DNA from: Halalkalirubrum salinum
Lineage (GTDB): Archaea; Halobacteriota; Halobacteria; Halobacteriales; Haloferacaceae
Length of the DNA stretch: 64,000 nt
NCBI RefSeq assembly: GCF_005543295.1
Contig: NZ_SRSG01000008.1
Span: 104,514 to 168,513, forward strand
Reading direction: 5' to 3'
The notes beneath the pieces are model-generated. The model searched no databases. It saw nothing but the letters and a program-made list of their open reading frames with translations, and was not told where the DNA came from. The position numbers and the translations under genes were made by a program. Positions 1 to 64,000 of this stretch are shown piece after piece. How positions within the stretch are numbered: the first letter of the stretch is position 1; every line of letters begins with the position of its first letter.

Positions 1-955
1 ACGCAATAGCCACCACGACAAGTGCGCCGAAGACGATCGCTAACCCGGTCGTCGATGAAATTCGATCAGACAACTTCCCCCCAACGTACTGACCACTAAT
101 GCCGATCGTCAGAAGGCCAACATAGACGTACGAAGAGAGGGTGAACTCCTCGGCGATGGGACTGTCAGGATCGAACAGTTGGATGTAGTCCTGGATTGGT
201 GGAAGGAACTGATCCAGCACGTCAGGGAGGAACGTGAGCATGCCACGGTAGAACAGTCCGTTCATCATCACGATCACCATCGCCAACGCGAACCCTGTCG
301 TGAACAGTGCCCGGCTGTCGGTGATGAACCGGAACAGTGACATCGTATCAGAGTCTGTCGTCGATTCGGACCGATCGGTCCCGCCGTCGACGCTTACTGC
401 GGCGGTTTCATCGAACTCGACGGTCAGTGCGTAGCCGATCACTATAGCGGTCGGCACCGCGAGCAGTCGTGTGGCCATTCGCCAGTCTAAGGTGAGCAAC
501 AAGAGGGCCGTAACCAGCGGGCCGAAGGCAATCCCGATGTTGCCAGCCATGCCGTGATAGGCAAACGCCGAACCGCGGTTGTCAACGCCCTTTGAAATGA
601 GCGAGAGGCCTGCGGGATGGTAGACGCTGGCAGCCATGCCCCAGACCGCGAGCGCAAACGCAATTGTGAGAATGCCAGTAGCGAAGCTCAAGAATAGAAA
701 CGACAGTCCCATGCCGATCAGACAGCCCACGATGAGCGTCCGGGAGCCGAACCGATCGGTGAGAATACCGCCCGGCAGCGCACCAATCCCGAACAGTGCG
801 TAGCCGATCGAAACGACAGCCCCGAGGACCGCCGTGGAGACAGGAAATTCGACGAGCCAGATGGCGACGAGAATCGGTATCGACAGTTCATACGTGTGGA
901 CCATCGCATGGGAGACGCTGGTAAATACGACAATTGATCGGGAATTACGGTCCAT
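1..955 (-). CDS. MFS transporter, C-terminal end missing at window edge
   Basis: A major-facilitator-superfamily permease; its substrate cannot be told. The ATG at 955 opens a protein beginning MDRNSRSIVV with many hydrophobic helices. The loop between helices 2 and 3 reads GGILTDRFGSR, the classic MFS motif A, and a long acidic linker (about residues 180-200) separates the two six-helix halves. The frame is open to base 1, so about 318 residues are present and perhaps the last 70-90 are outside the window. An NAG-rich helix resembles sugar and drug efflux members, but this is not diagnostic. Confidence 0.85.
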   Translation of the reverse strand, partial: MDRNSRSIVVFTSVSHAMVHTYELSIPILVAIWLVEFPVSTAVLGAVVSIGYALFGIGALPGGILTDRFGSRTLIVGCLIGMGLSFLFLSFATGILTIAFALAVWGMAASVYHPAGLSLISKGVDNRGSAFAYHGMAGNIGIAFGPLVTALLLLTLDWRMATRLLAVPTAIVIGYALTVEFDETAAVSVDGGTDRSESTTDSDTMSLFRFITDSRALFTTGFALAMVIVMMNGLFYRGMLTFLPDVLDQFLPPIQDYIQLFDPDSPIAEEFTLSSYVYVGLLTIGISGQYVGGKLSDRISSTTGLAIVFGALVVVAIA

Positions 956-1024
956 CGTGTGCTGAAAACTTAGGCTGCAGTATTTATGAGTTACGAGATG
1001 GGCTGCTAGAACTGATGCCGCGAT

Positions 1025-1642
1025 TCACCGACTGGGCCCGGAATCGGACCGTGCGCTTGCCCACTCATCACACGAGATCGAGTACCTGACGACGTCGTGA
1101 ACCCGTCCGTCGCTGTCGCGGAGTTCGTTGCGCAGGCGGCCCTCCCTGCGACCGCCGAACCGATCGACGTATCGCTCGATCGCCCGCTGAGAGTTGTCGT
1201 TTTCGGGGACGTGTGCAACCGAAACGACCTCGAGATCGAGGCGATCGAACGCTACCTCCAGCAACGCGGCTGCACGCTCGCCGGAGTAGCCACGCCCCCA
1301 GAACGGCTTTCGGAGCCAGATCCCCAGTTCCGCACGCTGGGTCTCCCAGTGCAGATTGAGGCCGGTATTGCCGGCGAGTTCGCCCGAACCGGGCTCTCCT
1401 TCTCGCAGATAGATCGCATACGTTGCCGACTCGCCCTCGTCCCACGCCTCCTCGAAGGAGGCGAGCACGTCAGCAGATTCTTTTGGGTGTTCGTGGGGGC
1501 TCCAGGAGACGTATTGGGTCTCCTCGTCGATCGTCTCCGTCTGGCCGCGTCCAGCGACCGCGTAGAACTCACTTGGAGAGACACGATCCTGACAGAACTG
1601 TGCAAGCCGGAGGCGATCCGTCTCAATCGTTTCGGGGAACAT
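1025..1642 (-). CDS. GNAT-family N-acetyltransferase, RimJ/RimL type
   Basis: About 205 residues starting MFPETIETDRLRL, the usual opening of RimJ/RimL-type acetyltransferases that modify N-terminal or side-chain amines using acetyl-CoA. A later segment (LGIWLRKPFWGRGYSGE) is the acetyl-CoA-binding R/Q-x-x-G-x-G/A region, and NDNSQRAIERY is the conserved C-terminal Asn-containing helix. An in-frame upstream start at 1690 exists, but the TATA-like box at 1664-1670 lies 22-28 bp before the ATG at 1642, so I chose the shorter form. The substrate is unknown. Confidence 0.85.
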   Translation of the reverse strand: MFPETIETDRLRLAQFCQDRVSPSEFYAVAGRGQTETIDEETQYVSWSPHEHPKESADVLASFEEAWDEGESATYAIYLREGEPGSGELAGNTGLNLHWETQRAELGIWLRKPFWGRGYSGERAAALLEVAFDRLDLEVVSVAHVPENDNSQRAIERYVDRFGGRREGRLRNELRDSDGRVHDVVRYSISCDEWASARSDSGPSR

Positions 1643-1663
1643 ACCGAGTGATCGGCGCGAGGG

Positions 1664-1670
1664 ATAAAAA
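1664..1670 (-). promoter_or_regulatory. TATA-like box for the GNAT gene
   Basis: An AT-only heptamer in otherwise GC-rich DNA sits 22-28 bp upstream of the ATG at 1642 on the minus strand. This is the spacing expected for leaderless haloarchaeal transcripts, and it decides the start of that gene. Confidence 0.5.
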
Positions 1671-1731
1671 TTGTGATCATAGTCTGACACTGTCTTTCAC
1701 AGCACATTCGAGCGATCGACATTCGGGTTGA

Positions 1732-3315
1732 TCAGCGGGGTGAGAGCCGCCGTTTCAGCCGTGTCAGTCTTCGTTGGAGGCGGGCTGATCCGACGAGTGC
1801 CCGGGCGTACAGTCCCATCGGAACGATCGACGGCGAGACGAATGGTCCGATCCGGGAGGTTGCGATCGTCCGTGACTCGAGGTACCGCCGAAGCCCTTCT
1901 GGCCCGTGCCGTCGGCCGAGCCCGGAGTCACCCACGCCGCCCATCGGCGCGTCCAGCGCTGCCCACCCGACCAGATACGGGTCATTGATACAAACGGTTC
2001 CGCAGTCGAGCGACGTAGCGACGTGCCGGCCACGGCCGAGATCTGTCGTCCAGACGCTGCCGTTCAGCCCGTATGTTGTGTTCGTGGCCATATCGATCGC
2101 TGTGGCGGCGTCTTTGACGGGTGTCACCGAAACCACCGGGCCAAAGGTCTCTTCACAGGCGATCCGGGAGTCGGGATCGACACCCGTGAGAATCGTCGGT
2201 TCGTAGAAATGCGGTCCAACGTCAGGGCGTCGACGGCCGCCAACGTGACACGATGCCCCGTCGTCGATCGCTTCTTGAACGTAGCCGTCGACCCGATCGA
2301 CGTGATCGCCGTCGATCATGGATCCAACGTCGGGCCCGTATCCAAACTCGAAACCGATCGAGAGCGATTCGGTCGCCGAGCACAGTTCTGCGAGGAACGG
2401 TTCGTACACTGACTCGTGGACGTAGATCCGTTCGGGAGCCAAACAGAGCTGACCGGCGTTGGCAAACGCGCCGGCGACTGCGCCCCGGACCGCCGCGGAG
2501 ATATTGGCGTCGTCGAGAACAATAAATGGGTTCTTCCCGCCGAGTTCGAGCGAACAGTCAATGAGATTCTGACCGGCTCGCTCGGCGACTGCCCGCCCGG
2601 TCTCAGTGCCGCCAGTAAAGGAGATATGATCGACGGCGTCGACGAGCGCCGGTCCGGTCGTTTCACCCCGACCGGTCGCGACTGCAAACAGCCCTGGGGG
2701 CGCACCTGCGGCCTCCAACAGCGACGCCGCAAAGAGCGTCGCAAACGGCGTTCGTTCGTCTGGCTTGCAAACGACCGCGTTACCCGCAGCAAGCGCCGGG
2801 ATCGCATCGGTCAACGAGAGGTTAAACGGATAGTTCCACGGCGAGATGACACCGACGACGCCGACGGGTTCGTAGTGAACCCGCGCGTCAGTAATCGCTG
2901 GAAACGCTCCCGATCGGCGTTCGGATTCGACGAGTTTCGGGGCAGTGTCGACATAGTACGTACAGGTCCCAACCGCATCTAATAGCTCTTCGACGGCATT
3001 GTGTCGCGGTTTACCCGTCTCAAGCTGGATCAAATCGAGGAGATCGCGGCGATGTTCGAGGAGGCTATCACAGAACCGATCGAGAACGGCAACCCGTTTT
3101 TCCACTGGCCACTCGGTCCACGTAGTCTGGGCAGCGCGGGCGCGATCGACTATCGTCTCGACATCGTCGCGCGAACAGTCTGGAACCTGCGCGATCACCT
3201 CGTCTGTCGGGGGCGATCGGACGGCGATCGATTCGGCAGCGGCGGCGTCGACGCGATCCGCGAGCGTGACACAGCGTTCGCCAGCGCGTCGTCTAGCGCC
3301 TGCAGGAGATGACAT
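1732..3315 (-). CDS. Aldehyde dehydrogenase, succinate-semialdehyde dehydrogenase-like
   Basis: A 527-residue NAD(P)-dependent aldehyde dehydrogenase, slightly longer than the usual 450-500. From the ATG at 3315 the catalytic parts are SPWNYPFN (catalytic Asn about 161), the Rossmann motif FTGGTETGR (about 234-242), the general base Glu in LELGGKNPF (about 257) and the nucleophile Cys in NAGQLCLAPER (about 291). The succinate-semialdehyde subgroup is suggested by overall pattern only; the substrate is not provable. An in-frame start 13 codons earlier (3354) is arginine-rich and unlikely. It is divergent from the NmrA-like gene at 3492. Confidence 0.9.
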   Translation of the reverse strand: MSSPAGARRRAGERCVTLADRVDAAAAESIAVRSPPTDEVIAQVPDCSRDDVETIVDRARAAQTTWTEWPVEKRVAVLDRFCDSLLEHRRDLLDLIQLETGKPRHNAVEELLDAVGTCTYYVDTAPKLVESERRSGAFPAITDARVHYEPVGVVGVISPWNYPFNLSLTDAIPALAAGNAVVCKPDERTPFATLFAASLLEAAGAPPGLFAVATGRGETTGPALVDAVDHISFTGGTETGRAVAERAGQNLIDCSLELGGKNPFIVLDDANISAAVRGAVAGAFANAGQLCLAPERIYVHESVYEPFLAELCSATESLSIGFEFGYGPDVGSMIDGDHVDRVDGYVQEAIDDGASCHVGGRRRPDVGPHFYEPTILTGVDPDSRIACEETFGPVVSVTPVKDAATAIDMATNTTYGLNGSVWTTDLGRGRHVATSLDCGTVCINDPYLVGWAALDAPMGGVGDSGLGRRHGPEGLRRYLESRTIATSRIGPFVSPSIVPMGLYARALVGSARLQRRLTRLKRRLSPR

Positions 3316-3456
3316 ACCACGTGTACGCGAACGAACGTGAAAACGGGATCGCAACCAACGGCTCGCCGAATAGGCACGCGCGGATAGAAAACAGCAGCAG
3401 ACGTGGACAACACAGGGGCGACCAACCGGACCGATATGTGAAGCCGATTTCAGGGA

Positions 3457-3467
3457 GAATAGTATTC
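3457..3467 (+). promoter_or_regulatory. TATA-like box for the NmrA-like gene
   Basis: The sequence gaatagtattc lies 25-35 bp before the ATG at 3492 in the divergent intergenic region. This is consistent with a leaderless promoter. Confidence 0.45.
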
Positions 3468-3491
3468 AGTTCAGCGTGCGTATAGACGGAC

Positions 3492-4418
3492 ATGCGTGTT
3501 CTTATCGTCGGTGCGACGGGCTTTGTTGGTCGGCGGCTGGTTGATCATTTTGCGGAAGCCGGCCACGACGTCGTCGCGTTCTCCCGGAGCGCAAGCGAGG
3601 CGTCGTTCCCTGCGGGCGTTGAGGCGTTTGACGGCGATCTAGGCGACCCTGCTTCGCTTGCGGGACTCTGTGCGGATGTCGACGTGGCGTATTATCTGAT
3701 TCACTCGCTGACTGCGTCGAACTTCGCGGAGCGCGATCGGACCTACGCCGAACGGTTCCGCGAACTCGCCGACGAGGCGGGCGTCGATCGCGTGATCTAT
3801 CTGAGTGGTATCAGCGGCGACGGTGGCGGGCTTTCCCCGCATCTTGAGTCGCGTCGAGAGGTTGAGTCGATCCTCGCGTCAGGGAGCTACGATCTGACTG
3901 TCCTCCGAGCGGCGGTCATCATCGGAGCCGAGAGTGCGAGCTTCCGAATTCTCCACGATCTGACCGATCGCCTTCCAATAATGATGGTCCCACAGTGGGT
4001 CCGAACCCCGTGTCAGCCGATCGCGATCGCCGACACGATCGCGTACCTCGTCGGCGTGCTCGATGTGCCAGAAACTCGTGGAAACACGTACGACATCGGC
4101 GGCCCCTCGACGTGGACCTACGAATCACTGCTACGGCTAACTGCTACGGTCAAGGGCCGAAACATCCGGATCTTTCCGGTACCCGTACTAACGCCGCGGC
4201 TCTCGTCGTACTGGCTGCGACTCACGACTGAGGTGCCGTTTGCAATCGCCCGTGTGCTAGCTGAGAGTATGCGGACACCAGTCACAGTCGATCCCGACGC
4301 CGATCTCCAGTCGGTCGTCCCGATCGAACAAACGCCGATCGAAACGTCGGTTCGCACTGCACTCTTGGAACTCGGTGTCACTATCTCCGATGAGACCGAT
4401 GAGCACGATAGGCCGTGA
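3492..4418 (+). CDS. NAD(P)-binding NmrA/NDUFA9-like epimerase-fold protein
   Basis: A 308-residue atypical short-chain dehydrogenase. The N-terminus is a Rossmann fold with VGATGFVGRRLVDHF (residues 6-20). A YYLIHSL segment near residue 70 and YLSGISG near 103 match the NAD(P)H-binding, NDUFA9/NmrA-like group rather than sugar epimerases, because the YxxxK catalytic pair is not obvious. Such proteins often act as redox sensors or assembly factors. The enzymatic role is unknown. It is transcribed away from the aldehyde dehydrogenase. Confidence 0.8.
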   Translation: MRVLIVGATGFVGRRLVDHFAEAGHDVVAFSRSASEASFPAGVEAFDGDLGDPASLAGLCADVDVAYYLIHSLTASNFAERDRTYAERFRELADEAGVDRVIYLSGISGDGGGLSPHLESRREVESILASGSYDLTVLRAAVIIGAESASFRILHDLTDRLPIMMVPQWVRTPCQPIAIADTIAYLVGVLDVPETRGNTYDIGGPSTWTYESLLRLTATVKGRNIRIFPVPVLTPRLSSYWLRLTTEVPFAIARVLAESMRTPVTVDPDADLQSVVPIEQTPIETSVRTALLELGVTISDETDEHDRP

Positions 4419-4429
4419 TTGAGGGGGAC

Positions 4430-4849
4430 TTATTGTCGCCGCCGGATTGGGTCGATGTGTTCGCGTGCGGCAGGGGTGAGTTCGAACGTCCCGTGGATAT
4501 CCGCTGGCGCTTCGCCGTGGACCACCCGGCCGAACGGATCCGCAATTTTTGGATAGAGCCGTTCGAAGGTGCGTGCGATCGTCGGATCTAGTCCGCGGGC
4601 ATCAAGTGCGCGTCGGACGGCTGTCTCTCCTGCGTGAACGGAGTTTTCTTCGACAAGCAAGAAGACGAAGGGCCGATCGCCAAACTGCGCCTCCAAAAAT
4701 CGCTGGATGCGTGCGGATTCCCAGGGGGCCGCAACGAGGTCCCCCATATCACGAGTCAATAGATCGACGACGGTCCGAAACGCATCTTTGCGGCCGTCGT
4801 ACACGAGGACTGATGCGGGAGTGCTCACGCCAACTGGTACGTGTTTCAC
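4430..4849 (-). CDS. Conserved haloarchaeal protein of unknown function
   Basis: A 139-residue soluble acidic protein that I do not recognise beyond its haloarchaeal character. It starts with GTG (MKHVPVGVST); no earlier ATG is available, and another GTG lies seven codons in. A central FGDRPFVFLLVEEN strand and the C-terminal region GTFELTPAAREHI suggest a small alpha/beta domain. There are no Cys pairs, signal peptide or membrane segments. It converges with the NmrA-like gene, leaving 11 bp between stops. Confidence 0.7.
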   Translation of the reverse strand: MKHVPVGVSTPASVLVYDGRKDAFRTVVDLLTRDMGDLVAAPWESARIQRFLEAQFGDRPFVFLLVEENSVHAGETAVRRALDARGLDPTIARTFERLYPKIADPFGRVVHGEAPADIHGTFELTPAAREHIDPIRRRQ

Positions 4850-4955
4850 AGACGTGATCCTTTCGACCTCGTGGCATCGACCGCCTCCGGCCCCGGGTGG
4901 CCACGATATCGGTCCAACAACAGCCGTTATCAGCGTCCGCGTGAATTAAAAGAGC

Positions 4956-5924
4956 ATGGTAACGGAGTCATCTCCCCGGCGCGTGATCGTCGACACCGAC
5001 ACCGCCGGCGACGACACCCAGGCACTGTTGATGCTCGCGACCGCCGATCGGATCGACATCGAGGGTGTGACGATCTGTGCGGGCAACGTCGAATTCGACT
5101 ATCAGGTCGAGAACGCGAAGCACACGCTTTCGTTGACCGACTGCGACGCGACCGTCTACGAGGGCGCGCGTCAGCCCTTGCTCAAAGAACACACGTTCGC
5201 GGACTACGTCCACGGTGAGGGCGGACTCGGCGGCGAGTTGTTTCCTGAGACAGGAATCCCCTCCGGCGATCGACACGCCGTCGAGTACATCGTCGAGACC
5301 GCCCGAGAACACCCAGGCGAAATCACACTCGTGTGTATTGCTCCACTGACAAATGTCGCACTCGCGCTCCGACAGGAGCCGGAGCTCAACGAACTTCTCG
5401 ACGAGGTCTGGGTCATGGGTGGTAATGTCAACTGCCTTGGAAACGTGACTCCGGCCGCGGAGTACAATTTCTGGGTCGATCCGGACGCGGCCAAGGTGGT
5501 GATGAACGAACTCGACGTCACCCTCTTCGATTGGGGGCTAACGGTTCGAGACACCGGATTCGACGCGGAAACGCTCGCCTCCTTCGAGACAGGCCCCAAG
5601 ACCGAACTCCGGGACTTCTTTGTTGAGATTGCACAGTCAGTTCGAGAGTTCAACCGCGAGACGCTCGGCGCGGACCAGACAACCCAGCCAGATTCAGCAC
5701 TCGCAGCCGCCCTCGTCGAGCCGGAGCTGATCGAGTCGACCGGCCACTACCACGTTGACGTCGACGAGCGTGAAGGGATGACCCGTGGATACAGCATGGT
5801 CGACGAGGATAGCGTGACCGACGGTCGCCCACGGACGACCGTAGTCGAGTCATTCGACAACGCGTTGTTTACCCAACTGTTCCGCGATATGCTGTTCGAG
5901 AAGTCTCCCGAAGCCTCGCTGTGA
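4956..5924 (+). CDS. Inosine-uridine preferring nucleoside hydrolase family protein
   Basis: A 322-residue enzyme that hydrolyses the N-glycosidic bond of ribonucleosides to base and ribose. The calcium-binding cluster appears as VIVDTDTAGDD at residues 9-19. The family's later signature is also present: ITLVCIAPLTNVALAL (about 122-137), and VWVMGGNV with EYNFWVDPDAA further on. Length is normal for the family (310-330). It stands alone, with a short A-rich stretch just before the ATG. Substrate preference among purine and pyrimidine nucleosides cannot be read. Confidence 0.9.
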   Translation: MVTESSPRRVIVDTDTAGDDTQALLMLATADRIDIEGVTICAGNVEFDYQVENAKHTLSLTDCDATVYEGARQPLLKEHTFADYVHGEGGLGGELFPETGIPSGDRHAVEYIVETAREHPGEITLVCIAPLTNVALALRQEPELNELLDEVWVMGGNVNCLGNVTPAAEYNFWVDPDAAKVVMNELDVTLFDWGLTVRDTGFDAETLASFETGPKTELRDFFVEIAQSVREFNRETLGADQTTQPDSALAAALVEPELIESTGHYHVDVDEREGMTRGYSMVDEDSVTDGRPRTTVVESFDNALFTQLFRDMLFEKSPEASL

Positions 5925-5993
5925 TTGTTTCCCGGTGAGATGGTTCGTTGAACGGCGACGCGATCGATCCACGATTAGGGGTTGGCAGTCGAT

Positions 5994-6158
5994 CTACCGG
6001 CGATCGGCGATCGCATCGGTAAAGTATGGTTCTGCGGCTGTCGAAGCGGTGATGTCAGTGAGTCGGGTGTGGTCACAACGGCCACAGCGAGGTGGGTTGT
6101 CGACGTCAGCGTGGACGAGCCCACAGCGATCGCAGGTGAAGAATTGCAACCCGAGCAT
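5994..6158 (-). CDS. Small CPxCG-like zinc-finger protein, 54 aa
   Basis: A short gene easily missed. It starts MLGLQFFTCDRCG and carries two Cys-x2-Cys knuckles, C9/C12 (TCDRCG) and C25/C28 (RCGRCD), separated by 12 residues, the spacing of a zinc ribbon. The rest is an acidic tail ending AIADRR. A TATA-like box at 6179-6187 lies 21-29 bp upstream of the ATG, supporting a leaderless transcript. Haloarchaea encode many such one-domain zinc-finger proteins, several linked to growth or biofilm phenotypes. The function of this one is unknown. Confidence 0.75.
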   Translation of the reverse strand: MLGLQFFTCDRCGLVHADVDNPPRCGRCDHTRLTDITASTAAEPYFTDAIADRR

Positions 6159-6178
6159 GAAAGTAAGAGGCGATCGCC

Positions 6179-6187
6179 AAATAAAAA
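6179..6187 (-). promoter_or_regulatory. TATA-like box for the 54-aa zinc-finger gene
   Basis: An A/T-only nonamer on the minus strand, 21-29 bp upstream of the ATG at 6158. It supports the small gene being expressed on its own. Confidence 0.5.
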
Positions 6188-6262
6188 CCCGCGGTCGGCT
6201 GCGTGTCTCGCGATCGACGATCGACGCGTCGCTCGTGAGATGAGCCGACCATTTAGATGTGC

Positions 6263-6892
6263 TTACTCGTTCGCGAACAGACTAATGTTTACAATCTCTG
6301 CCAAACTGAGGAGGTGGACTTGTCCGAAGATCGCAACCAGGATCGCACCAACCGAATTGAACATCACATCACGGACCGTGTCATCGAGTCCGTGCTGGGC
6401 AAGCGGCATCGTGATTCCAGTTTCGTTTGCAACAATGTCCAGCCCGAACTCGAACAACTCCCAGATGACGCCGAAGGCGAGAACCACAATGAGAATGTAG
6501 ACGAATGCAAACCGATTCGGGATATTGATGTCGTCGCTGTGGAGATCGATCGCCCGGGCAACCGTGTACCCTGCCCCCGCAATAAGCGAGGCAGACATCG
6601 CGTGCGTAAGGTGATCCCACCAGCCGATACGGGCGTACAACCCTGCAGACCCCATAGTGTGGAGAAATACGGCAACTGTGATCCACAGCGCAAGCCACGG
6701 GTCAAGTGGGAGGTTGTAGTTCCGCTCCAAAATTGCCGGCACAAATGTAATCAACAGCGCAATCCCACCGTTTGTGATCGCCTTCGGCTGGCTGAAAACC
6801 ACGCCGTATGCGACGATCGCAAGGAGGATCACCTGCATCAACCGGGTCAGCCGACGCTGATTGTGGATCCTTGGCCGTGGAAGCAGCGTCAT
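6263..6892 (-). CDS. Integral membrane protein, YjdF/DUF2238-like
   Basis: A 209-residue protein with about five hydrophobic helices. The motif GWWDHLTHAMSA (roughly residues 89-100), followed later by GVIWELFEFGLD, is typical of the DUF2238/YjdF membrane family, whose function is not established. The start ATG at 6892 overlaps the stop of the upstream membrane-protein gene in an ATGA arrangement, so the two are co-translated and perhaps form one complex. Confidence 0.8.
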   Translation of the reverse strand: MTLLPRPRIHNQRRLTRLMQVILLAIVAYGVVFSQPKAITNGGIALLITFVPAILERNYNLPLDPWLALWITVAVFLHTMGSAGLYARIGWWDHLTHAMSASLIAGAGYTVARAIDLHSDDINIPNRFAFVYILIVVLAFGVIWELFEFGLDIVANETGITMPLAQHGLDDTVRDVMFNSVGAILVAIFGQVHLLSLAEIVNISLFANE

Positions 6893-7530
6893 CCGCCGAC
6901 CACCCGACGAATCGCTCGACGGAGCTGTCTACCGCGGTGGCGGAAGTACGAGTCGAACAACACCCCTGCAGAGAGCCCAGCGAGGGTCACGTACATCCAC
7001 TCGATCATGAGTGCCTCGTTTGTCGTCAAAAAGTTCGTTCCGAGGAAGTTGTCCATGTTCCACCGCAGTATTGTCCACACCGCCACGACGGCCATCGTCG
7101 CCATCACGACGAATGCGACCGCAAACCAGTGGGTCAGCCGGACGGTGGTGAACATGTGGAGTTCGACAGTGACCAGAAGAGCGAGTCCTGCAACAGCGAA
7201 ATACGTGGCGAAGGTGCCGACATCACCGGCGAAAAGCCCGCGAACGAGGATCGGAAACAACGCGATTACGAGCACTTCCCACGGGAGCATCACGCGCCAG
7301 TCACGGTATGCGATCGGGGGCAGGAGCACAATCGCCCCGGTGGCGGTAACGAACACGATCCATTGGCGATCGAAGTCAATGACGCTTTCGCCCAGTACAG
7401 TAAGGAGAATACCAACGAGGACCCACGAGACGAGTGCATTGGTTCGCCCGCTTCGAAAGAGTCGGGCGAGGAGATCGTCTTCTCCTCTGTCCGGGCTCTT
7501 CCCGGTTCGACGCCCGCCGTTTTTGCCCAT
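6889..7530 (-). CDS. Integral membrane protein of unknown function
   Basis: A 213-residue protein starting MGKNGGRRTGKSP. A positively charged, probably cytoplasmic N-terminus is followed by about six transmembrane segments and a basic C-terminus (RHRGRQLRRAIRR), so both ends are probably inside. A GTG two codons upstream is possible, but the TATA-like box at 7554-7560 is best placed for the ATG at 7530. It is translationally coupled to the YjdF-like gene. I do not recognise the family. Confidence 0.75.
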   Translation of the reverse strand: MGKNGGRRTGKSPDRGEDDLLARLFRSGRTNALVSWVLVGILLTVLGESVIDFDRQWIVFVTATGAIVLLPPIAYRDWRVMLPWEVLVIALFPILVRGLFAGDVGTFATYFAVAGLALLVTVELHMFTTVRLTHWFAVAFVVMATMAVVAVWTILRWNMDNFLGTNFLTTNEALMIEWMYVTLAGLSAGVLFDSYFRHRGRQLRRAIRRVVGG

Positions 7531-7553
7531 GTACACTCACCAAAAGAGATACG

Positions 7554-7560
7554 AATATAA
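7554..7560 (-). promoter_or_regulatory. TATA-like box, leftward arm of a divergent promoter
   Basis: The minus-strand box TTATATT is 24-30 bp upstream of the ATG at 7530. It forms one half of a back-to-back promoter with the box at 7613-7618. Confidence 0.55.
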
Positions 7561-7612
7561 GTACGTGACTTCCCCCAAGAACCAATCTGTTCGGTCGGCT
7601 GAGTCGTCGGGC

Positions 7613-7618
7613 TTATAT
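7613..7618 (+). promoter_or_regulatory. TATA box, rightward arm of a divergent promoter
   Basis: The box ttatat is 24-29 bp before the ATG at 7642. Between box and start lies the inverted repeat ggtctc (7620-7625) / gagacc (7633-7638), a possible operator. Confidence 0.55.
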
Positions 7619-7641
7619 GGGTCTCAAGCCCAGAGACCGGT

Positions 7642-8241
7642 ATGATGCTTCCAACCCACGCGATCGTGGGGTTGGCTATAGCGACACCAGTCGCGTTCGT
7701 TGCCCCCGAGTTCACCGCGGCAGCATTAGCTGGCGGGCTCATTGGGGGCATATTCCCCGATCTAGACCTGTACGCGGGCCACCGTCGAACACTTCACTAT
7801 CCGACAATATACCCACTGCTCGCGCTGGCGGCGCTCATCTTGACAGTTGTGCGTCCGACACCGGTGACGGTCGCGATCGCATTTGCAATGATTGGCGCAG
7901 CAGTTCACTGTCAAATGGATCGATTTGGTGGCGGGCTTGAACTCCGACCGTGGGAAGGCGGCTCGGATCGCGCGGTGTATGATCACGTAAAGCGACGGTG
8001 GCGGCGGCCCAGACGGGTGATCCGGTACGATGGCGCTCCAGAGGATCTCGGACTCGCGTTGTTTCTCGGGCTCCCACTGGTAGTGGTACTCTCCCCGCCG
8101 TTTCGGTGGATCGTGCTCGCGCTGCTCGTGGTTGGGGGGAGCTATGTAATACTTCGGCGCCAACTGGCCGCCATTGCCCCGATCGTGTTTGGATACGTTC
8201 CCGCTCGCTTCGAACAGTACGTGCCCGAGCGCTATCGGTAA
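7642..8241 (+). CDS. YdjM-like membrane-bound metal-dependent hydrolase
   Basis: A 199-residue membrane protein of the YdjM (DUF457) family. The N-terminal LPTHAIVGLAIA and GGIFPDLDLYAGHRRTLHY segments supply the conserved His and Asp residues (H6, D44, D46, H51, H56 approximately) of this family of predicted metal-dependent membrane hydrolases. Four or five hydrophobic helices follow, and the C-terminal tail is basic. ATG ATG at the start leaves one residue of ambiguity. Its substrate is unknown. Confidence 0.8.
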   Translation: MMLPTHAIVGLAIATPVAFVAPEFTAAALAGGLIGGIFPDLDLYAGHRRTLHYPTIYPLLALAALILTVVRPTPVTVAIAFAMIGAAVHCQMDRFGGGLELRPWEGGSDRAVYDHVKRRWRRPRRVIRYDGAPEDLGLALFLGLPLVVVLSPPFRWIVLALLVVGGSYVILRRQLAAIAPIVFGYVPARFEQYVPERYR

Positions 8242-8320
8242 TATGCCTAGTTATGTTGTTTAAGCTATATAATGATTGTAATAGATAGTATTTTGCACTC
8301 TCATTGAAAAGTAGCGGTGT

Positions 8321-9382
8321 ATGCGAGCAGCAGTACTCGAAAGCCACGGGGAACCGCTCAAGATAACCGACGTTGACGCGCCCGATGTCACCCCTGACGG
8401 GGCTGTTGTTGCAGTCGATGCGTGTGGCATTTGTCGATCGGACTGGCACGGGTGGCAAGGTGACTGGGACTGGCTCGGTATCCAACCGCAACCGGGGCAG
8501 ATTCTGGGTCACGAACCAGCCGGCCGGGTAATTGCGGTCGGGGAAAACGTCGAAAATATTGATGAGGGCGACCACGTCGCGGTGCCGTTCAATCTCGGAG
8601 ACGGCACGTGCCCGCAGTGTCGTCGAGGGCACTCGAACACCTGCGAGAACGTCATGCCACTCGGGTTCGTCGAACCGGTGCAGGGGGCGTTCGCCGAAGA
8701 ACTCCACGTGCCAGCCGCAGACCACAACCTGGTCGAACTTCCCGACGGCGTCTCATCGGTCGACATGGCAGGGCTGGGCTGTCGGTTCATGACCTCGTTC
8801 CACGCGCTGGCCCACCGCGCAGACGTCGAAGCTGGCGACTGGCTCGTTGTCCACGGCTGTGGCGGTGTCGGGCTCTCTGCGGTCCACATTGGCGATGCAC
8901 TTGGTGCAAACGTGGTCGCCGTGGACTTGACCGACGAGAAGCTGCGAAAGGCTGAGGAGCTCGGTGCGGTTGAGACAGTCAACGCCGCCGAATACGACGA
9001 TGTCCCGGGAGCGGTCCAACAGACGATCGGCGGCGGTGCAGACATCAGCGTCGACGCGCTTGGTATCGCTGAGACCTGCCGGAACTCCGTTTTGAGTCTC
9101 GGTACTCGGGGCCAGCACGTTCAAATCGGTCTTACAACACAGGACGAAGAGGGCGTTGTCGGATTGCCGACAGATGCGATGGTGATGCAGGAGATCGAAT
9201 TCATCGGTTCGCTTGGGATGCCACCGACGCGATACGACGAGATTTTCCGAATGGTCGCGACGGACAAACTCAATCCGAGTGCAGTCGTCTCGAAGACTGT
9301 CGATCTCGGTGACGTAAATGACGAACTCGAGGCGATGACGGACTTCGGGACCGTCGGTATTCCAGTTATTGACTCCTTTTGA
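8321..9382 (+). CDS. Zinc-dependent alcohol dehydrogenase
   Basis: A 353-residue medium-chain NAD(P)-dependent alcohol dehydrogenase. Catalytic zinc ligands are C35 in ACGICRSDW and H64-E65 in GHEPAGR. The structural-zinc loop reads GDGTCPQC...C, with C97, C100 and C108 present and Asp (D94) where the first of the four cysteines normally sits. The coenzyme fold motif is HGCGGVGLSAVHI. The 80 bp upstream are strongly AT-rich, with candidate TATA sequences near 8264-8270 and 8288-8294. It is paralogous to the gene at 56275. Confidence 0.92.
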   Translation: MRAAVLESHGEPLKITDVDAPDVTPDGAVVAVDACGICRSDWHGWQGDWDWLGIQPQPGQILGHEPAGRVIAVGENVENIDEGDHVAVPFNLGDGTCPQCRRGHSNTCENVMPLGFVEPVQGAFAEELHVPAADHNLVELPDGVSSVDMAGLGCRFMTSFHALAHRADVEAGDWLVVHGCGGVGLSAVHIGDALGANVVAVDLTDEKLRKAEELGAVETVNAAEYDDVPGAVQQTIGGGADISVDALGIAETCRNSVLSLGTRGQHVQIGLTTQDEEGVVGLPTDAMVMQEIEFIGSLGMPPTRYDEIFRMVATDKLNPSAVVSKTVDLGDVNDELEAMTDFGTVGIPVIDSF

Positions 9383-9415
9383 GAGAGGAAACAGCCAAGT
9401 GCAGCGGTCGTTTTT

Positions 9416-12400
9416 ATGATGTATCACATGGCCGGCGGCACTCCTGACCAGCTGAACGCTCAATTAGACAGCGCCGAACGCGAACATCTCGAACATGTCG
9501 TCACCCAGCTGCGAGATCGCGTCGAAGATAACGTCCGATTCCAGCTCACACAGCATGGCCTCGACACCGAGCCCGCTGACACGGACGCCCTAGACGAGGA
9601 CACATCGTCGCTCGCTGAGGCGATCGAACTCGAAGCCGTCGACGACGAACCGTGGGCGGACGCGTTTGCACAGTACATTACGGGTGTGGGCTACACGATC
9701 GTCAACCGGTTAGCCGCGCTTCGATGTATGGAGGTGCGGGGGTTTGTTGCGGAGGAGGTCACCGTCTTCAAAGCGAACGGCTTGACACCGGCTGCGGAGA
9801 CACTCGTCTACGAGGAGTTTCTGTTAGCGGATGAAGCAATTTTGCAGGCGTACCACGACGCGTGTGATCGGCTGGCCGAAGAGATCGAAATTCTGTTCGA
9901 TCGATCATCCGCGTACAGCCTGATCGATCCTGACGACGACACCTTCGAAGAACTCTGTGGGATGCTCGATTCGGTTCCGAATGAGGTTTGGCGGGCAGAC
10001 GACGTGTTGGGATGGATTTACGAGTACTACAACCGCCCTGTCGTCGAGTCACTCGATGCAAAAAATACGCTCAACCCCGGGGATGTTGGTCCTGCTAATC
10101 AGTTCTACACGCCCCACTGGGTGGTTCGAATGCTCACGGACAACAGCCTCGGGAAGCTCTATCTCGAGGCGACCGGACAGGAGTCGACGGTCCCTGAACC
10201 AGCGGCGCTCACCCCCGAGGACCGCAAAAATCGCGTGGTCACGCCAGCAGACAGTCCGACCGTTTCTGCACTCTGTACGTATCTTATTCCGGACGAGGAA
10301 CCTGGCGACGCTCCAGCGTTCGATCATCCGTCTGAACTACGGGTCATCGACCCCGCTTGCGGGAGCGGTCATTTCCTTCTGTACGCGTTCGACGTGCTAG
10401 AGCGCATCTGGTGGGCTGAAACCGATCTCGATCGAGCCGAGATCCCAGCGAAGGTGCTTGAACACAACCTCTATGGCGTCGATATTGACCTGCGTTCGTG
10501 TCAGCTCTCGGCGTTCAATTTGTATCTCAAAGCCCGAACGCGTACTGAAAACGAAGACGGCCACTTCGAGATGCCCACCGTTGACATCGTCTGTGCGGAC
10601 GCCCGCGTGGCGGAGATAGAAGAGGCTACAAAAGTGTTAGATGACATTACCGGTGAGGGTAGTGACCTTCGTGAGGCGCTCGCAGAGATCATCGATACCT
10701 TCCAGCAAACGAACGCACTCGGGAGCCTACTTGACGTGAGCGGGACACTTGAGGGGGTATTCGAAAGCGGGCAAACGGGACTCTCAGATTGGAGTGATGG
10801 GACGCATCAGTCACTGAACTCGTTTTTCAAGGCGCTTCGCGAGGCCGTCGCTGAGCGCACATCAGAATCGTTCGGCGAGCAGAACCTCAGGAGTTTTCTC
10901 AGCCTGTTGATCGTATTGACTCAGAAATATGATGTTTCGCTTATGAATCCTCCGTACGGATCGGGTGGACGGATGCCAGATGATGTCCAAGCGTACGTCA
11001 CTGACCACTACGAATATATGACTGAGTATTATGTGAATTTCTTCGAGGCATGTGATCGACTGACTCGAAACGCGGGTCGAGTCGGAATGTTGGTTCCTCG
11101 ATCATTTTTATTTAATCAGACATTAGAGCCGTTTCGAGCCGATTTTATTGGACCAAGTGGGTCATTTGATTTTCTGGCCGAGTTCGGCTACGGGATCTTG
11201 GATAATGCAACGGTCGGCACAGCCGGTACGATCGTTCGAAGTGGGTCTGGCCAAGAAACGCTTGGCAATTTTATTCGACTACATGATGTCGAAAAAGGAC
11301 AAAAAGAACGCGTCTATCTCCATACCCTTTTCGAACGCGAACAACCCAGTGATGTGACGCGGTTTTTTGAAATTCCAGTTGCACAGTTCAACGACATCCC
11401 GGGCCGTTCTCTATGCTATTCGCTGCCACCAGCAATACGTCATCTGCATACAACTGAGCGAAAACTTGGCCGTGAGCATTCGGACACTGCTATTGCGGAT
11501 GTCAAACAGGGTCTCGCAAGCGGTAACAACGATCGGTTTCTGCGAAAGCATTGGGAAGCCCCGGCTGAGGAATTCCCGCCATTCACAAATGCCGGAGGGG
11601 ATGTGTGGGTACTCCCCGCTGTGGATGAAGTTATTGACTGGACTGATAGGGGGAGACGAATCAAGCGATACGCCGGAGCTCGGTTTCAAAATACACACTA
11701 TTACCGGAGAGAAGGACTGACATGGGCGTATATTAAACGGACTGGCCGCCGGTTTGGGTACTATCCAGGCGGTGGCCTCTTCGGACATGCCAGTAATATG
11801 GTTTTTTCAGAGGAAACGTCACTCTGGACGCTATTGGCTGCGCTAAATTCTGATATCTACCACGGCCTTATGTTATGTCTCACACCAGAGCGAAAGTGGG
11901 AGGCCGGGTATGTCGGGAAGTTACCGTGGTTTCGAGACATCGAGACGAACTGTAACGTGGATACGAAGGTACAAAAACAGCACAATCTGTTCATCAAACA
12001 GCGAGTATTTGACGTTCGAAGTCCGTATTATATTGGCCCAGCACTACTGCCACCATCCGCCGCTGCTGGGTTTTTTTACGATCACCACCATCAACAAAGC
12101 GCTTCGATAGATCCCAATGTGTTATTCGATACAGGGTGCCCGGAGGATTCACTCCTCGAACGCTGTCGGAACGCAATATCAGCCGCACGGGCCGATCGAA
12201 TTTGTATCGAAGCGCTCGCCGAAGACATAGACCAGTCAATCGCCGAAGCCTTGTCTATTAGCGAACAAACACGAGAACAACTAAAACAGGAAATCTGGCT
12301 TCGAACGGTCGAACAACCCGAAGATCGGCGCACTCCAGATCCCGCGGACGTACCGAACACGCCAGACGATTTCCCCGAGATGGTGAAAGCCCTCCTCCAC

Positions 12401-13603
12401 CATCTCACGCTCCGAATTGTCACCGAGAGCGATGACGGTATTGTCCCCATATCTAGTACACATACCAAACCACCGCTCTTCGACCGTCTCGAGGACGAAT
12501 TTAATACGGTCTTTGGGGAACACGCAAGTGACCGACTCAGAGAGGCTGATGCGGCACTTGGGACTCGGAGCGCTGCCGACGAAGCCTATCCGAACCTCCG
12601 GACATGGCTCGAAAATGATCTCTTCGAGTACCACGTCCAGGCGTTCGATCGTGTGCCGATCCTCTGGCGGGTGACGACCAAGCGGCTCGTCCCCGACCCT
12701 GAGGGGGAGGGTTTCGCCTGCTTGGTTGATTACCACCAGCTGGATTCAGGGCTATTCGACCGGCTCCAACGCTATCTCGAACCGCGCAAAGCTCTGCTAC
12801 GCGAAAAGCGCAGTGCGTCCAACCGGCGCCACAGCGACGACTCACTGTCGGCAACCGAAAAGGCCGCTGCCGAAGCCGAGTACGATCGCTGCGAAAGCGG
12901 CCTCGAACAGATCGCCGCCTTCGAAGATCGACTCGTCGAATTGGCCCAGCCCAATCCCCGCACGTGGTCCACTGAGAGCCGCCACCTCGCCACTGAGGCT
13001 GCCGATCTAGTCGCAGACTTCCGCGAGCAGGTGGCCGATCGGCTGTCACAACTAGACGCCCTCGCCGCGATGGACGACGTCGACATGGAGACACGCTTCA
13101 CGCCCACGTTCTACAGCACGATCGAGGACAACCGCGAGGAGTGGCTCGACGCACTGGCCGATCTTGAAGCGGCCTTCGACGCATACGCACGCGAGGGTTC
13201 CGAACCGGTCGAAGCCCATCTGTACGATCTCTTCATATATTATCACGACCTCGTCGGCACGACGCACTTTGCGAGCAACGGCATTCTGTTTATGAACTAC
13301 TACTTCAGACGGTTCGACGATGTCGGACAGGCACAGATCGGGAGCGGCGGAATTTCTGAACGCGAGCGGCTTCTTTTTGAACTGGCACGTGGACTCGACG
13401 CTTACGAATCACTCGCAGAGGCGATCGGCGACGCCTGCGATGAGTTAGCCGGGGATATTGCCACTAATTGGGCCGATCGCGCCCGCTCTGAGATCACCAC
13501 CGCCGGCTATCGCCCGAACCTCAAACACGGCGTTGCGATCAACATCACGCCGCTGGCTGCCGCGGAGATCGTCCCGAAAACGGTCGACGACACCGTCCTC
13601 TGA
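9416..13603 (+). CDS. pglX: Orphan BREX-type PglX adenine-specific DNA methyltransferase
   Basis: A 1,395-residue protein that matches the BREX (type 5-like) PglX/Eco57I class of N6-adenine methyltransferases. An N-terminal helical region (about 1-290) precedes AdoMet motif I DPACGSGHFLL near residue 311 and catalytic motif IV NPPYGSGG near 511. The remainder would hold target recognition and helical C-terminal parts. Start candidates are 9416, 9419 or 9428 (MAGGTPDQLN). No brxB, brxC, pglZ, helicase or nuclease gene lies nearby, so it is solitary. Roughly residues 500-1020 (10915-12480) are much richer in A+T than both ends, suggesting that this central part was exchanged or acquired separately. 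Its DNA target cannot be read. Confidence 0.85.
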   Translation: MMYHMAGGTPDQLNAQLDSAEREHLEHVVTQLRDRVEDNVRFQLTQHGLDTEPADTDALDEDTSSLAEAIELEAVDDEPWADAFAQYITGVGYTIVNRLAALRCMEVRGFVAEEVTVFKANGLTPAAETLVYEEFLLADEAILQAYHDACDRLAEEIEILFDRSSAYSLIDPDDDTFEELCGMLDSVPNEVWRADDVLGWIYEYYNRPVVESLDAKNTLNPGDVGPANQFYTPHWVVRMLTDNSLGKLYLEATGQESTVPEPAALTPEDRKNRVVTPADSPTVSALCTYLIPDEEPGDAPAFDHPSELRVIDPACGSGHFLLYAFDVLERIWWAETDLDRAEIPAKVLEHNLYGVDIDLRSCQLSAFNLYLKARTRTENEDGHFEMPTVDIVCADARVAEIEEATKVLDDITGEGSDLREALAEIIDTFQQTNALGSLLDVSGTLEGVFESGQTGLSDWSDGTHQSLNSFFKALREAVAERTSESFGEQNLRSFLSLLIVLTQKYDVSLMNPPYGSGGRMPDDVQAYVTDHYEYMTEYYVNFFEACDRLTRNAGRVGMLVPRSFLFNQTLEPFRADFIGPSGSFDFLAEFGYGILDNATVGTAGTIVRSGSGQETLGNFIRLHDVEKGQKERVYLHTLFEREQPSDVTRFFEIPVAQFNDIPGRSLCYSLPPAIRHLHTTERKLGREHSDTAIADVKQGLASGNNDRFLRKHWEAPAEEFPPFTNAGGDVWVLPAVDEVIDWTDRGRRIKRYAGARFQNTHYYRREGLTWAYIKRTGRRFGYYPGGGLFGHASNMVFSEETSLWTLLAALNSDIYHGLMLCLTPERKWEAGYVGKLPWFRDIETNCNVDTKVQKQHNLFIKQRVFDVRSPYYIGPALLPPSAAAGFFYDHHHQQSASIDPNVLFDTGCPEDSLLERCRNAISAARADRICIEALAEDIDQSIAEALSISEQTREQLKQEIWLRTVEQPEDRRTPDPADVPNTPDDFPEMVKALLHHLTLRIVTESDDGIVPISSTHTKPPLFDRLEDEFNTVFGEHASDRLREADAALGTRSAADEAYPNLRTWLENDLFEYHVQAFDRVPILWRVTTKRLVPDPEGEGFACLVDYHQLDSGLFDRLQRYLEPRKALLREKRSASNRRHSDDSLSATEKAAAEAEYDRCESGLEQIAAFEDRLVELAQPNPRTWSTESRHLATEAADLVADFREQVADRLSQLDALAAMDDVDMETRFTPTFYSTIEDNREEWLDALADLEAAFDAYAREGSEPVEAHLYDLFIYYHDLVGTTHFASNGILFMNYYFRRFDDVGQAQIGSGGISERERLLFELARGLDAYESLAEAIGDACDELAGDIATNWADRARSEITTAGYRPNLKHGVAINITPLAAAEIVPKTVDDTVL

Positions 13604-13630
13604 GTGCCGGCTGCCCTGTCAAAACCTCAT

Positions 13631-13676
13631 CAATGATACGATTCGTTGTAACGCATTGCAAACGCTACTATCATTG
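13631..13676. repeat. Inverted repeat between pglX and the DUF6293 gene
   Basis: caatgata (13631-13638) and tatcattg (13669-13676) are perfect inverted arms 30 bp apart, with the small palindrome cgttgtaacg between them. They lie just after the pglX stop and about 60 bp before the TATA-like box of the next gene. They could be an operator or a terminator stem. Confidence 0.4.
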
Positions 13677-13732
13677 CCGCGACGAGGATTCGACGTGCCG
13701 ATCTCATCAGACGGTTCCGCTTTATCCGTCCA

Positions 13733-13740
13733 TTTTACTA
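13733..13740 (+). promoter_or_regulatory. TATA-like box for the DUF6293 gene
   Basis: ttttacta is placed 23-30 bp before the ATG at 13763. It supports that start over the in-frame ATG at 13742. Confidence 0.5.
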
Positions 13741-13762
13741 GTTGCCAGTCATTGTCCCACGT

Positions 13763-14670
<908 letters not shown>

Positions 14671-14674
<4 letters not shown>

Positions 14675-16284
14675 TCGTCCGATTCTCCGACCGACGTGAT
14701 CGTTCCGACGCCTTTGCTCGAGCCCTCCCGGAAAACAAAGCGCTGGCCCTCCTCGACGAGGTAGGGTCGGAACTTGAATCGAACTGTCGTCTCGCCGGTA
14801 TCGCCGGGCAGAAGCTTCCCCCCAGCCGGATCGAATACCGCTGCCTCACTGACGGTTTCGAGGTGGACGACCGGTTCGTAGCCCGATCGGATTCGCGTCG
14901 GGTGATTCAACACCATCACCTCCGCTTCGAACTCCCGAACCGGCTCGGGGTCGGCCTCCCGCGGGAGCAGGACCATCCCGCGTTCAACGTCGGGTTCTTT
15001 GACGCCTTTGAGCGCGATTCCGACAATTCGACCCGCGGTCGCGCTGTCGACGCGGTGGTAGTGCATCTCGATCGATCGGACCTCGACCTCCCGGAAGCTT
15101 CCATCGGCCATCGGCCCGAGCAGTAGCTCGTCGCCCGCCTCGACCGTGCCGGAGTTGACCGTCCCTGAGGCGACCGCGCCGACGCCGGTGACGCTGTAGC
15201 TGCGGTCAATGTACATCCGGAACGTATCCCGTGACTCGGTCGAACGCTTCGGAAGCCGCTCGAAGAATCGATCGAGGGCAGCTAGCCCCTCGCCCTCGAC
15301 CGCGCTCGTTCGGACGATCGGGACCACCGTCTCAGACAGCTCTGCGGTCGCCTGTTCGATACCGTAGCGCTCGACCCCCAGCGGCGTTTTGCCGACATCC
15401 CTGAGCAACCGCTCTACTTCGCGTTCGACTGCGTCGAGACGCTCGTCGTCGACGAGATCGCTTTTGGTAATGGCGACGATCGTCGGCAACTCCGTTGCCA
15501 ACAGGATGCCGAGGTGCTCGCGTGTCGTCTTCGTCGGTCCATCGTCGGCCGAAACGACGAGCAAGCCGTAGTCGAGCTTCTGGCCGACGAGCCCGCGGAT
15601 CGTCGTCCGGAGCCACGGCTCGTGACCGACGGTGTCGACGAACGAAACAAGGCGATCGGCCGACTCGACGACCGCCGCGCGATCGGCCTTGCGATCGGGG
15701 TTTTCGGTTCGGATCGGCGTCCCGTCGTCCTCGAATCCGTATACCGCGTACGAGAGGTCCGCAGAGAGCCCGCGTTCAACCTCGTGTGGCTGGACGTCGA
15801 GGAAGCTCCGTGTAAAACCGTTGCCGTCGTCTGCCTGGCCTGTGATGAGCGAACCGACGAGCGTGCTCTTGCCGTGATCGACGTGGCCAGCGGTCCCGAC
15901 GACAATGTGGCCGTCGTCGGATTCGATCATCGATCCCTCGGTGATTGTGGCGATCCCGACAAGCCCGTCGTCACCGGCGCTCCACGTTTCGACGTCAGCG
16001 ATGTGTGCCCCGGCCTCTTCGGCTAACAGTGAGAGCACATCCATCGTCTCTGAGAACGCATCCGGTTCGATTCCGGCAATGCCGCCGTCGTCTGTGACGC
16101 CGACCACGTACGTCGCGGTTCCGTCGCCCGATAACACCCGGTGTCTGAGTTGGGCGGCGAGGCTTTCCATGCGACCGTCCGCGAGGTGAACGTCCCGCGT
16201 GAGTCGTTCTTTGAACTCGATGTGGCCGCCTTCCTCCTCGCCCCGTTCGAGAGCGGCCTCAAGGGCCGCCCGATCGGCGCTCAT
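14671..16284 (-). CDS. GTPBP1-like translational GTPase
   Basis: A 537-residue GTP-binding protein related to archaeal/eukaryotic GTPBP1 and EF-Tu-type GTPases. G motifs are G1 GTAGHVDHGKST (130-141), the switch I region RGLSADLSY (about 171), G3 DTVGHE (217-222) and G4 TKSD (273-276). Two beta-barrel domains follow, including the SVTGVGAVASGTV strand typical of EF1A/SelB. A roughly 110-residue N-terminal domain is characteristic of the GTPBP1 group, which has been linked to mRNA quality control and ribosome rescue in eukaryotes; the archaeal role is unproven. Confidence 0.88.
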
Positions 16285-16355
16285 GGAGCCTCGTTAGCGA
16301 TCGGCCGCTAAAACGCTTTTCGTGTTGTGAAATACCATGACATATTGATGGACCC

Positions 16356-17702
16356 CTACACAGTGGATTCGTTTTCGGATTCGTCCTCTCGCATCAACAC
16401 GACGGTCGTGACACGCATGCCGTCGATCTTAGTGACCTCAAACTGGTAGCCGTCGAGCGCGAAGGTGTCGCCAACTGAGGGAGGACGGCCCAGTTCGCCG
16501 AGGACCAATCCACCAACAGTTCTGACGGCGTCGTGGGCGAACGCAGTCGCCAACTCTCCGTTGAGTGATGCGAGCGAGACACTACCGTTTACGACGATAC
16601 TCCCATCGTCGCGGTGGACGATCGACGGTTCGGACTCGGGCACATCAAAAGCATCCTGGACATCACCAACCAGTTCTTCGACAATATCCTCGATCGTGAT
16701 GATCCCCGCGAATCCGCCCCATTCGTCGATAACAACGGCCATCTGCGTGCGCCGATCCTGCAGCGCCGACAGGAGGTCGCTCACCGCGGTCGTCTCCGGG
16801 AACGCTGGGATATCGCGAGCCAGGTCGGCCGCAGTCATTGCCTCGATCGTTTCGGCCTCGCCGACGGTTTCCGCCCGAAGGACGTCCTTCGTGTCGACGA
16901 GTCCAATGATGCGGTCTGGCTCATCCGCATCGGCGACCGGATACCGGGTGTGACCGGCTTCGACGATCGCCCGGCGGAGCGCCGAGAGTCTGAGGTCTGA
17001 TTGGACCGTCGCGACGTCAGGCCGCGGGACCATCACGTCCCCAGCAGTGACATCGTCGAGTTCGAAGACGCCTTCGATCATTTCGACTTCGGCACCGGCG
17101 ATGTGGCCCTCCTCACCGGATTGTGCTAACACCCGACGGATTTCTGCTTCGGTCAGTGTCTCGTCTGTTTCCGAGGCAGGTGGGATGCCGATCGCCCGCG
17201 TGAAGGCATTTGCCGTCCCGTTGAAGACCACGATGCCAGGCACGAAGAGGTAGTAAAACAGTCGCATCGGCGGGGCGACGAGCAATGCAATCCGTTCGGC
17301 CTGTGCGATCGCGATCGTCTTTGGCGCCAACTCGCCGAAGACCACGTGCAGGAAGGTGATCGTCCCAAAGCCGATCGCGAACGCGACGAGGTGGACGAGG
17401 TTCTGCGGCAACAGCCCACCGAGCACCGGTTCGATGAGCGCCGCGACAGCCGGCTCGCCGATCCACCCGAGTCCGAGTGAGGCGAGCGTGATTCCCAGTT
17501 GGGTCACCGCGAGGTAGTCATCGAGGTTGTCCATCGCCGCATCCAGCGTCTCTGCGCCGGGTTTGCCGGCATCGACCAACGAGTCAACGGTCGTCGATCG
17601 AATCCGAACGTACGCAAATTCAGCTGCAACGAAAAATCCGTTCAGGACGACAAGAAACAATGCTGCGACGACCCGACCCGCCGAAAGGAGGGGCTCAGTC
17701 AT
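16356..17702 (-). CDS. CNNM/CorC-HlyC-type membrane transporter (DUF21, CBS pair)
   Basis: A 448-residue protein of the hemolysin III-unrelated CorC/CNNM family, thought to move magnesium or other divalent cations. Residues 1-190 form the DUF21 membrane domain with FFVAAEFAYVRIR and FGELAPKTIAI. About 205-340 is a CBS pair (VMVPRPDVATV; VVIDEWGGFAGIITIEDIVEE). About 355-440 is the CorC_HlyC domain. The frame stays open far upstream to 18254, but that extension is low-complexity and overlaps the divergent GNAT gene. The ATG at 17702 gives the normal family start. Confidence 0.9.
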   Translation of the reverse strand: MTEPLLSAGRVVAALFLVVLNGFFVAAEFAYVRIRSTTVDSLVDAGKPGAETLDAAMDNLDDYLAVTQLGITLASLGLGWIGEPAVAALIEPVLGGLLPQNLVHLVAFAIGFGTITFLHVVFGELAPKTIAIAQAERIALLVAPPMRLFYYLFVPGIVVFNGTANAFTRAIGIPPASETDETLTEAEIRRVLAQSGEEGHIAGAEVEMIEGVFELDDVTAGDVMVPRPDVATVQSDLRLSALRRAIVEAGHTRYPVADADEPDRIIGLVDTKDVLRAETVGEAETIEAMTAADLARDIPAFPETTAVSDLLSALQDRRTQMAVVIDEWGGFAGIITIEDIVEELVGDVQDAFDVPESEPSIVHRDDGSIVVNGSVSLASLNGELATAFAHDAVRTVGGLVLGELGRPPSVGDTFALDGYQFEVTKIDGMRVTTVVLMREDESENESTV

Positions 17703-17791
17703 CGAATCGCCCCCGTCGAACTCCTGATCGATCGAACATACACCAATCGATCGCCTGCAGGCTACTAAAACCGTCCGCCGACAGCACGTCA

Positions 17792-17877
17792 GTGAGACGG
17801 ATAGCCGACGGATACAGGTGAGACGGATAGCCGAGGGATACGGGTGAGACGGATAGCCGACGGATACAGGTGAGACG
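17792..17877. repeat. 26-bp tandem direct repeat, three copies plus a partial copy
   Basis: Copies lie at 17792-17817, 17818-17843 and 17844-17869, with an 8-base partial copy at 17870-17877. Copies 1 and 3 are identical; copy 2 differs at two positions. The core is gtgagacggatagccga. The array sits in the 262-bp divergent region between the CorC-like gene and a GNAT gene, about 90 bp before the GNAT start, so it could affect expression of either. Confidence 0.9.
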
Positions 17878-17964
17878 ATCGATCTGTCCGCTGGGAATCG
17901 AAGCGGGTCAAACGAGACAATCCTCCTGACAGCGTATTTGACCGCAGAGACAGTAGCCGTTGGT

Positions 17965-18477
17965 ATGGAAGTTCGACGATTCGAACAGAAATCGGATGCT
18001 GCCGGGATCATCCGGGTACAATCGCTTGCATGGCGGGAGGCGTACGCCGACATCCTCCCGGCGGCCCTCATTGAACAGCAACCGGTTGCTCCCGCCGATG
18101 CGGAAGTACAACGGTGGTACGAGGGCCTATCAGAGAATTCTGACGGTGTTTTTGTCGCCGTCGACAGCGACAAGACCGTCTGCGGCTTCGCCGACTTTCG
18201 ATGGGGAGCCGCGGAGACGAAGGAGTTTGTCGGCGAGGACGAGGCAGGGCTCAAAGCGATCTATGTTCATCCCGATCGCTGGGGCGAGGGAATCGGGACG
18301 GCGCTCTTAGAGCACGGAATACAGAATCTCCCCGCAGACGTGGAGGCGATACGGCTCGAAATGCTCTCGGGCAACGAGATCGGACACGAGTTCTACATGG
18401 CACGGGGATTCAAACGAACCGGCACAGCGACACACGAAATCGGCGGGACCGAGTACCCGACCGACATCTACAGATGA
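17965..18477 (+). CDS. GNAT-family N-acetyltransferase
   Basis: A 170-residue acetyltransferase starting MEVRRFEQKSD. The acetyl-CoA loop is seen in LKAIYVHPDRWGEGIGTALLEHGIQ (strand beta4, then the R-x-G-E-G-I-G-T pyrophosphate loop), and the C-terminal helix in GNEIGHEFYMARGFKRTG. This pattern fits RimI/PhnO-like enzymes; the substrate is unknown. The ATG at 17965 was chosen over an in-frame start nine codons earlier because the protein then begins with the typical first strand. Confidence 0.88.
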   Translation: MEVRRFEQKSDAAGIIRVQSLAWREAYADILPAALIEQQPVAPADAEVQRWYEGLSENSDGVFVAVDSDKTVCGFADFRWGAAETKEFVGEDEAGLKAIYVHPDRWGEGIGTALLEHGIQNLPADVEAIRLEMLSGNEIGHEFYMARGFKRTGTATHEIGGTEYPTDIYR

Positions 18478-18489
18478 GCAAGGCGAGTG

Positions 18490-18510
18490 CCTCGGGGCTT
18501 GACCCCGAGG
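18490..18510. repeat. Hairpin repeat copy 1 (cctcgggg-cttga-ccccgagg)
   Basis: A perfect 8-bp stem with a 5-base loop, beginning 12 bp after the GNAT stop codon. It could now serve as a transcription terminator for that gene. It is identical to the hairpin at 18811-18831. Confidence 0.8.
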
Positions 18511-18810
18511 GTGAAGCCAACACGAACTTTTAGTTAACCACGTTTCGTACAGTAGAGTACAGTCAGAGAATCCAAAAGACGGATTAAAGGCCTTAATCCA
18601 GTGCTGACTGAGGCAACTATGGAAATGCGACTCCTCTCAAAACCCTGCCGCCACGGTAGGTGAGACGGGAGTTGTCGTGTCGTGGTGGAGCGACAGACCC
18701 TCACGGACACATCGGCGTGTTCGGGTGTGAATTCCAACCGACTCCAACTGGAGAAGGTCGAGGGGAATTAAATTCGCCTGCGGGTGCGGTGCAGCCCCAA
18801 GACGGTGAAG

Positions 18811-18831
18811 CCTCGGGGCTTGACCCCGAGG
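18811..18831. repeat. Hairpin repeat copy 2, IS605 right-end-like
   Basis: The same 21-base hairpin as at 18490-18510 in direct orientation, flanked by gaag and tacttcac. A degraded relative with similar flanks is at 54577-54597. It lies about 80 bp from the stop of the J-protein gene. Confidence 0.7.
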
Positions 18832-18910
18832 TACTTCACACGCTGCGGTTGTAGCGTCAACGTGGCAGAGATCACTGGGCATCGCGACTGGGAAGCGTTT
18901 CGCAGGCGAC

Positions 18911-19435
18911 CTACTGCTCCCGCAGCGTGTCGTACGCGCGATTCACCCGCTTGAACGCCTCCTCGTTCCCACCGTCCGTGTCGGGATGCGCCTTTTTTAC
19001 TTTCTCTCGATAGGCAGTTTTGATCTCGGCGTTGGTCGCCTCAACGGAGACGTCGAGAACACGGGAGGCTTTCTCTGGGCTCATTGTAACCGTGGTGCGG
19101 GGAGCGCCGGTTCGGGCGTCTCGGCGGTTCGATCGCACGCGCTCGCGAGCGGTCGCCTCGCTGAACGGTCCGCCAGCCCTGCCAAATCCGCCGCGGCCGT
19201 CTGCAGCAGGCCCGGCCGCCCCGCCAACCCGGTACGTTCGTGCGTTCTCGCGGGCGTCGGCCATGAGGCGGCCGCTGGCGTGATACCAAAAGAGGTACGC
19301 CGCGCCGCCAAACGGGATCGCAAGCGGGAGTAAAAAGAGACTCACAGCGAACCCGAGCGCGATGACTGTCACGGTCAGCCCAGCCAACACCGCGGCGAGT
19401 CCCATCAGGAGCCTGTTTTCGTCCACACACCCCAT
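18911..19435 (-). CDS. Membrane-anchored DnaJ-domain protein
   Basis: A 174-residue protein with two hydrophobic segments (about 8-30 and 31-50), a glycine/alanine-rich linker (70-110) and a C-terminal J domain (about 118-174) with the HPD tripeptide at 150-152 (KKAHPDTDGGNEEAF). The HPD motif stimulates the ATPase of Hsp70/DnaK. Because the J domain sits after a membrane anchor, it probably recruits DnaK to the membrane. The zinc-finger and C-terminal substrate domains of true DnaJ are absent, so it is a class C J-protein. Confidence 0.88.
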   Translation of the reverse strand: MGCVDENRLLMGLAAVLAGLTVTVIALGFAVSLFLLPLAIPFGGAAYLFWYHASGRLMADARENARTYRVGGAAGPAADGRGGFGRAGGPFSEATARERVRSNRRDARTGAPRTTVTMSPEKASRVLDVSVEATNAEIKTAYREKVKKAHPDTDGGNEEAFKRVNRAYDTLREQ

Positions 19436-19515
19436 ACGAGAGCGATCGTTGTAAGCGTCTCGGAGCATCCCGGAGCGTCCCGGAGCGTTTGCGTTGAACC
19501 GCCCACCTGTCAGCG

Positions 19516-20316
19516 TCAGCGGTAGCGGTTGAGCCGATCGCGAAGCGACTTCGCCGCCGCCCCGGCGGCCTTCTCGAAGCGCTCACCCTCACCGGCAAAG
19601 ATGATCCCGCGCGAGGAGTTCACGAGTCCGACGCCGTCTGCGCGCAGGCCGTGTTCGATCGCTGCCTCCGCGTCGCCGCCCTGTGCGCCGATTCCGGGGA
19701 CAAGGAACGGTAGATCCGGGACGCTCTCGCGGATATCAGCCAGTTCCTCGGGTGCGGTTGCGCCGACGACAAGGCCGACATTTTCGTGTGTGTTCCACAG
19801 GTCCGCAAGCGCCGCAACGCGCTCGTAGAGCGGCTCACCCGAATCGAGCTGGAGGTTCTGTAGATCTGCGCCGCCAGGATTTGAAGTCCGACAGAGAATA
19901 AAGATCCCTTTGTCGTCGCGATCGAGAAACGGCTGCAGCGAATCCCGTCCCATGTAGGGGTTGACGGTGATCGCATCGACTTCGTCGAGCAGTTTCGCGT
20001 ACTGTCTGGTCGTGTTCCCGATATCTGCGCGTTTCGCGTCCAAGAGCACGGGCACGTCCTTGCCGTGGGCGTACGCGATCGTCTCCCGGAGCGATCGCCA
20101 GCCATCTGCGGACTCGTAAAATGCCGCGTTCGGCTTGTAGCAGGCGGCGTACTCGCAGGTCTCGTCGATGATCCGGCGGTTGAACGCCCACTGTGGGAGG
20201 TCTTTGTCTTGGAGGTGTTCAGGAATCCGTCGCGGATCGGTGTCGAGGCCGACCGAAACGACGCTGTTGGTCGTTGCGATGCGATCGGCCAGCCGGTCGA
20301 AAAATGCGATAGCCAT
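19516..20316 (-). CDS. pyrF: Orotidine 5'-phosphate decarboxylase
   Basis: A 266-residue enzyme of the last step of UMP synthesis, converting OMP to UMP and CO2. The long (type 2) form has the catalytic DxKxxD array at residues 93-98 in LLDAKRADIGNT. VSVGLDTDPRRIP near the N-terminus, KPNAAFYES (61-69) and VPGIGAQGGDAE near residue 217 form the substrate and phosphate sites. The length suits the 260-280-residue group found in haloarchaea and mycobacteria rather than the short archaeal form. It is transcribed with, but not overlapping, the amidohydrolase upstream. Confidence 0.95.
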   Translation of the reverse strand: MAIAFFDRLADRIATTNSVVSVGLDTDPRRIPEHLQDKDLPQWAFNRRIIDETCEYAACYKPNAAFYESADGWRSLRETIAYAHGKDVPVLLDAKRADIGNTTRQYAKLLDEVDAITVNPYMGRDSLQPFLDRDDKGIFILCRTSNPGGADLQNLQLDSGEPLYERVAALADLWNTHENVGLVVGATAPEELADIRESVPDLPFLVPGIGAQGGDAEAAIEHGLRADGVGLVNSSRGIIFAGEGERFEKAAGAAAKSLRDRLNRYR

Positions 20317-20391
20317 TACCTATCCGATCGGGCAACACCAGTAAGTGCGTTGCCTTCCGCGACGGAGCAACCGTGGTGCTTACTTACACAC

Positions 20392-21957
20392 CTACAGATC
20401 CTTGTAGACGACCTCTCCGCCGACGATCGTCGCCACGACGTCGATGTCGGCGATCGCCTCGGAGGTCTCCCACGGCGAATCGTCCAGCACCGTCAGATCG
20501 GCCAGCTTGCCGGGTTCGATCGTCCCGAGACGGTTCTCGTCGAATCCCGCATACGCGGCTCCGGTGGTGTACGCACGCAGCGCCTCAGTGACGCTGATCG
20601 ACTCCAGCCCCTCGGGCGCGTTGACCGCGTGGTGGACACCAAACAGCGGATCGAGCGGCATGCAGTCTGAGCCGAACGCGACGTGCGCGCCGGCGTCGAG
20701 GAGCGATCGAAGCCGGTTCGTTTCGGTTCGTCGGTCGCCGAGTCGATCGGCGTACAGGCCGCCCTCGGCGGCCCACTTGTGGAAGTTCGGCTGCATCGAG
20801 GCGACGATGCCACTCTCTGCGAAGCGTTCGATCGCCTCGTCGGTCGCCAACTCCAGGTGTTCGATCCGGTGTCTCGACGCCGAAGGGTCCGCACACTCCT
20901 CGAAAATGTCGAGAACGGTGTCGATCGCCACATCGCCGATCGCGTGGGTCGTAAACTGCAGTCCGGCCTCGTCGGCGCGTTCGACGAGCGATCGGAGCTC
21001 CTCGGGATCGACGACCCACTGCCCGTTGTCCTCGCCGTCGCTGAACGGTTCGGAGAGCTTGGCCGTCTGGCCACCGATACTGCCGTCTGAGAAGGATTTT
21101 ATCGCGCCCGTCTGGAGCATCTCGCTGCCCGCATTGGTCCGAAGGCCGGCGTCAAGCACCGACTCGAGGTGGTCAGTCCAGTAGTTCAGACGGACGCGAA
21201 TCGACAGCTCACCGGCGAGATCGAGATCCCGGTAGACCCGCGGCGCGTGGGAATTTCTGACCATGTCGTGGATCATCGTCACGCCGCGCTCGTTGGCCGC
21301 TGCCTGTGCTGCTCGGACGAGCCTCTCGGTGCCCGCGGGATCGGGTTCGACCGCCTCGTAGATCGGGTCGATCGCAGTTTCGACGAGCACACCCGTCGGC
21401 CGACCGTTCTCAGTTTTGACGTCTTTGGCTGGTAAGCGACCGCCGAAGCGATCCAGCGCGGCGGAGTTGACAGACGCAACGTGCATGTCTTCGCGGAACG
21501 CGACGATCGGGCGGGTCTCGCTGACCGAATCGAGGTCCTCACGGGTCGGGTAGCGGCGATGGGGCCAGCCGCTCTCGTCGTAGCCGAATCCGAGAATCAA
21601 CTCGTCAGTGGCTTCGGAGCTACCAGCGGCGGTATCGCCGTCTGTGAGTTCGTCAGCCCGATCGGCCAGCCGCGACAGCGCCTCCTCGAGCGACGCCGCA
21701 CCCGAGAGATCGGCGTGGACGAGTGCGCGTCCGGTCATCAGCAGATGGGTGTGCGCGTCGATGAATCCGGGCAGCACCGTCCGTCCACCGAGGTCGATCG
21801 TCGTGGTTTCGGTTCCGGCGAGGAACTCGATGTCGTAGGTACTTCCGAGTCGGACGATCCGCCCGTCGCGGATCGCGATCGCCTCGTAGGTCTCGTTGGG
21901 GTCGGTCAGCGTGTGGACCTCCGCGTTCGTCACGAGGAGATCGGCGGCTGTAGTCAT
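20392..21957 (-). CDS. YtcJ-like amidohydrolase
   Basis: A 521-residue metal-dependent hydrolase of the amidohydrolase 3 (YtcJ) group. After a beta-sandwich start (ADLLVTNAEVHTL) comes LPGFIDAHTHLLMTG with the first two metal-binding His residues (about 71 and 73). HRIEHLELA and FGSDCMPLDP, later in the chain, supply further His and Asp ligands. The natural substrate of this family is mostly unknown. The ATG at 21957 fits family length; the frame upstream to 22209 overlaps the divergent gene and is rejected. Confidence 0.88.
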   Translation of the reverse strand: MTTAADLLVTNAEVHTLTDPNETYEAIAIRDGRIVRLGSTYDIEFLAGTETTTIDLGGRTVLPGFIDAHTHLLMTGRALVHADLSGAASLEEALSRLADRADELTDGDTAAGSSEATDELILGFGYDESGWPHRRYPTREDLDSVSETRPIVAFREDMHVASVNSAALDRFGGRLPAKDVKTENGRPTGVLVETAIDPIYEAVEPDPAGTERLVRAAQAAANERGVTMIHDMVRNSHAPRVYRDLDLAGELSIRVRLNYWTDHLESVLDAGLRTNAGSEMLQTGAIKSFSDGSIGGQTAKLSEPFSDGEDNGQWVVDPEELRSLVERADEAGLQFTTHAIGDVAIDTVLDIFEECADPSASRHRIEHLELATDEAIERFAESGIVASMQPNFHKWAAEGGLYADRLGDRRTETNRLRSLLDAGAHVAFGSDCMPLDPLFGVHHAVNAPEGLESISVTEALRAYTTGAAYAGFDENRLGTIEPGKLADLTVLDDSPWETSEAIADIDVVATIVGGEVVYKDL

Positions 21958-22081
21958 AGCTATCGAACCGATCGCCGGGCGCATAACCGTTCGGGAAACG
22001 GCGGATTGTCGCTTTAATGACGAGAGAAGCTCACCGCAGCGGAGGGACAACGACAAAACCCCTGGCTGCGTCTGCGCGGAC

Positions 22082-23314
22082 ATGCAGGAACGCACCGTCG
22101 AGTTGGCGGGCCACATCATTGACTCGGGGACGATGCAGCGCGCGTTCGGGATCGTCATGGATCTTGGGGGCGATTTCGAGGTCGAATGCTTCGACGTCGG
22201 CAAACACAAAGACTCTGAGAGCTACTGCCGCCTGCGGGTACGCGCGTCCGAAGCGGCGACGCTGCAATCGATCCTCCACGAATTACACCAGATCGGCGCA
22301 ACGCTGGCCGACCCAGCCGACGTAACGCTCGAGGCTGCGCCAAAAGACAAGGTTGTTCCATCAGGGTTTTACTCGACAACGAACCACCCGACGCAGATCC
22401 GCTACGACGGCGAGTGGATCGACGTCGAACACATCGAGATGGACTGTGCGATCGTCGTCGAACCCGACGTCCCGGACGGCAGCCCCCGAGCGTACACGAA
22501 AGTGCTCAACGCGATCGAGGCCGGCGATTTCGTTGCCACAGACGAAAGCGGAATCAAGGTTCACCCGCCCGAGCGCCCTCGCGAGGCGGAGGGCCCGTTC
22601 GGCTTCATGCAGGGAGGGATCTCCTCGGAGCGCCCCTCTGAATCGCTGATCAGAGAGATCGCGAATGCGATCGAGGAAACCCACGAGCGCGGCGGCACTG
22701 TCCTCGCCGTTCCCGGCCCCGCGGTGATTCACTCGGGAGCAGGCGACGCGCTCGCGTCGCTCGTTCGTGCGGGATACGTCGACGCGATCTCGGCAGGCAA
22801 CGGCTTTGCGACCCACGACATCGAGCGAAACCGCTACGGCACCTCGCTGGGCATGGATATCGAGACGATGGACCATCCCCGAAAGGGACACAAACACCAC
22901 ATCTACGCGATCAGTGAGATCATCCGCGCCGGCGGGATCGAACCCGCAGTTGAATCGGGTGTGCTCACCGGCGGCGTGATGTACGAGTGTGTGGAAAACG
23001 ATCGCGACTACGTGATCGCGGGGTCGATCCGCGACGACGGCCCGCTGCCGGATACGATCACCGACGCTGTCGCGGCGCAAAATGCGATCCGCGAACAGGC
23101 CCGCGACGCGGACCTCGTGCTCATGCTCGCGACCCTGTTGCACTCGGTCGCCGTTGGGAACTGCCTGCCGTCGACGACGAAAGTCGTCTGTGTCGACATC
23201 AATCCCGCGACGGTGACACAACTGATCGATCGCGGCTCCGCACAGGCGATCGGGATGGTCACCGATGTCGGGACGTTCGTACCGACACTTGCTGAATTCG
23301 TGCTTGAAAATTAG
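22082..23314 (+). CDS. Archaeal ornithine cyclodeaminase, TIGR00300 (AgrE/ArgZ-type) family
   Basis: A 410-residue protein starting MQERTVELAGHIIDSGTMQ. It matches the LOR/SDH conserved family TIGR00300, members of which were shown in methanogens to turn ornithine into proline and ammonia. The N-terminal part (to about residue 110) is the LOR/SDH domain. FSTTNH-type and GGVMYECVENDRDYVIAGSIRDDGP segments and a dinucleotide-binding C-terminal half (VVCVDINPATVTQLIDRG) follow. The frame is open upstream to 21896, but the ATG at 22082 begins the family's normal sequence. Its stop overlaps that of the convergent Usp gene in TTAG. Confidence 0.85.
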   Translation: MQERTVELAGHIIDSGTMQRAFGIVMDLGGDFEVECFDVGKHKDSESYCRLRVRASEAATLQSILHELHQIGATLADPADVTLEAAPKDKVVPSGFYSTTNHPTQIRYDGEWIDVEHIEMDCAIVVEPDVPDGSPRAYTKVLNAIEAGDFVATDESGIKVHPPERPREAEGPFGFMQGGISSERPSESLIREIANAIEETHERGGTVLAVPGPAVIHSGAGDALASLVRAGYVDAISAGNGFATHDIERNRYGTSLGMDIETMDHPRKGHKHHIYAISEIIRAGGIEPAVESGVLTGGVMYECVENDRDYVIAGSIRDDGPLPDTITDAVAAQNAIREQARDADLVLMLATLLHSVAVGNCLPSTTKVVCVDINPATVTQLIDRGSAQAIGMVTDVGTFVPTLAEFVLEN

Positions 23315-23712
23315 TACTCCGCTCGCGGGATGACCGCCATCGGCCGATCGGCATTCAGCAGGATTCGCTGGGCGACGCTGCCGAACAGTAGCTTTCCGGT
23401 CGGGTTTCGCTTCCTGATCCCGATGACGATTTCGTCAGCATCGATCTCCTCAGCATACGAGAGCACGTCCGTTGCCGGATCGTTGCCACGGACGAACTGG
23501 TGGGTCTCGACGGTCGTGACCGCCCCCAGTCGCGATTTGACGGCGTTGAGCGCATCCTCGCCGTCGCGGATGTCGTCTGCAGTCGTCTCATCGCCCCCGA
23601 CCTGGGAATTGATCGCGTGGACAGTATCGTCCTCATCGACGCGGTCGATCAGGTAGTCACACAGGGTTGCGCTGACGTGCACTGAGTTTGTCGGAACGAG
23701 AAATGTGTTCAT
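23311..23712 (-). CDS. Universal stress protein, UspA family
   Basis: A single-domain 133-residue Usp starting MNTFLVPTNSVHVS. The ATP-binding signature is seen as GIRKRNPTGKLLFGSVAQRIL, with the G-x2-G-x9-G-S pattern slightly altered at the first Gly, and ending DRPMAVIPR. Such proteins bind ATP or AMP and respond to stress. The ATG at 23712 was chosen because the frame upstream to 23826 is arginine-rich noise. Confidence 0.9.
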   Translation of the reverse strand: MNTFLVPTNSVHVSATLCDYLIDRVDEDDTVHAINSQVGGDETTADDIRDGEDALNAVKSRLGAVTTVETHQFVRGNDPATDVLSYAEEIDADEIVIGIRKRNPTGKLLFGSVAQRILLNADRPMAVIPRAEY

Positions 23713-23880
23713 ACGTAAGCGATCGATCGGCGGCGGAATAAGCGTATCCCGCTGTCTCGGGCCGCGAGAATCTCGACAGCTGGCCTTCAGCCGACAAAAC
23801 GGCGCACTGCGGCCGATCGCAGCCACGGATAGTGCTATGATCGGCGGTGCGTTTTAGTTCGTTGGCTCACCCCGGTCTGC

Positions 23881-25197
23881 ATGGATTCCAAACGGTTTCT
23901 ATTCTGTTCGCTGGACGCGGCGCTGATCACCGACCTGGCCTGGCAAATCTACCGCGAAGGCCACGATGTGAAGTACTATATCGAAGCTGAAAGCGACAAA
24001 CAGATCGGCAACGGGTTCGTCCCCAAAACGGACGATTGGCGCGCGGAGGTTGCGTGGGCTGACGTGATCATCTTCGACGATATTTGGGTCGGCTCCGATA
24101 TCGGCACTGGCGGACTTGCACAGGAACTCCGCGAGCGAGGGAAAGCCGTCGTCGGTGGGACGCCGAACACCGATCATCTCGAAGCGGACCGGGGATATGC
24201 GATGGAAATTCTTGAAGCACACGGCGTTAACACCGTCGAACATCATATCTTCCACGACTTCGACGCCGGGATCCAACACGTTCAGGAGAATCCTGCACCG
24301 TACGTGATCAAGCCGCTCGGTGAGGTCCAGAACGTCAAACGGCTCCTCTACGTCGGGAATGAGGATGACGGGAGTGACGTCGTTGAGGTGCTGAAAGCCT
24401 ACAACAAGGCGTGGGGCCACCGGATGAAGGGATTTCAGCTGCAGCGGAAAGTTGAGGGGGTTGAAGTCGCTATCTGCGGGTTCTTCAATGGTAACGAGTT
24501 CATTGACCAGGTCAATTTCAACTTTGAGCATAAGAAATTATTCCCTGGAAACATCGGGCCACAGACCGGTGAGATGGGCACATCGATGTTCTGGGCGGGA
24601 CAGAACAAACTGTTTAAAGAAACCTTTGGCAAACTAGAAGACTGGCTCGCCAACGAAAGATACGTTGGAAGCATCGATCTCAACTGCATCGTCAACGAGA
24701 ACGGAATCTACCCACTGGAGTTCACCCCGCGGTTCGGGTACCCGACGATCGCGCTGCAAGAAGAATCCATTGAGTCGTCTACCGGTGAGTTCTTTTATCA
24801 TCTCGCTCACGGCAACGAGCCCGACGTCGCCGTTCACACCGGATATCAGATCGGCGTGCGGATCGTCCTGCCACCGTTTCCGTTCGACGACGAGAAGACG
24901 TACGATGAGAACTCTCGGAATGCAGCAGTAGTATTCGAGACGGACAGCCGCGAAGGGATCCATCTCGAAGATGCAAAAAAGGTCGATGGCCAGTGGCGTG
25001 CGGCTGGCGACAACGGCATGCCCATCGTCGTGACCGCGAAAGGCGAGACGATGCACGCTGCCCGAGAGCAGGCGTACGATCGAATTGACGACATCGTGAT
25101 GCCGAATATGTACTACCGAGACGACATTGGCGAGCGGTGGATCAACGGCGACGGCGATCGTCTGCAGGCGTGGGGATATCTCGGCCCACAAATATAG
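23881..25197 (+). CDS. PurD-like ATP-grasp enzyme
   Basis: A 438-residue acidic ATP-grasp protein commonly labelled phosphoribosylamine-glycine ligase in haloarchaea. It lacks the GGGGREH N-terminus of true PurD and instead begins MDSKRFLFCSLDAALITD. The ATP-grasp parts are visible: YVIKPLGEVQNVKRLLYVG (about residues 140-158), KGFQLQRKVEGVEVAICGFF, and the metal-ligand region GSIDLNCIVNENGIYPLEFTPR with Glu and Asn. Because it is diverged, the actual ligated substrates are uncertain. It stands alone on the plus strand between a Usp and thiE. Confidence 0.75.
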   Translation: MDSKRFLFCSLDAALITDLAWQIYREGHDVKYYIEAESDKQIGNGFVPKTDDWRAEVAWADVIIFDDIWVGSDIGTGGLAQELRERGKAVVGGTPNTDHLEADRGYAMEILEAHGVNTVEHHIFHDFDAGIQHVQENPAPYVIKPLGEVQNVKRLLYVGNEDDGSDVVEVLKAYNKAWGHRMKGFQLQRKVEGVEVAICGFFNGNEFIDQVNFNFEHKKLFPGNIGPQTGEMGTSMFWAGQNKLFKETFGKLEDWLANERYVGSIDLNCIVNENGIYPLEFTPRFGYPTIALQEESIESSTGEFFYHLAHGNEPDVAVHTGYQIGVRIVLPPFPFDDEKTYDENSRNAAVVFETDSREGIHLEDAKKVDGQWRAAGDNGMPIVVTAKGETMHAAREQAYDRIDDIVMPNMYYRDDIGERWINGDGDRLQAWGYLGPQI

Positions 25198-25288
25198 TTC
25201 AGGCTGTTGGACAGTTGGCCGTGGCTGTCGCCGCTGGCTTCGCGTCGATTCCAAAGCGATTTTGTGCGATTACCCTATAATATCTTTG

Positions 25289-25930
25289 ATGAATAACTGG
25301 CAGACGTACCTGGTCACACAGGCATCTGTGTCCGGCGATCGATCGACACTCGAGGTCGTCGAGGGGGCGATCGCCGGCGGGATCGACGTTGTACAGCTCC
25401 GTGAGAAGGGAGTCGACGCACGGTCGCGCTACGAGCTTGGCGTCGAACTTCGGGAACTGACCGCAGCACACGACGTTCCGCTACTCGTCAACGATCGCGC
25501 CGATCTGGCTGCGGCGATCGACGCCGACGGCGTTCACCTCGGGCAGTCGGACCTCCCGATCGAGGCTGCTCGCGAATTGCTCGGTGAAGACGCGATCGTC
25601 GGCTGTTCGGCCTCAAGAGTCTCGGCGGCCCGTGCGGCTGTCAATGCAGGCGTGGATTATCTTGGGGTTGGCGCAGTGTACGAGACGACCTCAAAAGACG
25701 TCAGTGGCGATCGCAACGGAATCGGCCTCGATCGCGTGTCGGTAATCGCCGAGGCAGTCGACGTTCCGATTGTCGCGATCGGTGGGATCACCGCCCAGAA
25801 CGCCGCTGCGGTCCGCACTGCAGGTGCAGATTGCGTCGCCGTGGTGAGCGAGATCGCTGCGGCTGAGGACCCCGAGGCGGCGACGCGATCGCTCGTGGCC
25901 GCGGGGACGGGGGTGTCCGCAGATGTCTGA
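25289..25930 (+). CDS. thiE: Thiamine-phosphate synthase
   Basis: A 213-residue TIM barrel that joins HMP-pyrophosphate and hydroxyethylthiazole phosphate to form thiamine phosphate. Key segments are VVQLREKGVDAR (about 29-40), LLVNDRADLA with the catalytic Asp, HLGQSDLP, VGCSASR, YLGVGAVYETTSKDV and AIGGITAQNAA. The ATG at 25289 starts MNNWQTYLVTQ; the open frame upstream to 25127 lies inside the previous gene. It overlaps thiM by 8 bp, so the two are translated together. Confidence 0.94.
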   Translation: MNNWQTYLVTQASVSGDRSTLEVVEGAIAGGIDVVQLREKGVDARSRYELGVELRELTAAHDVPLLVNDRADLAAAIDADGVHLGQSDLPIEAARELLGEDAIVGCSASRVSAARAAVNAGVDYLGVGAVYETTSKDVSGDRNGIGLDRVSVIAEAVDVPIVAIGGITAQNAAAVRTAGADCVAVVSEIAAAEDPEAATRSLVAAGTGVSADV

Positions 25931-26807
25931 GGGGGATCAGCCAACCGACGTGACCGACCGCACGAATTCCGCAGCGGCGATCGGCCCCGAAGAGACGGCT
26001 TCGGCGTCGTTAGGCTCAATCCTCGAGGCCGTCGCGGCGACACAACCGCTGATACAGTCGCTCGTCAACCGCGTGACGACGAACGACGTGGCGAACCTCA
26101 CGTTGCACTGGGGCGCGTTGCCGGTGATGGCCGACGCGCCCGGCGAGGCCGCAGAGATGGCCGAAACCGCGAACGCGCTGTTGTATCACACCAGCCCCAT
26201 GTCGGACACACGGATCGAGGCGATCCGCGAGACCGCCGCAGTTGCGGAACACCGCGGGATTCCGATGGTGCTCGATCCGATCGGCGCTGGCGCAACCCCT
26301 ACCCGGAACGCTGTCCTCTCGGAGTTGCTCACAGAGCATCGCTTCGCTGTTATCAAGGGGAACTACGGAGAAATCTCCGCGCTCGCCGGCGAGGACGCGA
26401 TCGTCCGGGGCGTCGAGTCGGTGGGCGAATACGAGCAGATCGCCGAAACTGCCCGATCACTGGCGCGTGAAACGGGTGCGATCGTCGTCGCCTCTGGGAC
26501 GGCAGATGTCGTCGCCAACGCCGATCGAGCATACCAGATCACGGCCGGTCACAAGTTGCTCGGGGAAGTCGTCGGGACGGGCTGTATGCTCGGTGCGTCG
26601 GTTGCGTCCTTCTGTGGCGCGCTCGACGATCCGCTGATTGGAAGTGTTTACGCTGCTCTCGCGTACGGGCTGGCCGGCGAACTCGCGGCCGACGCCGACT
26701 ACGGCGGGCCGGCGAGTTACAAGACTGCGCTGTTGGACTCCGCGTGGAGGCTTGATTCGGACGGGGTCGGTGAACTGGCGCTTGACGATCGCATCGAACG
26801 TATCTGA
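25923..26807 (+). CDS. thiM: Hydroxyethylthiazole kinase
   Basis: A 294-residue kinase of the ribokinase-like fold that phosphorylates the thiazole salvaged from thiamine. It has the family's VTTNDVANLTLHWGALPVM segment (about 41-59), MVLDPIGAGATPTR, KGNYGEI, and the anion hole GTGCMLGASVASF near residue 219 containing the catalytic Cys. About 35 extra N-terminal residues (Ala/Thr/Ser/Glu-rich) precede the core. Next to thiE this forms a thiamine salvage operon. Confidence 0.94.
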   Translation: MSEGDQPTDVTDRTNSAAAIGPEETASASLGSILEAVAATQPLIQSLVNRVTTNDVANLTLHWGALPVMADAPGEAAEMAETANALLYHTSPMSDTRIEAIRETAAVAEHRGIPMVLDPIGAGATPTRNAVLSELLTEHRFAVIKGNYGEISALAGEDAIVRGVESVGEYEQIAETARSLARETGAIVVASGTADVVANADRAYQITAGHKLLGEVVGTGCMLGASVASFCGALDDPLIGSVYAALAYGLAGELAADADYGGPASYKTALLDSAWRLDSDGVGELALDDRIERI

Positions 26808-26810
26808 CGC

Positions 26811-27140
26811 TCAGTTGTATCCGCGCCACCGCCGACCGCACTCCTTGCATTTGAAGAATCGTGTTGGGGGCTCATCCGCCGAGGCGGTCTGTTTGATCGT
26901 ATACCACGCCTCGTCGTGGCCACACGCATCGCATATCACATCGGTCGCCGTTGGTTTTCCTTCGAAGTTTGCGCCTTCTTCGGTCTCAATCACGTCGTCG
27001 TCGCGTTGTTTGTCTGTGGACACGAACTCGGCGGCGCGCGCTTCGTCGCGACGAGTCTGCGCGCCGCAGTCATCGTTGGTGCAGACCATCGATTCGCCGT
27101 CGGACACCATCATCGAGCCGCAGCTGTCGCAAAACTGCAT
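26811..27140 (-). CDS. tfs: Transcription factor S (archaeal TFIIS-like cleavage factor)
   Basis: A 109-residue homologue of TFS, which makes backtracked archaeal RNA polymerase cleave its transcript. The N-terminal zinc ribbon is CDSCG...CTNDDCG (C4, C7, C20, C25). The C-terminal ribbon is CDACGHDEAW...CKECGRRW. The catalytic Asp-Glu hairpin is visible as SADEPPTRFFKC. Length is normal (100-115). It converges on thiM with only 3 bp between stops. Confidence 0.95.
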   Translation of the reverse strand: MQFCDSCGSMMVSDGESMVCTNDDCGAQTRRDEARAAEFVSTDKQRDDDVIETEEGANFEGKPTATDVICDACGHDEAWYTIKQTASADEPPTRFFKCKECGRRWRGYN

Positions 27141-27178
27141 ACCCACTGTAGGCCGTCGATCGGCAAAGGTTCACGGCT

Positions 27179-27637
27179 TTATTTTTGTTCGTGATTGAAC
27201 TGTGGTCCAACCTCCGTGACCATCGGACAGCCCCGGACACGAAAGTGATCGATATCGACCACCGTAACGATTTCTGTGCCTTCGTGTTCACACGACAGAT
27301 TCGGCGGCTCCGAGAGGTATGGACACCGTTGGCAGTACGTCCGCTTATCGAGTATGTCCTCGTCTGCGGTCGCGCTCTCAGACAGGCCCTTGTCCACTGA
27401 CTCCGGACCGTGATCTGGCTCAATCGGCGTCTCAATGACCTCGTTCAGCACCTTTTCCCCGTCAACTGACGGGACATCGACCGATTCGAAGAGCCCGGTC
27501 TCACGATCTGTACGCCGGGACTCAACTCGATCGGCAAGATCTGAGAGTGGCCCCTCCCGCTGACGTGCTGGTTCAGTCGGGTTGTCTCCCGTGTCTGCCC
27601 TGTCTGGCTCGTCGGTGCTCTCTTCATCAAATACCAT
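27179..27637 (-). CDS. Acidic four-cysteine protein, last gene of the RAD55-like cluster
   Basis: A 152-residue haloarchaeal protein I cannot name. Residues 1-100 are highly acidic and probably disordered. The C-terminal 50 residues contain four cysteines in YCQRCPYLSEP, LSCEHEG and RGCPMV (about C102, C105, C115, C136), with His in CEHEG and IDHF, which could bind zinc or an iron-sulfur cluster. The start overlaps the upstream coiled-coil gene by 11 bp, indicating one transcript. Confidence 0.75.
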   Translation of the reverse strand: MVFDEESTDEPDRADTGDNPTEPARQREGPLSDLADRVESRRTDRETGLFESVDVPSVDGEKVLNEVIETPIEPDHGPESVDKGLSESATADEDILDKRTYCQRCPYLSEPPNLSCEHEGTEIVTVVDIDHFRVRGCPMVTEVGPQFNHEQK

Positions 27638-28514
27638 CTGATTGGTGTTCTCTGTTGGGGTGTTTCTGGTCGTCTACTGGCGCGTGTTCACCGCTTTCGA
27701 GCGCTGGGTGATTGTCTGTTTTGATCGTCGGTCGGCCAATAAACCGCCTGCCAGGATCGATCCCGCTGAACCGCGACAAACAGTGCGGACACTCCGGTGT
27801 CTCAAGTAGTGATAGGTCCACCTGTTGGCCACACGCTTCGCAGTTGCCCTGCGTCACGTTTTTTCGGTTTGCCTCCTGTTTGAGTTCCCGTCCCCGCTCG
27901 CGAGTCGCGTGTGCCTGCTCGATCGACGCGAGCCGACCACCGAGCGCCTCGCCAATCGTTTCAACCTCAGATTCAATATCGACGATGGATTTGTCGTGTG
28001 CCTCAAGGATCGTCTCGTAGTTGTCAAATCCCGACGAGAGGTCTGCCTCAAGCGCCTCGAGCAGTGACTCAACTCTCGTTATGCGCTCAGAAAGCGCCGG
28101 GTGGTCGTGATCTGTCGGCGCGAGCGCTGGGTGTTCGTGGTCAGAGTCTGCTTTCGATCTAGCCTCTCGCAACACGTCGATGATTCGACTTCGCGTATTC
28201 TCAATCTCTTCGGTGAGCCGTGATTCGACTGCCTCGATCTCGGCATCTGAGTCCGCGCCAGCCGCGTGTGCGTCCGCGTCGAGTTTGTTTTCGACAGCCG
28301 TAACTCGGGATTCGATCGACGTGAGTCGATCGAGCAGTTCATTGAGTCGGTCCTCGAGTGTCCCGCTCGGGTCTCCTTCGTCGATGAGCCTGAGCGCCAT
28401 AACCGATCGAGCGAGCGCCGATTCGAACGTTCGATCGGTTTGGTCTGCGTAGTCGTCAAGCCATGACGCAAGTTCTGTTGGAAGCTCAATCGACTGCGGC
28501 TGTTCACGGGACAT
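27627..28514 (-). CDS. Coiled-coil protein with C-terminal zinc ribbon
   Basis: A 295-residue protein. Residues 1-50 (IELPTELASWLDDYADQTDR) resemble a small helical, ribbon-helix-helix-like domain. About 50-215 is heptad-rich coiled coil, interrupted by a His/Asp-rich stretch (SDHEHPALAPTDHDHPALS, about 123-141) that might bind metal. A zinc ribbon CEACGQQ...CPHC follows at about 229-248. It lies between a RAD55-like ATPase gene (53 bp upstream) and the four-Cys gene (overlapping). The family function is unknown. Confidence 0.78.
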   Translation of the reverse strand: MSREQPQSIELPTELASWLDDYADQTDRTFESALARSVMALRLIDEGDPSGTLEDRLNELLDRLTSIESRVTAVENKLDADAHAAGADSDAEIEAVESRLTEEIENTRSRIIDVLREARSKADSDHEHPALAPTDHDHPALSERITRVESLLEALEADLSSGFDNYETILEAHDKSIVDIESEVETIGEALGGRLASIEQAHATRERGRELKQEANRKNVTQGNCEACGQQVDLSLLETPECPHCLSRFSGIDPGRRFIGRPTIKTDNHPALESGEHAPVDDQKHPNREHQSDGI

Positions 28515-28567
28515 CTACACCAATACTCACGGGTCCTGATACTTAAGCGTACACTGCAAAATATCAG

Positions 28568-29404
28568 CTACCGAATCTTCCGGACATCGCTGATATCGAA
28601 TCCGCCGTCGTGTATTTCAGTCTCAAACTGCACAATATCTTTGGATTCAAGCCGTGAGAGGACGCCACGGAACTCGCGAACAATCATAACGCGAGCCCGT
28701 TTTGAACCGCCAGACTCCCACGAAAACACAAACGTCCCACCAACTGAATCCATGAGTTGACCGAACTGTGGCTCCGACAGCGTCTCCGTATTCACGACAA
28801 CCAAAATGAGTCCGCCCCAGTGATGGGCTGCGCGTTTGAGCCCGCGCATTAACATTGCAATGTCGCTCCACTCGATGTCTTCGTTGATTGCACCGATCAG
28901 ATCAGTTAGTGAATCGATGACGACGAGATTGCCCTGTGCGTGTTCGGAGAGATATCCCCCAAGTGCACCGAACACCGAATCTTGGCGCCGTTCTTTCGAA
29001 AGATCAGAGATCTTCATCGCCTGCCCAGCGTACCACTCGCGAGGAATGGCGCTGCCTTGAAAATACTCTGCCGCAAAGTCGCGGAAGGTAATTCGCGGGA
29101 CCGCTGCCTCGACGATTTCTTCGTCAAGCGTGTACCGTAGCTCCCGCTCGATCGCTGCTTGACTCGCGGTGATCGATAAGTAGTGAATCTCTTCGGGCAG
29201 TCGTGTCGCTGCTGGAGGCGTCCCGTAGTACAGTTCAAACAGGTCGGGATCGGTGTGCCCGATTGCGTGCATCGCAGCGCTCGTATGAATGAACTCACGG
29301 GCCCCTGCACCGGATTCGCCTGCCAGGAGAACGACGTTTCCGGGCGGTGCGCCGCCTTTCAGAGTCTCATCCAACTGTGCGATACCGAACGGGATGTTCT
29401 CCAT
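28568..29404 (-). CDS. RAD55/KaiC-like RecA-superfamily ATPase homologue with degenerate Walker A (HTR-like)
   Basis: A 278-residue RecA-fold protein of the group called HTR-like in haloarchaea. It begins IPFGIAQLDETLKGGAPPGNVVLLAG as KaiC/RadA proteins do. The P-loop is GESGAGAREF (29-38): the position of the invariant lysine is alanine, so ATP hydrolysis is doubtful. Walker B is intact (GNLVVIDSLTDLI, about 158-170), and IPREWYAGQAMK with the adjacent serines is a family-specific insert. It heads a three-gene set with the coiled-coil and four-Cys genes. Confidence 0.8.
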   Translation of the reverse strand: MENIPFGIAQLDETLKGGAPPGNVVLLAGESGAGAREFIHTSAAMHAIGHTDPDLFELYYGTPPAATRLPEEIHYLSITASQAAIERELRYTLDEEIVEAAVPRITFRDFAAEYFQGSAIPREWYAGQAMKISDLSKERRQDSVFGALGGYLSEHAQGNLVVIDSLTDLIGAINEDIEWSDIAMLMRGLKRAAHHWGGLILVVVNTETLSEPQFGQLMDSVGGTFVFSWESGGSKRARVMIVREFRGVLSRLESKDIVQFETEIHDGGFDISDVRKIR

Positions 29405-29444
29405 ACACTTTCGTCTCGCTTTGTCCGTTTAGCCGTTATGGCCA

Positions 29445-30410
29445 TTACCTGGATTCAACAGTCACACCACTGTTGTGACCAGCAACGACGAGTATCTGTC
29501 CGTCGTAGCCACTCGCGTCGAGTGCATTGCGACCGGCTTCGGCCGCGAGGTCGGCGTTTTGTGTGTCTGTGACGCCGTAAACAATCGGGCCCCACGAGGA
29601 CTGTCCTGCTCCGTACACAGACGCGGCAGTATCGAGCTGATCGACAATTTCACCCACCGGCGGACGGTAGACCCCACCCTGTTCGTCAGCGTACCACGCG
29701 CCGTTGAGTCGTCCAAGTTCGGCGATCGCGTCACCGAACGCCTCTGCGCGGCCGTCTACGATCGCCGGCAGCACGCGTCGGAGCACGAGGCCTGCGATCC
29801 GATCGGCGATTGCAGGATCCGCGCGCTCGACGACCGATCGCATGCTCTCGTCTTCGGCTGCGCCGTTTCGACCCGTCTCTGCGTCCGGGATCACGAGGAG
29901 AAAGCGCCAGTCAGGGGGAATCTCGTGGCGCGCAGTTACCGGCGGGACCCGCCACGTCCCATCGGCCGGCCGCTCTGTGGTAAATCGCGCGGTTGGGTGC
30001 CCGCCGTCGAGAATAAAGCCTCCCGTTTCGAACGCGGCGACGCCGACGCCCGATCGACCGCCCCGTCCTAACCCAGGGGCGTGTTCTCGGACGTCGACCG
30101 ATCGATCATAACAGCCGGCCGTCGCGCGAAGCGTCGCCAATGCGAGCTGGGTCCCACTGCCAAGTCCCGAATGTCTCGGAAGCTGGGATTCGACATGGAT
30201 CTTCACCCCGGGGAGATCAAGCGCTGCACAGCTTCGTTCGGCGTACTCCGCAACCGCTGGGTCTTCGCAGTCGATCGTCTCCGCGGGTGTCGCCTCGACG
30301 ACGGTGTGTGGCCCGTCGATCGCGGCACCGACCGCTCCGTATAGTCGCGAATGCGAGAGGCTCAGGTTCACAAAGCCAAAGTGTAGCCGTCCCGGTGCAA
30401 TGACGCGCAT
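29445..30410 (-). CDS. Beta-RFAP synthase-like GHMP-family protein
   Basis: A 321-residue homologue of beta-ribofuranosylaminobenzene 5'-phosphate synthase, which in methanogens joins p-aminobenzoate to PRPP as the first committed step of the methanopterin side chain. It has the start MRVIAPGRLHFGFVNLS, the GHMP motif 2 PRHSGLGSGTQLALA (about 79-93), and GGRSGVGVAAFETGGFILDGGH. Haloarchaea use folates, as thyA, DHFR and gcv in this window indicate, so its in vivo product is an open question. The upstream gene is divergent. Confidence 0.85.
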   Translation of the reverse strand: MRVIAPGRLHFGFVNLSLSHSRLYGAVGAAIDGPHTVVEATPAETIDCEDPAVAEYAERSCAALDLPGVKIHVESQLPRHSGLGSGTQLALATLRATAGCYDRSVDVREHAPGLGRGGRSGVGVAAFETGGFILDGGHPTARFTTERPADGTWRVPPVTARHEIPPDWRFLLVIPDAETGRNGAAEDESMRSVVERADPAIADRIAGLVLRRVLPAIVDGRAEAFGDAIAELGRLNGAWYADEQGGVYRPPVGEIVDQLDTAASVYGAGQSSWGPIVYGVTDTQNADLAAEAGRNALDASGYDGQILVVAGHNSGVTVESR

Positions 30411-30568
30411 TCGCTCGTACTAGGGGTACCCACCGCATTCAGCTTTCGACGGCGGCAATACGACGTTATTCTACTGCTGTTCAGACGCTATCGGCGAAAA
30501 TGCTCTCGGACCGAATCTCGTAGGTTTGGATCGCCACCGTTTACGCGATCGCTGTCAAAGCGACCTGC

Positions 30569-30865
30569 ATGCCCAAACCCAAATCCGACTTCGAAGCGCT
30601 CTATCCGTGCGATTTCTACACGCCTGCAGAGTTACTCGACCACGATCAGATGTACACCGTCTACGAGATTGCTCGACTCCTGCAGGGGCTCGATCCCGAC
30701 GCCGCGATCGACGAGGGCGTCGAGGATGTGCTGTTAGACTGGGCGATCCCGTGGGTGATGCAACACGCTGCGGAGCTGGTTATCGCAGAGCCACCAACTG
30801 ACGATGCACCCGGCTACTACGGGCTGAAAACCGACAGCGACACCGACACCGACGTCGATGCGTAA
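30569..30865 (+). CDS. Small acidic conserved haloarchaeal protein (DUF5827-like)
   Basis: A 98-residue protein starting MPKPKSDFEALYPCDFYTP, with WAIPWVMQHAAELV in the middle and an Asp-rich end (SDTDTDVDA). There are no obvious catalytic residues. The stop codon abuts the ATG of the P-loop ATPase at 30866, so the two are co-transcribed and may act together. I recall this as a haloarchaea-specific family (DUF5827), without known function. Confidence 0.72.
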   Translation: MPKPKSDFEALYPCDFYTPAELLDHDQMYTVYEIARLLQGLDPDAAIDEGVEDVLLDWAIPWVMQHAAELVIAEPPTDDAPGYYGLKTDSDTDTDVDA

Positions 30866-31693
30866 ATGAAGCTACTCGTCGCCGGCGGTGCGCCCGTCGA
30901 CGCCGGCAAAACCACGTTTTCGGTCGGGCTCCTCGGTTCGATCGACGGCGCAATCGGTTTCAAGCCCCGTGCGGGAAACGACTACTGGTTCGACCATGAC
31001 GACGTCTGCCGGGCGATCGACGACGGGCGGCTGTACGGCAAAGATGTCCACCGCTTGGCTGCTGGGTGCGATCGCCCGGGAGAAGAAGAGCGGCTCAATC
31101 CAGTCCATCGGCTATGGCGGCCGACCCCCGGGCGTCGTGGCATGCTGGGTGAGGAGGGTCGGACGTTTCTCGTCGATCGGGTCCGGACGGTCGACGGCGA
31201 TCGCTTCGTCGTAAACGCGAATGCGATCGACGCCGACCTGCTTCCTGCGGCCGTCCGAGACTCGCTGCCGCTTGAGGATGCCGTGCGGGTACAGACGATT
31301 CCTGCGTTCAACGAGATCATGGTCGATCTGTACGTCCCGGCGTTCGATCGCATCGAATCGGAGATCGCGGCGACCGACCCCGTCGTCGTCGAATCTTACG
31401 GCGACATCGCCGCCCCAGTCTCGGCAGTCTCATTCGACGCGGTGGCGGTTGTCGAGCCGAGTCGCGTCCGGGTATACGACGGCGAACGATACGCGAAGGC
31501 CCGAGAGATCGCGAGCGGCAGCGCTCGTGCGGGCCAACTGGAAGAGCGCGTCGAGCGCGTCGTCGATCTCCTCGACCCGCAGGCGACCCACGAACTGCCA
31601 GCACTCACGAGCGACGACCGCGCCGACCCGTCCGCGATCGCTGCGAGCTACGCGGAGGCGTACCGATCGCTTCTGGACGTCGCCTTCGCGTAG
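30866..31693 (+). CDS. P-loop ATPase of unknown role
   Basis: A 275-residue P-loop protein with Walker A GGAPVDAGKTTFSVGLL at residues 7-23, like dethiobiotin-synthetase and MobB-type G3E/SIMIBI ATPases. RAGNDYWFDHDDV (36-48) may contact substrate, and VVVESYGDIAAP near residue 170 is a likely Walker B-like strand. No membrane segment or zinc site is seen. The upstream 98-aa gene ends exactly where it begins. Downstream the MBL gene is convergent. The substrate is unknown. Confidence 0.75.
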   Translation: MKLLVAGGAPVDAGKTTFSVGLLGSIDGAIGFKPRAGNDYWFDHDDVCRAIDDGRLYGKDVHRLAAGCDRPGEEERLNPVHRLWRPTPGRRGMLGEEGRTFLVDRVRTVDGDRFVVNANAIDADLLPAAVRDSLPLEDAVRVQTIPAFNEIMVDLYVPAFDRIESEIAATDPVVVESYGDIAAPVSAVSFDAVAVVEPSRVRVYDGERYAKAREIASGSARAGQLEERVERVVDLLDPQATHELPALTSDDRADPSAIAASYAEAYRSLLDVAFA

Positions 31694-31709
31694 CGCTGTC
31701 GAGCGCTGG

Positions 31710-32294
31710 TCACATGCTCCGGGCCATCCGAGCGGCCAGATCAATGTGCGAGGCGGGATCGTCGAGCACGTCTGGCCCGTGGCCGACGTACATCGCTGCC
31801 AGATCGACGCCGACGATCGAGCGCACGCGATCGATGCTTTCGATCAGTGCCTCGCGATCGCCCTCCGGGAGATCGGTCCGACCAAAGGAGCCGTTTTGAA
31901 ACACCAGATCGCCCGCAAAGAGCGTGTGCGGCGCCTCGCCGTACAGACAGATGTGGTCCTTTTTGTGTCCGGGAGTGTGGACCGCGACGTACTCGTGATC
32001 GCCCAGTTGGACGCTATCGCCGTCGGCGATCGGGTTGTCGACCGCGGGCTGCTCGGGATCGTATCCCCACGTTTTGACCCCGAAGGCATCCCTGACTGCG
32101 TCGACGTTGCCCACGTGGTCGGGATGGGTGTGCGTGAGCACGATTGCCTCGAGAGCGTCGACGTGCGTCCGGATTCGTGAGACGATGTCGAAGTTCGCGC
32201 CCGTGTCGACGAGGACGGGCCGATCGCCCTCGACGAGAAAGGCGTTGGCGGTAAACGCCTGTACGCCCGCCGCGAGGTTCGTGATAGGTGCCAT
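31710..32294 (-). CDS. Metallo-beta-lactamase-fold hydrolase (glyoxalase II-like)
   Basis: A 194-residue MBL-fold hydrolase starting MAPITNLAAGVQAF. The zinc-binding motif THTHPDHVGN is at residues 54-63 (H55, H57, D59, H60), with further ligands in HTPGHKKDHICLYG and FAGDLVF. The compact size fits glyoxalase II-like thioesterases rather than RNA-processing members. The frame upstream to 32435 would overlap thyA, so the ATG at 32294 is preferred. Confidence 0.88.
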   Translation of the reverse strand: MAPITNLAAGVQAFTANAFLVEGDRPVLVDTGANFDIVSRIRTHVDALEAIVLTHTHPDHVGNVDAVRDAFGVKTWGYDPEQPAVDNPIADGDSVQLGDHEYVAVHTPGHKKDHICLYGEAPHTLFAGDLVFQNGSFGRTDLPEGDREALIESIDRVRSIVGVDLAAMYVGHGPDVLDDPASHIDLAARMARSM

Positions 32295-32384
32295 GCTGGA
32301 ACTACGGCGTCGATCGACTTTGCGGTTTCTCTGCACTCGGACGGAATTATTATCCGCCGCGACATCCGATCGAACAGCAAGCCC

Positions 32385-33395
32385 ATGCGCCAATATCTGG
32401 ACCTCATCACCGATGTTCTCTCGGGGGGAACACACAAGCCGAACCGCACCGGCGTGGATACAATTTCCTCATTCAGTCACAGCTACCGGATCGACCTCCG
32501 GGAGGGCTACCCGCTGGTCACGACCAAAGATCTCTCAGGGTCTCGATGGAACTCGCTCATCCACGAGTTCCTGTGGTATCTCTCTGGGGAAGAACACATC
32601 CGATCGCTTCAGGAAGAGACGAGCATCTGGGACTCGTGGGCCGACGCGGAGGGACGGCTCGACACCGCCTACGGGCGATTCTGGCGGCGATACCCGTTTC
32701 CGCCAGAAGGCGATCGTCTCGACGGCGAGAGCTGGCCCGACGACGATCACCGCTGGCTGAACGCCGACGGGACGTTCGACCAACTCGGCTACGTCATCGA
32801 CACCCTTCGCGAACAACCCAACTCTCGACGGCTCGTTGTCAACGCCTGGCATCCGGCAAACGCGACCGTCTCGACCCTCCCGCCATGTCACTACACATTT
32901 GTGTTCAACGTCCAAGGCGATCGGCTCAACTGCCATCTCACCCAGCGATCGGGTGACATCGCGCTCGGGATACCCTTCAACATCGCGGCCTACGCGCTTT
33001 TGACGCACGTCGTGGCCAACGAGACTGACTTTGAGGTCGGAACGTTCGGACACTCGATCGTCGACGCACACGTCTACTGCGGGACCGGCGACCGCGGCGC
33101 GTGGTATGGCGAGCATCTCGCTGAACTGCGCGACCGCGTCGCCGCAGTCGACGACCCAGCAGACTATCTCGACGTCCGCGCGTGGATCGACGAGACCGCG
33201 CCTGCGGGTGACACCGGACCGTACGGAAATCCGCTTGATCACGTCCCTGGGCTTCTCACCCAGTGTTCGCGGTCGCCGCGTGCGCGTCCGACGATCGAGG
33301 TCGACGACGTTCCCCTGTCGGACCTCCGCTTTGAGAACATCCGGCTGGAGGGGTACGATCCGGCTGCTGCGATCGATTTCGGAGTCGCCGAATGA
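32385..33395 (+). CDS. thyA: Thymidylate synthase
   Basis: A 336-residue folate-dependent enzyme that methylates dUMP to dTMP using methylene-tetrahydrofolate. It shows KPNRTGVDT (18-26, phosphate-binding Arg), the catalytic Cys in TLPPCHYTF (C168), QRSGDIALGIPFNIA (187-201) and the family end VDDVPLSDLRFENIRLEGYDP-type region. Compared with the 264-residue E. coli enzyme it has insertions, as in other haloarchaea. The DHFR gene follows 40 bp later. The upstream TATA-like ttatta is near 32346-32351. Confidence 0.96.
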   Translation: MRQYLDLITDVLSGGTHKPNRTGVDTISSFSHSYRIDLREGYPLVTTKDLSGSRWNSLIHEFLWYLSGEEHIRSLQEETSIWDSWADAEGRLDTAYGRFWRRYPFPPEGDRLDGESWPDDDHRWLNADGTFDQLGYVIDTLREQPNSRRLVVNAWHPANATVSTLPPCHYTFVFNVQGDRLNCHLTQRSGDIALGIPFNIAAYALLTHVVANETDFEVGTFGHSIVDAHVYCGTGDRGAWYGEHLAELRDRVAAVDDPADYLDVRAWIDETAPAGDTGPYGNPLDHVPGLLTQCSRSPRARPTIEVDDVPLSDLRFENIRLEGYDPAAAIDFGVAE

Positions 33396-33435
33396 CCGCA
33401 GACACCACAGACGAGGCAGCTACGATGAGGTGGCG

Positions 33436-33933
33436 ATGACAGACGACGATCCAGAAATTGTCCTCATCGCAGCCGTCGCCGAAAACGGCGTGATCGGTGT
33501 CGACGGCGAGATGCCATGGCACCTCCCCGAGGATCTCACACACTTCAAGCAGACGACCATGGGTCATCCCGTCGTAATGGGCAGACGGACGTACCAGAGC
33601 ATCGAGCGTGCGATCGACGGCCCGCTTCCGGGTCGAACCAACATCGTACTGAGTCGTAGCGATCCGGATGTCCCCGACGATGTGATTGTCGTTGAGTCGA
33701 TCGACAACGCACTCGAGGCCGCACGAGAACTGGACACCGAACGGCTGTTCGTGATCGGTGGCGGCACCGTCTATGAGCAGTTCTTTGATCGTGCCGATCG
33801 GCTCGTGCTTACCGAGATCGAGTCGTCCTACGACGGCGACACGAGGTTTCCTGAGTTCGACAAGACGGAATTTATCGAGGTGCGGCGCGACGATCGTGAC
33901 GGCTTTTCGTTTGTCGAGTACGAGCGCTGTTGA
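33436..33933 (+). CDS. folA: Dihydrofolate reductase
   Basis: A 165-residue NADPH-dependent enzyme that reduces the dihydrofolate made by ThyA. Conserved parts are IAAVAENGVIGVDGEMPWHLPEDL, with the substrate-binding Trp and acidic residue around 28-33, then VVMGRRTYQSI, the NADPH-binding LFVIGGGTVYEQF (about 107-119) and LTEIESSYDGDTRFPEF. The ATG at 33436 was chosen; the longer frame lies in thyA. Its placement directly after thyA is the classic recycling pair. Confidence 0.95.
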   Translation: MTDDDPEIVLIAAVAENGVIGVDGEMPWHLPEDLTHFKQTTMGHPVVMGRRTYQSIERAIDGPLPGRTNIVLSRSDPDVPDDVIVVESIDNALEAARELDTERLFVIGGGTVYEQFFDRADRLVLTEIESSYDGDTRFPEFDKTEFIEVRRDDRDGFSFVEYERC

Positions 33934-33968
33934 ACTGCTGTGGCGAGTTCACTGAACGATCGTACTGA

Positions 33969-34784
33969 TTATTTGACGATCGCATCGAGTTCCCCAACTC
34001 CGGAGACGATCGCCCGAACGCGATCGCCCGATCGAATTACCCCTGCACCTGGCGTCCCAGTCGAGATCACGTCACCCGGTTCGAGCGTCATGCCCCGAGA
34101 GTGAAACGCGACCAACTCGGCGGGCGAATGTCGCATGTGGTCGATCGTATTCTCGGCGATCGTCTCGCCGTTGATCTCGGTGCGAACCATCGTGTCGGCT
34201 GAAACCGCGTCAGCGCCCGAAGACGGCACGACGAGATGTGGTCCAAAAATCAAAAACGAGTCGAAGCTCTTCGCGCGGGTCAAAAACCGCGGGTTCCGTT
34301 CGAGGATGTCCTCGGCGGTCATGTCGATCACGGGGACAAACCCAGCGATCACGTCTGACACGCTCGCTGGATCAACCTCTGAGCAGGTTCGGCTGATCAC
34401 GACCCCGAGTTCAGCCTCGGCGGTGACGCGATCGCTCACTTCGGGTAACCGGATCGGACCACCTGGCGGGGCGATCGCGGTGTGTGGTTTCTGGAAGCTC
34501 GCTGGTTCGTCGGGCGTTGTCTCCTTGAGATCAGCCGCGTGATCGGCGTAATTCAACCCAATTCCCCACAGCTTTCGCGGCTCGAACGGGGTCCCGAACG
34601 ACAGCGCTGTGGCTGGTATCCGATCGGCTGGCACTGCGTCAAGGTCGATCGCGTCTGCGTCCCGCGCGGCGGCGACGATACCTGTCACATCCGGCAGCGC
34701 CGCAGATAGCGGAACGAATCCCTCGTCGTCACCGACGACGCGGCGTCCGTCGATCGTCCGGCCAAATTGAAGCATTCGGGCCAT
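33969..34784 (-). CDS. Fumarylacetoacetate hydrolase-family protein
   Basis: A 271-residue FAH-fold enzyme. LWGIGLNYADHAAD (about 73-86), FQKPHTAIAPPGGPIRLP and EAELGVVISR supply the metal-binding Glu residues, and VISTGTPGAGV is the family's C-terminal signature. Members hydrolyse or decarboxylate C-C bonds in breakdown products of aromatics, and some are acylpyruvases or oxaloacetate decarboxylases. The ATG at 34784 overlaps the stop of the cupin gene by one base (TGATG), so the two are coupled. Confidence 0.9.
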   Translation of the reverse strand: MARMLQFGRTIDGRRVVGDDEGFVPLSAALPDVTGIVAAARDADAIDLDAVPADRIPATALSFGTPFEPRKLWGIGLNYADHAADLKETTPDEPASFQKPHTAIAPPGGPIRLPEVSDRVTAEAELGVVISRTCSEVDPASVSDVIAGFVPVIDMTAEDILERNPRFLTRAKSFDSFLIFGPHLVVPSSGADAVSADTMVRTEINGETIAENTIDHMRHSPAELVAFHSRGMTLEPGDVISTGTPGAGVIRSGDRVRAIVSGVGELDAIVK

Positions 34785-35131
34785 CACTCCGCCTTGTCGG
34801 TCCAGAAGTCAAACGATCGTCCTGGCGCGAAGACGTCGAGGCCGATCGCGGTCGTTTCGCCGGTGTTCTCGACGCGATGGGCTTCCCACGCCTCCAGATG
34901 GACCGAATCGTACTGTTCGAGCGTCACTGTCTCGGTCTCGGTGTGGACGGTCAACTCGCCTTTGAGACAGACACAGACCTGCTCGTTCTCGTGGTCGTGC
35001 ATTGGGGAGCTATGTCCCGAGGGTTTTTCGAACCACTCGAACGAGAAGGCGTCGCTGCCGGCCAGGGCAGCTCGACCCCAGCCATTGTCGGGTTCGTACG
35101 TCTCCGCGTCGTCGAAGGGAACGTGTTCCAT
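34784..35131 (-). CDS. Cupin-domain protein
   Basis: A 115-residue single-domain cupin. Motif 1 is HSSPMHDHENEQVCVCLKGE (His, His, Glu metal ligands, about residues 38-57) and motif 2 is HLEAWEAHRVENTG with the fourth ligand His near 83. Small cupins of this type act as dioxygenases, isomerases or sensors. Coupling to the FAH-family gene suggests a short degradative or detoxifying route whose substrate is unknown. Confidence 0.88.
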   Translation of the reverse strand: MEHVPFDDAETYEPDNGWGRAALAGSDAFSFEWFEKPSGHSSPMHDHENEQVCVCLKGELTVHTETETVTLEQYDSVHLEAWEAHRVENTGETTAIGLDVFAPGRSFDFWTDKAE

Positions 35132-35222
35132 ACTCGACTCTCACAGGGACTGAACAAATCGGTTGCGACGGCGGCACGCTGGAATCCTCACGGCAACAAC
35201 CGCTGCGGTTGATACAAGTAGC

Positions 35223-36020
35223 CTACAGATTCGACCCGCCGCTGCCGCCGTCGATCACGATCGACTGGCCGTTGATGTAGCCGGACTTCGGCGACGAGAG
35301 AAACGCAACCGTATTCCCCAGTTCCATTGGATCACCGATCCGCTCCAGCGGGTTCGACGCGCCCCAGTCAGCCAGCCCTTCCTCGTAGCTGTCGTACTCA
35401 CCGCGCTCGATCGCCTGCTCAATCAGGTCACGGATCCGGGAGGTTTCATGTGATCCCGGAAGCACCGCGTTGGCCCGCACATCCGGGGCGAGCTCCAACG
35501 ACAGCGTCTTTTCCAGGCCGATCACGCTCATTCGCACCGAGTTCGACAAGACGAGCGAGTCGATCGCTTCCTTGACGCTTCGGGAGGTGATGTTGACGAT
35601 CGTCCCGCCGCCGTCGGCCGCGAGCGGCTCTGCAGCAGCCCGACACAGCCGGACGACGCTCATCACGAGTAGATCGTACGCGTCATACCAGTCCTCGTCG
35701 TCCGTTTCGAGGAACGGGCCGCTCGGGGGCCCGCCCGCAGAGGTGACGAGGTGATCGAGTCGGCCGAACCGATCGATCGGCGTCTCGACGAGCGTCTCGA
35801 TATCATCTGCACTGGTCAGATCGCCCGGTACAGCAACAACTTCGGCTTCGCCGGCGGCCTCCTCGCGGAGGTCCGCGGCCGCTTCTTCGAGGGTCGTCTC
35901 GTCGCGACCGTTGATCACGACGTTTGCGCCCTCGCGGACGAGTGCGCGTGCGGATGCGTTGCCAAGCCCGCGGCTGGATGCGGTAACGAGGGCGACGTTG
36001 CCGTCAAGTTCGAGATCCAT
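35223..36020 (-). CDS. Short-chain dehydrogenase/reductase
   Basis: A 265-residue SDR with the NAD(P)-binding TASSRGLGNASARAL motif (residues 13-27), an NAG-equivalent SAGGPPSGPF (about 94-103), the active site Ser (ITSRSVKEAI) but SVRMSVIGLEK where Tyr-x3-Lys is usual. The Tyr is not where expected, as in some glucose-1-dehydrogenase-like/FabG-like haloarchaeal SDRs. It ends INGQSIVIDGGSGGS. The ATG at 36020 fits; the longer frame runs into the gcvPB tail. Confidence 0.85.
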   Translation of the reverse strand: MDLELDGNVALVTASSRGLGNASARALVREGANVVINGRDETTLEEAAADLREEAAGEAEVVAVPGDLTSADDIETLVETPIDRFGRLDHLVTSAGGPPSGPFLETDDEDWYDAYDLLVMSVVRLCRAAAEPLAADGGGTIVNITSRSVKEAIDSLVLSNSVRMSVIGLEKTLSLELAPDVRANAVLPGSHETSRIRDLIEQAIERGEYDSYEEGLADWGASNPLERIGDPMELGNTVAFLSSPKSGYINGQSIVIDGGSGGSNL

Positions 36021-36117
36021 ACCACCATCGGCGGCCGGCACGTACAAAACCGTTGACCCCCCGGCGGCATCGGCCGGTGGCTGGGTTCGTGTCGCGGCCG
36101 CTGGCCCTGTCGACTGG

Positions 36118-37551
36118 CTACTCGTCAGGCTCGAGCGCGTGCCATGACAGCCGGGGATTTCGCGCCGCGCTGGCCTGATCGATCCGGGTCGCAGCCGTTC
36201 GGCTCGGCGCGGATTCGATCGCCTCGTCGGTGTCGGCGTACGCGCGGTTGAACGCCTCCGCGAGCGAATCGAGTGAGCGTTTCGTTTCAATCTCGGTCGG
36301 TTCGGTCAACATCGCCTCGGGGACCATTTCAGGCCACTTTGTCGTCGGTGGGTGGACGCCAAAGTCGAGCATTCGCTTTGCGACATCTGCGGCGTCCCGA
36401 TCGCCCGACGTTGCGGCAAACTCGTGGTGGAATGGGCCGTAGGGAATCTCCAGATCCAGCTGGGATGCGAGGTAGTTCGCGTTGAGAACCGCCTTTGCGC
36501 TTGCGTCCAACAGCCCCTCGTCGCCGAGTCGAGCGATGTACGCGTACGTCTTGATCAACACCAGCCAGTTGCCGGTGAAGCCGTGGACCTTCCCGATCGA
36601 TCGCTCGGGCTCGAACTCCTCGTACGTTCCGCTGTCTGTCTGTTTGACCTGTGGTGTGGGCAGGTACGATTCGAGTTCCGACACCACGCCGACCGGACCC
36701 GCACCGGGGCCACCGCCGCCGTGCGGGGTTGCGAACGTCTTGTGGACGTTGTAGTGCATGATATCGAATCCCATATCCCCTGGCCGGGCCCGTCCGAGCA
36801 GCGCGTTGAGGTTCGCACCGTCGTAGTACAGGAGTCCGCCGGCGTCGTGGACCATCTCGGCGATTTCGACGATATCGCGTTCGAACAGGCCGATCGTGTT
36901 CGGGTTCGTCAGCATGAGCGCCGCGGTATCCTCGGAGACGGCGGCTTCGAGCGCCTCCAGATCGACACGACCGTCATCGCCGGGTGGAAGTTCGACAACA
37001 TCGTAGCCGGCCATCGAGGCCGTTGCGAAGTTGGTTCCGTGTGCGGAGGCGGGAATGATGACCTCGCTGCGGTCGTTTCCGTGGTGTTCGTGGTACGCCT
37101 TCGCGATCAGGATCCCGGTGAACTCGCCGGCCGCACCCGCGGGTGGCTGCAGCGTCACCGCGTCCATTCCGCCGATCGTCCCGAGGTACTCCTGCAATCG
37201 ATAGCGGAGTTCGAGGTTGCCCTGTACGGTCTCGGCGGCCCGATCGGGGTGAATCGCCGCGTTGGGGTCGGCGGCGACGTCTTCGGTGAACTTGGGGTTG
37301 TACTTCATCGTACAGGAGCCAAGCGGGTACGGCCCGCTTTCGATGCTCCAGTTCATCTGCGACAGTCGGGTGTAGTGGCGGGCGATCTCCGGTTCCGACA
37401 GCGATGGCAGCGTCACTGAATCACGGGTGAGATCAGCCGGCAGTGGCCCGTCGTCGTCGTCGTCGATCTCGACGGTGGTCTGGTCCTTCTCGGAAAGCAG
37501 CGGTTCGCGCTTCGTTTCGTCGTGGGTGTAGCGTGCTTGGTCGTGGATCAT
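36118..37551 (-). CDS. gcvPB: Glycine dehydrogenase (decarboxylating) subunit 2
   Basis: A 477-residue PLP-dependent half of the archaeal two-subunit P-protein, which decarboxylates glycine and passes the aminomethyl group to lipoyl-GcvH. The PLP lysine is K271 in [32 protein letters not shown] (75-87) is the conserved substrate region. The first 40 residues carry a run of acidic residues. It overlaps gcvPA by 4 bp and is the last gene of gcvT-gcvH-gcvPA-gcvPB. The extra C-terminal tail reads ALEPDE. Confidence 0.96.
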
Positions 37552-38885
37552 GCGGCCACCTCCTCGAACGCGGCGACGAGTTCGTCGGCCGCGGACTCAT
37601 TCACGTCTGTGATACACACCTGCAGTTCGTGTTCGCCAACGACGTGGACAGCGAACCCCTCGGACGCTAACTCGCCGGCGATCGCCGCCGCAGGCTGCTC
37701 GGTATGGACGACGAACTCCCGGAAGTGGTGTCGGTCGTGGACCGGTGCTTTGTATCCGGTGATCTCGTCGATCTCGGCTGCCAGCGACTGGGCGTTTCGG
37801 ACGCTGTCTTCTGCGAGCGAAACCAGTCCCTCAGGGCCAAGCCACGCGGCGTGGATCGCCGCCCGAAGTGCAACCCACGCCTGGTTCGTACAGATGTTTG
37901 AGGTCGCCCGCTCTTTGCGAATGTGCTGTTCGCGAGTCTGCAGTGTCAGCGTGTACGCCCGGCGATCGTCGGCGTCCTCGCTTGCCCCGACGAGTCGGCC
38001 GGGGACCTGCCGGAGGAACGTCTCTTTGGTCGCAAAGATACCGAGTCCCATGCCGTTGCTTGTCGGGAGTCCCAACACGTCTGCCTCGCCAACAACCACA
38101 TCCGCGCCAACCGACGCTGGTTCCGATAGCAACGACAGCGCGAGCAGATCCGTTCCGAGCACGAACAGCCCTTCGTTGTCGTGGGCCACGTCGGCGATCG
38201 CGGAGAGTGATTCTTCGATGGTCCCGCGAACGGTTGGATTCTCGGCGTACACCGCGGCGGTCTCCTCACCGGCGATCGCCCGCAGCGAGTCGAGATCCGC
38301 GTTGCCGTCATCCATGCCGTACGTCTCGATCTGCATTCCGGAACCGTCGACGTAGTTCTCCAACACTGCGCGTTTGCCCGCCCGCAGCGTCTCGGGGACG
38401 AGAACGGTATCTCCGGTCGTCGATCGGACCCGCCCGGCGAGCAGGGTTGCCTCTGCGAGTGCGGTTGCGGCGTCGTACATCGAACAGTTCGCGACCGGCA
38501 GGCCGGTGAGTTCGACGAGCATCGACTGATACTCGAACAGCGCCTGCAGGAATCCCTGCGTAATTTCGGGTTGATACTGGGTGTAGCTCGTGATGAACTC
38601 GGCACGATCGGCGAGATGATCGACGATCGAGGGGACGTAGGTGCTGTAATGGCCCCGTCCCATGAACTCGGTGAGCGAGTCGTTTTGAGAAAACATCTCC
38701 GCAAGCTCTGTTCGCACTGCCCGCTCACTCTGGGCGTCGATTCCCAACTCGCCGTCGAATGCGACGTCGGCTGGAATGTCGAACAGATCGGCCTCGGTGT
38801 CGACCTCGAGCGCCTCGAGCATCGATTTGGTGTCTGCTGTTGTATGCGGAGCGAACGGGCTCCCGTCTGGTATGTGTGCTGTCAT
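37548..38885 (-). CDS. gcvPA: Glycine dehydrogenase (decarboxylating) subunit 1
   Basis: A 445-residue N-terminal-type subunit of the split P-protein. It starts [18 protein letters not shown]. The family motifs are [18 protein letters not shown] (about 75-92), [22 protein letters not shown] and [14 protein letters not shown]. It lacks a PLP lysine of its own, because the GcvPB subunit carries it. An upstream open frame to 39050 contains low-complexity sequence that overlaps gcvH and is rejected. Spacing to gcvH is 61 bp. Confidence 0.96.
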
Positions 38886-38946
38886 GGTGTTTGAGTCTGA
38901 GTACGATCGAATCCTGTCTTGCGGGGACGGTCGATCGCGTCCGGTG

Positions 38947-39330
38947 TTATTCGATCTGTGCAGCGTATGCGTCGGGCGACAGGAGTGCGTCGTGGCCTGT
39001 CGGATCGTCGGCGTCAACTTCGAGCATCCAGCCGTCCCCGAACGGATCATCGTTCACTAGTTCGGGCTCGTCAAAAAGTGCCTCGTTCACGGCCACCACT
39101 TCGCCGGTGACCGGCGAGTAGAGATCCGAGACTGCTTTGATCGACTCAACCACTCCGAATGTCTCTCCGGCGGTGACTGTGTCTCCGACCGACGGCAGCT
39201 CGACAAAGACGACATCACCGAGTTCGTCCTGTGCGAAGTCGGTGATTCCGACTCGAACGGTCTCGTCGTCGGTACTCGTCCACTCGTGCGATTCGAGGTA
39301 TCGCTTGTCTTCAGGTACGTCGAAGCTCAT
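38947..39330 (-). CDS. gcvH: Glycine cleavage system H protein
   Basis: A 127-residue lipoyl carrier. The lipoylated lysine is K65 in [15 protein letters not shown], and the conserved YLESHEW (11-17) and [16 protein letters not shown] (35-50) segments are present. Its lipoyl arm shuttles the aminomethyl group between P-protein, GcvT and lipoamide dehydrogenase. The L-protein is not in this window. It lies 18 bp after gcvT. Confidence 0.97.
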
Positions 39331-39348
39331 CGTTCGTGTGATTTGACC

Positions 39349-40437
39349 TCAGTCTGTGATAAATGGCGGTGTTGTGACCGTGGCCTCTTTTGGCTCGCCG
39401 CGGACACGAACGTGGACCGTCTCGCCCGCTTCGACGCCCGCGTTGAGGTAACCAAGCCCGATCGGCTCGCTGAGCGTTGGGCTCATTGTGCCGCTCGTGA
39501 GATGACCGATCGGCTCCCCGTCGGTATCCGTCACCTCGTAGCCGTGCCGGGGAACGCCTCGTTCTTCAAGCATGAGTCCGGTGAAGCGTTCGTCGACCCC
39601 GGCGTCTTTCTGGGCGGCGATCGCATCTCGACCAACAAAGTCGGTATCGAGCGCGACGGTGAATTCGATCTTCGCCTCAAGCGGTGTCCGCGGCTCCTCG
39701 TCGGGATCGAAGTCCTGCCCAGAGAGGAGATACCCCATCTCCGTCCGGAGCGTGTCGCGCGCGCCGAGCCCACAGGGCTGACAATCGAGGGCGGACCACA
39801 CTGGCTCGGCATCGCTTGCGGGACACAGCACCTCGAAGCCGTCTTCGCCGGTATAGCCGGTCCGAGAAACCAGACACCGCACGCCAGCGATCTCGAACGA
39901 CTCGAACTCCGTCCACGAGAGATCGGCAGCGGCGGAATCGGCCGCTTCGGTCATGAGCCCCTCCGCCTCGGGACCCTGGACGGCGAACATTGCCCACTCG
40001 TCGGTGACGTTCTCGACGGTTGCGTCGAGGCCCCATTCGTCGCGGTGATCGACCCAGCGATCGTACATCTGTTGATCGTGGCCCGCGTTCGGGACGAACC
40101 GCACGAGCGGCTCGCCGTCGCGATCGGCCAACCGGTAGACGATCGTGTCATCGAGGATTATCCCCTTGTCGGTGGTTATGCAGGCGTACTGGGAGTTTCC
40201 TGGCTCGAGCCGCGTGACGTCGTTCGTTGTGAGCCGCTGGGTGAGTTCGATCGCATCGGGGCCAGTGACGTCGATCTCGCTCATGTGGGAGACGTCGAAT
40301 ATCCCCGCGCGTTCGCGGACCGCAGCGTGTTCCTCGCGGATCGAATCGAACGAAACGGGCATCTCCCAGCCGCCGAAGTCGGTGAATTTCGCGCCACGAT
40401 CGTCGTGGACCGTGTGTAGTGGTGGCATTCGGGACAT
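39349..40437 (-). CDS. gcvT: Glycine cleavage system T protein (aminomethyltransferase)
   Basis: A 362-residue tetrahydrofolate-dependent aminomethyltransferase. It begins MSRMPPLHTVHDDRGAKF, followed by FTDFGGWEMPVSFDSIREEH, GIFDVSHMSEIDVTGPDA, and TGYTGEDGFEVLC later in the folate-binding region. Starts two codons upstream (ATG at 40443) or three downstream are possible. It is the first gene of the gcv cluster and divergent from the NYN gene. The product 5,10-methylene-THF feeds ThyA, encoded about 6 kb away. Confidence 0.96.
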   Translation of the reverse strand: MSRMPPLHTVHDDRGAKFTDFGGWEMPVSFDSIREEHAAVRERAGIFDVSHMSEIDVTGPDAIELTQRLTTNDVTRLEPGNSQYACITTDKGIILDDTIVYRLADRDGEPLVRFVPNAGHDQQMYDRWVDHRDEWGLDATVENVTDEWAMFAVQGPEAEGLMTEAADSAAADLSWTEFESFEIAGVRCLVSRTGYTGEDGFEVLCPASDAEPVWSALDCQPCGLGARDTLRTEMGYLLSGQDFDPDEEPRTPLEAKIEFTVALDTDFVGRDAIAAQKDAGVDERFTGLMLEERGVPRHGYEVTDTDGEPIGHLTSGTMSPTLSEPIGLGYLNAGVEAGETVHVRVRGEPKEATVTTPPFITD

Positions 40438-40555
40438 ATCCATATCGTCTCGCCCGAGCGTGTAACCTTTTTTCATCCCGGTCGCCGACGAGCAGCAATC
40501 CGGTCCACGAGAGACAAACGCCACGATCATGTACGTAGGGTGCCGAACGGTGAGT

Positions 40556-41050
40556 ATGAGTGCCGATCGAGGAGGCGACAGCCTCCAGGAGGGCGTCGCG
40601 CTGTTCGTTGACGGGCCGAACATCCTTCGCGAGGAGTTCGATGTCGATCTCGATGACATCCGTGAGGCCGCCGAGGTGAAGGGCCACCTCGTTGCGACCC
40701 GACTGTACGTCGACGAACACGCTACGCCCGGATTGATCCAGGCCGCAGAAGCCCGTGGCTTTGAGGTCATCGTCACAAGCGGCGACGTCGACGTAAAGCT
40801 CGCGGTTGATGCGACCGAATTCGCGATCGACGGGGCGGCCTCGCTGCTCGCGATCGCCTCTCGAGACACCGATTTCAAACCCGTTTTGGAGATCGCCAAC
40901 GCCCGCGGGCTCCGGACGTTTGCGATCGCCCCTGGGACCTACGGGCGATCGGACGCGCTCAGGAACGCGGCGACGGACTCGATCACGCTTGACGGGGACG
41001 TGACCGGAGGACCGTCCGATCGAACCGCTGTGGACGGGTCAGCGGAGTAA
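40556..41050 (+). CDS. NYN-domain protein, TIGR00288 family
   Basis: A 164-residue PIN-like NYN-fold protein. LFVDGPNILREEFDVDLDDI (about 18-37) supplies the first catalytic Asp and the Asn. VDVKLAVDATEFA and AIASRDTDFKPVLEIANARG (about 78-90, 100-119) supply further acidic residues of a possible metal-dependent RNase site. The family is largely archaeal and of unproven function. The ATG at 40556 is preferred to an in-frame start nine codons upstream. Confidence 0.85.
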   Translation: MSADRGGDSLQEGVALFVDGPNILREEFDVDLDDIREAAEVKGHLVATRLYVDEHATPGLIQAAEARGFEVIVTSGDVDVKLAVDATEFAIDGAASLLAIASRDTDFKPVLEIANARGLRTFAIAPGTYGRSDALRNAATDSITLDGDVTGGPSDRTAVDGSAE

Positions 41051-41167
41051 ACCGCCGAGGATTGATCAGCAGTTGAACTGCAGGGGCCCGATCGGCCGGT
41101 ACCGATTCGAACTCCTGATTCACGTTTCAAGCAAAATATTCGCTGATACTCACGGCGACATCGCGAC

Positions 41168-43009
41168 TCAGTTGACTGCCTTCGACAGCTCTGCGCCCGT
41201 TTTAAATTTCACATCATTCGACGCCTCCGCCGCTCCAACAAGATGGAGAACCGGCGCATCCAGCGCGGTGACGACACATACCGGCGAGACATCGCTGTCG
41301 TAATCATCGCAATCACCCGTGTGCTTGGCGAGTGTTTCCCGTGACTGAACACCCCAGCAGTAGACGTTCCCGTCGTCCCTGCACACTGGATGTGCGCCGG
41401 CAGGAAGATACTCCGCGTTTGGGTCGTACGGCGCACGAAGCGTTATGTTCCCATACGTGGTCCTGCCGGGCTTTTTCCGTCCCGTAACGCGCGATCGAAG
41501 ATCGACACCCCCTTCTTCAATATCTGATCGACCAACCCCTGCGATGACAGTCGGGCCGTCGCCGACCAGAAGCGTCGCGGCGTCTTCGTAGAGCGCGCCG
41601 TCGTCGATCATCCACCCGCCGGCGTACAGGAGCTGTTCCTCGTGGCGGATCCGTCGCACGTACAACAGCGCGGGCATCGGTGACGGGCAGCCAGGCGGTG
41701 TCGCTGCAACGGGAACGACGAACGTTGCGGTCACGGCACTACCTTCTGCGATCGTCTCCTCTCCCCACGAGTTCAGGTCGTCGGGTACCGCGGCTGACCC
41801 GTCCTCAGAGACGAGCAACAGTGGCTCTACAACCTCGGCTGCTGGGGGCGCGGCAGTGACGACAATCCCACCCGAGGTCTCGAACGCGGCGACACCGCGG
41901 CGGATGTCTTTCTTGTCGATGCCCCGAAGTTGACTGAGAGAAATATCGCTCCCGAGTTTGAGCGTCGCGGTGAGGAGGTTTCGACACGCCAGATCCCGGT
42001 GGATCGCGACAGCCCTGTCGCTCTCCGCACAGCTGTCGGCGTCTCGTTCACCAATGAAGTACGCGAGGACGCGTTGTGGTGTGAGTTCGTCGGCCAGCGC
42101 CGGGCCGTCCCCCCGAACGCGAGCGTCGGGGAGACAGACGACGAAGCGTTCGCCGATCGTGGGCTCTCCGTCGAGGTACTCGTAGAGCGGTTCCGCTTCG
42201 TCGACGATCCCGTCGCCATCGCTGTCGAGGTCCTCGAAGATGCGATCGATATCGCCTTGCACGATGCGGCGGGCTTCCTGTAGGTGTCTCCTCGCGCGGT
42301 CCCACTCGCCGGCGTCGACGGCGTCGCTCGCGTCCTGGGCGAGGCCATGACGGCTGTCGGCGTTCTCGGCGACGGTGACGCAAAGTTCTGAGGGACAGCC
42401 GTCGAGTTCCGTCCGCACCGTGGTCGTCGCGTTGATGAACGCGTCGAGAGCGATCTTTGCGTCGTCGCTTGCTCGATCGTCAACGCCTGCGATGGCAGCG
42501 TCAGCGTAGACCAACAGCGCTCGTTCGATGTCCAGAACCGTCACGAGTACCCCTGTGTCATCGTCAGCGTCGGTATCACCTTCATCATCTGGACCGGGCC
42601 ACCAGATCGTGCTGGGCTTATTCGATCGCGACGAGTTGTAGTCCCGGGCTTTTGTGGGTGCGCTGGTACTCCAACCGTCGATCTCAATCTCCTGTGAGGC
42701 GGCCTGCAGACTCGGCGGTATATATCTGACATCGATCGGGTCGCTCCGGTGAAGCGCAATTCGCCCACCACCACCACCGCCACCGGCGGCGGTGCTCGCC
42801 GATCCGTCGTAGAAGCCTGCCGGTGATGCCGCGGTGGTTCCGACGACTTGTTCGCCGGCGCGGTCGACCAATCCATTGACTGTCGTACAGCCAGCGAGGC
42901 TCCCGAGCGCGACGATGCCACCGGCCGTGAGAATCGATCGTCGTGTCGTCACAAGCGAGCGATCAGCAGTCTTCACCGATTCGATATTCGTGTAACTATT
43001 CGTATTCAT
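41168..43009 (-). CDS. Tat-exported lipoprotein with a calcium-loop-like motif
   Basis: A 613-residue secreted protein of unknown family. The Tat signal is VTTRRSILTAGGIVALGSLAGC, giving a lipobox LAGC near residue 41 and a membrane-anchored mature protein. A glycine run (STAAGGGGGGGR) follows near residue 77. DSDGDGIVDEAEPLYEYL around residue 265 is an EF-hand/thrombospondin-3-like calcium loop. Cysteines after the lipobox are sparse but include C-containing LPGCPSP-type loops. The TATA-like box at 43034-43042 supports the ATG at 43009 rather than the GTG at 43015. Confidence 0.75.
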   Translation of the reverse strand: MNTNSYTNIESVKTADRSLVTTRRSILTAGGIVALGSLAGCTTVNGLVDRAGEQVVGTTAASPAGFYDGSASTAAGGGGGGGRIALHRSDPIDVRYIPPSLQAASQEIEIDGWSTSAPTKARDYNSSRSNKPSTIWWPGPDDEGDTDADDDTGVLVTVLDIERALLVYADAAIAGVDDRASDDAKIALDAFINATTTVRTELDGCPSELCVTVAENADSRHGLAQDASDAVDAGEWDRARRHLQEARRIVQGDIDRIFEDLDSDGDGIVDEAEPLYEYLDGEPTIGERFVVCLPDARVRGDGPALADELTPQRVLAYFIGERDADSCAESDRAVAIHRDLACRNLLTATLKLGSDISLSQLRGIDKKDIRRGVAAFETSGGIVVTAAPPAAEVVEPLLLVSEDGSAAVPDDLNSWGEETIAEGSAVTATFVVPVAATPPGCPSPMPALLYVRRIRHEEQLLYAGGWMIDDGALYEDAATLLVGDGPTVIAGVGRSDIEEGGVDLRSRVTGRKKPGRTTYGNITLRAPYDPNAEYLPAGAHPVCRDDGNVYCWGVQSRETLAKHTGDCDDYDSDVSPVCVVTALDAPVLHLVGAAEASNDVKFKTGAELSKAVN

Positions 43010-43033
43010 CTCCACTCGTGTAAGTCACGGGAA

Positions 43034-43042
43034 GAAATAAAT
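43034..43042 (-). promoter_or_regulatory. TATA-like box for the Tat lipoprotein gene
   Basis: atttatttc on the minus strand ends 25 bp before the ATG at 43009. It lies in the gap after the DoxX-like gene and shows that the lipoprotein gene has its own promoter. Confidence 0.55.
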
Positions 43043-43049
43043 CAGTCAG

Positions 43050-43439
43050 TTACCTGTTGTAGGCCTTCCGCAGGAAGACGAGCACCCCGCCGAACATCGC
43101 CATGTTGCCGAAAAACGCGAGCCGTTCGCCGGAGGCACTGTCCTCGTCTGCGTTCCAGAAGTCGTGCATTGTCGTCGTCACCACCGCGAGAAACGCCGCC
43201 GCCGCGCCCGTCGAGACCCGCGGGAGCCGCCACAGCGCAATTCCGAATCCCGCAACGAGCATCATCCCCGAGGCCATCGGTGCGAGGATATCAGGCATCG
43301 GGACGCCGGCGGAGTCGGCATACTCGATCGTGTCCTCCATATCACGGAAATCCTCAGAAGCTTGCAGTGCTAACCCCAGTCCAAGGAGTACCCGGCCGAT
43401 CGTCGATACGCTGCTTTGGTGCTCAGTCTCATCAGACAT
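43050..43439 (-). CDS. DoxX-like small membrane protein
   Basis: A 129-residue protein with four hydrophobic helices: RVLLGLGLALQ, APMASGMMLVAGFGIALW, GAAAAFLAVVTTTM and ERLAFFGNMAMFGGVLVFL. The order and the FFGNMAMFGG end match the DoxX/DoxD-like group, some of which are quinone-linked oxidoreductase subunits. The start overlaps the signal-peptidase gene by 8 bp, hence an operon. Confidence 0.8.
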   Translation of the reverse strand: MSDETEHQSSVSTIGRVLLGLGLALQASEDFRDMEDTIEYADSAGVPMPDILAPMASGMMLVAGFGIALWRLPRVSTGAAAAFLAVVTTTMHDFWNADEDSASGERLAFFGNMAMFGGVLVFLRKAYNR

Positions 43440-44055
43440 GGTACATCGTAGCATCCATAGGCTCATAAGCGATCGGGCCGGTCCAATCGGCCCACGCGAG
43501 TGCCAGCCTGAGCCAGCCGGCGTTCGGCACCCTGAGCTGTCCTTTGGCCTCGATCCACTCTGGTTTGACCGGCGGGGCGGTCCCGGCAACCTGATCGTAG
43601 TAGGGGTTGTCGTCGCCGTAGGTGATGTATCCCGAGTGTGGAGCCGGGCAGTTGTCGATCAGTGCACAGTGGGTTTCACCCAGCCGATCGTGATCGGCTC
43701 TGTCGGTCCAGTCTTCGCCCGCTGTCACGTAAAACGCAGCCCGGTGGAAGATCGGCGATCCTTCTCGATCGGGTGGCGAAAACACGATCACGTCGCCTTG
43801 CCCGCCGATCCGTCCGTATCCGCTCGTCTCCGCCTCTTCGGCGGTGACGATGCCGTCCTGGGCGTTCGGACCGCCGAAGCGATCAGTCGCGGACACGACG
43901 ATCAGATCACCCGCCTCGGCGTGTGGCTCCATGCTTCCGCTCTCGACGGCGACCATCGGTGGCCACATCCCGGCTGCCAGCACGAGCACAGCCGCGAGAA
44001 CGAGGACGATCCCGATCGGTCCGAGAACGTCGACAGCGAGTGCACGGCGACCCAT
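43432..44055 (-). CDS. S26-family signal peptidase (archaeal SEC11-like)
   Basis: A 207-residue type I signal peptidase. One N-terminal membrane anchor (about 10-30) precedes the nucleophile Ser in ESGSMEPHAEAGD (S41). The second site is IFHRAAFYV with His (H104) in place of the bacterial Lys, as in archaeal and ER Sec11 enzymes. YITYGDDNPYYD supplies the conserved acidic residues. A C-terminal hydrophobic stretch (AGWLRLALAWADW) may be a second membrane segment. It processes exported preproteins. Confidence 0.88.
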   Translation of the reverse strand: MGRRALAVDVLGPIGIVLVLAAVLVLAAGMWPPMVAVESGSMEPHAEAGDLIVVSATDRFGGPNAQDGIVTAEEAETSGYGRIGGQGDVIVFSPPDREGSPIFHRAAFYVTAGEDWTDRADHDRLGETHCALIDNCPAPHSGYITYGDDNPYYDQVAGTAPPVKPEWIEAKGQLRVPNAGWLRLALAWADWTGPIAYEPMDATMYHV

Positions 44056-44139
44056 ATCCGCACAACGGGTCGTGGACCCAAAACTCGATTGCTCGCTCGA
44101 ACGAGCAAATAGATCGGTCAGCCAGCTATAATACCCCGC

Positions 44140-45393
44140 TCAGAGGGGCGTGGCGAACGCGTACACCGTCTGGTGGCCCGTCACCTCGACAGTCGTGAAA
44201 TCGCCGGGTTCGAGGCCGTGTTCGGACGCGTTCTGGACAATGATTTGCCGGTAGGCACCGTCGCGGCACTTCACCGAGTCGCCCACGCCCTCTTGGACGA
44301 CGAGCACCTCTCGAGTCGTGCCGATCATCGACTCGTAGGCCGCTCCGACGACGTCCATCTTCAGTTCGGACATCGCCTTCGATCGCTCCTTCTTTTTTGT
44401 CCCGCCGAGGCCCTTCATGTCGGCCGCGTCGGTCCCCGGCCGCTTCGAAAAGCGAGTCACGTTGATCTTTTCTGGGCGGACAGATTCGAGGAGCTGCATG
44501 GATTGTTCGTGATCGGCGTCCGTCTCGGTCGGGAAGCCGACGATGAAGTCCGTCGACAGCGTCCAGTGGTCGAGCGCCGCCTCGAACGTCTCGACAATCT
44601 CGACGAACTGTTCGACGCGGTGTTGCCGGCGCATGTCTTCGAGGACCGCGTCGCTCCCTGATTGGACGGGCAGGTGAATGAAGTTGTACAGCTTCTCGTG
44701 GCGGGCGAACACGTCCGCGAGTTCCTCGCGAATGCCGTGAATCCCACCGGGGTTGGCCATCCCGACCCGCACGCGAAAGTCACCGTCGATCTCCGTACAG
44801 ATCCGATCGAGCAGTTCTGGAAGCGTGCGATCGCCGGTGTCCCAGCCGTAGACGCCGGTGTCCTGGCCGGTGATCCGGATCTCCTTCGCGCCGGCGTGCA
44901 CCAGCGCACGGGCCTTCTGGACGTTCTCTTCGACGGGTGGGGAGTCGACCCGGCCGGTCGCAAACTTGGTGATGCAGTACGAGCAGTTCGACATACAGCC
45001 GCGAGCGATCGGGAGGATGCCGATCGTCCCGTCTAAGATGGGTTCGGTATCGGGGGTGACTGTCGGACACTCGCCGTTGAGCACGGCGGTGGGCACCTCA
45101 TCCCAGTGCAGTACCTGTGCGTCGACACCGGCGTCTTTGAACTCCTCGCCCTGTGCGAGTGCCATACAGCCGGTGACAATGAGGTCCGCGGTCTCGGATT
45201 CGAGCTCTTTGGCCCGCGAAAGCATGTTCCGTTCGGTCTTTTCGACCACGGTACAGGTGTTGAGGATCGCGACGTCGGCGGCCTCGACCGACGGCGCTGG
45301 GTAGTGACCGCCCTCCCGGAGCGCCTGCTCGATCTGTTGGCCCTCCCCCTGGTTTGACGTACACCCGTACGTCTCGATGTGATACGTGGCCAT
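44140..45393 (-). CDS. Archaeal MiaB-like tRNA methylthiotransferase (e-MtaB/CDKAL1 type)
   Basis: A 417-residue radical-SAM enzyme that adds a methylthio group to N6-threonylcarbamoyladenosine-37 in tRNA. The N-terminal cluster cysteines are C11, C47 and C76 (ETYGCTSNQGE, NTCTVVEKTE, VTGCMALAQGE). The radical-SAM CxxxCxxC is C133/C137/C140 in RGCMSNCSYCITKF. The C-terminal TRAM domain is around 350-417 (IGTTREVLVVQEG). The open frame upstream to 45636 contains an 11-bp direct repeat and is rejected; the ATG at 45393 fits the family. Confidence 0.92.
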   Translation of the reverse strand: MATYHIETYGCTSNQGEGQQIEQALREGGHYPAPSVEAADVAILNTCTVVEKTERNMLSRAKELESETADLIVTGCMALAQGEEFKDAGVDAQVLHWDEVPTAVLNGECPTVTPDTEPILDGTIGILPIARGCMSNCSYCITKFATGRVDSPPVEENVQKARALVHAGAKEIRITGQDTGVYGWDTGDRTLPELLDRICTEIDGDFRVRVGMANPGGIHGIREELADVFARHEKLYNFIHLPVQSGSDAVLEDMRRQHRVEQFVEIVETFEAALDHWTLSTDFIVGFPTETDADHEQSMQLLESVRPEKINVTRFSKRPGTDAADMKGLGGTKKKERSKAMSELKMDVVGAAYESMIGTTREVLVVQEGVGDSVKCRDGAYRQIIVQNASEHGLEPGDFTTVEVTGHQTVYAFATPL

Positions 45394-45654
45394 TCGATTA
45401 TCTTCGATTACGTCCGATCGGGCAAAAGGACGACGATCGACCGCCGGTTTGCGGTCATCGATGCGTTCGTCTCCCGTTTCACGTTGAGCAATCCACCGAA
45501 CGAACGTGCTGGTGCTTGCGTCGACGAGGACTCTGATGAGGCGGCGCTGGTGGCGATCGCGCCGACGAAGAGCCGACGAAGAGCCGACGAAACGGCGCTG
45601 ATCGCAATCGCGTGTTCGAAACCCGGACGATCGCAAGTTCTCCCACGGGCAACC
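45394..45654. other. 261-bp gap with an 11-bp direct repeat; no gene seen
   Basis: The only structure I see is gccgacgaaga repeated at 45561-45571 and 45572-45582, with a partial third copy at 45583-45592. The upstream frame continuing from the MiaB-like gene is basic and low in complexity and has no family signal. Confidence 0.6.
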
Positions 45655-47202
45655 TCACTTGTACAGATTGAGCCGACCGAGGATCGACCCAAGGAGCACC
45701 GCGATCGGGATGATCTCGAGTCGACCGACCCACATGTTGAGGATCAACATCGCCTTGGTGATCGACGGCATCTCAGGCCCGGTGATTCCCGCGTCGAGTC
45801 CGACATTGCTCTGCGCGCTCATCACGTCGAAAATAACATACTCCAGCGGATACTCCGAGGGTAAGGCGTACAGGAACACGGTAACACCAAGACAGAGAAA
45901 CGCCACCCAGAGAATGAACACGACCGTCGCCTCAGTGTATTCGCGTTCGACCTGTTGTTCGCTAAGCCGGCGATCGCCGATTTGCAGATACCGGACCGCA
46001 CGCTCGGGGACAAAGACGCCCCGGATGTGCCACGCGGTTCCTTTGAGGATCGTTATAACGCGGATGAGTTTGATTCCGCTCACCGTCGAGCCGGCGGCAG
46101 CGCCGGTCAACATGCCGAGACACATAAGCAGCGTCGCGCCCGCGCTCCAGACCTCCCCCGTTCCGTCCCCCACTGTCGCCGTCCCGAAGCCGGCGTTCGA
46201 GGTCGCCGAGACGAACTGAAACAGCGCGATCCGGAACGTCTCTTCGAGTGATCCGTACTGGCCATTCGCATAGAGGAGCGCGGTTAACCCGATCGACCCG
46301 ATCGCGAACCATCCGAACACCCACCGCGTCTGCAGATCCGTGTACAGGTTTTTGATCTCGCCTTTGAACACAAGGTAGTGCACGGGAAACGCGATGCTGC
46401 CGGCGAGCATCACGGGGACGACGGCGTACTCGATGAGCGGGCTATTGTAGTGGGCGATCGAATCTGCGTGCACCGAAAATCCGCCGGTTGCAATGCCAGT
46501 CATGCCGTGGTTGATCGCGTCCCACGGGGGCATGCCGACCGCGAAGAACAACAGGATCGAACCCAGCGTCAATCCGAGGTAGATCTTCCAGATCTCCTGG
46601 ACAGTCGAAACGATGCTTGGATGGATCCGTTCGGATCGGGCTTCGCTCTCGTACAGCGTGAACGAACCGCTGCCGGGGCGGGCGAGGATCGCGACTGTCA
46701 ACACGATCACCCCAACGCCACCGATCCATTCGGTGAACGAACGCCACCAGTGGATCGATCGCGGGAGGTCCGCTTCGACGGCGGCCATCGTCAGCCCGGT
46801 TCCGGTAAACCCGCTCATGCTTTCGAACACCGAATCCAGCGGGGAGAGAAACACAGCCATCGTCTCGTTCATCGCCGGCGTCTGTGCCCAGGCTGGGAAC
46901 GGATCGAGAGCCATCGTCCACGCGATCAACACGAACGGCAACGATCCGAGCACCCCAGTGACTCCCCACGCGCTCGCGGCGGTGATCATCGCCTCGAGCT
47001 TTCCCGGCGCGTCCGCGTCCTGATAAGCGGTCGATAATCCGGTTCCGACCCCGGCGACGACGAATGCAGAGGTACCGAACGCCGGTACCGCGTAGTACTC
47101 ACCGTTGAGAACCGCAACGACGATCGAGGCGGCCAACATGATCGAAACGGCCTGGAGGATACGCCCAACGTCCCGTGCAATTGTTCCGATATTTGCTCTC
47201 AT
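45655..47202 (-). CDS. trkH: TrkH-family potassium transporter membrane subunit
   Basis: A 515-residue K+ transport subunit with repeated pore-type segments: SMSGFTGTGLTM (about 127-138), HGMTGIATGGFSVH, and SATSNAGFGTATVGDG and SAQSNVGLDAGITG in the second half, which form the four P-loops, each with the filter Gly. The protein starts MRANIGTIARDVGR. The trkA gene lies 24 bp upstream, so the two are an operon for the high-potassium cytoplasm of a salt-in halophile. Confidence 0.93.
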   Translation of the reverse strand: MRANIGTIARDVGRILQAVSIMLAASIVVAVLNGEYYAVPAFGTSAFVVAGVGTGLSTAYQDADAPGKLEAMITAASAWGVTGVLGSLPFVLIAWTMALDPFPAWAQTPAMNETMAVFLSPLDSVFESMSGFTGTGLTMAAVEADLPRSIHWWRSFTEWIGGVGVIVLTVAILARPGSGSFTLYESEARSERIHPSIVSTVQEIWKIYLGLTLGSILLFFAVGMPPWDAINHGMTGIATGGFSVHADSIAHYNSPLIEYAVVPVMLAGSIAFPVHYLVFKGEIKNLYTDLQTRWVFGWFAIGSIGLTALLYANGQYGSLEETFRIALFQFVSATSNAGFGTATVGDGTGEVWSAGATLLMCLGMLTGAAAGSTVSGIKLIRVITILKGTAWHIRGVFVPERAVRYLQIGDRRLSEQQVEREYTEATVVFILWVAFLCLGVTVFLYALPSEYPLEYVIFDVMSAQSNVGLDAGITGPEMPSITKAMLILNMWVGRLEIIPIAVLLGSILGRLNLYK

Positions 47203-47226
47203 GGGTTGAAGCAGGCGGTGTGTGAC

Positions 47227-47907
47227 TCAGTGATCCTCGTCGTGTCCGAACAGGTCCGTCAAATCCGGAGCTGCCCCGAACGCTGAGTAGACGGTCACCA
47301 GATCGCCGGCCTTGATTTCGGTGTTTCCGCGGGGTGTGATCGGCGGCCCCGCTCCATCCCGCTCTACTGCGATAATAAGCACATCTTCTGGGATGAGTCC
47401 GTCTTGGGCTGCCTGTTCTATCGTTTTCCCGCGGATCGGTGCATCCTCAGTTATTGTAATCTCGAACACCGCTGCCTCGTCACCAACTTGCAGATAATCG
47501 ACGATCGCCGGGCGAGCGACCGATCGATAGAGGTACTCTGCGATGAGTCGCTGCGGGTTTTCCATCGTGTTAATGCCAATTCGCCGATACAGGTCCATGT
47601 GTTCGGGGTTGGGGACGACAGAGACGACCATTGGGATCTCGAGTTCTGTCGCGAGCAGACAGACCATGACGTTCGTCGCGTCCTGATCGGTCGTCGAGAT
47701 GATTGCATCCGCCTGCTCGGCACCCGCGTCGGTTAGGACCCCTTTGGCGGTCGCGTCCGCGTTGAGGACCAGACAGTCGTATTCGCTCGCAATCCGGTCG
47801 GCTCTGGCCGCCTCGCGCTCGATCACGACAACCTCGTTTTTTGACTGGATCGCGATCTCGACGAGCGGCGTCCCGATATCGCCCGCACCGACGACGATGA
47901 TGTACAT
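47227..47907 (-). CDS. trkA: TrkA-family potassium uptake regulatory protein
   Basis: A 226-residue RCK protein with the NAD-binding VVGAGDIGTPLVEIAIQ (about 5-21), the acidic pocket VVIEREAARADRI, and the strand DAIISTTDQDATNVMVCLLA. From about residue 140 a TrkA-C domain (VFEITITEDAPIRGKTIEQAA) follows. It gates the TrkH pore in response to NAD(H) or ATP. It is located immediately upstream of trkH. Confidence 0.94.
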   Translation of the reverse strand: MYIIVVGAGDIGTPLVEIAIQSKNEVVVIEREAARADRIASEYDCLVLNADATAKGVLTDAGAEQADAIISTTDQDATNVMVCLLATELEIPMVVSVVPNPEHMDLYRRIGINTMENPQRLIAEYLYRSVARPAIVDYLQVGDEAAVFEITITEDAPIRGKTIEQAAQDGLIPEDVLIIAVERDGAGPPITPRGNTEIKAGDLVTVYSAFGAAPDLTDLFGHDEDH

Positions 47908-48030
47908 GTACGCTGTGAGTCACATCCCCCGCGCAAAAATCGCACTGGTTGCTCTGTCCTGTTTCGATCCGATTGGTTACCGTGTCGCCGTCACGAACCG
48001 ATCGGTGGCCGGTAGTCGCTCCCCGAGTGC

Positions 48031-50298
48031 TTACCCGAACAGCCGCTCCCACAGCGATCGTGAGGATGGCCGTTCGGCCAGGAGCACGGGGGTATCGAGA
48101 TTTTTGATCGTGTCGAATACCAGCGAACCACGGATAATCCGCGAGAGCAGCCCGCGCTCGGTCGCGCCGACGATCACCAGGCTGTAGTCCGCACCGAGAC
48201 GAGCGATCGTCGCCTCGACGTCGCCGGTTTCGATGCGCAACTCCGCGTCCGCAAGCTGGTGCCCGGCAGCCCACTCGCGGAGGAAGGTTCGGCCCTCGTC
48301 TTCTTGGCCGGCGTCGACGATGTGCAGGAGTGACACATCGACGCCGATCGTCTCCCGGAGCGATCGGGCGACCTCCGCAGAGAGGTCCGAGGAGGGACCG
48401 CCCGCAGTCGGCACGAGGATGTCGGCGAGATCGAGTTCCTGGCCGTCCAATACGAGGAAATCACACGGCAGATCGTGTGTCAGTTCGTCCAGCGAACCCT
48501 CCGCGCGGCCACCGGTGAACTGCGCGCCGCTGTAACCCATCACGACTGTGTCCGCGTTGTTCGTCCGGGCGGCATCGAACACCTCCTCGACGCCGCGGTG
48601 TGAGAGAATCGTCTTGGTATCGATCGGCACGCCAAACGCCTCGGCGTCAGCTTTTGCAGCATCGAGAAGCAGTTCTGAGGAGGCGTCGATGCCTTCTCTG
48701 TGTTCAGCGGCGGTCGAAAGCGCCGTCTGGTCAGGCACCGTGACGATGTGCGTTGCGAGCACGCGACCGCCTTCGTGTTTGGCGATCGCGCCGGCGAGCG
48801 TGATGAGCGCGCTCTCTGTTCGTGGGTTCGACACTGCGACCATGATCGTCGGTCCGTCTGGTTCGTTCACGCCGGTCGGTGCGACCGCGTCAGCGGCGTC
48901 GACGAGTTGGTCCGGCAGTTCCTCCTCACGGCGTCGGATGTACTCAGAGAGGACGCCCTGTTTGTCGGTGTTGCTCCGAGCGTAGATGAAATACCACGCG
49001 ACCGCAGCGAGGACGAACGCCCCCGAGAGCGCGATCTCGAACCCGTCCATAAACGCGACTAATCCGAGCGATAACACTGCGCCGAGAATCGGCGTAATTG
49101 GATACAGCGGAACCGTGAACTCTGGATCGTACTCGGGGACATCGGCCTCACGAAACACGATCAACCCGACGTTCATCAGCGCGTACACGATGAGGTGGAG
49201 GACACTCGCCGCCTTTGCGAGCACCTCGATCTCTTGGCCTAACGCCGCGATAAAGACAATAATGAGCCCGCCAGTCACGATGATCGATCGGTACGGCGTC
49301 GCGTAGTTGGGGTGAATCTCGTTGAGCCAGTTGGTGACGATCTTGTCGCGACCCATCGCGAAATTGATCCGTGCGGACGCGAGGATCGACGCGTTCGCCG
49401 AGGAGGCGGTCGCAAGGAGTGCACCCACCGTCATCACGCCCGCAGCAGCGGCGGCAATTCCGCCGATGGGGCCAATCGACGGCGGGAACGCGACCTCGGC
49501 GGCCTGTGCGACCGGCGCATCTTGACTCAGTTCGGGCCACGGGATTACCCCAAGCATCGTCGTGACCAAGATTGCGTAAATGACTGTTACGATCGCCACG
49601 CTTCCGATGATCGCGATCGGGAGGTTTCGCCCGGGATTTTTGAGCTCCTCGGCGACGGTCGCGATCTTCGCGTAGCCGAGAAACGACACGAACACGAGCG
49701 CCGTCGCCGGGAGAATCGCTCCAGTCCCATACGGTGTGAGTCCGTCAGCGCCGGCGAGCGTGGCGTAATCGAACGAAAAGAATCCCGCGACCGCAAAGGC
49801 AGTGAGAATCGAGAGTAACAAAAAGACAATAACGGTCTGGACGCCGCCGGTCTCTTTCGCGCCGATATAGTTGACACCTACAAAGATGAGCCCCGCGATG
49901 AGCGCGCCGATCTGGATCGGATTGAGGAACGCGATCGAGGGCAACCCAACGAAGACGACGAGGTACTGCCCGAAGCCGATACAGTAAAACGCTGAGGCGA
50001 ACGCTAACCCCATCCAATCGCCCATACCGGCGATCGAGCCAAACATCGGCCCGAGCGATTTGTTGATGTAGTAGTAGCCACCCCCGGCTTTCGGCATCGC
50101 GGTGCCGAGTTCTGAAACCGACAGGGCGTTGACCATCGCGATCACTCCACCGACGACGAACGAGACGACGACGATCGGCCCGGCAGCGTTGGCTGCAACC
50201 CCCGGAAGGACGAAGATCCCTGCGCCGATCATCGTCCCGATCCCGATCGTCATCGCCGAGACAAGTCCGAGGTCTTTGGCGAGTTCTTCCTCGCTCAT
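48031..50298 (-). CDS. APC-superfamily amino-acid permease fused to two Usp domains
   Basis: A 755-residue fusion. The first 440 residues are an APC transporter of 12 or so helices, starting MSEEELAKDLGLVSAMTIGIGTMIGAGIFVLPG with the unwound GxG helix-1 motif, and KNPGRNLPIAIIGS. Residues about 470-600 and 615-755 are two cytoplasmic Usp domains (VMVAVSNPRTESALI; the ATP-binding loop VIVGATERGLLSRIIRGSLVF). The architecture suggests nucleotide or stress control of amino-acid uptake; substrate unknown. The homologue at 61185 has the same design. Confidence 0.9.
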   Translation of the reverse strand: MSEEELAKDLGLVSAMTIGIGTMIGAGIFVLPGVAANAAGPIVVVSFVVGGVIAMVNALSVSELGTAMPKAGGGYYYINKSLGPMFGSIAGMGDWMGLAFASAFYCIGFGQYLVVFVGLPSIAFLNPIQIGALIAGLIFVGVNYIGAKETGGVQTVIVFLLLSILTAFAVAGFFSFDYATLAGADGLTPYGTGAILPATALVFVSFLGYAKIATVAEELKNPGRNLPIAIIGSVAIVTVIYAILVTTMLGVIPWPELSQDAPVAQAAEVAFPPSIGPIGGIAAAAAGVMTVGALLATASSANASILASARINFAMGRDKIVTNWLNEIHPNYATPYRSIIVTGGLIIVFIAALGQEIEVLAKAASVLHLIVYALMNVGLIVFREADVPEYDPEFTVPLYPITPILGAVLSLGLVAFMDGFEIALSGAFVLAAVAWYFIYARSNTDKQGVLSEYIRRREEELPDQLVDAADAVAPTGVNEPDGPTIMVAVSNPRTESALITLAGAIAKHEGGRVLATHIVTVPDQTALSTAAEHREGIDASSELLLDAAKADAEAFGVPIDTKTILSHRGVEEVFDAARTNNADTVVMGYSGAQFTGGRAEGSLDELTHDLPCDFLVLDGQELDLADILVPTAGGPSSDLSAEVARSLRETIGVDVSLLHIVDAGQEDEGRTFLREWAAGHQLADAELRIETGDVEATIARLGADYSLVIVGATERGLLSRIIRGSLVFDTIKNLDTPVLLAERPSSRSLWERLFG

Positions 50299-50603
50299 AC
50301 CGCTCCCCCCGACTCAACAAGTGAGGATTTCAGAATTGGTGTGTTCGGGCGTGACTTCATCGACCACCTCCCGGCGAGCGACCGCATGAGGCGACCGCTG
50401 GGTCGGGGTATAGATGCGATTGAGCCTGCAGCGCCCCCGACGGCGGCACCAAAGAGTGCTTCGACGACGTGCAGCACCGTGACCTGATGTAAGCGATGCG
50501 GTTCAAATGCTTGTGTCGTCGCCAGTCCGTTCGCCTCGTTGGCGATCGGTACGGGCACCGGCGCGAGTGGGGTGTCAGTCTCGGCCTCGTCGTCACGATT
50601 CAT
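50295..50603 (-). CDS. Small protein coupled to the APC-Usp permease
   Basis: A 102-residue protein starting MNRDDEAETDTPLAPVPVP, with an Ala/Gly-rich centre (ALFGAAVGGAAGSIASI) that could be a single membrane segment and a basic C-terminus. Its stop overlaps the permease start in an ATGA arrangement, so it is the first gene of that operon. I do not recognise the family. It could be a small accessory subunit. Confidence 0.65.
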   Translation of the reverse strand: MNRDDEAETDTPLAPVPVPIANEANGLATTQAFEPHRLHQVTVLHVVEALFGAAVGGAAGSIASIPRPSGRLMRSLAGRWSMKSRPNTPILKSSLVESGGAV

Positions 50604-50717
50604 ACCTGCCGGTATACAAGTGCATCTTAAGAAACTGTGCGATATCGATGAGCGAGCCAACAGATCGTCGATCTGTCTCTCTGTCGATAGGAATGGGTCA
50701 AGACGACGACCGTGTTG

Positions 50718-51377
50718 TTACGCCGGTGCTCCTTCGAGGATCGCCACGCCGCTGGACGCGCCGATTCGTTCGGCACCAGCGTCGATCATCGCCATCGCCG
50801 CCTCGTAGTCGCCGATCCCACCGCTTGCTTTCACTGGGAGATACTCAGCCATGAGCGAAACGTCCTCGACAGTCGCACCAGCCGTCTCGACGTCGAGATC
50901 CTCGATATCTGCAAACCCTGTCGAGGTCTTGACCATCGCGGCATCCGCGTTCACGGCGGCCGCACAGGCGCGGTGTTTCTCTTCGTCAGTGAGGGAGGCG
51001 GTCTCGATGATGACTTTCACCGGGATCGGGACCGCAGCAACGAGTTCGCAGATCTCGGTTTCCACGAGGTCGTCTTCGCCGGCCTTGACTCGGCCAACAT
51101 TGATCACCATGTCCAGTTCGTCCGCCCCAGCTTTCCATGCGATTTCGGCGGCCTCGCGTTTGGCCTCAATGCTATCTTGGCCGTGTGGAAATCCGATCAC
51201 GGTTGCGATCGTGACATCCGGGGCCATCTCGGCCGCTTCGGCGACGTAACACGGCGGAATACAGGCGTTCATGCCGTACGTTTCCGCAGCCGAGAGGACG
51301 GATTCGACGTCGGCGATCGTCGTCTTTGGTCCCAATACGGTGTGGTCGATCATCCCTGCGAGCGTCGCGCGATCCAT
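50718..51377 (-). CDS. deoC: Deoxyribose-phosphate aldolase
   Basis: A 219-residue class I aldolase that splits 2-deoxyribose-5-phosphate into glyceraldehyde-3-phosphate and acetaldehyde. The Schiff-base lysine is K150 in [10 protein letters not shown], with the proton-relay K183 in VKASGGI and DHTVLGP (11-17) at the N-terminus. The ATG at 51377 yields the family length; the open frame reaches 51446. Two products of this pathway could feed acetaldehyde to the alcohol or aldehyde dehydrogenases elsewhere in the window. Confidence 0.95.
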
Positions 51378-51593
51378 ACGAGAGCCTCTGTGGGGAGCGT
51401 GATAGCCGTTTTCCTTCGGTAAGACAGATTGTGTGCCGGCCAACATATTCGTCTCTCTGATAGCTTTCAGTGGTTCGTCAACCGTAGCCTTGCGCGTTCC
51501 ACTCGTTCCGTTGGTTAATCCTGGTCGGTTTTAGCGCACGCAGGACACAGCGTCTATTCACCAGCCTCTGGAGACGATCGTTGGGGGACTTCG

Positions 51594-52196
51594 TCACTCG
51601 ATCGTCGGATTCGTCGGGTTAAACACGCCAGCGGGGTTTCCACGGTGAACCCAGACGTGAACCGCCATGAGCGGTGCGCCGGGTATCGGCCCCCAACCGT
51701 CCGATTCCGACACTTTGAGCGTTCGGCTGGTGGACTCGTCGGAGAACACATTGCCGGCGACACCAGTCTCTGCGTGGGCGAATTCAACGGCCCCGAGCCG
51801 AAGGTCGTCGTCGTGTGCCGGGTCATGCACGTCGCCTGGTCCAGGGTTGTAGTCACCGGTCGTATAGTAGACGAGGATGGGTGGTTCCGAAAGGTTCACC
51901 TCGGTATCTGCGTCAGCAGCGACGAGGCCTGGATTGACGAAATGGAATCCCATGTTCGGGACGTACGGAGATACCATGGTGCCGTATCCGTCTTCTCGGG
52001 CGGTAGCCACGTTCCGGTACGTTCGGGTCGCTGCCCGGGTTTGTTTAAGCTCGTGGGAGAGTTCGTCACTCCTCGCGCTCACGGCTCCGACGGGGCCGGT
52101 GAGAAGAGCTGTACCAGCCAATCCGAGGCCAACTGTTTTCAAGGCTGTACGGCGCCCGATCGCGATACTCTCGTCTACCGATGCGTTGTGAGTCAT
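51594..52196 (-). CDS. Tat-exported soluble haloarchaeal protein
   Basis: A 200-residue protein starting MTHNASVDESIAIGRRTALK. GRRTALKTVGLGLAGTALLTGPVGAVSA is a Tat signal without a lipobox cysteine, so the mature protein is probably released outside the cell. The mature part contains NMGFHFVNPGL, PPILVYYTTGDYNP, the His/Asp-rich DVHDPAHDDDLRL and HVWVHRGNPAGVFNPTNP. Repeated His and Asp suggest metal binding. The function is unknown. Confidence 0.72.
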   Translation of the reverse strand: MTHNASVDESIAIGRRTALKTVGLGLAGTALLTGPVGAVSARSDELSHELKQTRAATRTYRNVATAREDGYGTMVSPYVPNMGFHFVNPGLVAADADTEVNLSEPPILVYYTTGDYNPGPGDVHDPAHDDDLRLGAVEFAHAETGVAGNVFSDESTSRTLKVSESDGWGPIPGAPLMAVHVWVHRGNPAGVFNPTNPTIE

Positions 52197-52358
52197 AGTA
52201 CTCGAAGCTCTGTAACGTCTTGGTAAGACATAACGCTTCTCATTAGAATGCACTGTGCTACCGAGTCTCTTCTCGCCGCCGACCCGTAAACTCCAATCGC
52301 TATACGCCCAGTGTCTCTTACGATATTTCTGTCAGTTACTCAGACGCCCAAACCCGTC

Positions 52359-52802
52359 TCAATCATCACGGAGCGGTTCTGCGATCCCCGTCATCGTCTC
52401 CGGATCGAGCCGGTAGAACTCGAAGGACATCTCTCGGGGATGCGCCTCAAAAATGTCGACAACGGGAATCATCACCCGCTGCATTGAATCCAGCACGTCT
52501 GAATCGATCGACTGTTCAACAATTTCGCTGAGCATCCCCGTGGCGATCACGCTGTGATACCGCCCGGACACCCGCCCGTACGTGACGAACGTAATCGGGC
52601 GGTGTGACCGACCAAGCCGATTTTTCTCGGTGTCGGTTCGGGCGAGTCGAAAGCAGAACCGATCGGCGTCGGGATCGAATCCGTACGAAACTGGAATCGA
52701 ATACGGCGGTTCCTCGTCCCCCCGGGAAATCGAGATCACGCCGGTCCCACCGGGCTTGAGGAAATCGGCCATCTCGTCGTCTGTGAGTATTGTAGTGGTC
52801 AT
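52359..52802 (-). CDS. Pyridoxamine 5'-phosphate oxidase-family flavin-binding protein
   Basis: A 147-residue split-barrel FMN-binding-type protein. FLKPGGTGVISISRGDEEPPYSIPVSYGFD (about 14-43) and FRLARTDTEKNRLGRSHRPITFVTYG (about 51-76) give the six-strand barrel and the FMN-phosphate contacts. It is a common haloarchaeal family; whether it oxidises a B6 vitamer or simply reduces some other substrate is not known. A TATA-like box is near 52831-52839. Confidence 0.85.
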   Translation of the reverse strand: MTTTILTDDEMADFLKPGGTGVISISRGDEEPPYSIPVSYGFDPDADRFCFRLARTDTEKNRLGRSHRPITFVTYGRVSGRYHSVIATGMLSEIVEQSIDSDVLDSMQRVMIPVVDIFEAHPREMSFEFYRLDPETMTGIAEPLRDD

Positions 52803-52830
52803 GTCTATCTATTATCGGTTGGTTGTGTAA

Positions 52831-52839
52831 TTCTATATT
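52831..52839 (-). promoter_or_regulatory. TATA-like box for the flavin-binding protein gene
   Basis: The sequence ttctatatt lies 29-37 bp upstream of the ATG at 52802, slightly farther than in other genes here, in an AT-rich 50-bp stretch. Confidence 0.4.
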
Positions 52840-52991
52840 CAATTCTTCCCTTCTGGTAATGTTCACGTTAACCCAAACCCGCACACAATCTGGGAACGTG
52901 TTTTGTCTTCTTTGACCGTCACGCAATGTATTCTTGATCTGTGCCCCCGATCGAACTGGACGGTTCCGGCTGCGACTGGCGCTCCGCAACC

Positions 52992-52998
52992 ACTATAC
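52992..52998 (+). promoter_or_regulatory. TATA-like box for rfcL
   Basis: actatac is 24-30 bp before the ATG at 53022. This supports that start rather than the in-frame upstream codon at 52941. Confidence 0.5.
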
Positions 52999-53021
52999 GA
53001 CGCACACACTTGTCTTCGGTA

Positions 53022-54530
53022 ATGGCCGATTGGACCGAAACGTATCGTCCACAGTCACTCTCTGAGTTGCGCGGCAACGACAAGGCCCGTGACGCGCTCC
53101 GAGAGTGGGCAACCAGTTGGGACGACCACTGCGAGGCGGCGATCCTCCACGGCAGTCCCGGAATCGGCAAGACCTCCGCCGCCCACGCGCTGGCCGCCGA
53201 CATGGGCTGGGAGACCGTCGAACTGAACGCCTCCGATCAGCGAACCGCTGACGTGATCGAGCGCTTCGCCGGGCGGGCCGCACAAAACGCCACGCTCGCC
53301 GGCAGCGTTGCCAGCGGCGACGCCGGGGGCGACACGAGTGGAGGCCGACAGCTCGTCATCCTCGACGAGGCCGACAACATCCACGGCAACTACGATCGCG
53401 GCGGCGCCTCGGCGATCACCCGGCTCGTCAAATCCTCGGGCCAGCCGATCGTCCTCATCGCCAACGAGTTCTACGATATGAGTCGCGGGCTCAGAAACGC
53501 CTGCCGCGAGATCGAGTTCCGCGACGTCTCGAAGCGATCGATCGTCCCCGTATTGCGCGATATCTGTCGCCGCGAGGGCATCGAGTTCGACACCGATGCG
53601 CTCGATCGGATCGCCGAGGCCAACAGCGGCGATCTCAGGGGTGCTGTCAAGGATCTCCAGGCGGTCGCAGAAGGGAAAGATCGCCTCGTTCTCGAAGATG
53701 TCGTCACGAGCGATCGCGATCGATCGATGGACCTGTTTCCGTTCCTCGACGCGGTGCTCAAAGAACAATCCGCCGAAGCGGCGCTACAGTCTGCGTACGC
53801 GGTCGACGAGACGCCCGACGACCTGACTGCCTGGATCGAACACAATCTTCTGTCGGTGTACACCGCCAGAGAGGCAATCTCCGCGTACGATGCGCTTTCG
53901 AACGCCGATCGCTGGCTGGGGCGGGTCCGTGCGAGTCAAAACTACAGCTACTGGCGGTACGCGACCGACAACCTCGCGGCGGGCGTCGCGGCCGCACGCG
54001 ACGAACCGAAGGGCGGTTGGACCCGCTATCGCCGGCCGCAGTTTTGGGGCTCATCTGACTCGACGCGCGAGGAGCTCTGCCAGCAGATCGCCGAACGCAG
54101 CGGCGTCAGCATGGCGATCGCTCGCCGCGAAATTCTCCCGTACCTCTCGGCGATGACCCACCACTGTAAGCCTCGGGAGCTGACGGTTGCGATGGCGGCT
54201 GCCTACGACCTCGACGAGGAAGGTGTCGCCTTCGTCACTGGGAGCGGCAAGACGACAAAAAAGGTCGCCTCGATCGTCAAAGATGCCCAGGCAATCCGCG
54301 AGGCGGTGATGACCGAACACACTGCTGACGCGTTCGCGCCGCGAGCCGACGAGCCTGACACGACCGACGATGCGGCGACGACGGGACCCGAAGCGATCGG
54401 TCCGAACGGTGCTGGCGAGGACGCAGGTCACACGAATGAGGACGAAGCCGAATCTGCGGACGATGATCCCGGCGACGACGAGAATACCGCCACCGATGAC
54501 GGCCAGGCAGGGCTCTCGGACTTCATCTGA
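53022..54530 (+). CDS. rfcL: Replication factor C large subunit
   Basis: A 502-residue AAA+ clamp-loader subunit that opens the PCNA ring. Walker A is HGSPGIGKT (43-51) and Walker B LVILDEADN (111-119). The start MADWTETYRPQSLSEL is the usual RFC opening. The C-terminal 90 residues are very acidic and end in a PIP-box-like QAGLSDFI, which should bind PCNA. The small subunit gene is not in this window. The N-terminal extension from 52941 is rejected because of the promoter box. Confidence 0.96.
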   Translation: MADWTETYRPQSLSELRGNDKARDALREWATSWDDHCEAAILHGSPGIGKTSAAHALAADMGWETVELNASDQRTADVIERFAGRAAQNATLAGSVASGDAGGDTSGGRQLVILDEADNIHGNYDRGGASAITRLVKSSGQPIVLIANEFYDMSRGLRNACREIEFRDVSKRSIVPVLRDICRREGIEFDTDALDRIAEANSGDLRGAVKDLQAVAEGKDRLVLEDVVTSDRDRSMDLFPFLDAVLKEQSAEAALQSAYAVDETPDDLTAWIEHNLLSVYTAREAISAYDALSNADRWLGRVRASQNYSYWRYATDNLAAGVAAARDEPKGGWTRYRRPQFWGSSDSTREELCQQIAERSGVSMAIARREILPYLSAMTHHCKPRELTVAMAAAYDLDEEGVAFVTGSGKTTKKVASIVKDAQAIREAVMTEHTADAFAPRADEPDTTDDAATTGPEAIGPNGAGEDAGHTNEDEAESADDDPGDDENTATDDGQAGLSDFI

Positions 54531-54576
54531 TTCGATCGGCGACGCTGTGGCGAGAATTCACGCTCTCTCCGGGAAG

Positions 54577-54597
54577 CCTCGGGGCTGGAGCTCGAGG
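54577..54597. repeat. Degraded IS605-like right-end hairpin
   Basis: cctcggggctggagctcgagg with flanking gaag and ggttcacg resembles the hairpin at 18811-18831, with a 5-bp stem remaining. It lies in the 71-bp gap between the convergent rfcL and histidine kinase genes and may now act as a terminator. Confidence 0.4.
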
Positions 54598-54601
54598 CGG
54601 T

Positions 54602-56077
54602 TCACGCGCCTTTGACGCCACGGAATTCAAACCGTGCGCCACCTGTCTCGCTATCGGTGATCGTCAGTTCCCAGCCGTGGGCGTCGGCGATTTCGTTGAC
54701 GATCGACAACCCGAAGCCGGTGCCGTCATCGGCGGTCGTATAGCCCGGTTCGAGCACCTGCTCACGGATCGATTCAGGAACTCCTGTGCCTGTATCCGCA
54801 ACAAAAAACCCGTCATCAAGCGGGCTGATCATGATTTTGATTGGTTCGTCTTTGATGCTGCCGTGTTCGATCGCGCCGCCGGGCGGAGTCTGGCTGCCCG
54901 TGGAACCGTGTTCCACGCTGTTGCGAAAGAGATTCTCGAACAGCTGTTGGATGCGGCTTTCTGCACAGTGGACTGCTCCGATCGACTCGACGACGGTAAG
55001 CGTCGCGCCCTGAGTTGGCACTGTCGACCACGCGCGATCGGCGATGGCGTCGATCGACACTGGTTTCGTATCGTCAATCGGCTGGCCCTGTCTTGCCAGC
55101 GCGAGCAGGTCGTCGAGTAGCTGCTCCATCCGGTCGAGTGCCCCCTGTGCCGCTGTCAGGTTTGCATCGTCCTCGTCGGCCTCCTTGAGTGCGAGCTGGA
55201 TTCGTCCCTCGGCAACATTCAATGGGTTTCGGAGATCATGAGAGACGACGCGGGTGAACTGTTCGAGGCGCTCGTTCTGTCGTTGGATTTCTTGCTCGCG
55301 CTTTTTGCGTTCGGTGATGTCTCGCGCGATTCCGATGAGACCAATCGTTTCGCCTGTTTCATCCCGCCAAGGGACCTTCGATGTAAGATTCCACTTGTCG
55401 TACGCCTCGATGTACTCCTCTTTGTCGAGGATCGGCTCGCTGGTTTCGATGACGTGCATATCGTCCTCGTAGGCCGATCGGCGATGTGACTCGTCGACGC
55501 CGTCCAGTTCGAGGTCAGTCTTGCCAATCAGAGAGTCTTCATACTCCGAAACGTGGCCTTCGCTGACGTAGAGGTGTCGACCTTGCTCGTCCTTGACAAA
55601 AAGGTGTATTGGAATTGAATCGAACAGCGAATCGAGCAGTTGTGCCTTGCGATCGCGCTCGGCCTCCAGCGGCGACTCGGTGGCGATTTCACGGATGTAG
55701 CCCTCGATGATGGGAAGCCCCCCGTCGGCGTTCTCGATCGAATTGACCTGACTGGGCAGTGATTCCATACCGGCGTCCGAGATGCCATGACCGGATTCGT
55801 GGACCCACTTGGTCTCGCCGTCTGCGGTCTCGATCCGATATTGGACCTCGAAGGCCTCGCCCTCTGCGAGTGCTCTCTCAACGTCTCGCTGGAGTCGATC
55901 GCGATCGTCTGGGTGAATCAAATCAGTTCCAAACGTCACTTCGCTGTGTTTGAGTGCCGAACAATCGTAGCCGGTGAGCTCTTCACAGCCGCCGTCGATT
56001 CCAAGCATCGTCCACGACGGGTCGGTCAAACACCAGTAAATGACGCCGGGAAAGGAGTTTTTTAGTTCTCCTGACAT
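54602..56077 (-). CDS. PAS-domain sensor histidine kinase
   Basis: A 491-residue sensory kinase without membrane segments. Two PAS regions occur: about 10-110 with a PAC-like end, and about 145-257 (SIPIHLFVKDEQGRHLYVSEGH; GLIGIARDITERKK). The dimerisation/phospho-acceptor region has H280 in RVVSHDLRNPLN. The catalytic domain shows the N box ENLFRNSVEHG (381-391), G1 DTGTGVP (428-434) and G2 GTGFGLS (452-458). The signal is unknown. No response regulator is encoded next to it, so it is an orphan kinase. Confidence 0.92.
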   Translation of the reverse strand: MSGELKNSFPGVIYWCLTDPSWTMLGIDGGCEELTGYDCSALKHSEVTFGTDLIHPDDRDRLQRDVERALAEGEAFEVQYRIETADGETKWVHESGHGISDAGMESLPSQVNSIENADGGLPIIEGYIREIATESPLEAERDRKAQLLDSLFDSIPIHLFVKDEQGRHLYVSEGHVSEYEDSLIGKTDLELDGVDESHRRSAYEDDMHVIETSEPILDKEEYIEAYDKWNLTSKVPWRDETGETIGLIGIARDITERKKREQEIQRQNERLEQFTRVVSHDLRNPLNVAEGRIQLALKEADEDDANLTAAQGALDRMEQLLDDLLALARQGQPIDDTKPVSIDAIADRAWSTVPTQGATLTVVESIGAVHCAESRIQQLFENLFRNSVEHGSTGSQTPPGGAIEHGSIKDEPIKIMISPLDDGFFVADTGTGVPESIREQVLEPGYTTADDGTGFGLSIVNEIADAHGWELTITDSETGGARFEFRGVKGA

Positions 56078-56274
56078 CGGTTAGGCCACGTTACGGCGGC
56101 TTTGTGTGTCGGCCGAATGGGTACACGGAGATGTGATCGACACCATCTGTTCTTTCGATCGTTGGTCGCTCAAATATGTAAATGTTTTCTATCTTATACT
56201 CATCATGTCTATCCCTTCAGTCGACCACTTTTCGAGGTTGTCCATTTTTGTTACACTCCCTCTATGGTCCATCT

Positions 56275-57351
56275 ATGCGCGCAGCGTTACTTACCGAGTA
56301 CAACGACCCGCTGTCGATCCGATCGGTTCCTGACCCGTCGCCCGACCCCCACGGCGTCGTCGTTGCCGTCGAAGCCTGTGGGATCTGCCGCAGCGACTGG
56401 CATGCCTGGAAGGGACACGGCAAGTGGGCCGACGATCGCGTCCCGCTCGGACAGATCCTCGGCCACGAGCCTGCCGGCCGGGTGATCGAGGTTGGCGATC
56501 GAGTCGAGACGGTCGCCGTCGGCGATCGGATTGCCGTCCCGTTCAGCGTCGGCGACGGCACCTGTCCGTGCTGTCGAAACGGCCGCGGAAACATCTGCGC
56601 GGACGGCTACGCGATCGGCTTCGAGCCCGATGCCCCCGGTGCGTTCGCCGAGCGCGTCCACCTCCCGCACGCGGACTACAACGCGATGGCGATCCCTGAG
56701 GGCGTCTCGTTTCGAGAGGTTGCGGCGATCGGCTGTCGGTACATGACTGCCTTTCACGCACTTGAACACCGCGCGGCCGTCGGAGCTGGCGACTGGGTCG
56801 CAGTCCACGGCTGTGGCGGCGTTGGCCTCTCGGCGATCCAACTCGCCGCGACGCTCGGCGCACGGCCGATCGCTGTCGACGTTCGAGACACTGCGCTCAA
56901 CCGTGCTCGCCAACTCGGGGCGATCGAGCGAGTCCACGCCGAACGCGAAGATCCGATCGAGGCGATCGCTGCGATCACTGATGACGGATCGGGCACAGCC
57001 GGGGCAGATGTCTCCGTTGACGCACTCGGCATCGCCGAAACGTGTCGCAACTCCGTGCGATGCCTTCGCCACGGCGGAACCCACGTCCAACTCGGGCTCA
57101 CAACCGACGACGAACGAGGCGAGGTGTCGCTACCGACCGACTGGATGACCCGCTGGGAGATCGACTTCCTCGGATCGCGTGGCATGCCGCCGACCCGCTA
57201 CGGCGAACTATTTGGACTGCTCGAGGCTGGCCATATCGATCCGGGCGCGCTCATCACCCAGGAAGTCGCCGTAGCAGATGTCTCTGATCGACTGAAGGCG
57301 ATGGACGAATACGCGACCGACGGGATTGAGGTCGTGACCGATTTCGGCTGA
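56275..57351 (+). CDS. Zinc-dependent alcohol dehydrogenase, second copy
   Basis: A 358-residue relative of the enzyme at 8321, sharing long blocks such as ACGICRSDWH, GQILGHEPAGRVI, GDGTCP, VDALGIAETCRNSV and GMPPTRY. The structural-zinc loop GDGTCPCC...C again has Asp in place of the first Cys. The coenzyme motif is HGCGGVGLSAIQL. The open frame upstream to 56182 is AT-rich and non-coding in look; the ATG at 56275 aligns with the paralogue. Substrate preference is unknown. Confidence 0.92.
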   Translation: MRAALLTEYNDPLSIRSVPDPSPDPHGVVVAVEACGICRSDWHAWKGHGKWADDRVPLGQILGHEPAGRVIEVGDRVETVAVGDRIAVPFSVGDGTCPCCRNGRGNICADGYAIGFEPDAPGAFAERVHLPHADYNAMAIPEGVSFREVAAIGCRYMTAFHALEHRAAVGAGDWVAVHGCGGVGLSAIQLAATLGARPIAVDVRDTALNRARQLGAIERVHAEREDPIEAIAAITDDGSGTAGADVSVDALGIAETCRNSVRCLRHGGTHVQLGLTTDDERGEVSLPTDWMTRWEIDFLGSRGMPPTRYGELFGLLEAGHIDPGALITQEVAVADVSDRLKAMDEYATDGIEVVTDFG

Positions 57352-57392
57352 TCGCCACACGTTGCCTGTGGACCGAGATCGCCCCTGGCCGA

Positions 57393-58130
57393 TCACAGCA
57401 TCCGCGAGAGGAATTGCTTGGCCCGATCGGTCTGGGGGTTCTCGAAGAACGCCTTCGGCTCGCCGGTTTCGACGACCTTCCCGTCGGCCATAAGGACGAT
57501 TTTGTCGCCGACCCCACGGGCGAATCCCATCTCGTGGGTGACGACCATCATCGTCATGCCTTCCTCGGCCAACGCGCGCATCACCTCCAGCACCTCTCCG
57601 ACCAGTTCAGGGTCAAGCGCGCTTGTGACCTCATCGAACAGCATGACCCGCGGGTCCATCGCGAGCGCGCGGGCGATCGCAATCCGCTGTTGTTGGCCGC
57701 CAGACAGCTGGTTTGGGTAGGCATCCGCGTGATCGCCCATCCCGACATCTTCGAGGATCGACATTCCCTCTTCGTAGGCGATCTCATCGTCGATTCCTTT
57801 GACCTTCTGCGGCGCGAGCGTGACGTTTTCGATCGCGGTCTTGTGCGGAAAGAGGTTGAAACTCTGAAACACCATCCCGATCCGCTGTCTGAGCACGTTG
57901 ATGTCTGCGTCGGGATGGGTCAGCGCCGTCCCGTCGAGACGGATCTCGCCGGCCTGAATCTCCTCTAAGCGATTCGCACAGCGAAGCAGCGTTGACTTGC
58001 CCGATCCACTCGGGCCAATCACCACACAGACGTCCTGCTCGTCGACCTCAAGACTGACCTCCTTGAGCACGTGGGTGTCTCCGTAGTACTTGTCGATGTT
58101 GTCGAACTCCAAGAGCGAGTGATCGCTCAT
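57393..58130 (-). CDS. glnQ: Polar amino-acid ABC transporter ATPase
   Basis: A 245-residue ABC ATPase of the GlnQ/HisP type. Walker A GPSGSGKST (39-47), signature LSGGQQQR (142-149), Walker B VMLFDEVTSALD (162-173), and the H-loop His in VVTHEMGFA. Its start overlaps the permease gene by 4 bp. It powers uptake with the permease and binding protein upstream. Confidence 0.95.
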   Translation of the reverse strand: MSDHSLLEFDNIDKYYGDTHVLKEVSLEVDEQDVCVVIGPSGSGKSTLLRCANRLEEIQAGEIRLDGTALTHPDADINVLRQRIGMVFQSFNLFPHKTAIENVTLAPQKVKGIDDEIAYEEGMSILEDVGMGDHADAYPNQLSGGQQQRIAIARALAMDPRVMLFDEVTSALDPELVGEVLEVMRALAEEGMTMMVVTHEMGFARGVGDKIVLMADGKVVETGEPKAFFENPQTDRAKQFLSRML

Positions 58131-58963
58131 CGCCGATCACCTCCGCCCCAGTCGGAGCGTGCTTCGAGGTAGCGAACAAACTTGCCAAGTGGGATCGTGA
58201 TACAGAGATACAAGATCGCCACAAGGATGATCGGCGTCCATGGGTCGAATGTCGCGCTGTTGACCTGCCGGAACTCACTGATGAGTTCAGGGACCGCGAT
58301 GACCGTCAAAAGCGACGTATCCTTGACAAGGATCACCTGATCGTTGCCGATCGCCGCCAGCGCGTTGCGCCACGCCTGCGGCAAGATGACCTCCCGCATC
58401 GCCTGCACGTAGGACATCCCAAGCGATCGGGCGGCCTCCATTTGTCCCTCCGGAACCGCGCCGATTCCTCCGCGGATCGCCTCTCCAACGTACGCGCCGT
58501 GATTCAACATGAGCCCGATAATCGCCGCCGGAATTGCCCAATTGCTGATCGGGAAGTCTCCGAAGTTCTGGATCCAAAGCGCTGGGATGCCGTAGTAGAT
58601 CACGATCAGCTGAAACAAAAGCGGAGTCCCACGGAAAAACTCGACGTACCCCGTCGAAATTGCGTTCGTAAAGCGTGTCTTCGAAACGCGTCCCAGACCA
58701 ACAAAGATCCCAAGTGGAATCGAAAGGATACTGCCACCGGCGACAATCCCGAGCACGAGTACGAACGCTTCGAGGAATCGTGGAATAATCCGGACGAAGA
58801 GGTCCGGATTCGCAAAGTCAATAATGAAATACAAAAGCACGCCCACCGCCAGTGTGAACGCTCCGGCGATCGCTGCGCCCACCCGTTTCAGCGTGTGGTC
58901 GTTCAGAAACCGTTCAATCGTTGAATTGTCGGCCGCAGCGCCGTCTGTGTATGCGTCGGACAT
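58127..58963 (-). CDS. Polar amino-acid ABC transporter permease
   Basis: A 278-residue membrane subunit of the HisM/GlnP type. A cytosolic N-terminus of about 35 residues precedes about five helices. The EAA loop that docks with the ATPase is seen as EAARSLGMSYVQAMREVILPQAWRNALAAI. The gene lies between the binding-protein gene (30 bp upstream) and the ATPase gene (4-bp overlap). Only one permease gene is present, so it probably works as a homodimer. Confidence 0.93.
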   Translation of the reverse strand: MSDAYTDGAAADNSTIERFLNDHTLKRVGAAIAGAFTLAVGVLLYFIIDFANPDLFVRIIPRFLEAFVLVLGIVAGGSILSIPLGIFVGLGRVSKTRFTNAISTGYVEFFRGTPLLFQLIVIYYGIPALWIQNFGDFPISNWAIPAAIIGLMLNHGAYVGEAIRGGIGAVPEGQMEAARSLGMSYVQAMREVILPQAWRNALAAIGNDQVILVKDTSLLTVIAVPELISEFRQVNSATFDPWTPIILVAILYLCITIPLGKFVRYLEARSDWGGGDRR

Positions 58964-58993
58964 GATGGATGGGCGTTGAGTTGTGTCTGACGC

Positions 58994-59887
58994 TTAGGCG
59001 AGGAAGTATTCGTCGTAGATGTCGTCGTACTCGCCGCTGTCGCGGATCGCCGCGAGCGCATCGTTGACATCTTCGACGAGATCATCGTCCTGTCTGAACG
59101 CGATCCCGTACTCTTCGACTGTCAGTGTGAGGTAATCCGGCGCGTCTTCACCCTCGGCGACGCCCTCGCCTTCGACGAACCGGACTCGATCTTCGTTCTC
59201 GTTGACGAACTCGGCGCTGACGGTATTGTCGTTGATGACTGCATCGACTTGCCCGTTGAGAAGCGCCTGGAACGCGTCTGGAATCTGGTCGTAGCGATCG
59301 ATCTCGAGGTCATCGTCGAATTCCTCCTGCAGCTCGTCGGCCGCGCCGGCACCCGTCGTCCCACGCTGGACGCCCACCGTTTGACCGCGGAGGTCCTCTT
59401 GGCTCTCGATGTCGCTGTCGACAGGGACGACCACCGTCTGGTACGCCGTGAAGTAGGGGTCCGAGAAGTCGACCTGCTCGGCACGCTCTTCGGTAATCGT
59501 CATCGCGCTCATGATCACGCGGAAGTTGCCGTTGTTGAGCGACTGGATGATGCCGTCGAAGGCCGTCTCCTGGAACTCGTACTCGGAGCCGAGCTCGCCG
59601 GCAAAGATCGCCTCGGCGATCTCGACGTCGAAGCCGACGAGTTCGTCGTCCTCTGTGTAGTACTCGAACGGGCGGTACGGAATATCTGAGCCGATGACGA
59701 TCGTTTCGTCCTCATCATCACCGTTTCCGTTTCCGTTTCCGTTTCCGTTTCCGTTTCCGTTTCCGTTTCCGTTTCCGTTTCCGTTTCCGTTTCCGTTTCC
59801 GTTGCCATCGTCGCCGCCGAGACAGCCGGCAGTGCTGAGCGCAGCAAGCGCGATTCCTGCACCTTTCACATACTGACGTCGTTGCAT
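58994..59887 (-). CDS. Amino-acid ABC transporter substrate-binding lipoprotein with (GN)14 linker
   Basis: A 297-residue solute-binding protein. The N-terminus MQRRQYVKGAGIALAALSTAGC has twin arginines and a lipobox ending at C22, so it is lipid-anchored after Tat export. Residues 23-27 (LGGDD) lead into 14 Gly-Asn dipeptides, encoded by a gtttcc/ggaaac hexanucleotide repeat (minus-strand units at 59723-59806). The folded domain from about 60 (IVIGSDIPYRPFEYYTEDDE) has the type 3 amino-acid-binding signature GFDVEIAEAIF. It starts the ABC operon. Confidence 0.92.
   Translation of the reverse strand: MQRRQYVKGAGIALAALSTAGCLGGDDGNGNGNGNGNGNGNGNGNGNGNGNGNGNGDDEDETIVIGSDIPYRPFEYYTEDDELVGFDVEIAEAIFAGELGSEYEFQETAFDGIIQSLNNGNFRVIMSAMTITEERAEQVDFSDPYFTAYQTVVVPVDSDIESQEDLRGQTVGVQRGTTGAGAADELQEEFDDDLEIDRYDQIPDAFQALLNGQVDAVINDNTVSAEFVNENEDRVRFVEGEGVAEGEDAPDYLTLTVEEYGIAFRQDDDLVEDVNDALAAIRDSGEYDDIYDEYFLA
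59723..59806. repeat. Hexanucleotide microsatellite, 14 units, within the binding-protein gene
   Basis: Thirteen perfect gtttcc units plus one gttgcc unit encode Gly-Asn dipeptides on the minus strand. Because the unit is six bases, slippage would change linker length without shifting the frame. Confidence 0.95.
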
Positions 59888-59967
59888 AGTCGTCTGTAAC
59901 GAAGTGAGCAGGAGTATAACAAAGCTTTGAATCGACAGCCGAATTCGGTTGTGGAATTCACTTCCAC

Positions 59968-60843
59968 CTACAGCGGATCGGACTCCGAAACCGGACCGGA
60001 CCGCGATTCGGGTGTTGATCGGCGCAACAGGAGGTACCCGGCGGCCACCCCTGCCCACGCGAGGACGAGCAGGCCAAGGTTGACCACTCGGGCGGTTGAG
60101 CTGTAGAGAACGATGTCGCGGCCCAACAACATCGTCACAAACAGACTCACGAGCGCGATCGCTGCGGTGATTCGAACCGCATCACCAGCCGACCACGCCC
60201 AGACGAGTGCGGCGAGGAGGCTGCTGAAGGCGATGAGACTCCCGACGACGAACCACGCTTGTGCGCCGGCATCGTAGACGATGATCGGCACCGCACGGCT
60301 GAACAGCGTGCTCACCGCGAGCCCGATCGCACCAACGCCGAGCGCCGCCTGCAGTCGATCGGCCCGCGATTGTGCCAATCGGCCGTCGTAGGCCCAAAGC
60401 GTCGTCAGCGTCAACAGTGAGAAGATTGACAGCGCGACCAGCAAGTGGGCAGCGTGGGTCGGCACAGAGTAGCCGCCGGGGACGAGTCCGTTGATTGTCA
60501 CCGTCACCGCGCCAATACTGATCTGCAGCGGCAACAGGACAACTGCGAGCGTAGATGCGAGCCGTGTCCGTTTGCTCTGCCCGCCGATCCACGCCCAGAG
60601 GGCCGTTCCGAGGATCAAAAAGCCGGTGATCATCGCGACAAAGCGGTGGAACCACTCGATGAAGTCCGGGTTGATGGTCAACGCTGGGATGAGCTGTCCG
60701 GAACACAACGGCCACTCTGCGTTACAGGCGAGCCCCGATCCAGTTGCGGCGGTGTAGACGCCGAGGGTGATGAGCGAGAGGGTCAACCCCGTCGTCGCGG
60801 CCGCGAACCGGCCGAAGGTGAGCCAGTCGGGACGAAGCGACAT
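59968..60843 (-). CDS. ctaA: Heme A synthase (CtaA/Cox15 family)
   Basis: A 291-residue membrane enzyme that oxidises the C8 methyl of heme O to make heme A for terminal oxidases. About eight hydrophobic helices are visible. Histidine ligands occur in EWFHRFVAMITGFLI (about residues 66-67) and THAAHLLVALSIF (about 127-131). The short LACNAEWPLCSGQLIPA segment carries the cysteine pair of the extracellular loop seen in CtaA. The gene lies upstream of, but is not fused with, the ABC operon. Confidence 0.9.
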   Translation of the reverse strand: MSLRPDWLTFGRFAAATTGLTLSLITLGVYTAATGSGLACNAEWPLCSGQLIPALTINPDFIEWFHRFVAMITGFLILGTALWAWIGGQSKRTRLASTLAVVLLPLQISIGAVTVTINGLVPGGYSVPTHAAHLLVALSIFSLLTLTTLWAYDGRLAQSRADRLQAALGVGAIGLAVSTLFSRAVPIIVYDAGAQAWFVVGSLIAFSSLLAALVWAWSAGDAVRITAAIALVSLFVTMLLGRDIVLYSSTARVVNLGLLVLAWAGVAAGYLLLRRSTPESRSGPVSESDPL

Positions 60844-61184
60844 TATCGTAACTCAGGATCGGTCGTACTTATGATTGTCTTCTAGGGCCGATCGATCGTT
60901 CGAGTGCTGGCATCCCGTCAAAAACGCGGTTGGCTATTTTGTTCAATGGATACTCCGGTCTTGAGGCCGAACGCTTAGGGCATAATTAACATACATATGA
61001 TGAAAATTCCTCGGTGCCCGAAACACATAATTTCCGATATCCACTACCTTTGACTGTCGATAATGTGTTCTGGTAGTACTCCACCGGATAAAATTACTCG
61101 GTTTGCCGACACATGGTCTCACGCTGTCGGTGATACGTTGGGTGTGGACTGTAGTTTGAATACAACTCATACAGGGGTGATCCG
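60844..61184. other. 341-bp intergenic region with an AT-rich core and a Shine-Dalgarno site
   Basis: No gene is seen. The centre (about 60977-61075) is unusually AT-rich for this window (cataattaacatacatatgatg). It may carry promoters for ctaA and the APC-Usp gene, and TATA-like sequences are numerous there. An SD-like site precedes the permease. Confidence 0.6.
61174..61182 (+). promoter_or_regulatory. Shine-Dalgarno site for the APC-Usp permease
   Basis: ggggtgatc is nearly perfect complement to the haloarchaeal 16S 3' end and lies 2 bp before the ATG at 61185. It shows translation with a leader, unlike most single genes here. Confidence 0.7.
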
Positions 61185-63533
61185 ATGGCAGGCGGCCTGA
61201 AACGCGATCTCGGGCTGTTTTCTGTCATGGCCATCAGCATCGGAGCGATGGTCGGTTCGGGGATCTTCATCCTCCCGGCGCTCGCATTCAAAATCGCGGG
61301 CCCGACAATGCTTCTTGCCTTCCTGCTGGCGGGATTGCTCGTGTTGCCGGCGGCCCTGAGTAAGATCGAAATGGCAACCGCGATGCCGCAGGATGGGGGA
61401 ACGTACCTGTACATTGAACGAGGAATGGGGCCGCTGTTTGGAACAATCGCGGGTGTCGGTACGTGGTTCTCACTGTCGTTTAAAGGCGCGCTCGCGCTGG
61501 TCGGTGGTGTGCCGTATCTTATCTATTTACTCGGTGGCGAGCTGCCGGTCTCGATCAGGATCGTAGCGATTACAATCGCGATCGTCCTCATCGTGTTGAA
61601 TCTCGTCGGCTCAGATGTGACTGGGCGGTTCCAAGTCGGGATCGTCGTCGTGATGCTTGCTGCGATGTCAGTCTTCGTCGTCGCAGGGCTTCCGGCGGTC
61701 GAAAGCTCGCGACTCTCTGGGGCGTTCGACCCACGGTCCTCGGGGACGCTCTCGCTTTTGGAGGCAACGGGCGCGGTGTACGTTGCCTACGCGGGCGTAA
61801 CAAAAATCGCAAGTGTCGCCGAAGAGATCGAAAATCCATCACGAAACATTCCGATCGGGATGCTCGGATCGCTGTTGTTTACCGGTGCGTTGTACGTCTT
61901 GACCGTGTACGTACTGCTGGGGGTTCTGCCCGTCAACGCTGCGGGAGGACTCGGGACGATCACCACAGCGGGCGCAGAAGACGCCGTCGTTGCACAGGCT
62001 GGCGAACTGCTGCTTGGGACGCCGGGCGTTGCGATTGTCACTATCGCAGTAACACTCGCGCTGGTGAGTACTGCGAACGCTGGGATTCTTTCTGCCTCGC
62101 GGTACCCCTTTGCGATGGCGCGTGACAACCTCGCGCCGCCGTCACTGACGACGATCAGCGAGCGGTTCAATACCCCGAGTCGCGCTGTGATGCTGACAGG
62201 TGCGGTCATTTTGCTTATGATCGCTATTTTCCCGATTTTGCAAATCGCAAAGCTCGCGAGTGCGTTCAAGATTCTCGTGTTTGTGTTGATTAACATCGCA
62301 CTGATCGGCTTTCGCGAGGGTGCTGTTGAGGAGTACAATCCGACGTGGATCGCGCCGCTGTATCCCTGGGTGCAGCTTTTTGGCATTGTTGCAGGGCTCG
62401 TCCTATTGAGCCAGATGGGGACCGTGCCGATCGTCGGTGCCATCGTCATCATTGCCGGTTCACTCCTCTGGTACTACACCTACGTTCGGTCGCGAGTCAC
62501 TCGCGAGGGTGCGGCGACAGATGCAGTTCGGCGGAATGTCGGCGACGACGCCGTTGCCCGGACCCGCGAACTGTTTGACACCGATGCAGAACTCGATGTG
62601 CTTGTCGCGCTGACAGAGCGGACGAGCGATCGGACGAAGCGAGGCATGCTCCGGATCGCAACTGATCTTGGTCGGCTGCGGACAACCACTGTCGCACTCG
62701 TTGAGTTTCTGAACATTCCTCACCGGGTGTTTGCCCAAGACCACGCCGAGATCCAGGTTCGAGACCCCCCTGAGTGGCTGCAATCGGGCGCGGATCGACC
62801 CGACTGGCTGCCAGACGTTGAGGTTGGCCAGCCAACGCGGACCTCCGGCGGCGTCCGTGTTGGCGATACCGGCGAGGATCTGCCGACAACGCGTGGCACA
62901 CGCATTGAACACCGCGAAATCGATAGTGAAGATCACAAGCGTGCAATCGTCGATGTCGCGACCTACGAGGGCTACGATCTCCTCGTGTTAGAACGCGACC
63001 GAGGGGACTTTCACCGCCGTATCCTCGGTGATGAAACCGGTTGGATTCTGAAAAACGCGCCCTGTGACACTGTGTTAGTTGAAGACCGGGGGTTCGAAGG
63101 GGCCGACGAAATTGCGGTCGTCGCAAACCGTGGCGCGTACGACCCGTTGAAGCTGCTGATTGCCGATGCGGTCGCCGAAGAAACGGGTGCAGAAATCAAC
63201 CTGATACAGGTGATTCCTGAGGATCCACCAGAAACACAGCGTCGTACTGTCGAAGAGTATCACACGGCGTTGATTTCTATCACGACGGTTCCAACCCGAT
63301 CGACAATTCTGGAAGCCGACGACGACGTGGCCGCAGCCGCTCGATTCGCACAGCCGGCCGACCTCGTGATCACGGGTGTCGACACGCCAGGATTCCTCGG
63401 ACGGTTCCGCGGCAGACCTGGAAACAGGCTGGTTGAGTCTGTCGACTGTACGGCGCTTATGGTGCAGACCGCCGATCGCAGCGGCTCGCGAAGCCCAATT
63501 AAGCGAGTACTGATGGAACGGTTGTTCTCGTAA
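61185..63533 (+). CDS. APC-superfamily amino-acid permease fused to Usp domains, second copy
   Basis: A 782-residue fusion. The first part (about 1-430) is an APC transporter: KRDLGLFSVMAISIGAMVGSGIFILPALA contains the helix-1 motif, and EEIENPSRNIPIGMLGS is the conserved helix 6-7 region. A linker with basic residues (RSRVTREG) is followed by two Usp-type domains, about 465-620 and 625-760 (VLVALTERTSDRTKRGM; IAVVANRGAYDPL; GVDTPGFLGRFRGRPGNRL). It resembles the protein at 48031-50298 in design but not closely in sequence. Substrate unknown. Confidence 0.88.
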   Translation: MAGGLKRDLGLFSVMAISIGAMVGSGIFILPALAFKIAGPTMLLAFLLAGLLVLPAALSKIEMATAMPQDGGTYLYIERGMGPLFGTIAGVGTWFSLSFKGALALVGGVPYLIYLLGGELPVSIRIVAITIAIVLIVLNLVGSDVTGRFQVGIVVVMLAAMSVFVVAGLPAVESSRLSGAFDPRSSGTLSLLEATGAVYVAYAGVTKIASVAEEIENPSRNIPIGMLGSLLFTGALYVLTVYVLLGVLPVNAAGGLGTITTAGAEDAVVAQAGELLLGTPGVAIVTIAVTLALVSTANAGILSASRYPFAMARDNLAPPSLTTISERFNTPSRAVMLTGAVILLMIAIFPILQIAKLASAFKILVFVLINIALIGFREGAVEEYNPTWIAPLYPWVQLFGIVAGLVLLSQMGTVPIVGAIVIIAGSLLWYYTYVRSRVTREGAATDAVRRNVGDDAVARTRELFDTDAELDVLVALTERTSDRTKRGMLRIATDLGRLRTTTVALVEFLNIPHRVFAQDHAEIQVRDPPEWLQSGADRPDWLPDVEVGQPTRTSGGVRVGDTGEDLPTTRGTRIEHREIDSEDHKRAIVDVATYEGYDLLVLERDRGDFHRRILGDETGWILKNAPCDTVLVEDRGFEGADEIAVVANRGAYDPLKLLIADAVAEETGAEINLIQVIPEDPPETQRRTVEEYHTALISITTVPTRSTILEADDDVAAAARFAQPADLVITGVDTPGFLGRFRGRPGNRLVESVDCTALMVQTADRSGSRSPIKRVLMERLFS

Positions 63534-63560
63534 CCGAAACGATCGCCCCCGTTTTTGTTT

Positions 63561-63905
63561 TCACCTGAGGTGTTCTGGCTCGAGGTTTGGCCGCGCTCGA
63601 TGAGCGATAGCCCCGGCGAGAAATGCGACTGCGAGCCCGACACCGAGTAACTCGAATCGAACTGTCGGCTGGATAAACGGTGGCACGGTGATGGAGACGA
63701 ACACTGCTTCGAGCATGAATACGCTGTCGGCGACTGCGAGCGTTTTCAAGACTGCAACGGAAAGAAGCGAAACGGACACAAGAGCCCACGCGACCTTTAT
63801 CAGCGCAATTTGGCCGATGTGGAATCCTTCGAGTATGCCGATGACTGTCGCTGCGACGATCAAAAGCGTAAGCAGTTCACGCCGATAGCGATCGTACACC
63901 CACAT
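63561..63905 (-). CDS. Small membrane protein, PsiE-like
   Basis: A 114-residue protein with three or four hydrophobic helices. It starts MWVYDRYRRELLTLLIVAATVIGILEG, with AVADSVFMLEAVFVSITVPPFIQP in the middle. The layout fits the phosphate-starvation-inducible PsiE family, which is uncharacterised. It converges on the permease gene, leaving 27 bp. Confidence 0.68.
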   Translation of the reverse strand: MWVYDRYRRELLTLLIVAATVIGILEGFHIGQIALIKVAWALVSVSLLSVAVLKTLAVADSVFMLEAVFVSITVPPFIQPTVRFELLGVGLAVAFLAGAIAHRARPNLEPEHLR

Positions 63906-63913
63906 TCAGTTGA

Positions 63914-64000
63914 TCACATCGAGAACCTCAAGACCTCCTCCAGTAGGTGCTGAATCTGCGTCTGCGGTGGCTGGCTAGCCTTCAACAAGACGGTGACCGT
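63914..64000 (-). CDS. Possible C-terminal end of a gene running off the window edge
   Basis: One minus-strand frame is open from base 64000 to a TGA at 63914-63916, giving 28 residues that end LEEVLRFSM. The residues before it are LLKASQPPQTQIQH. This Gln-rich ending is not typical of the acidic proteome and could be the tail of a transposase. A second frame in the same stretch has a more halophile-like composition after an internal stop. With so little sequence I cannot decide. Confidence 0.25.
   Translation of the reverse strand, partial: TVTVLLKASQPPQTQIQHLLEEVLRFSM

What the first reader, a model, noticed from the sequence alone, without database searches (positions are those of the whole stretch)
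10915..12480. Low-GC mosaic block inside the pglX gene
Hand counts of 60-base lines give 37% (11101-11160), 52% (11161-11220) and 47% (11341-11400) GC, against 67% (9541-9600) and 68% (13021-13080) in the flanking parts of the same gene. Codon choice also changes (tat, ttt, aat, att common), and the genome-wide CGATCG signature falls to 3 copies in 1,580 bp. The block covers about residues 500-1020, starting just before the NPPY motif. This suggests that the target-recognition part was swapped by recombination, as PglX is known to undergo in some bacteria.
Basis: partly seen in the sequence, partly recalled or inferred. Interest (0 to 1): 0.75.

Follow-up and report, generated by a model that had tools for sequence, protein, structure and literature searches.

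The report
Swappable DNA-targeting block in archaeal PglX
The middle third of this salt-loving archaeon's phage-defence methylation gene is distinctly AT-richer than its two ends, and relatives of the gene whose ends are over 99% identical can have middles only 39-53% identical, so this part is likely a block traded whole between genes by recombination, which would change the DNA word that the defence reads.

Summary
In pglX (9416-13603, 1395 aa) third-position GC is 65% and 69% at the ends and 45% in codons 500-975 (10913-12340); a two-breakpoint fit scores 31, the best of 60 shuffles 8.6.

The protein is a BREX-5 PglX. Relatives show an exchange unit: five pairs with ends over 99% identical have 39-53% identical middles; fitted edges start just behind the catalytic NPPY motif (511-514) and end near the spacer helices (959-1029). 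Nine DNA pairs with 84-93% identical ends have 50-60% identical middles. A predicted structure puts the recognition domain in the block.

The dip is not private to this gene: 43 of 48 BREX-embedded copies with GC-rich ends have it; of 11 other stand-alone copies 1 has it.

The window copy stands alone: no BREX-5 core hit in the window; the only BREX-5 phosphatase hit is on contig C26, beside a second pglX. It is likely an extra specificity factor for that system. Four genomes whose in-cluster pglX is missing or a stub keep a full copy elsewhere. No donor, and no near relative of this copy with another middle, was found. No methylation was measured.

The parts
9416..13603 (+). pglX, BREX-5 type adenine-specific DNA methyltransferase and specificity factor, 1395 aa, stand-alone copy
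   Evidence: NCBIfam NF033454 2246 bits, cut-off 900; PADLOC PglX 2138 bits; no BREX-5 core gene hit in the 64 kb window
10349..10369 (+). methylase motif I (SAM binding), residues 312-318, in the conserved GC-rich first part
   Evidence: invariant columns in alignment A1; role from PMC11341690 (passages)
10946..10957 (+). motif IV NPPY, residues 511-514: left edge of the exchange unit
   Evidence: sequence; aligned to NPPY of solved PglX; GC3 breakpoints of 42 copies, median 513; protein breakpoints median 517
10913..12340 (+). low-GC3 block of the window copy, residues 500-975
   Evidence: two-breakpoint fit, gain 31.0 against at most 8.6 in 60 shuffles
11417..12001 (+). target recognition domain, about residues 668-862
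12152..12304 (+). predicted spacer helices, residues 913-963: right end of the exchange unit lies here or just after
   Evidence: helices of the model; breakpoint ends median 986.5 and 1006
12428..12448 (+). conserved SDDGIVP segment, residues 1005-1011, start of the conserved GC-rich last part
   Evidence: aligned to the like segment of E. coli and Salmonella PglX, a weak second stretch (i-Evalue 0.02-0.1)
8321..9382 (+). left neighbour, alcohol dehydrogenase; left end of the synteny break
   Evidence: Pfam; 93.8% to sister species G001 up to 9384
13742..14674 (+). right neighbour, HFX_2341/CARF-like protein; right end of the synteny break
   Evidence: PADLOC and Pfam; matches G001 from 13758, about 120 kb away from the left neighbour there

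Best explanation
The low-GC block is likely a specificity cassette of a BREX-5 PglX methylase, from just behind the NPPY motif through the predicted recognition domain to the predicted spacer helices, and it was likely brought in as one piece by homologous recombination in the conserved sequence on either side. Shown for the family: ends and middle have different histories, with breakpoints clustered at the same two places. Inferred for this copy: its middle was replaced too, because it has the same composition step at the same two places. Inferred: such cassettes keep moving between hosts, so they do not take on the host's GC, whereas copies whose middle stays put do. Inferred: the stand-alone window copy works in trans with the BREX-5 proteins encoded on contig C26 and gives that system a second DNA word to mark and defend by.
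For: Protein pairs (229 proteins, 26,106 pairs): of 8 pairs with both ends at least 98% identical, 5 have middles of 39-53% and 3 of 100%; of 12 with both ends at least 95%, 7 have middles of 60% or less. P0095/P0170 are 99.6/42.3/100, P0042/P0063 100/53.1/99.7, P0213/P0214 100/39.0/99.2. Fitted edges in 217 pairs: start median 517 (quartiles 516-523), end 1006 (959-1029). GC3 breakpoints of 42 copies, from composition, not identity: medians 513 and 986.5. In 3804 pairs with N ends at least 80% identical, N tracks C (rho 0.68) but not the middle (0.09). Forcing an end tree on the middle costs 6317-6513 log units, one end tree on the other end 945-1150. DNA: 9 of 14 pairs with like ends have middles of 50-60%. 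In 48 embedded copies with GC-rich ends GC3 medians are 76/52/76, core BREX genes 68-80; the middle is below every other listed gene of its locus in 44 of 48. The model places the recognition domain in the block. G000 has a BREX-5 PglZ hit only on C26, beside BrxB, two BrxC and a helicase. BrxX alone does not methylate and needs BrxB, BrxC and PglZ (PMC11842806, passages; E. coli).
Against: No relative with near-identical ends and another middle was found for the window copy (best N end 81%); no donor. The dip is near-universal in embedded copies, so it does not date a swap here. The five closest pairs come from three groups only (P0021/P0042/P0063, P0095/P0170, P0213/P0214). The contrast with stand-alone copies (median drop 21.7 against 3.2 points, n = 62 and 11) rests on 4 to 7 origins on the tree and is not significant by independent pairs. 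The window copy is itself a stand-alone copy with a dip, against that rule. Nine embedded copies with end GC3 under 55% have drops of only -3 to 11 points. The two ends also disagree with each other (10 of 71 splits shared), so exchange is not confined to the middle. Edges spread: 5-95% range 447-609 for starts and 951-1040 for ends. Function in trans and any change of DNA word are untested.
Confidence: 0.77

Rival explanations
1. The middle was never exchanged: it only evolves faster under pressure from phages, and its low GC3 follows from relaxed codon selection.
For: The middle is the most variable part on average over all pairs and recognition domains are known to diverge fast (PMC12839542, passage).
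Against: Five pairs with ends over 99% identical and 39-53% identical middles are hard to get by faster point mutation alone; edges are sharp and cluster at the same codons; tree conflict is about five times that between the ends; most stand-alone copies of the same family keep host-like GC3 in the middle.
Confidence: 0.06
2. The whole gene is foreign and came in one piece from a donor whose pglX already had the dip; nothing was swapped since it entered this genome. (Compatible with the best explanation, so the odds overlap.)
For: Both ends are also lower in GC3 (65-69%) than the window's other long ORFs (median 74%); the gene sits alone at a synteny break and was not found in the sister species; embedded pglX genes elsewhere carry the dip.
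Against: Not in conflict with exchange in the donor lineage; it only moves the swap to an earlier host.
Confidence: 0.5
3. The dip is kept by selection on the DNA or mRNA of the recognition part, for example for slow translation or a regulatory signal.
For: It recurs at one place in many hosts: 43 of 48 embedded copies with GC-rich ends.
Against: 10 of 11 stand-alone homologues lack it, also beside a dipped copy in the same genome (G071, G168, G067); centre GC3 follows end GC3 weakly in embedded copies (slope 0.36) and strongly in stand-alone ones (1.52, n = 11).
Confidence: 0.07
4. A local switch (phase variation by inversion or slippage) exchanges the middle within the cell.
For: Phase variation of pglX is described as common (PMC11341690, passage).
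Against: No repeats frame the block: two imperfect 20-base inverted pairs do not match its edges; no simple-sequence tract apart from one T7; no spare cassette found in the genome, only two full pglX; no recombinase among the ten neighbouring ORFs scanned.
Confidence: 0.04

Closest known systems
BREX type 1 PglX/BrxX of Salmonella and E. coli (8c45, 8q56, 9ewz, 8zek)
   Different: Archaeal BREX-5 family (NF033454), 170-190 residues longer; the window copy stands outside a BREX cluster. Recombination of the middle was not described in the passages seen of PMC11341690 and PMC11842806; a passage of PMC9009780 notes divergence within pglX between E. coli and Salmonella.
modA DNA recognition domain exchange in Neisseria and Haemophilus (PMC3311624, passages)
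   Same: Recognition domain replaced en bloc between conserved ends; the recognition domain of modA12 has lower GC than both ends, taken there as a sign of transfer.
   Different: Phase-variable Type III methylase of bacteria; here BREX of archaea, no such tracts, and the unit includes half of the methylase domain.
Domain movement of recognition domains in Helicobacter pylori (PMC3077401 listing; PMC3983042 abstract)
   Same: Coding sequence of recognition domains moves between genes and changes the methylated word.
   Different: Type I specificity genes and others; movement also within a gene, which I did not look for here.
Orphan DNA methylases of Halobacteria (PMC6471742, passages)
   Same: Methylase gene without its partner genes in a haloarchaeon.
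   Different: The conserved ones there are CTAG and GATC methylases; that text does not mention PglX or BREX (0 occurrences). E. coli BrxX needs partners to methylate, so this copy is probably not self-sufficient.

Membership tests
BREX-5 PglX protein family (NF033454) | score over NCBI's curated cut-off over the full length | tested here: met
   2246 bits, cut-off 900, residues 12-1395 on 6-1404 of 1404
BREX-5 PglX protein family (NF033454) | gamma-class adenine methylase motifs I and IV (NPPY) | tested here: met
   DPACGSG 312-318 and NPPY 511-514 invariant in 53 sequences
BREX-5 PglX protein family (NF033454) | PglX fold: methylase, recognition domain, spacer, C-terminal part | tested here: met
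BREX type 5 system as a gene cluster | BrxA, BrxB, BrxC, PglZ and helicase beside pglX | tested here: not met
   no core hit in the 64 kb window or in 98514-118513 of the contig; cluster with its own pglX on C26
BREX type 5 system as a gene cluster | site-specific N6-adenine methylation and phage exclusion | not testable with these tools
   needs methylome and infection data
Recognition-domain exchange by recombination | relatives with near-identical ends and unlike recognition part | tested here: met
   family level:
Recognition-domain exchange by recombination | the same, for the window copy itself | tested here: inconclusive
   nearest relative by N end 81%
Recognition-domain exchange by recombination | methylated word changes with the exchanged part | not testable with these tools
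   no methylation data
Phase-variable pglX | repeats, tracts or recombinase and spare cassettes at the gene | tested here: not met

The most novel reading that the evidence does not exclude
In haloarchaea PglX behaves as a free specificity subunit: one BrxA-BrxB-BrxC-PglZ core is served both by an in-cluster pglX that draws on a pool of AT-rich, travelling cassettes (NPPY to spacer) and by solo pglX genes elsewhere in the genome. In some clusters the in-cluster pglX has shrunk to a 120-135 aa stub that keeps only both tips, so that the solo gene is the sole source of PglX, much as a Type I system takes specificity subunits from elsewhere.
Probability: 0.35. Interest if true: 0.72.

Novelty: new variant of a known kind. 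Interest (0 to 1): 0.55.

Why it matters
It defines, from natural breakpoints, the piece of PglX that evolution exchanges as one unit; published loop grafts from E. fergusonii into E. coli BrxX lost defence (three hybrids; PMC11842806, passage), so the natural edges suggest where functional chimeras should be cut. It also gives a cheap sequence mark (a GC3 step at NPPY) for cassette traffic, and suggests that one BREX core may take PglX from more than one gene, which can be tested directly by methylome sequencing.

Tried and rejected
The genome contigs and viral-contig scans gave one locus (already found) and none, so DNA came from the genome search. The partner of the best near-identical-end pair (P0042) was not among the 32 genomes searched of its genus, so exact DNA junctions of that pair could not be read; nine less close DNA pairs were used instead. 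A donor for the window's middle was sought by a search with residues 500-1010: best 66%, no donor. Among plasmid records the nearest homologue is on Natrinema sp. J7-2 plasmid pJ7-1, inside a full BREX-5 cluster (68%). Testing the stand-alone/dip link on the tree was under-powered. Reading ORF 6257-7645 (+) as a gene was rejected: basic, and nearly all listed homologous stretches hold stops, so it is likely the wrong strand. G100's divergent cluster without pglX was left aside. Structure search: families not listed there are not excluded.

Literature: searches PglX+BREX+recombination+specificity, BREX+haloarchaea+pglX, target recognition domain+recombination+methyltransferase+haloarchaea, BREX+pglX+phase variation+recombinase, recognition domain+GC content and others, BREX+type 5+archaea+pglX, PglX+target recognition domain+diversity. 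In the listings and passages I saw no description of PglX cassette exchange in haloarchaea, of its GC step, or of solo pglX genes; I did not read these papers whole, and most subscription papers are not held, among them the 2015 BREX paper (recalled) and a 2015 Antarctic haloarchaea paper that PMC9716671 cites for like observations on pglX.

Rows dropped before counts: 15 partial or interrupted pglX pieces before the 74 full copies; 12 proteins outside 1330-1470 aa and the duplicate P0002 before the 229 (209 of 222 kept, 20 locus proteins added); P0054/L054 in the pair counts are one gene counted twice. The 222 proteins come from one search by the middle and one by the first 500 residues, the best 120 rows of each, so pair counts are not a random sample. 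Of the order-wide matches (58 of 392 genomes at E 1e-100) I fetched 40 regions, not all. The 11-point limit for a dip and the end-GC3 limit of 65% were set after I had seen the values; the 42 copies with fitted GC3 breakpoints were chosen for a drop of 15 points or more (the window's included).
Full report
WHAT IS THERE. ORF 9416-13603 (+), 1395 aa, is a BREX-5 PglX: NCBIfam NF033454, 2246 bits against a cut-off of 900, and PADLOC PglX. GC3 is 65.5, 45.5 and 69.2% in residues 1-499, 500-976 and 977-1395, against a median of 74% in 20 other long ORFs taken as genes. A two-breakpoint fit gives residues 500-975, gain 31.0; 60 codon shuffles reach at most 8.6.

IT IS AN EXCHANGE UNIT. Family search: 88 of 170 genomes match at E 0.001, many by the methylase motif alone. 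In 31 full copies (the window's included) identity to the window is mostly about 30-50% in residues 601-1000 and mostly 40-90% in the ends. Among 229 proteins (26,106 pairs) 12 pairs have both ends at least 95% identical; 7 of these have middles of 60% or less, 3 of 85% or more (one of the 3, P0054/L054, is one gene counted twice). At 98% or more there are 8 pairs, 5 with middles of 39-53% and 3 of 100%: P0095/P0170 (99.6/42.3/100), P0213/P0214 (100/39.0/99.2), and three pairs among P0021, P0042 and P0063 (52.7-53.1). In 217 pairs with ends at least 90 and 85% and middles of 70% or less, the fitted block starts at 517 (median; quartiles 516-523; 5-95% 447-609) and ends at 1006 (959-1029; 951-1040). 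GC3 breakpoints of 42 copies, chosen for a drop of 15 points or more, have medians of 513 and 986.5 (quartiles 474-525 and 974-1011). For 3804 pairs with N ends at least 80% identical rho is 0.68 for N against C and 0.09 for N against the middle. For the window row alone the ranks are not informative, as it has no close relative. On 74 copies the middle rejects the end trees by 6317 and 6513 log units; the ends reject each other by 945 and 1150, so some exchange also separates the ends (1000 resamplings, which the program calls too few for exact AU values). At DNA level 14 pairs have alike ends (N over 86%, C over 84%); 9 have middles of 50-60%, two of 66-72%, three of 95-99%. L105 and L105b lie in one genome (G403), on either side of the same pglZ.

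THE GC STEP. Of 74 full copies 62 have two or more BREX-5 core genes in the fetched locus, mostly 7-10 kb to each side. In the 48 of them with end GC3 of at least 65%, medians are 76/52/76 and core BREX genes 68-80 (a further, non-core gene found in 5 loci has 52); the middle lies below every other listed gene of its locus in 44 of 48; 43 of 48 show a drop of 11 points or more, the five others being L103b, L104b, L106b, L051 and L115. Of 14 embedded copies with lower end GC3, nine with ends under 55% drop by -3 to 11 points. Twelve copies have no core gene near: the window's (drop 21) and 11 others (median 3.2, range -2 to 14; 1 of 11 at 11 or more). Middle GC3 follows end GC3 weakly in embedded copies (slope 0.36) and strongly in the 11 (1.52). 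In one stand-alone lineage (L038, L041-L044) middles are 47-72% and ends 65-77% identical, so coupling there is partial: L038/L041 77/72/73, L043/L042 74/47/72. The copies L103b/L104b/L106b, whose middles stayed together (95-99% at DNA level), have small drops of 8-9 points. I read this as: cassettes in traffic stay AT-rich, settled ones take on the host's GC. The link to stand-alone status rests on 4 to 7 origins and 2 supported independent pairs, so it is suggestive only.

WHERE THE WINDOW COPY STANDS. No BREX-5 core gene hit lies in the window or in contig bases 98514-118513. The only BREX-5 PglZ hit of the genome is on C26, in a cluster with BrxB, two BrxC, a DrmD-like helicase and its own pglX, 61% identical to the window's, 30-36% in residues 601-1000. 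In the sister genome G001 neither pglX nor PglZ was found; there the left and right neighbours of the window gene lie about 120 kb apart, and the sequence that follows the left neighbour in G001 lies inverted at C62:142756-145610 in G000. So the gene sits at a rearrangement junction; an assembly join there is not excluded.

STAND-ALONE COPIES AND BREX. The 11 other stand-alone copies lie in 9 genomes; 8 of the 9, and G000, have a BREX-5 PglZ elsewhere. In the family 27 of 167 genomes have it over the cut-off, including all 8 in which I had classified a stand-alone copy. Of the 12 genomes of genus g17 listed (Haloplanus by matching named records), the 5 with stand-alone copies have PglZ and none of the 7 others appears over the cut-off (its list of misses is cut; G076 has a fragment under the cut-off). 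Neighbours differ for most stand-alone copies; L041 and L048 share some, and L038 has a phage-type integrase gene 263 bp downstream, L041 a relative of it 3.3 kb downstream, a possible vehicle. In four genomes the cluster lacks a full pglX: G137 and G313 keep in-frame stubs of 120 and 135 aa made of about the first 45-60 and last 70-95 residues, right before pglZ; G070 keeps about the last 80-120; G068 shows none; only short pieces of the helicase gene match in all four. Each has a full stand-alone pglX. A stub relative exists in a second Haladaptatus (P0225, 87% over the full length); most of the other hits of that search (67 in all, the two stubs themselves included) match one end only. This fits supply of PglX in trans, but also decaying clusters.

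MECHANISM AND NOVELTY. Most likely: homologous recombination in the conserved sequence around NPPY and around residues 960-1030 replaces the cassette and with it the DNA word. Recognition-domain exchange is an old theme (modA, H. pylori); low GC of the exchanged part was noted for modA12 (PMC3311624, passages). New here, as far as my searches show (listings and passages only), are its presence and edges in archaeal BREX-5 PglX, the family-wide GC step, and solo pglX genes alongside stubbed clusters.

Noticed in passing
L069:7368-7730 (G137) and L168:10464-10871 (G313): In-frame stubs of pglX that keep only the two tips, directly upstream of pglZ, in two distant genomes with a full pglX elsewhere; only short pieces of brxHII match there too.
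   Followed up: partly
L070:7723-8072 (G070) and L167:12510-13483 (G068): BREX-5 clusters with only the last part of pglX, or none, between brxC and pglZ; full stand-alone pglX elsewhere in both genomes.
   Followed up: partly
window 9384-13758: pglX fills a synteny junction: left and right neighbours lie about 120 kb apart in the sister species, and what follows the left one there lies inverted about 30 kb away here.
   Followed up: partly
L038:6425-7432 (-) and L041:3176-4294 (-): Phage-type integrase genes downstream of two stand-alone pglX genes (Pfam PF00589).
   Followed up: partly
L059, L138, L139, L141; plasmid NC_021913.1: Several pglX copies are split in two by about 0.15-1.6 kb; an IS66 family transposase is annotated at the Halorhabdus tiamatea one.
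   Followed up: no
L065:88-3072 and L066:7525-8853 (G039): pglX split at residue 986, the right edge of the exchange unit, with the pieces some 19 kb apart if the contig is circular.
   Followed up: no
L034, L045, L134: L034 and L045 have a different first 200 residues (45-55% to the window) and L134 groups with them on the end tree: perhaps a second exchangeable part.
   Followed up: no
proteins P0188 and P0221: N end 93%, middle 100%, C end 55% identical: the last part may be exchanged as well.
   Followed up: no
L032:10597-11616: A 339-aa ORF without an NCBIfam match between brxC and pglX, found in few clusters, also with low GC3 (median 52% in the 5 loci counted).
   Followed up: no
window 6257-7645 (+): A 462-codon open frame that is likely the wrong strand of a conserved gene (basic composition, stops in homologous stretches of other genomes).
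   Followed up: partly
L177 (G100): A divergent BREX-5-like cluster with brxC directly followed by pglZ and no pglX hit between them.
   Followed up: no
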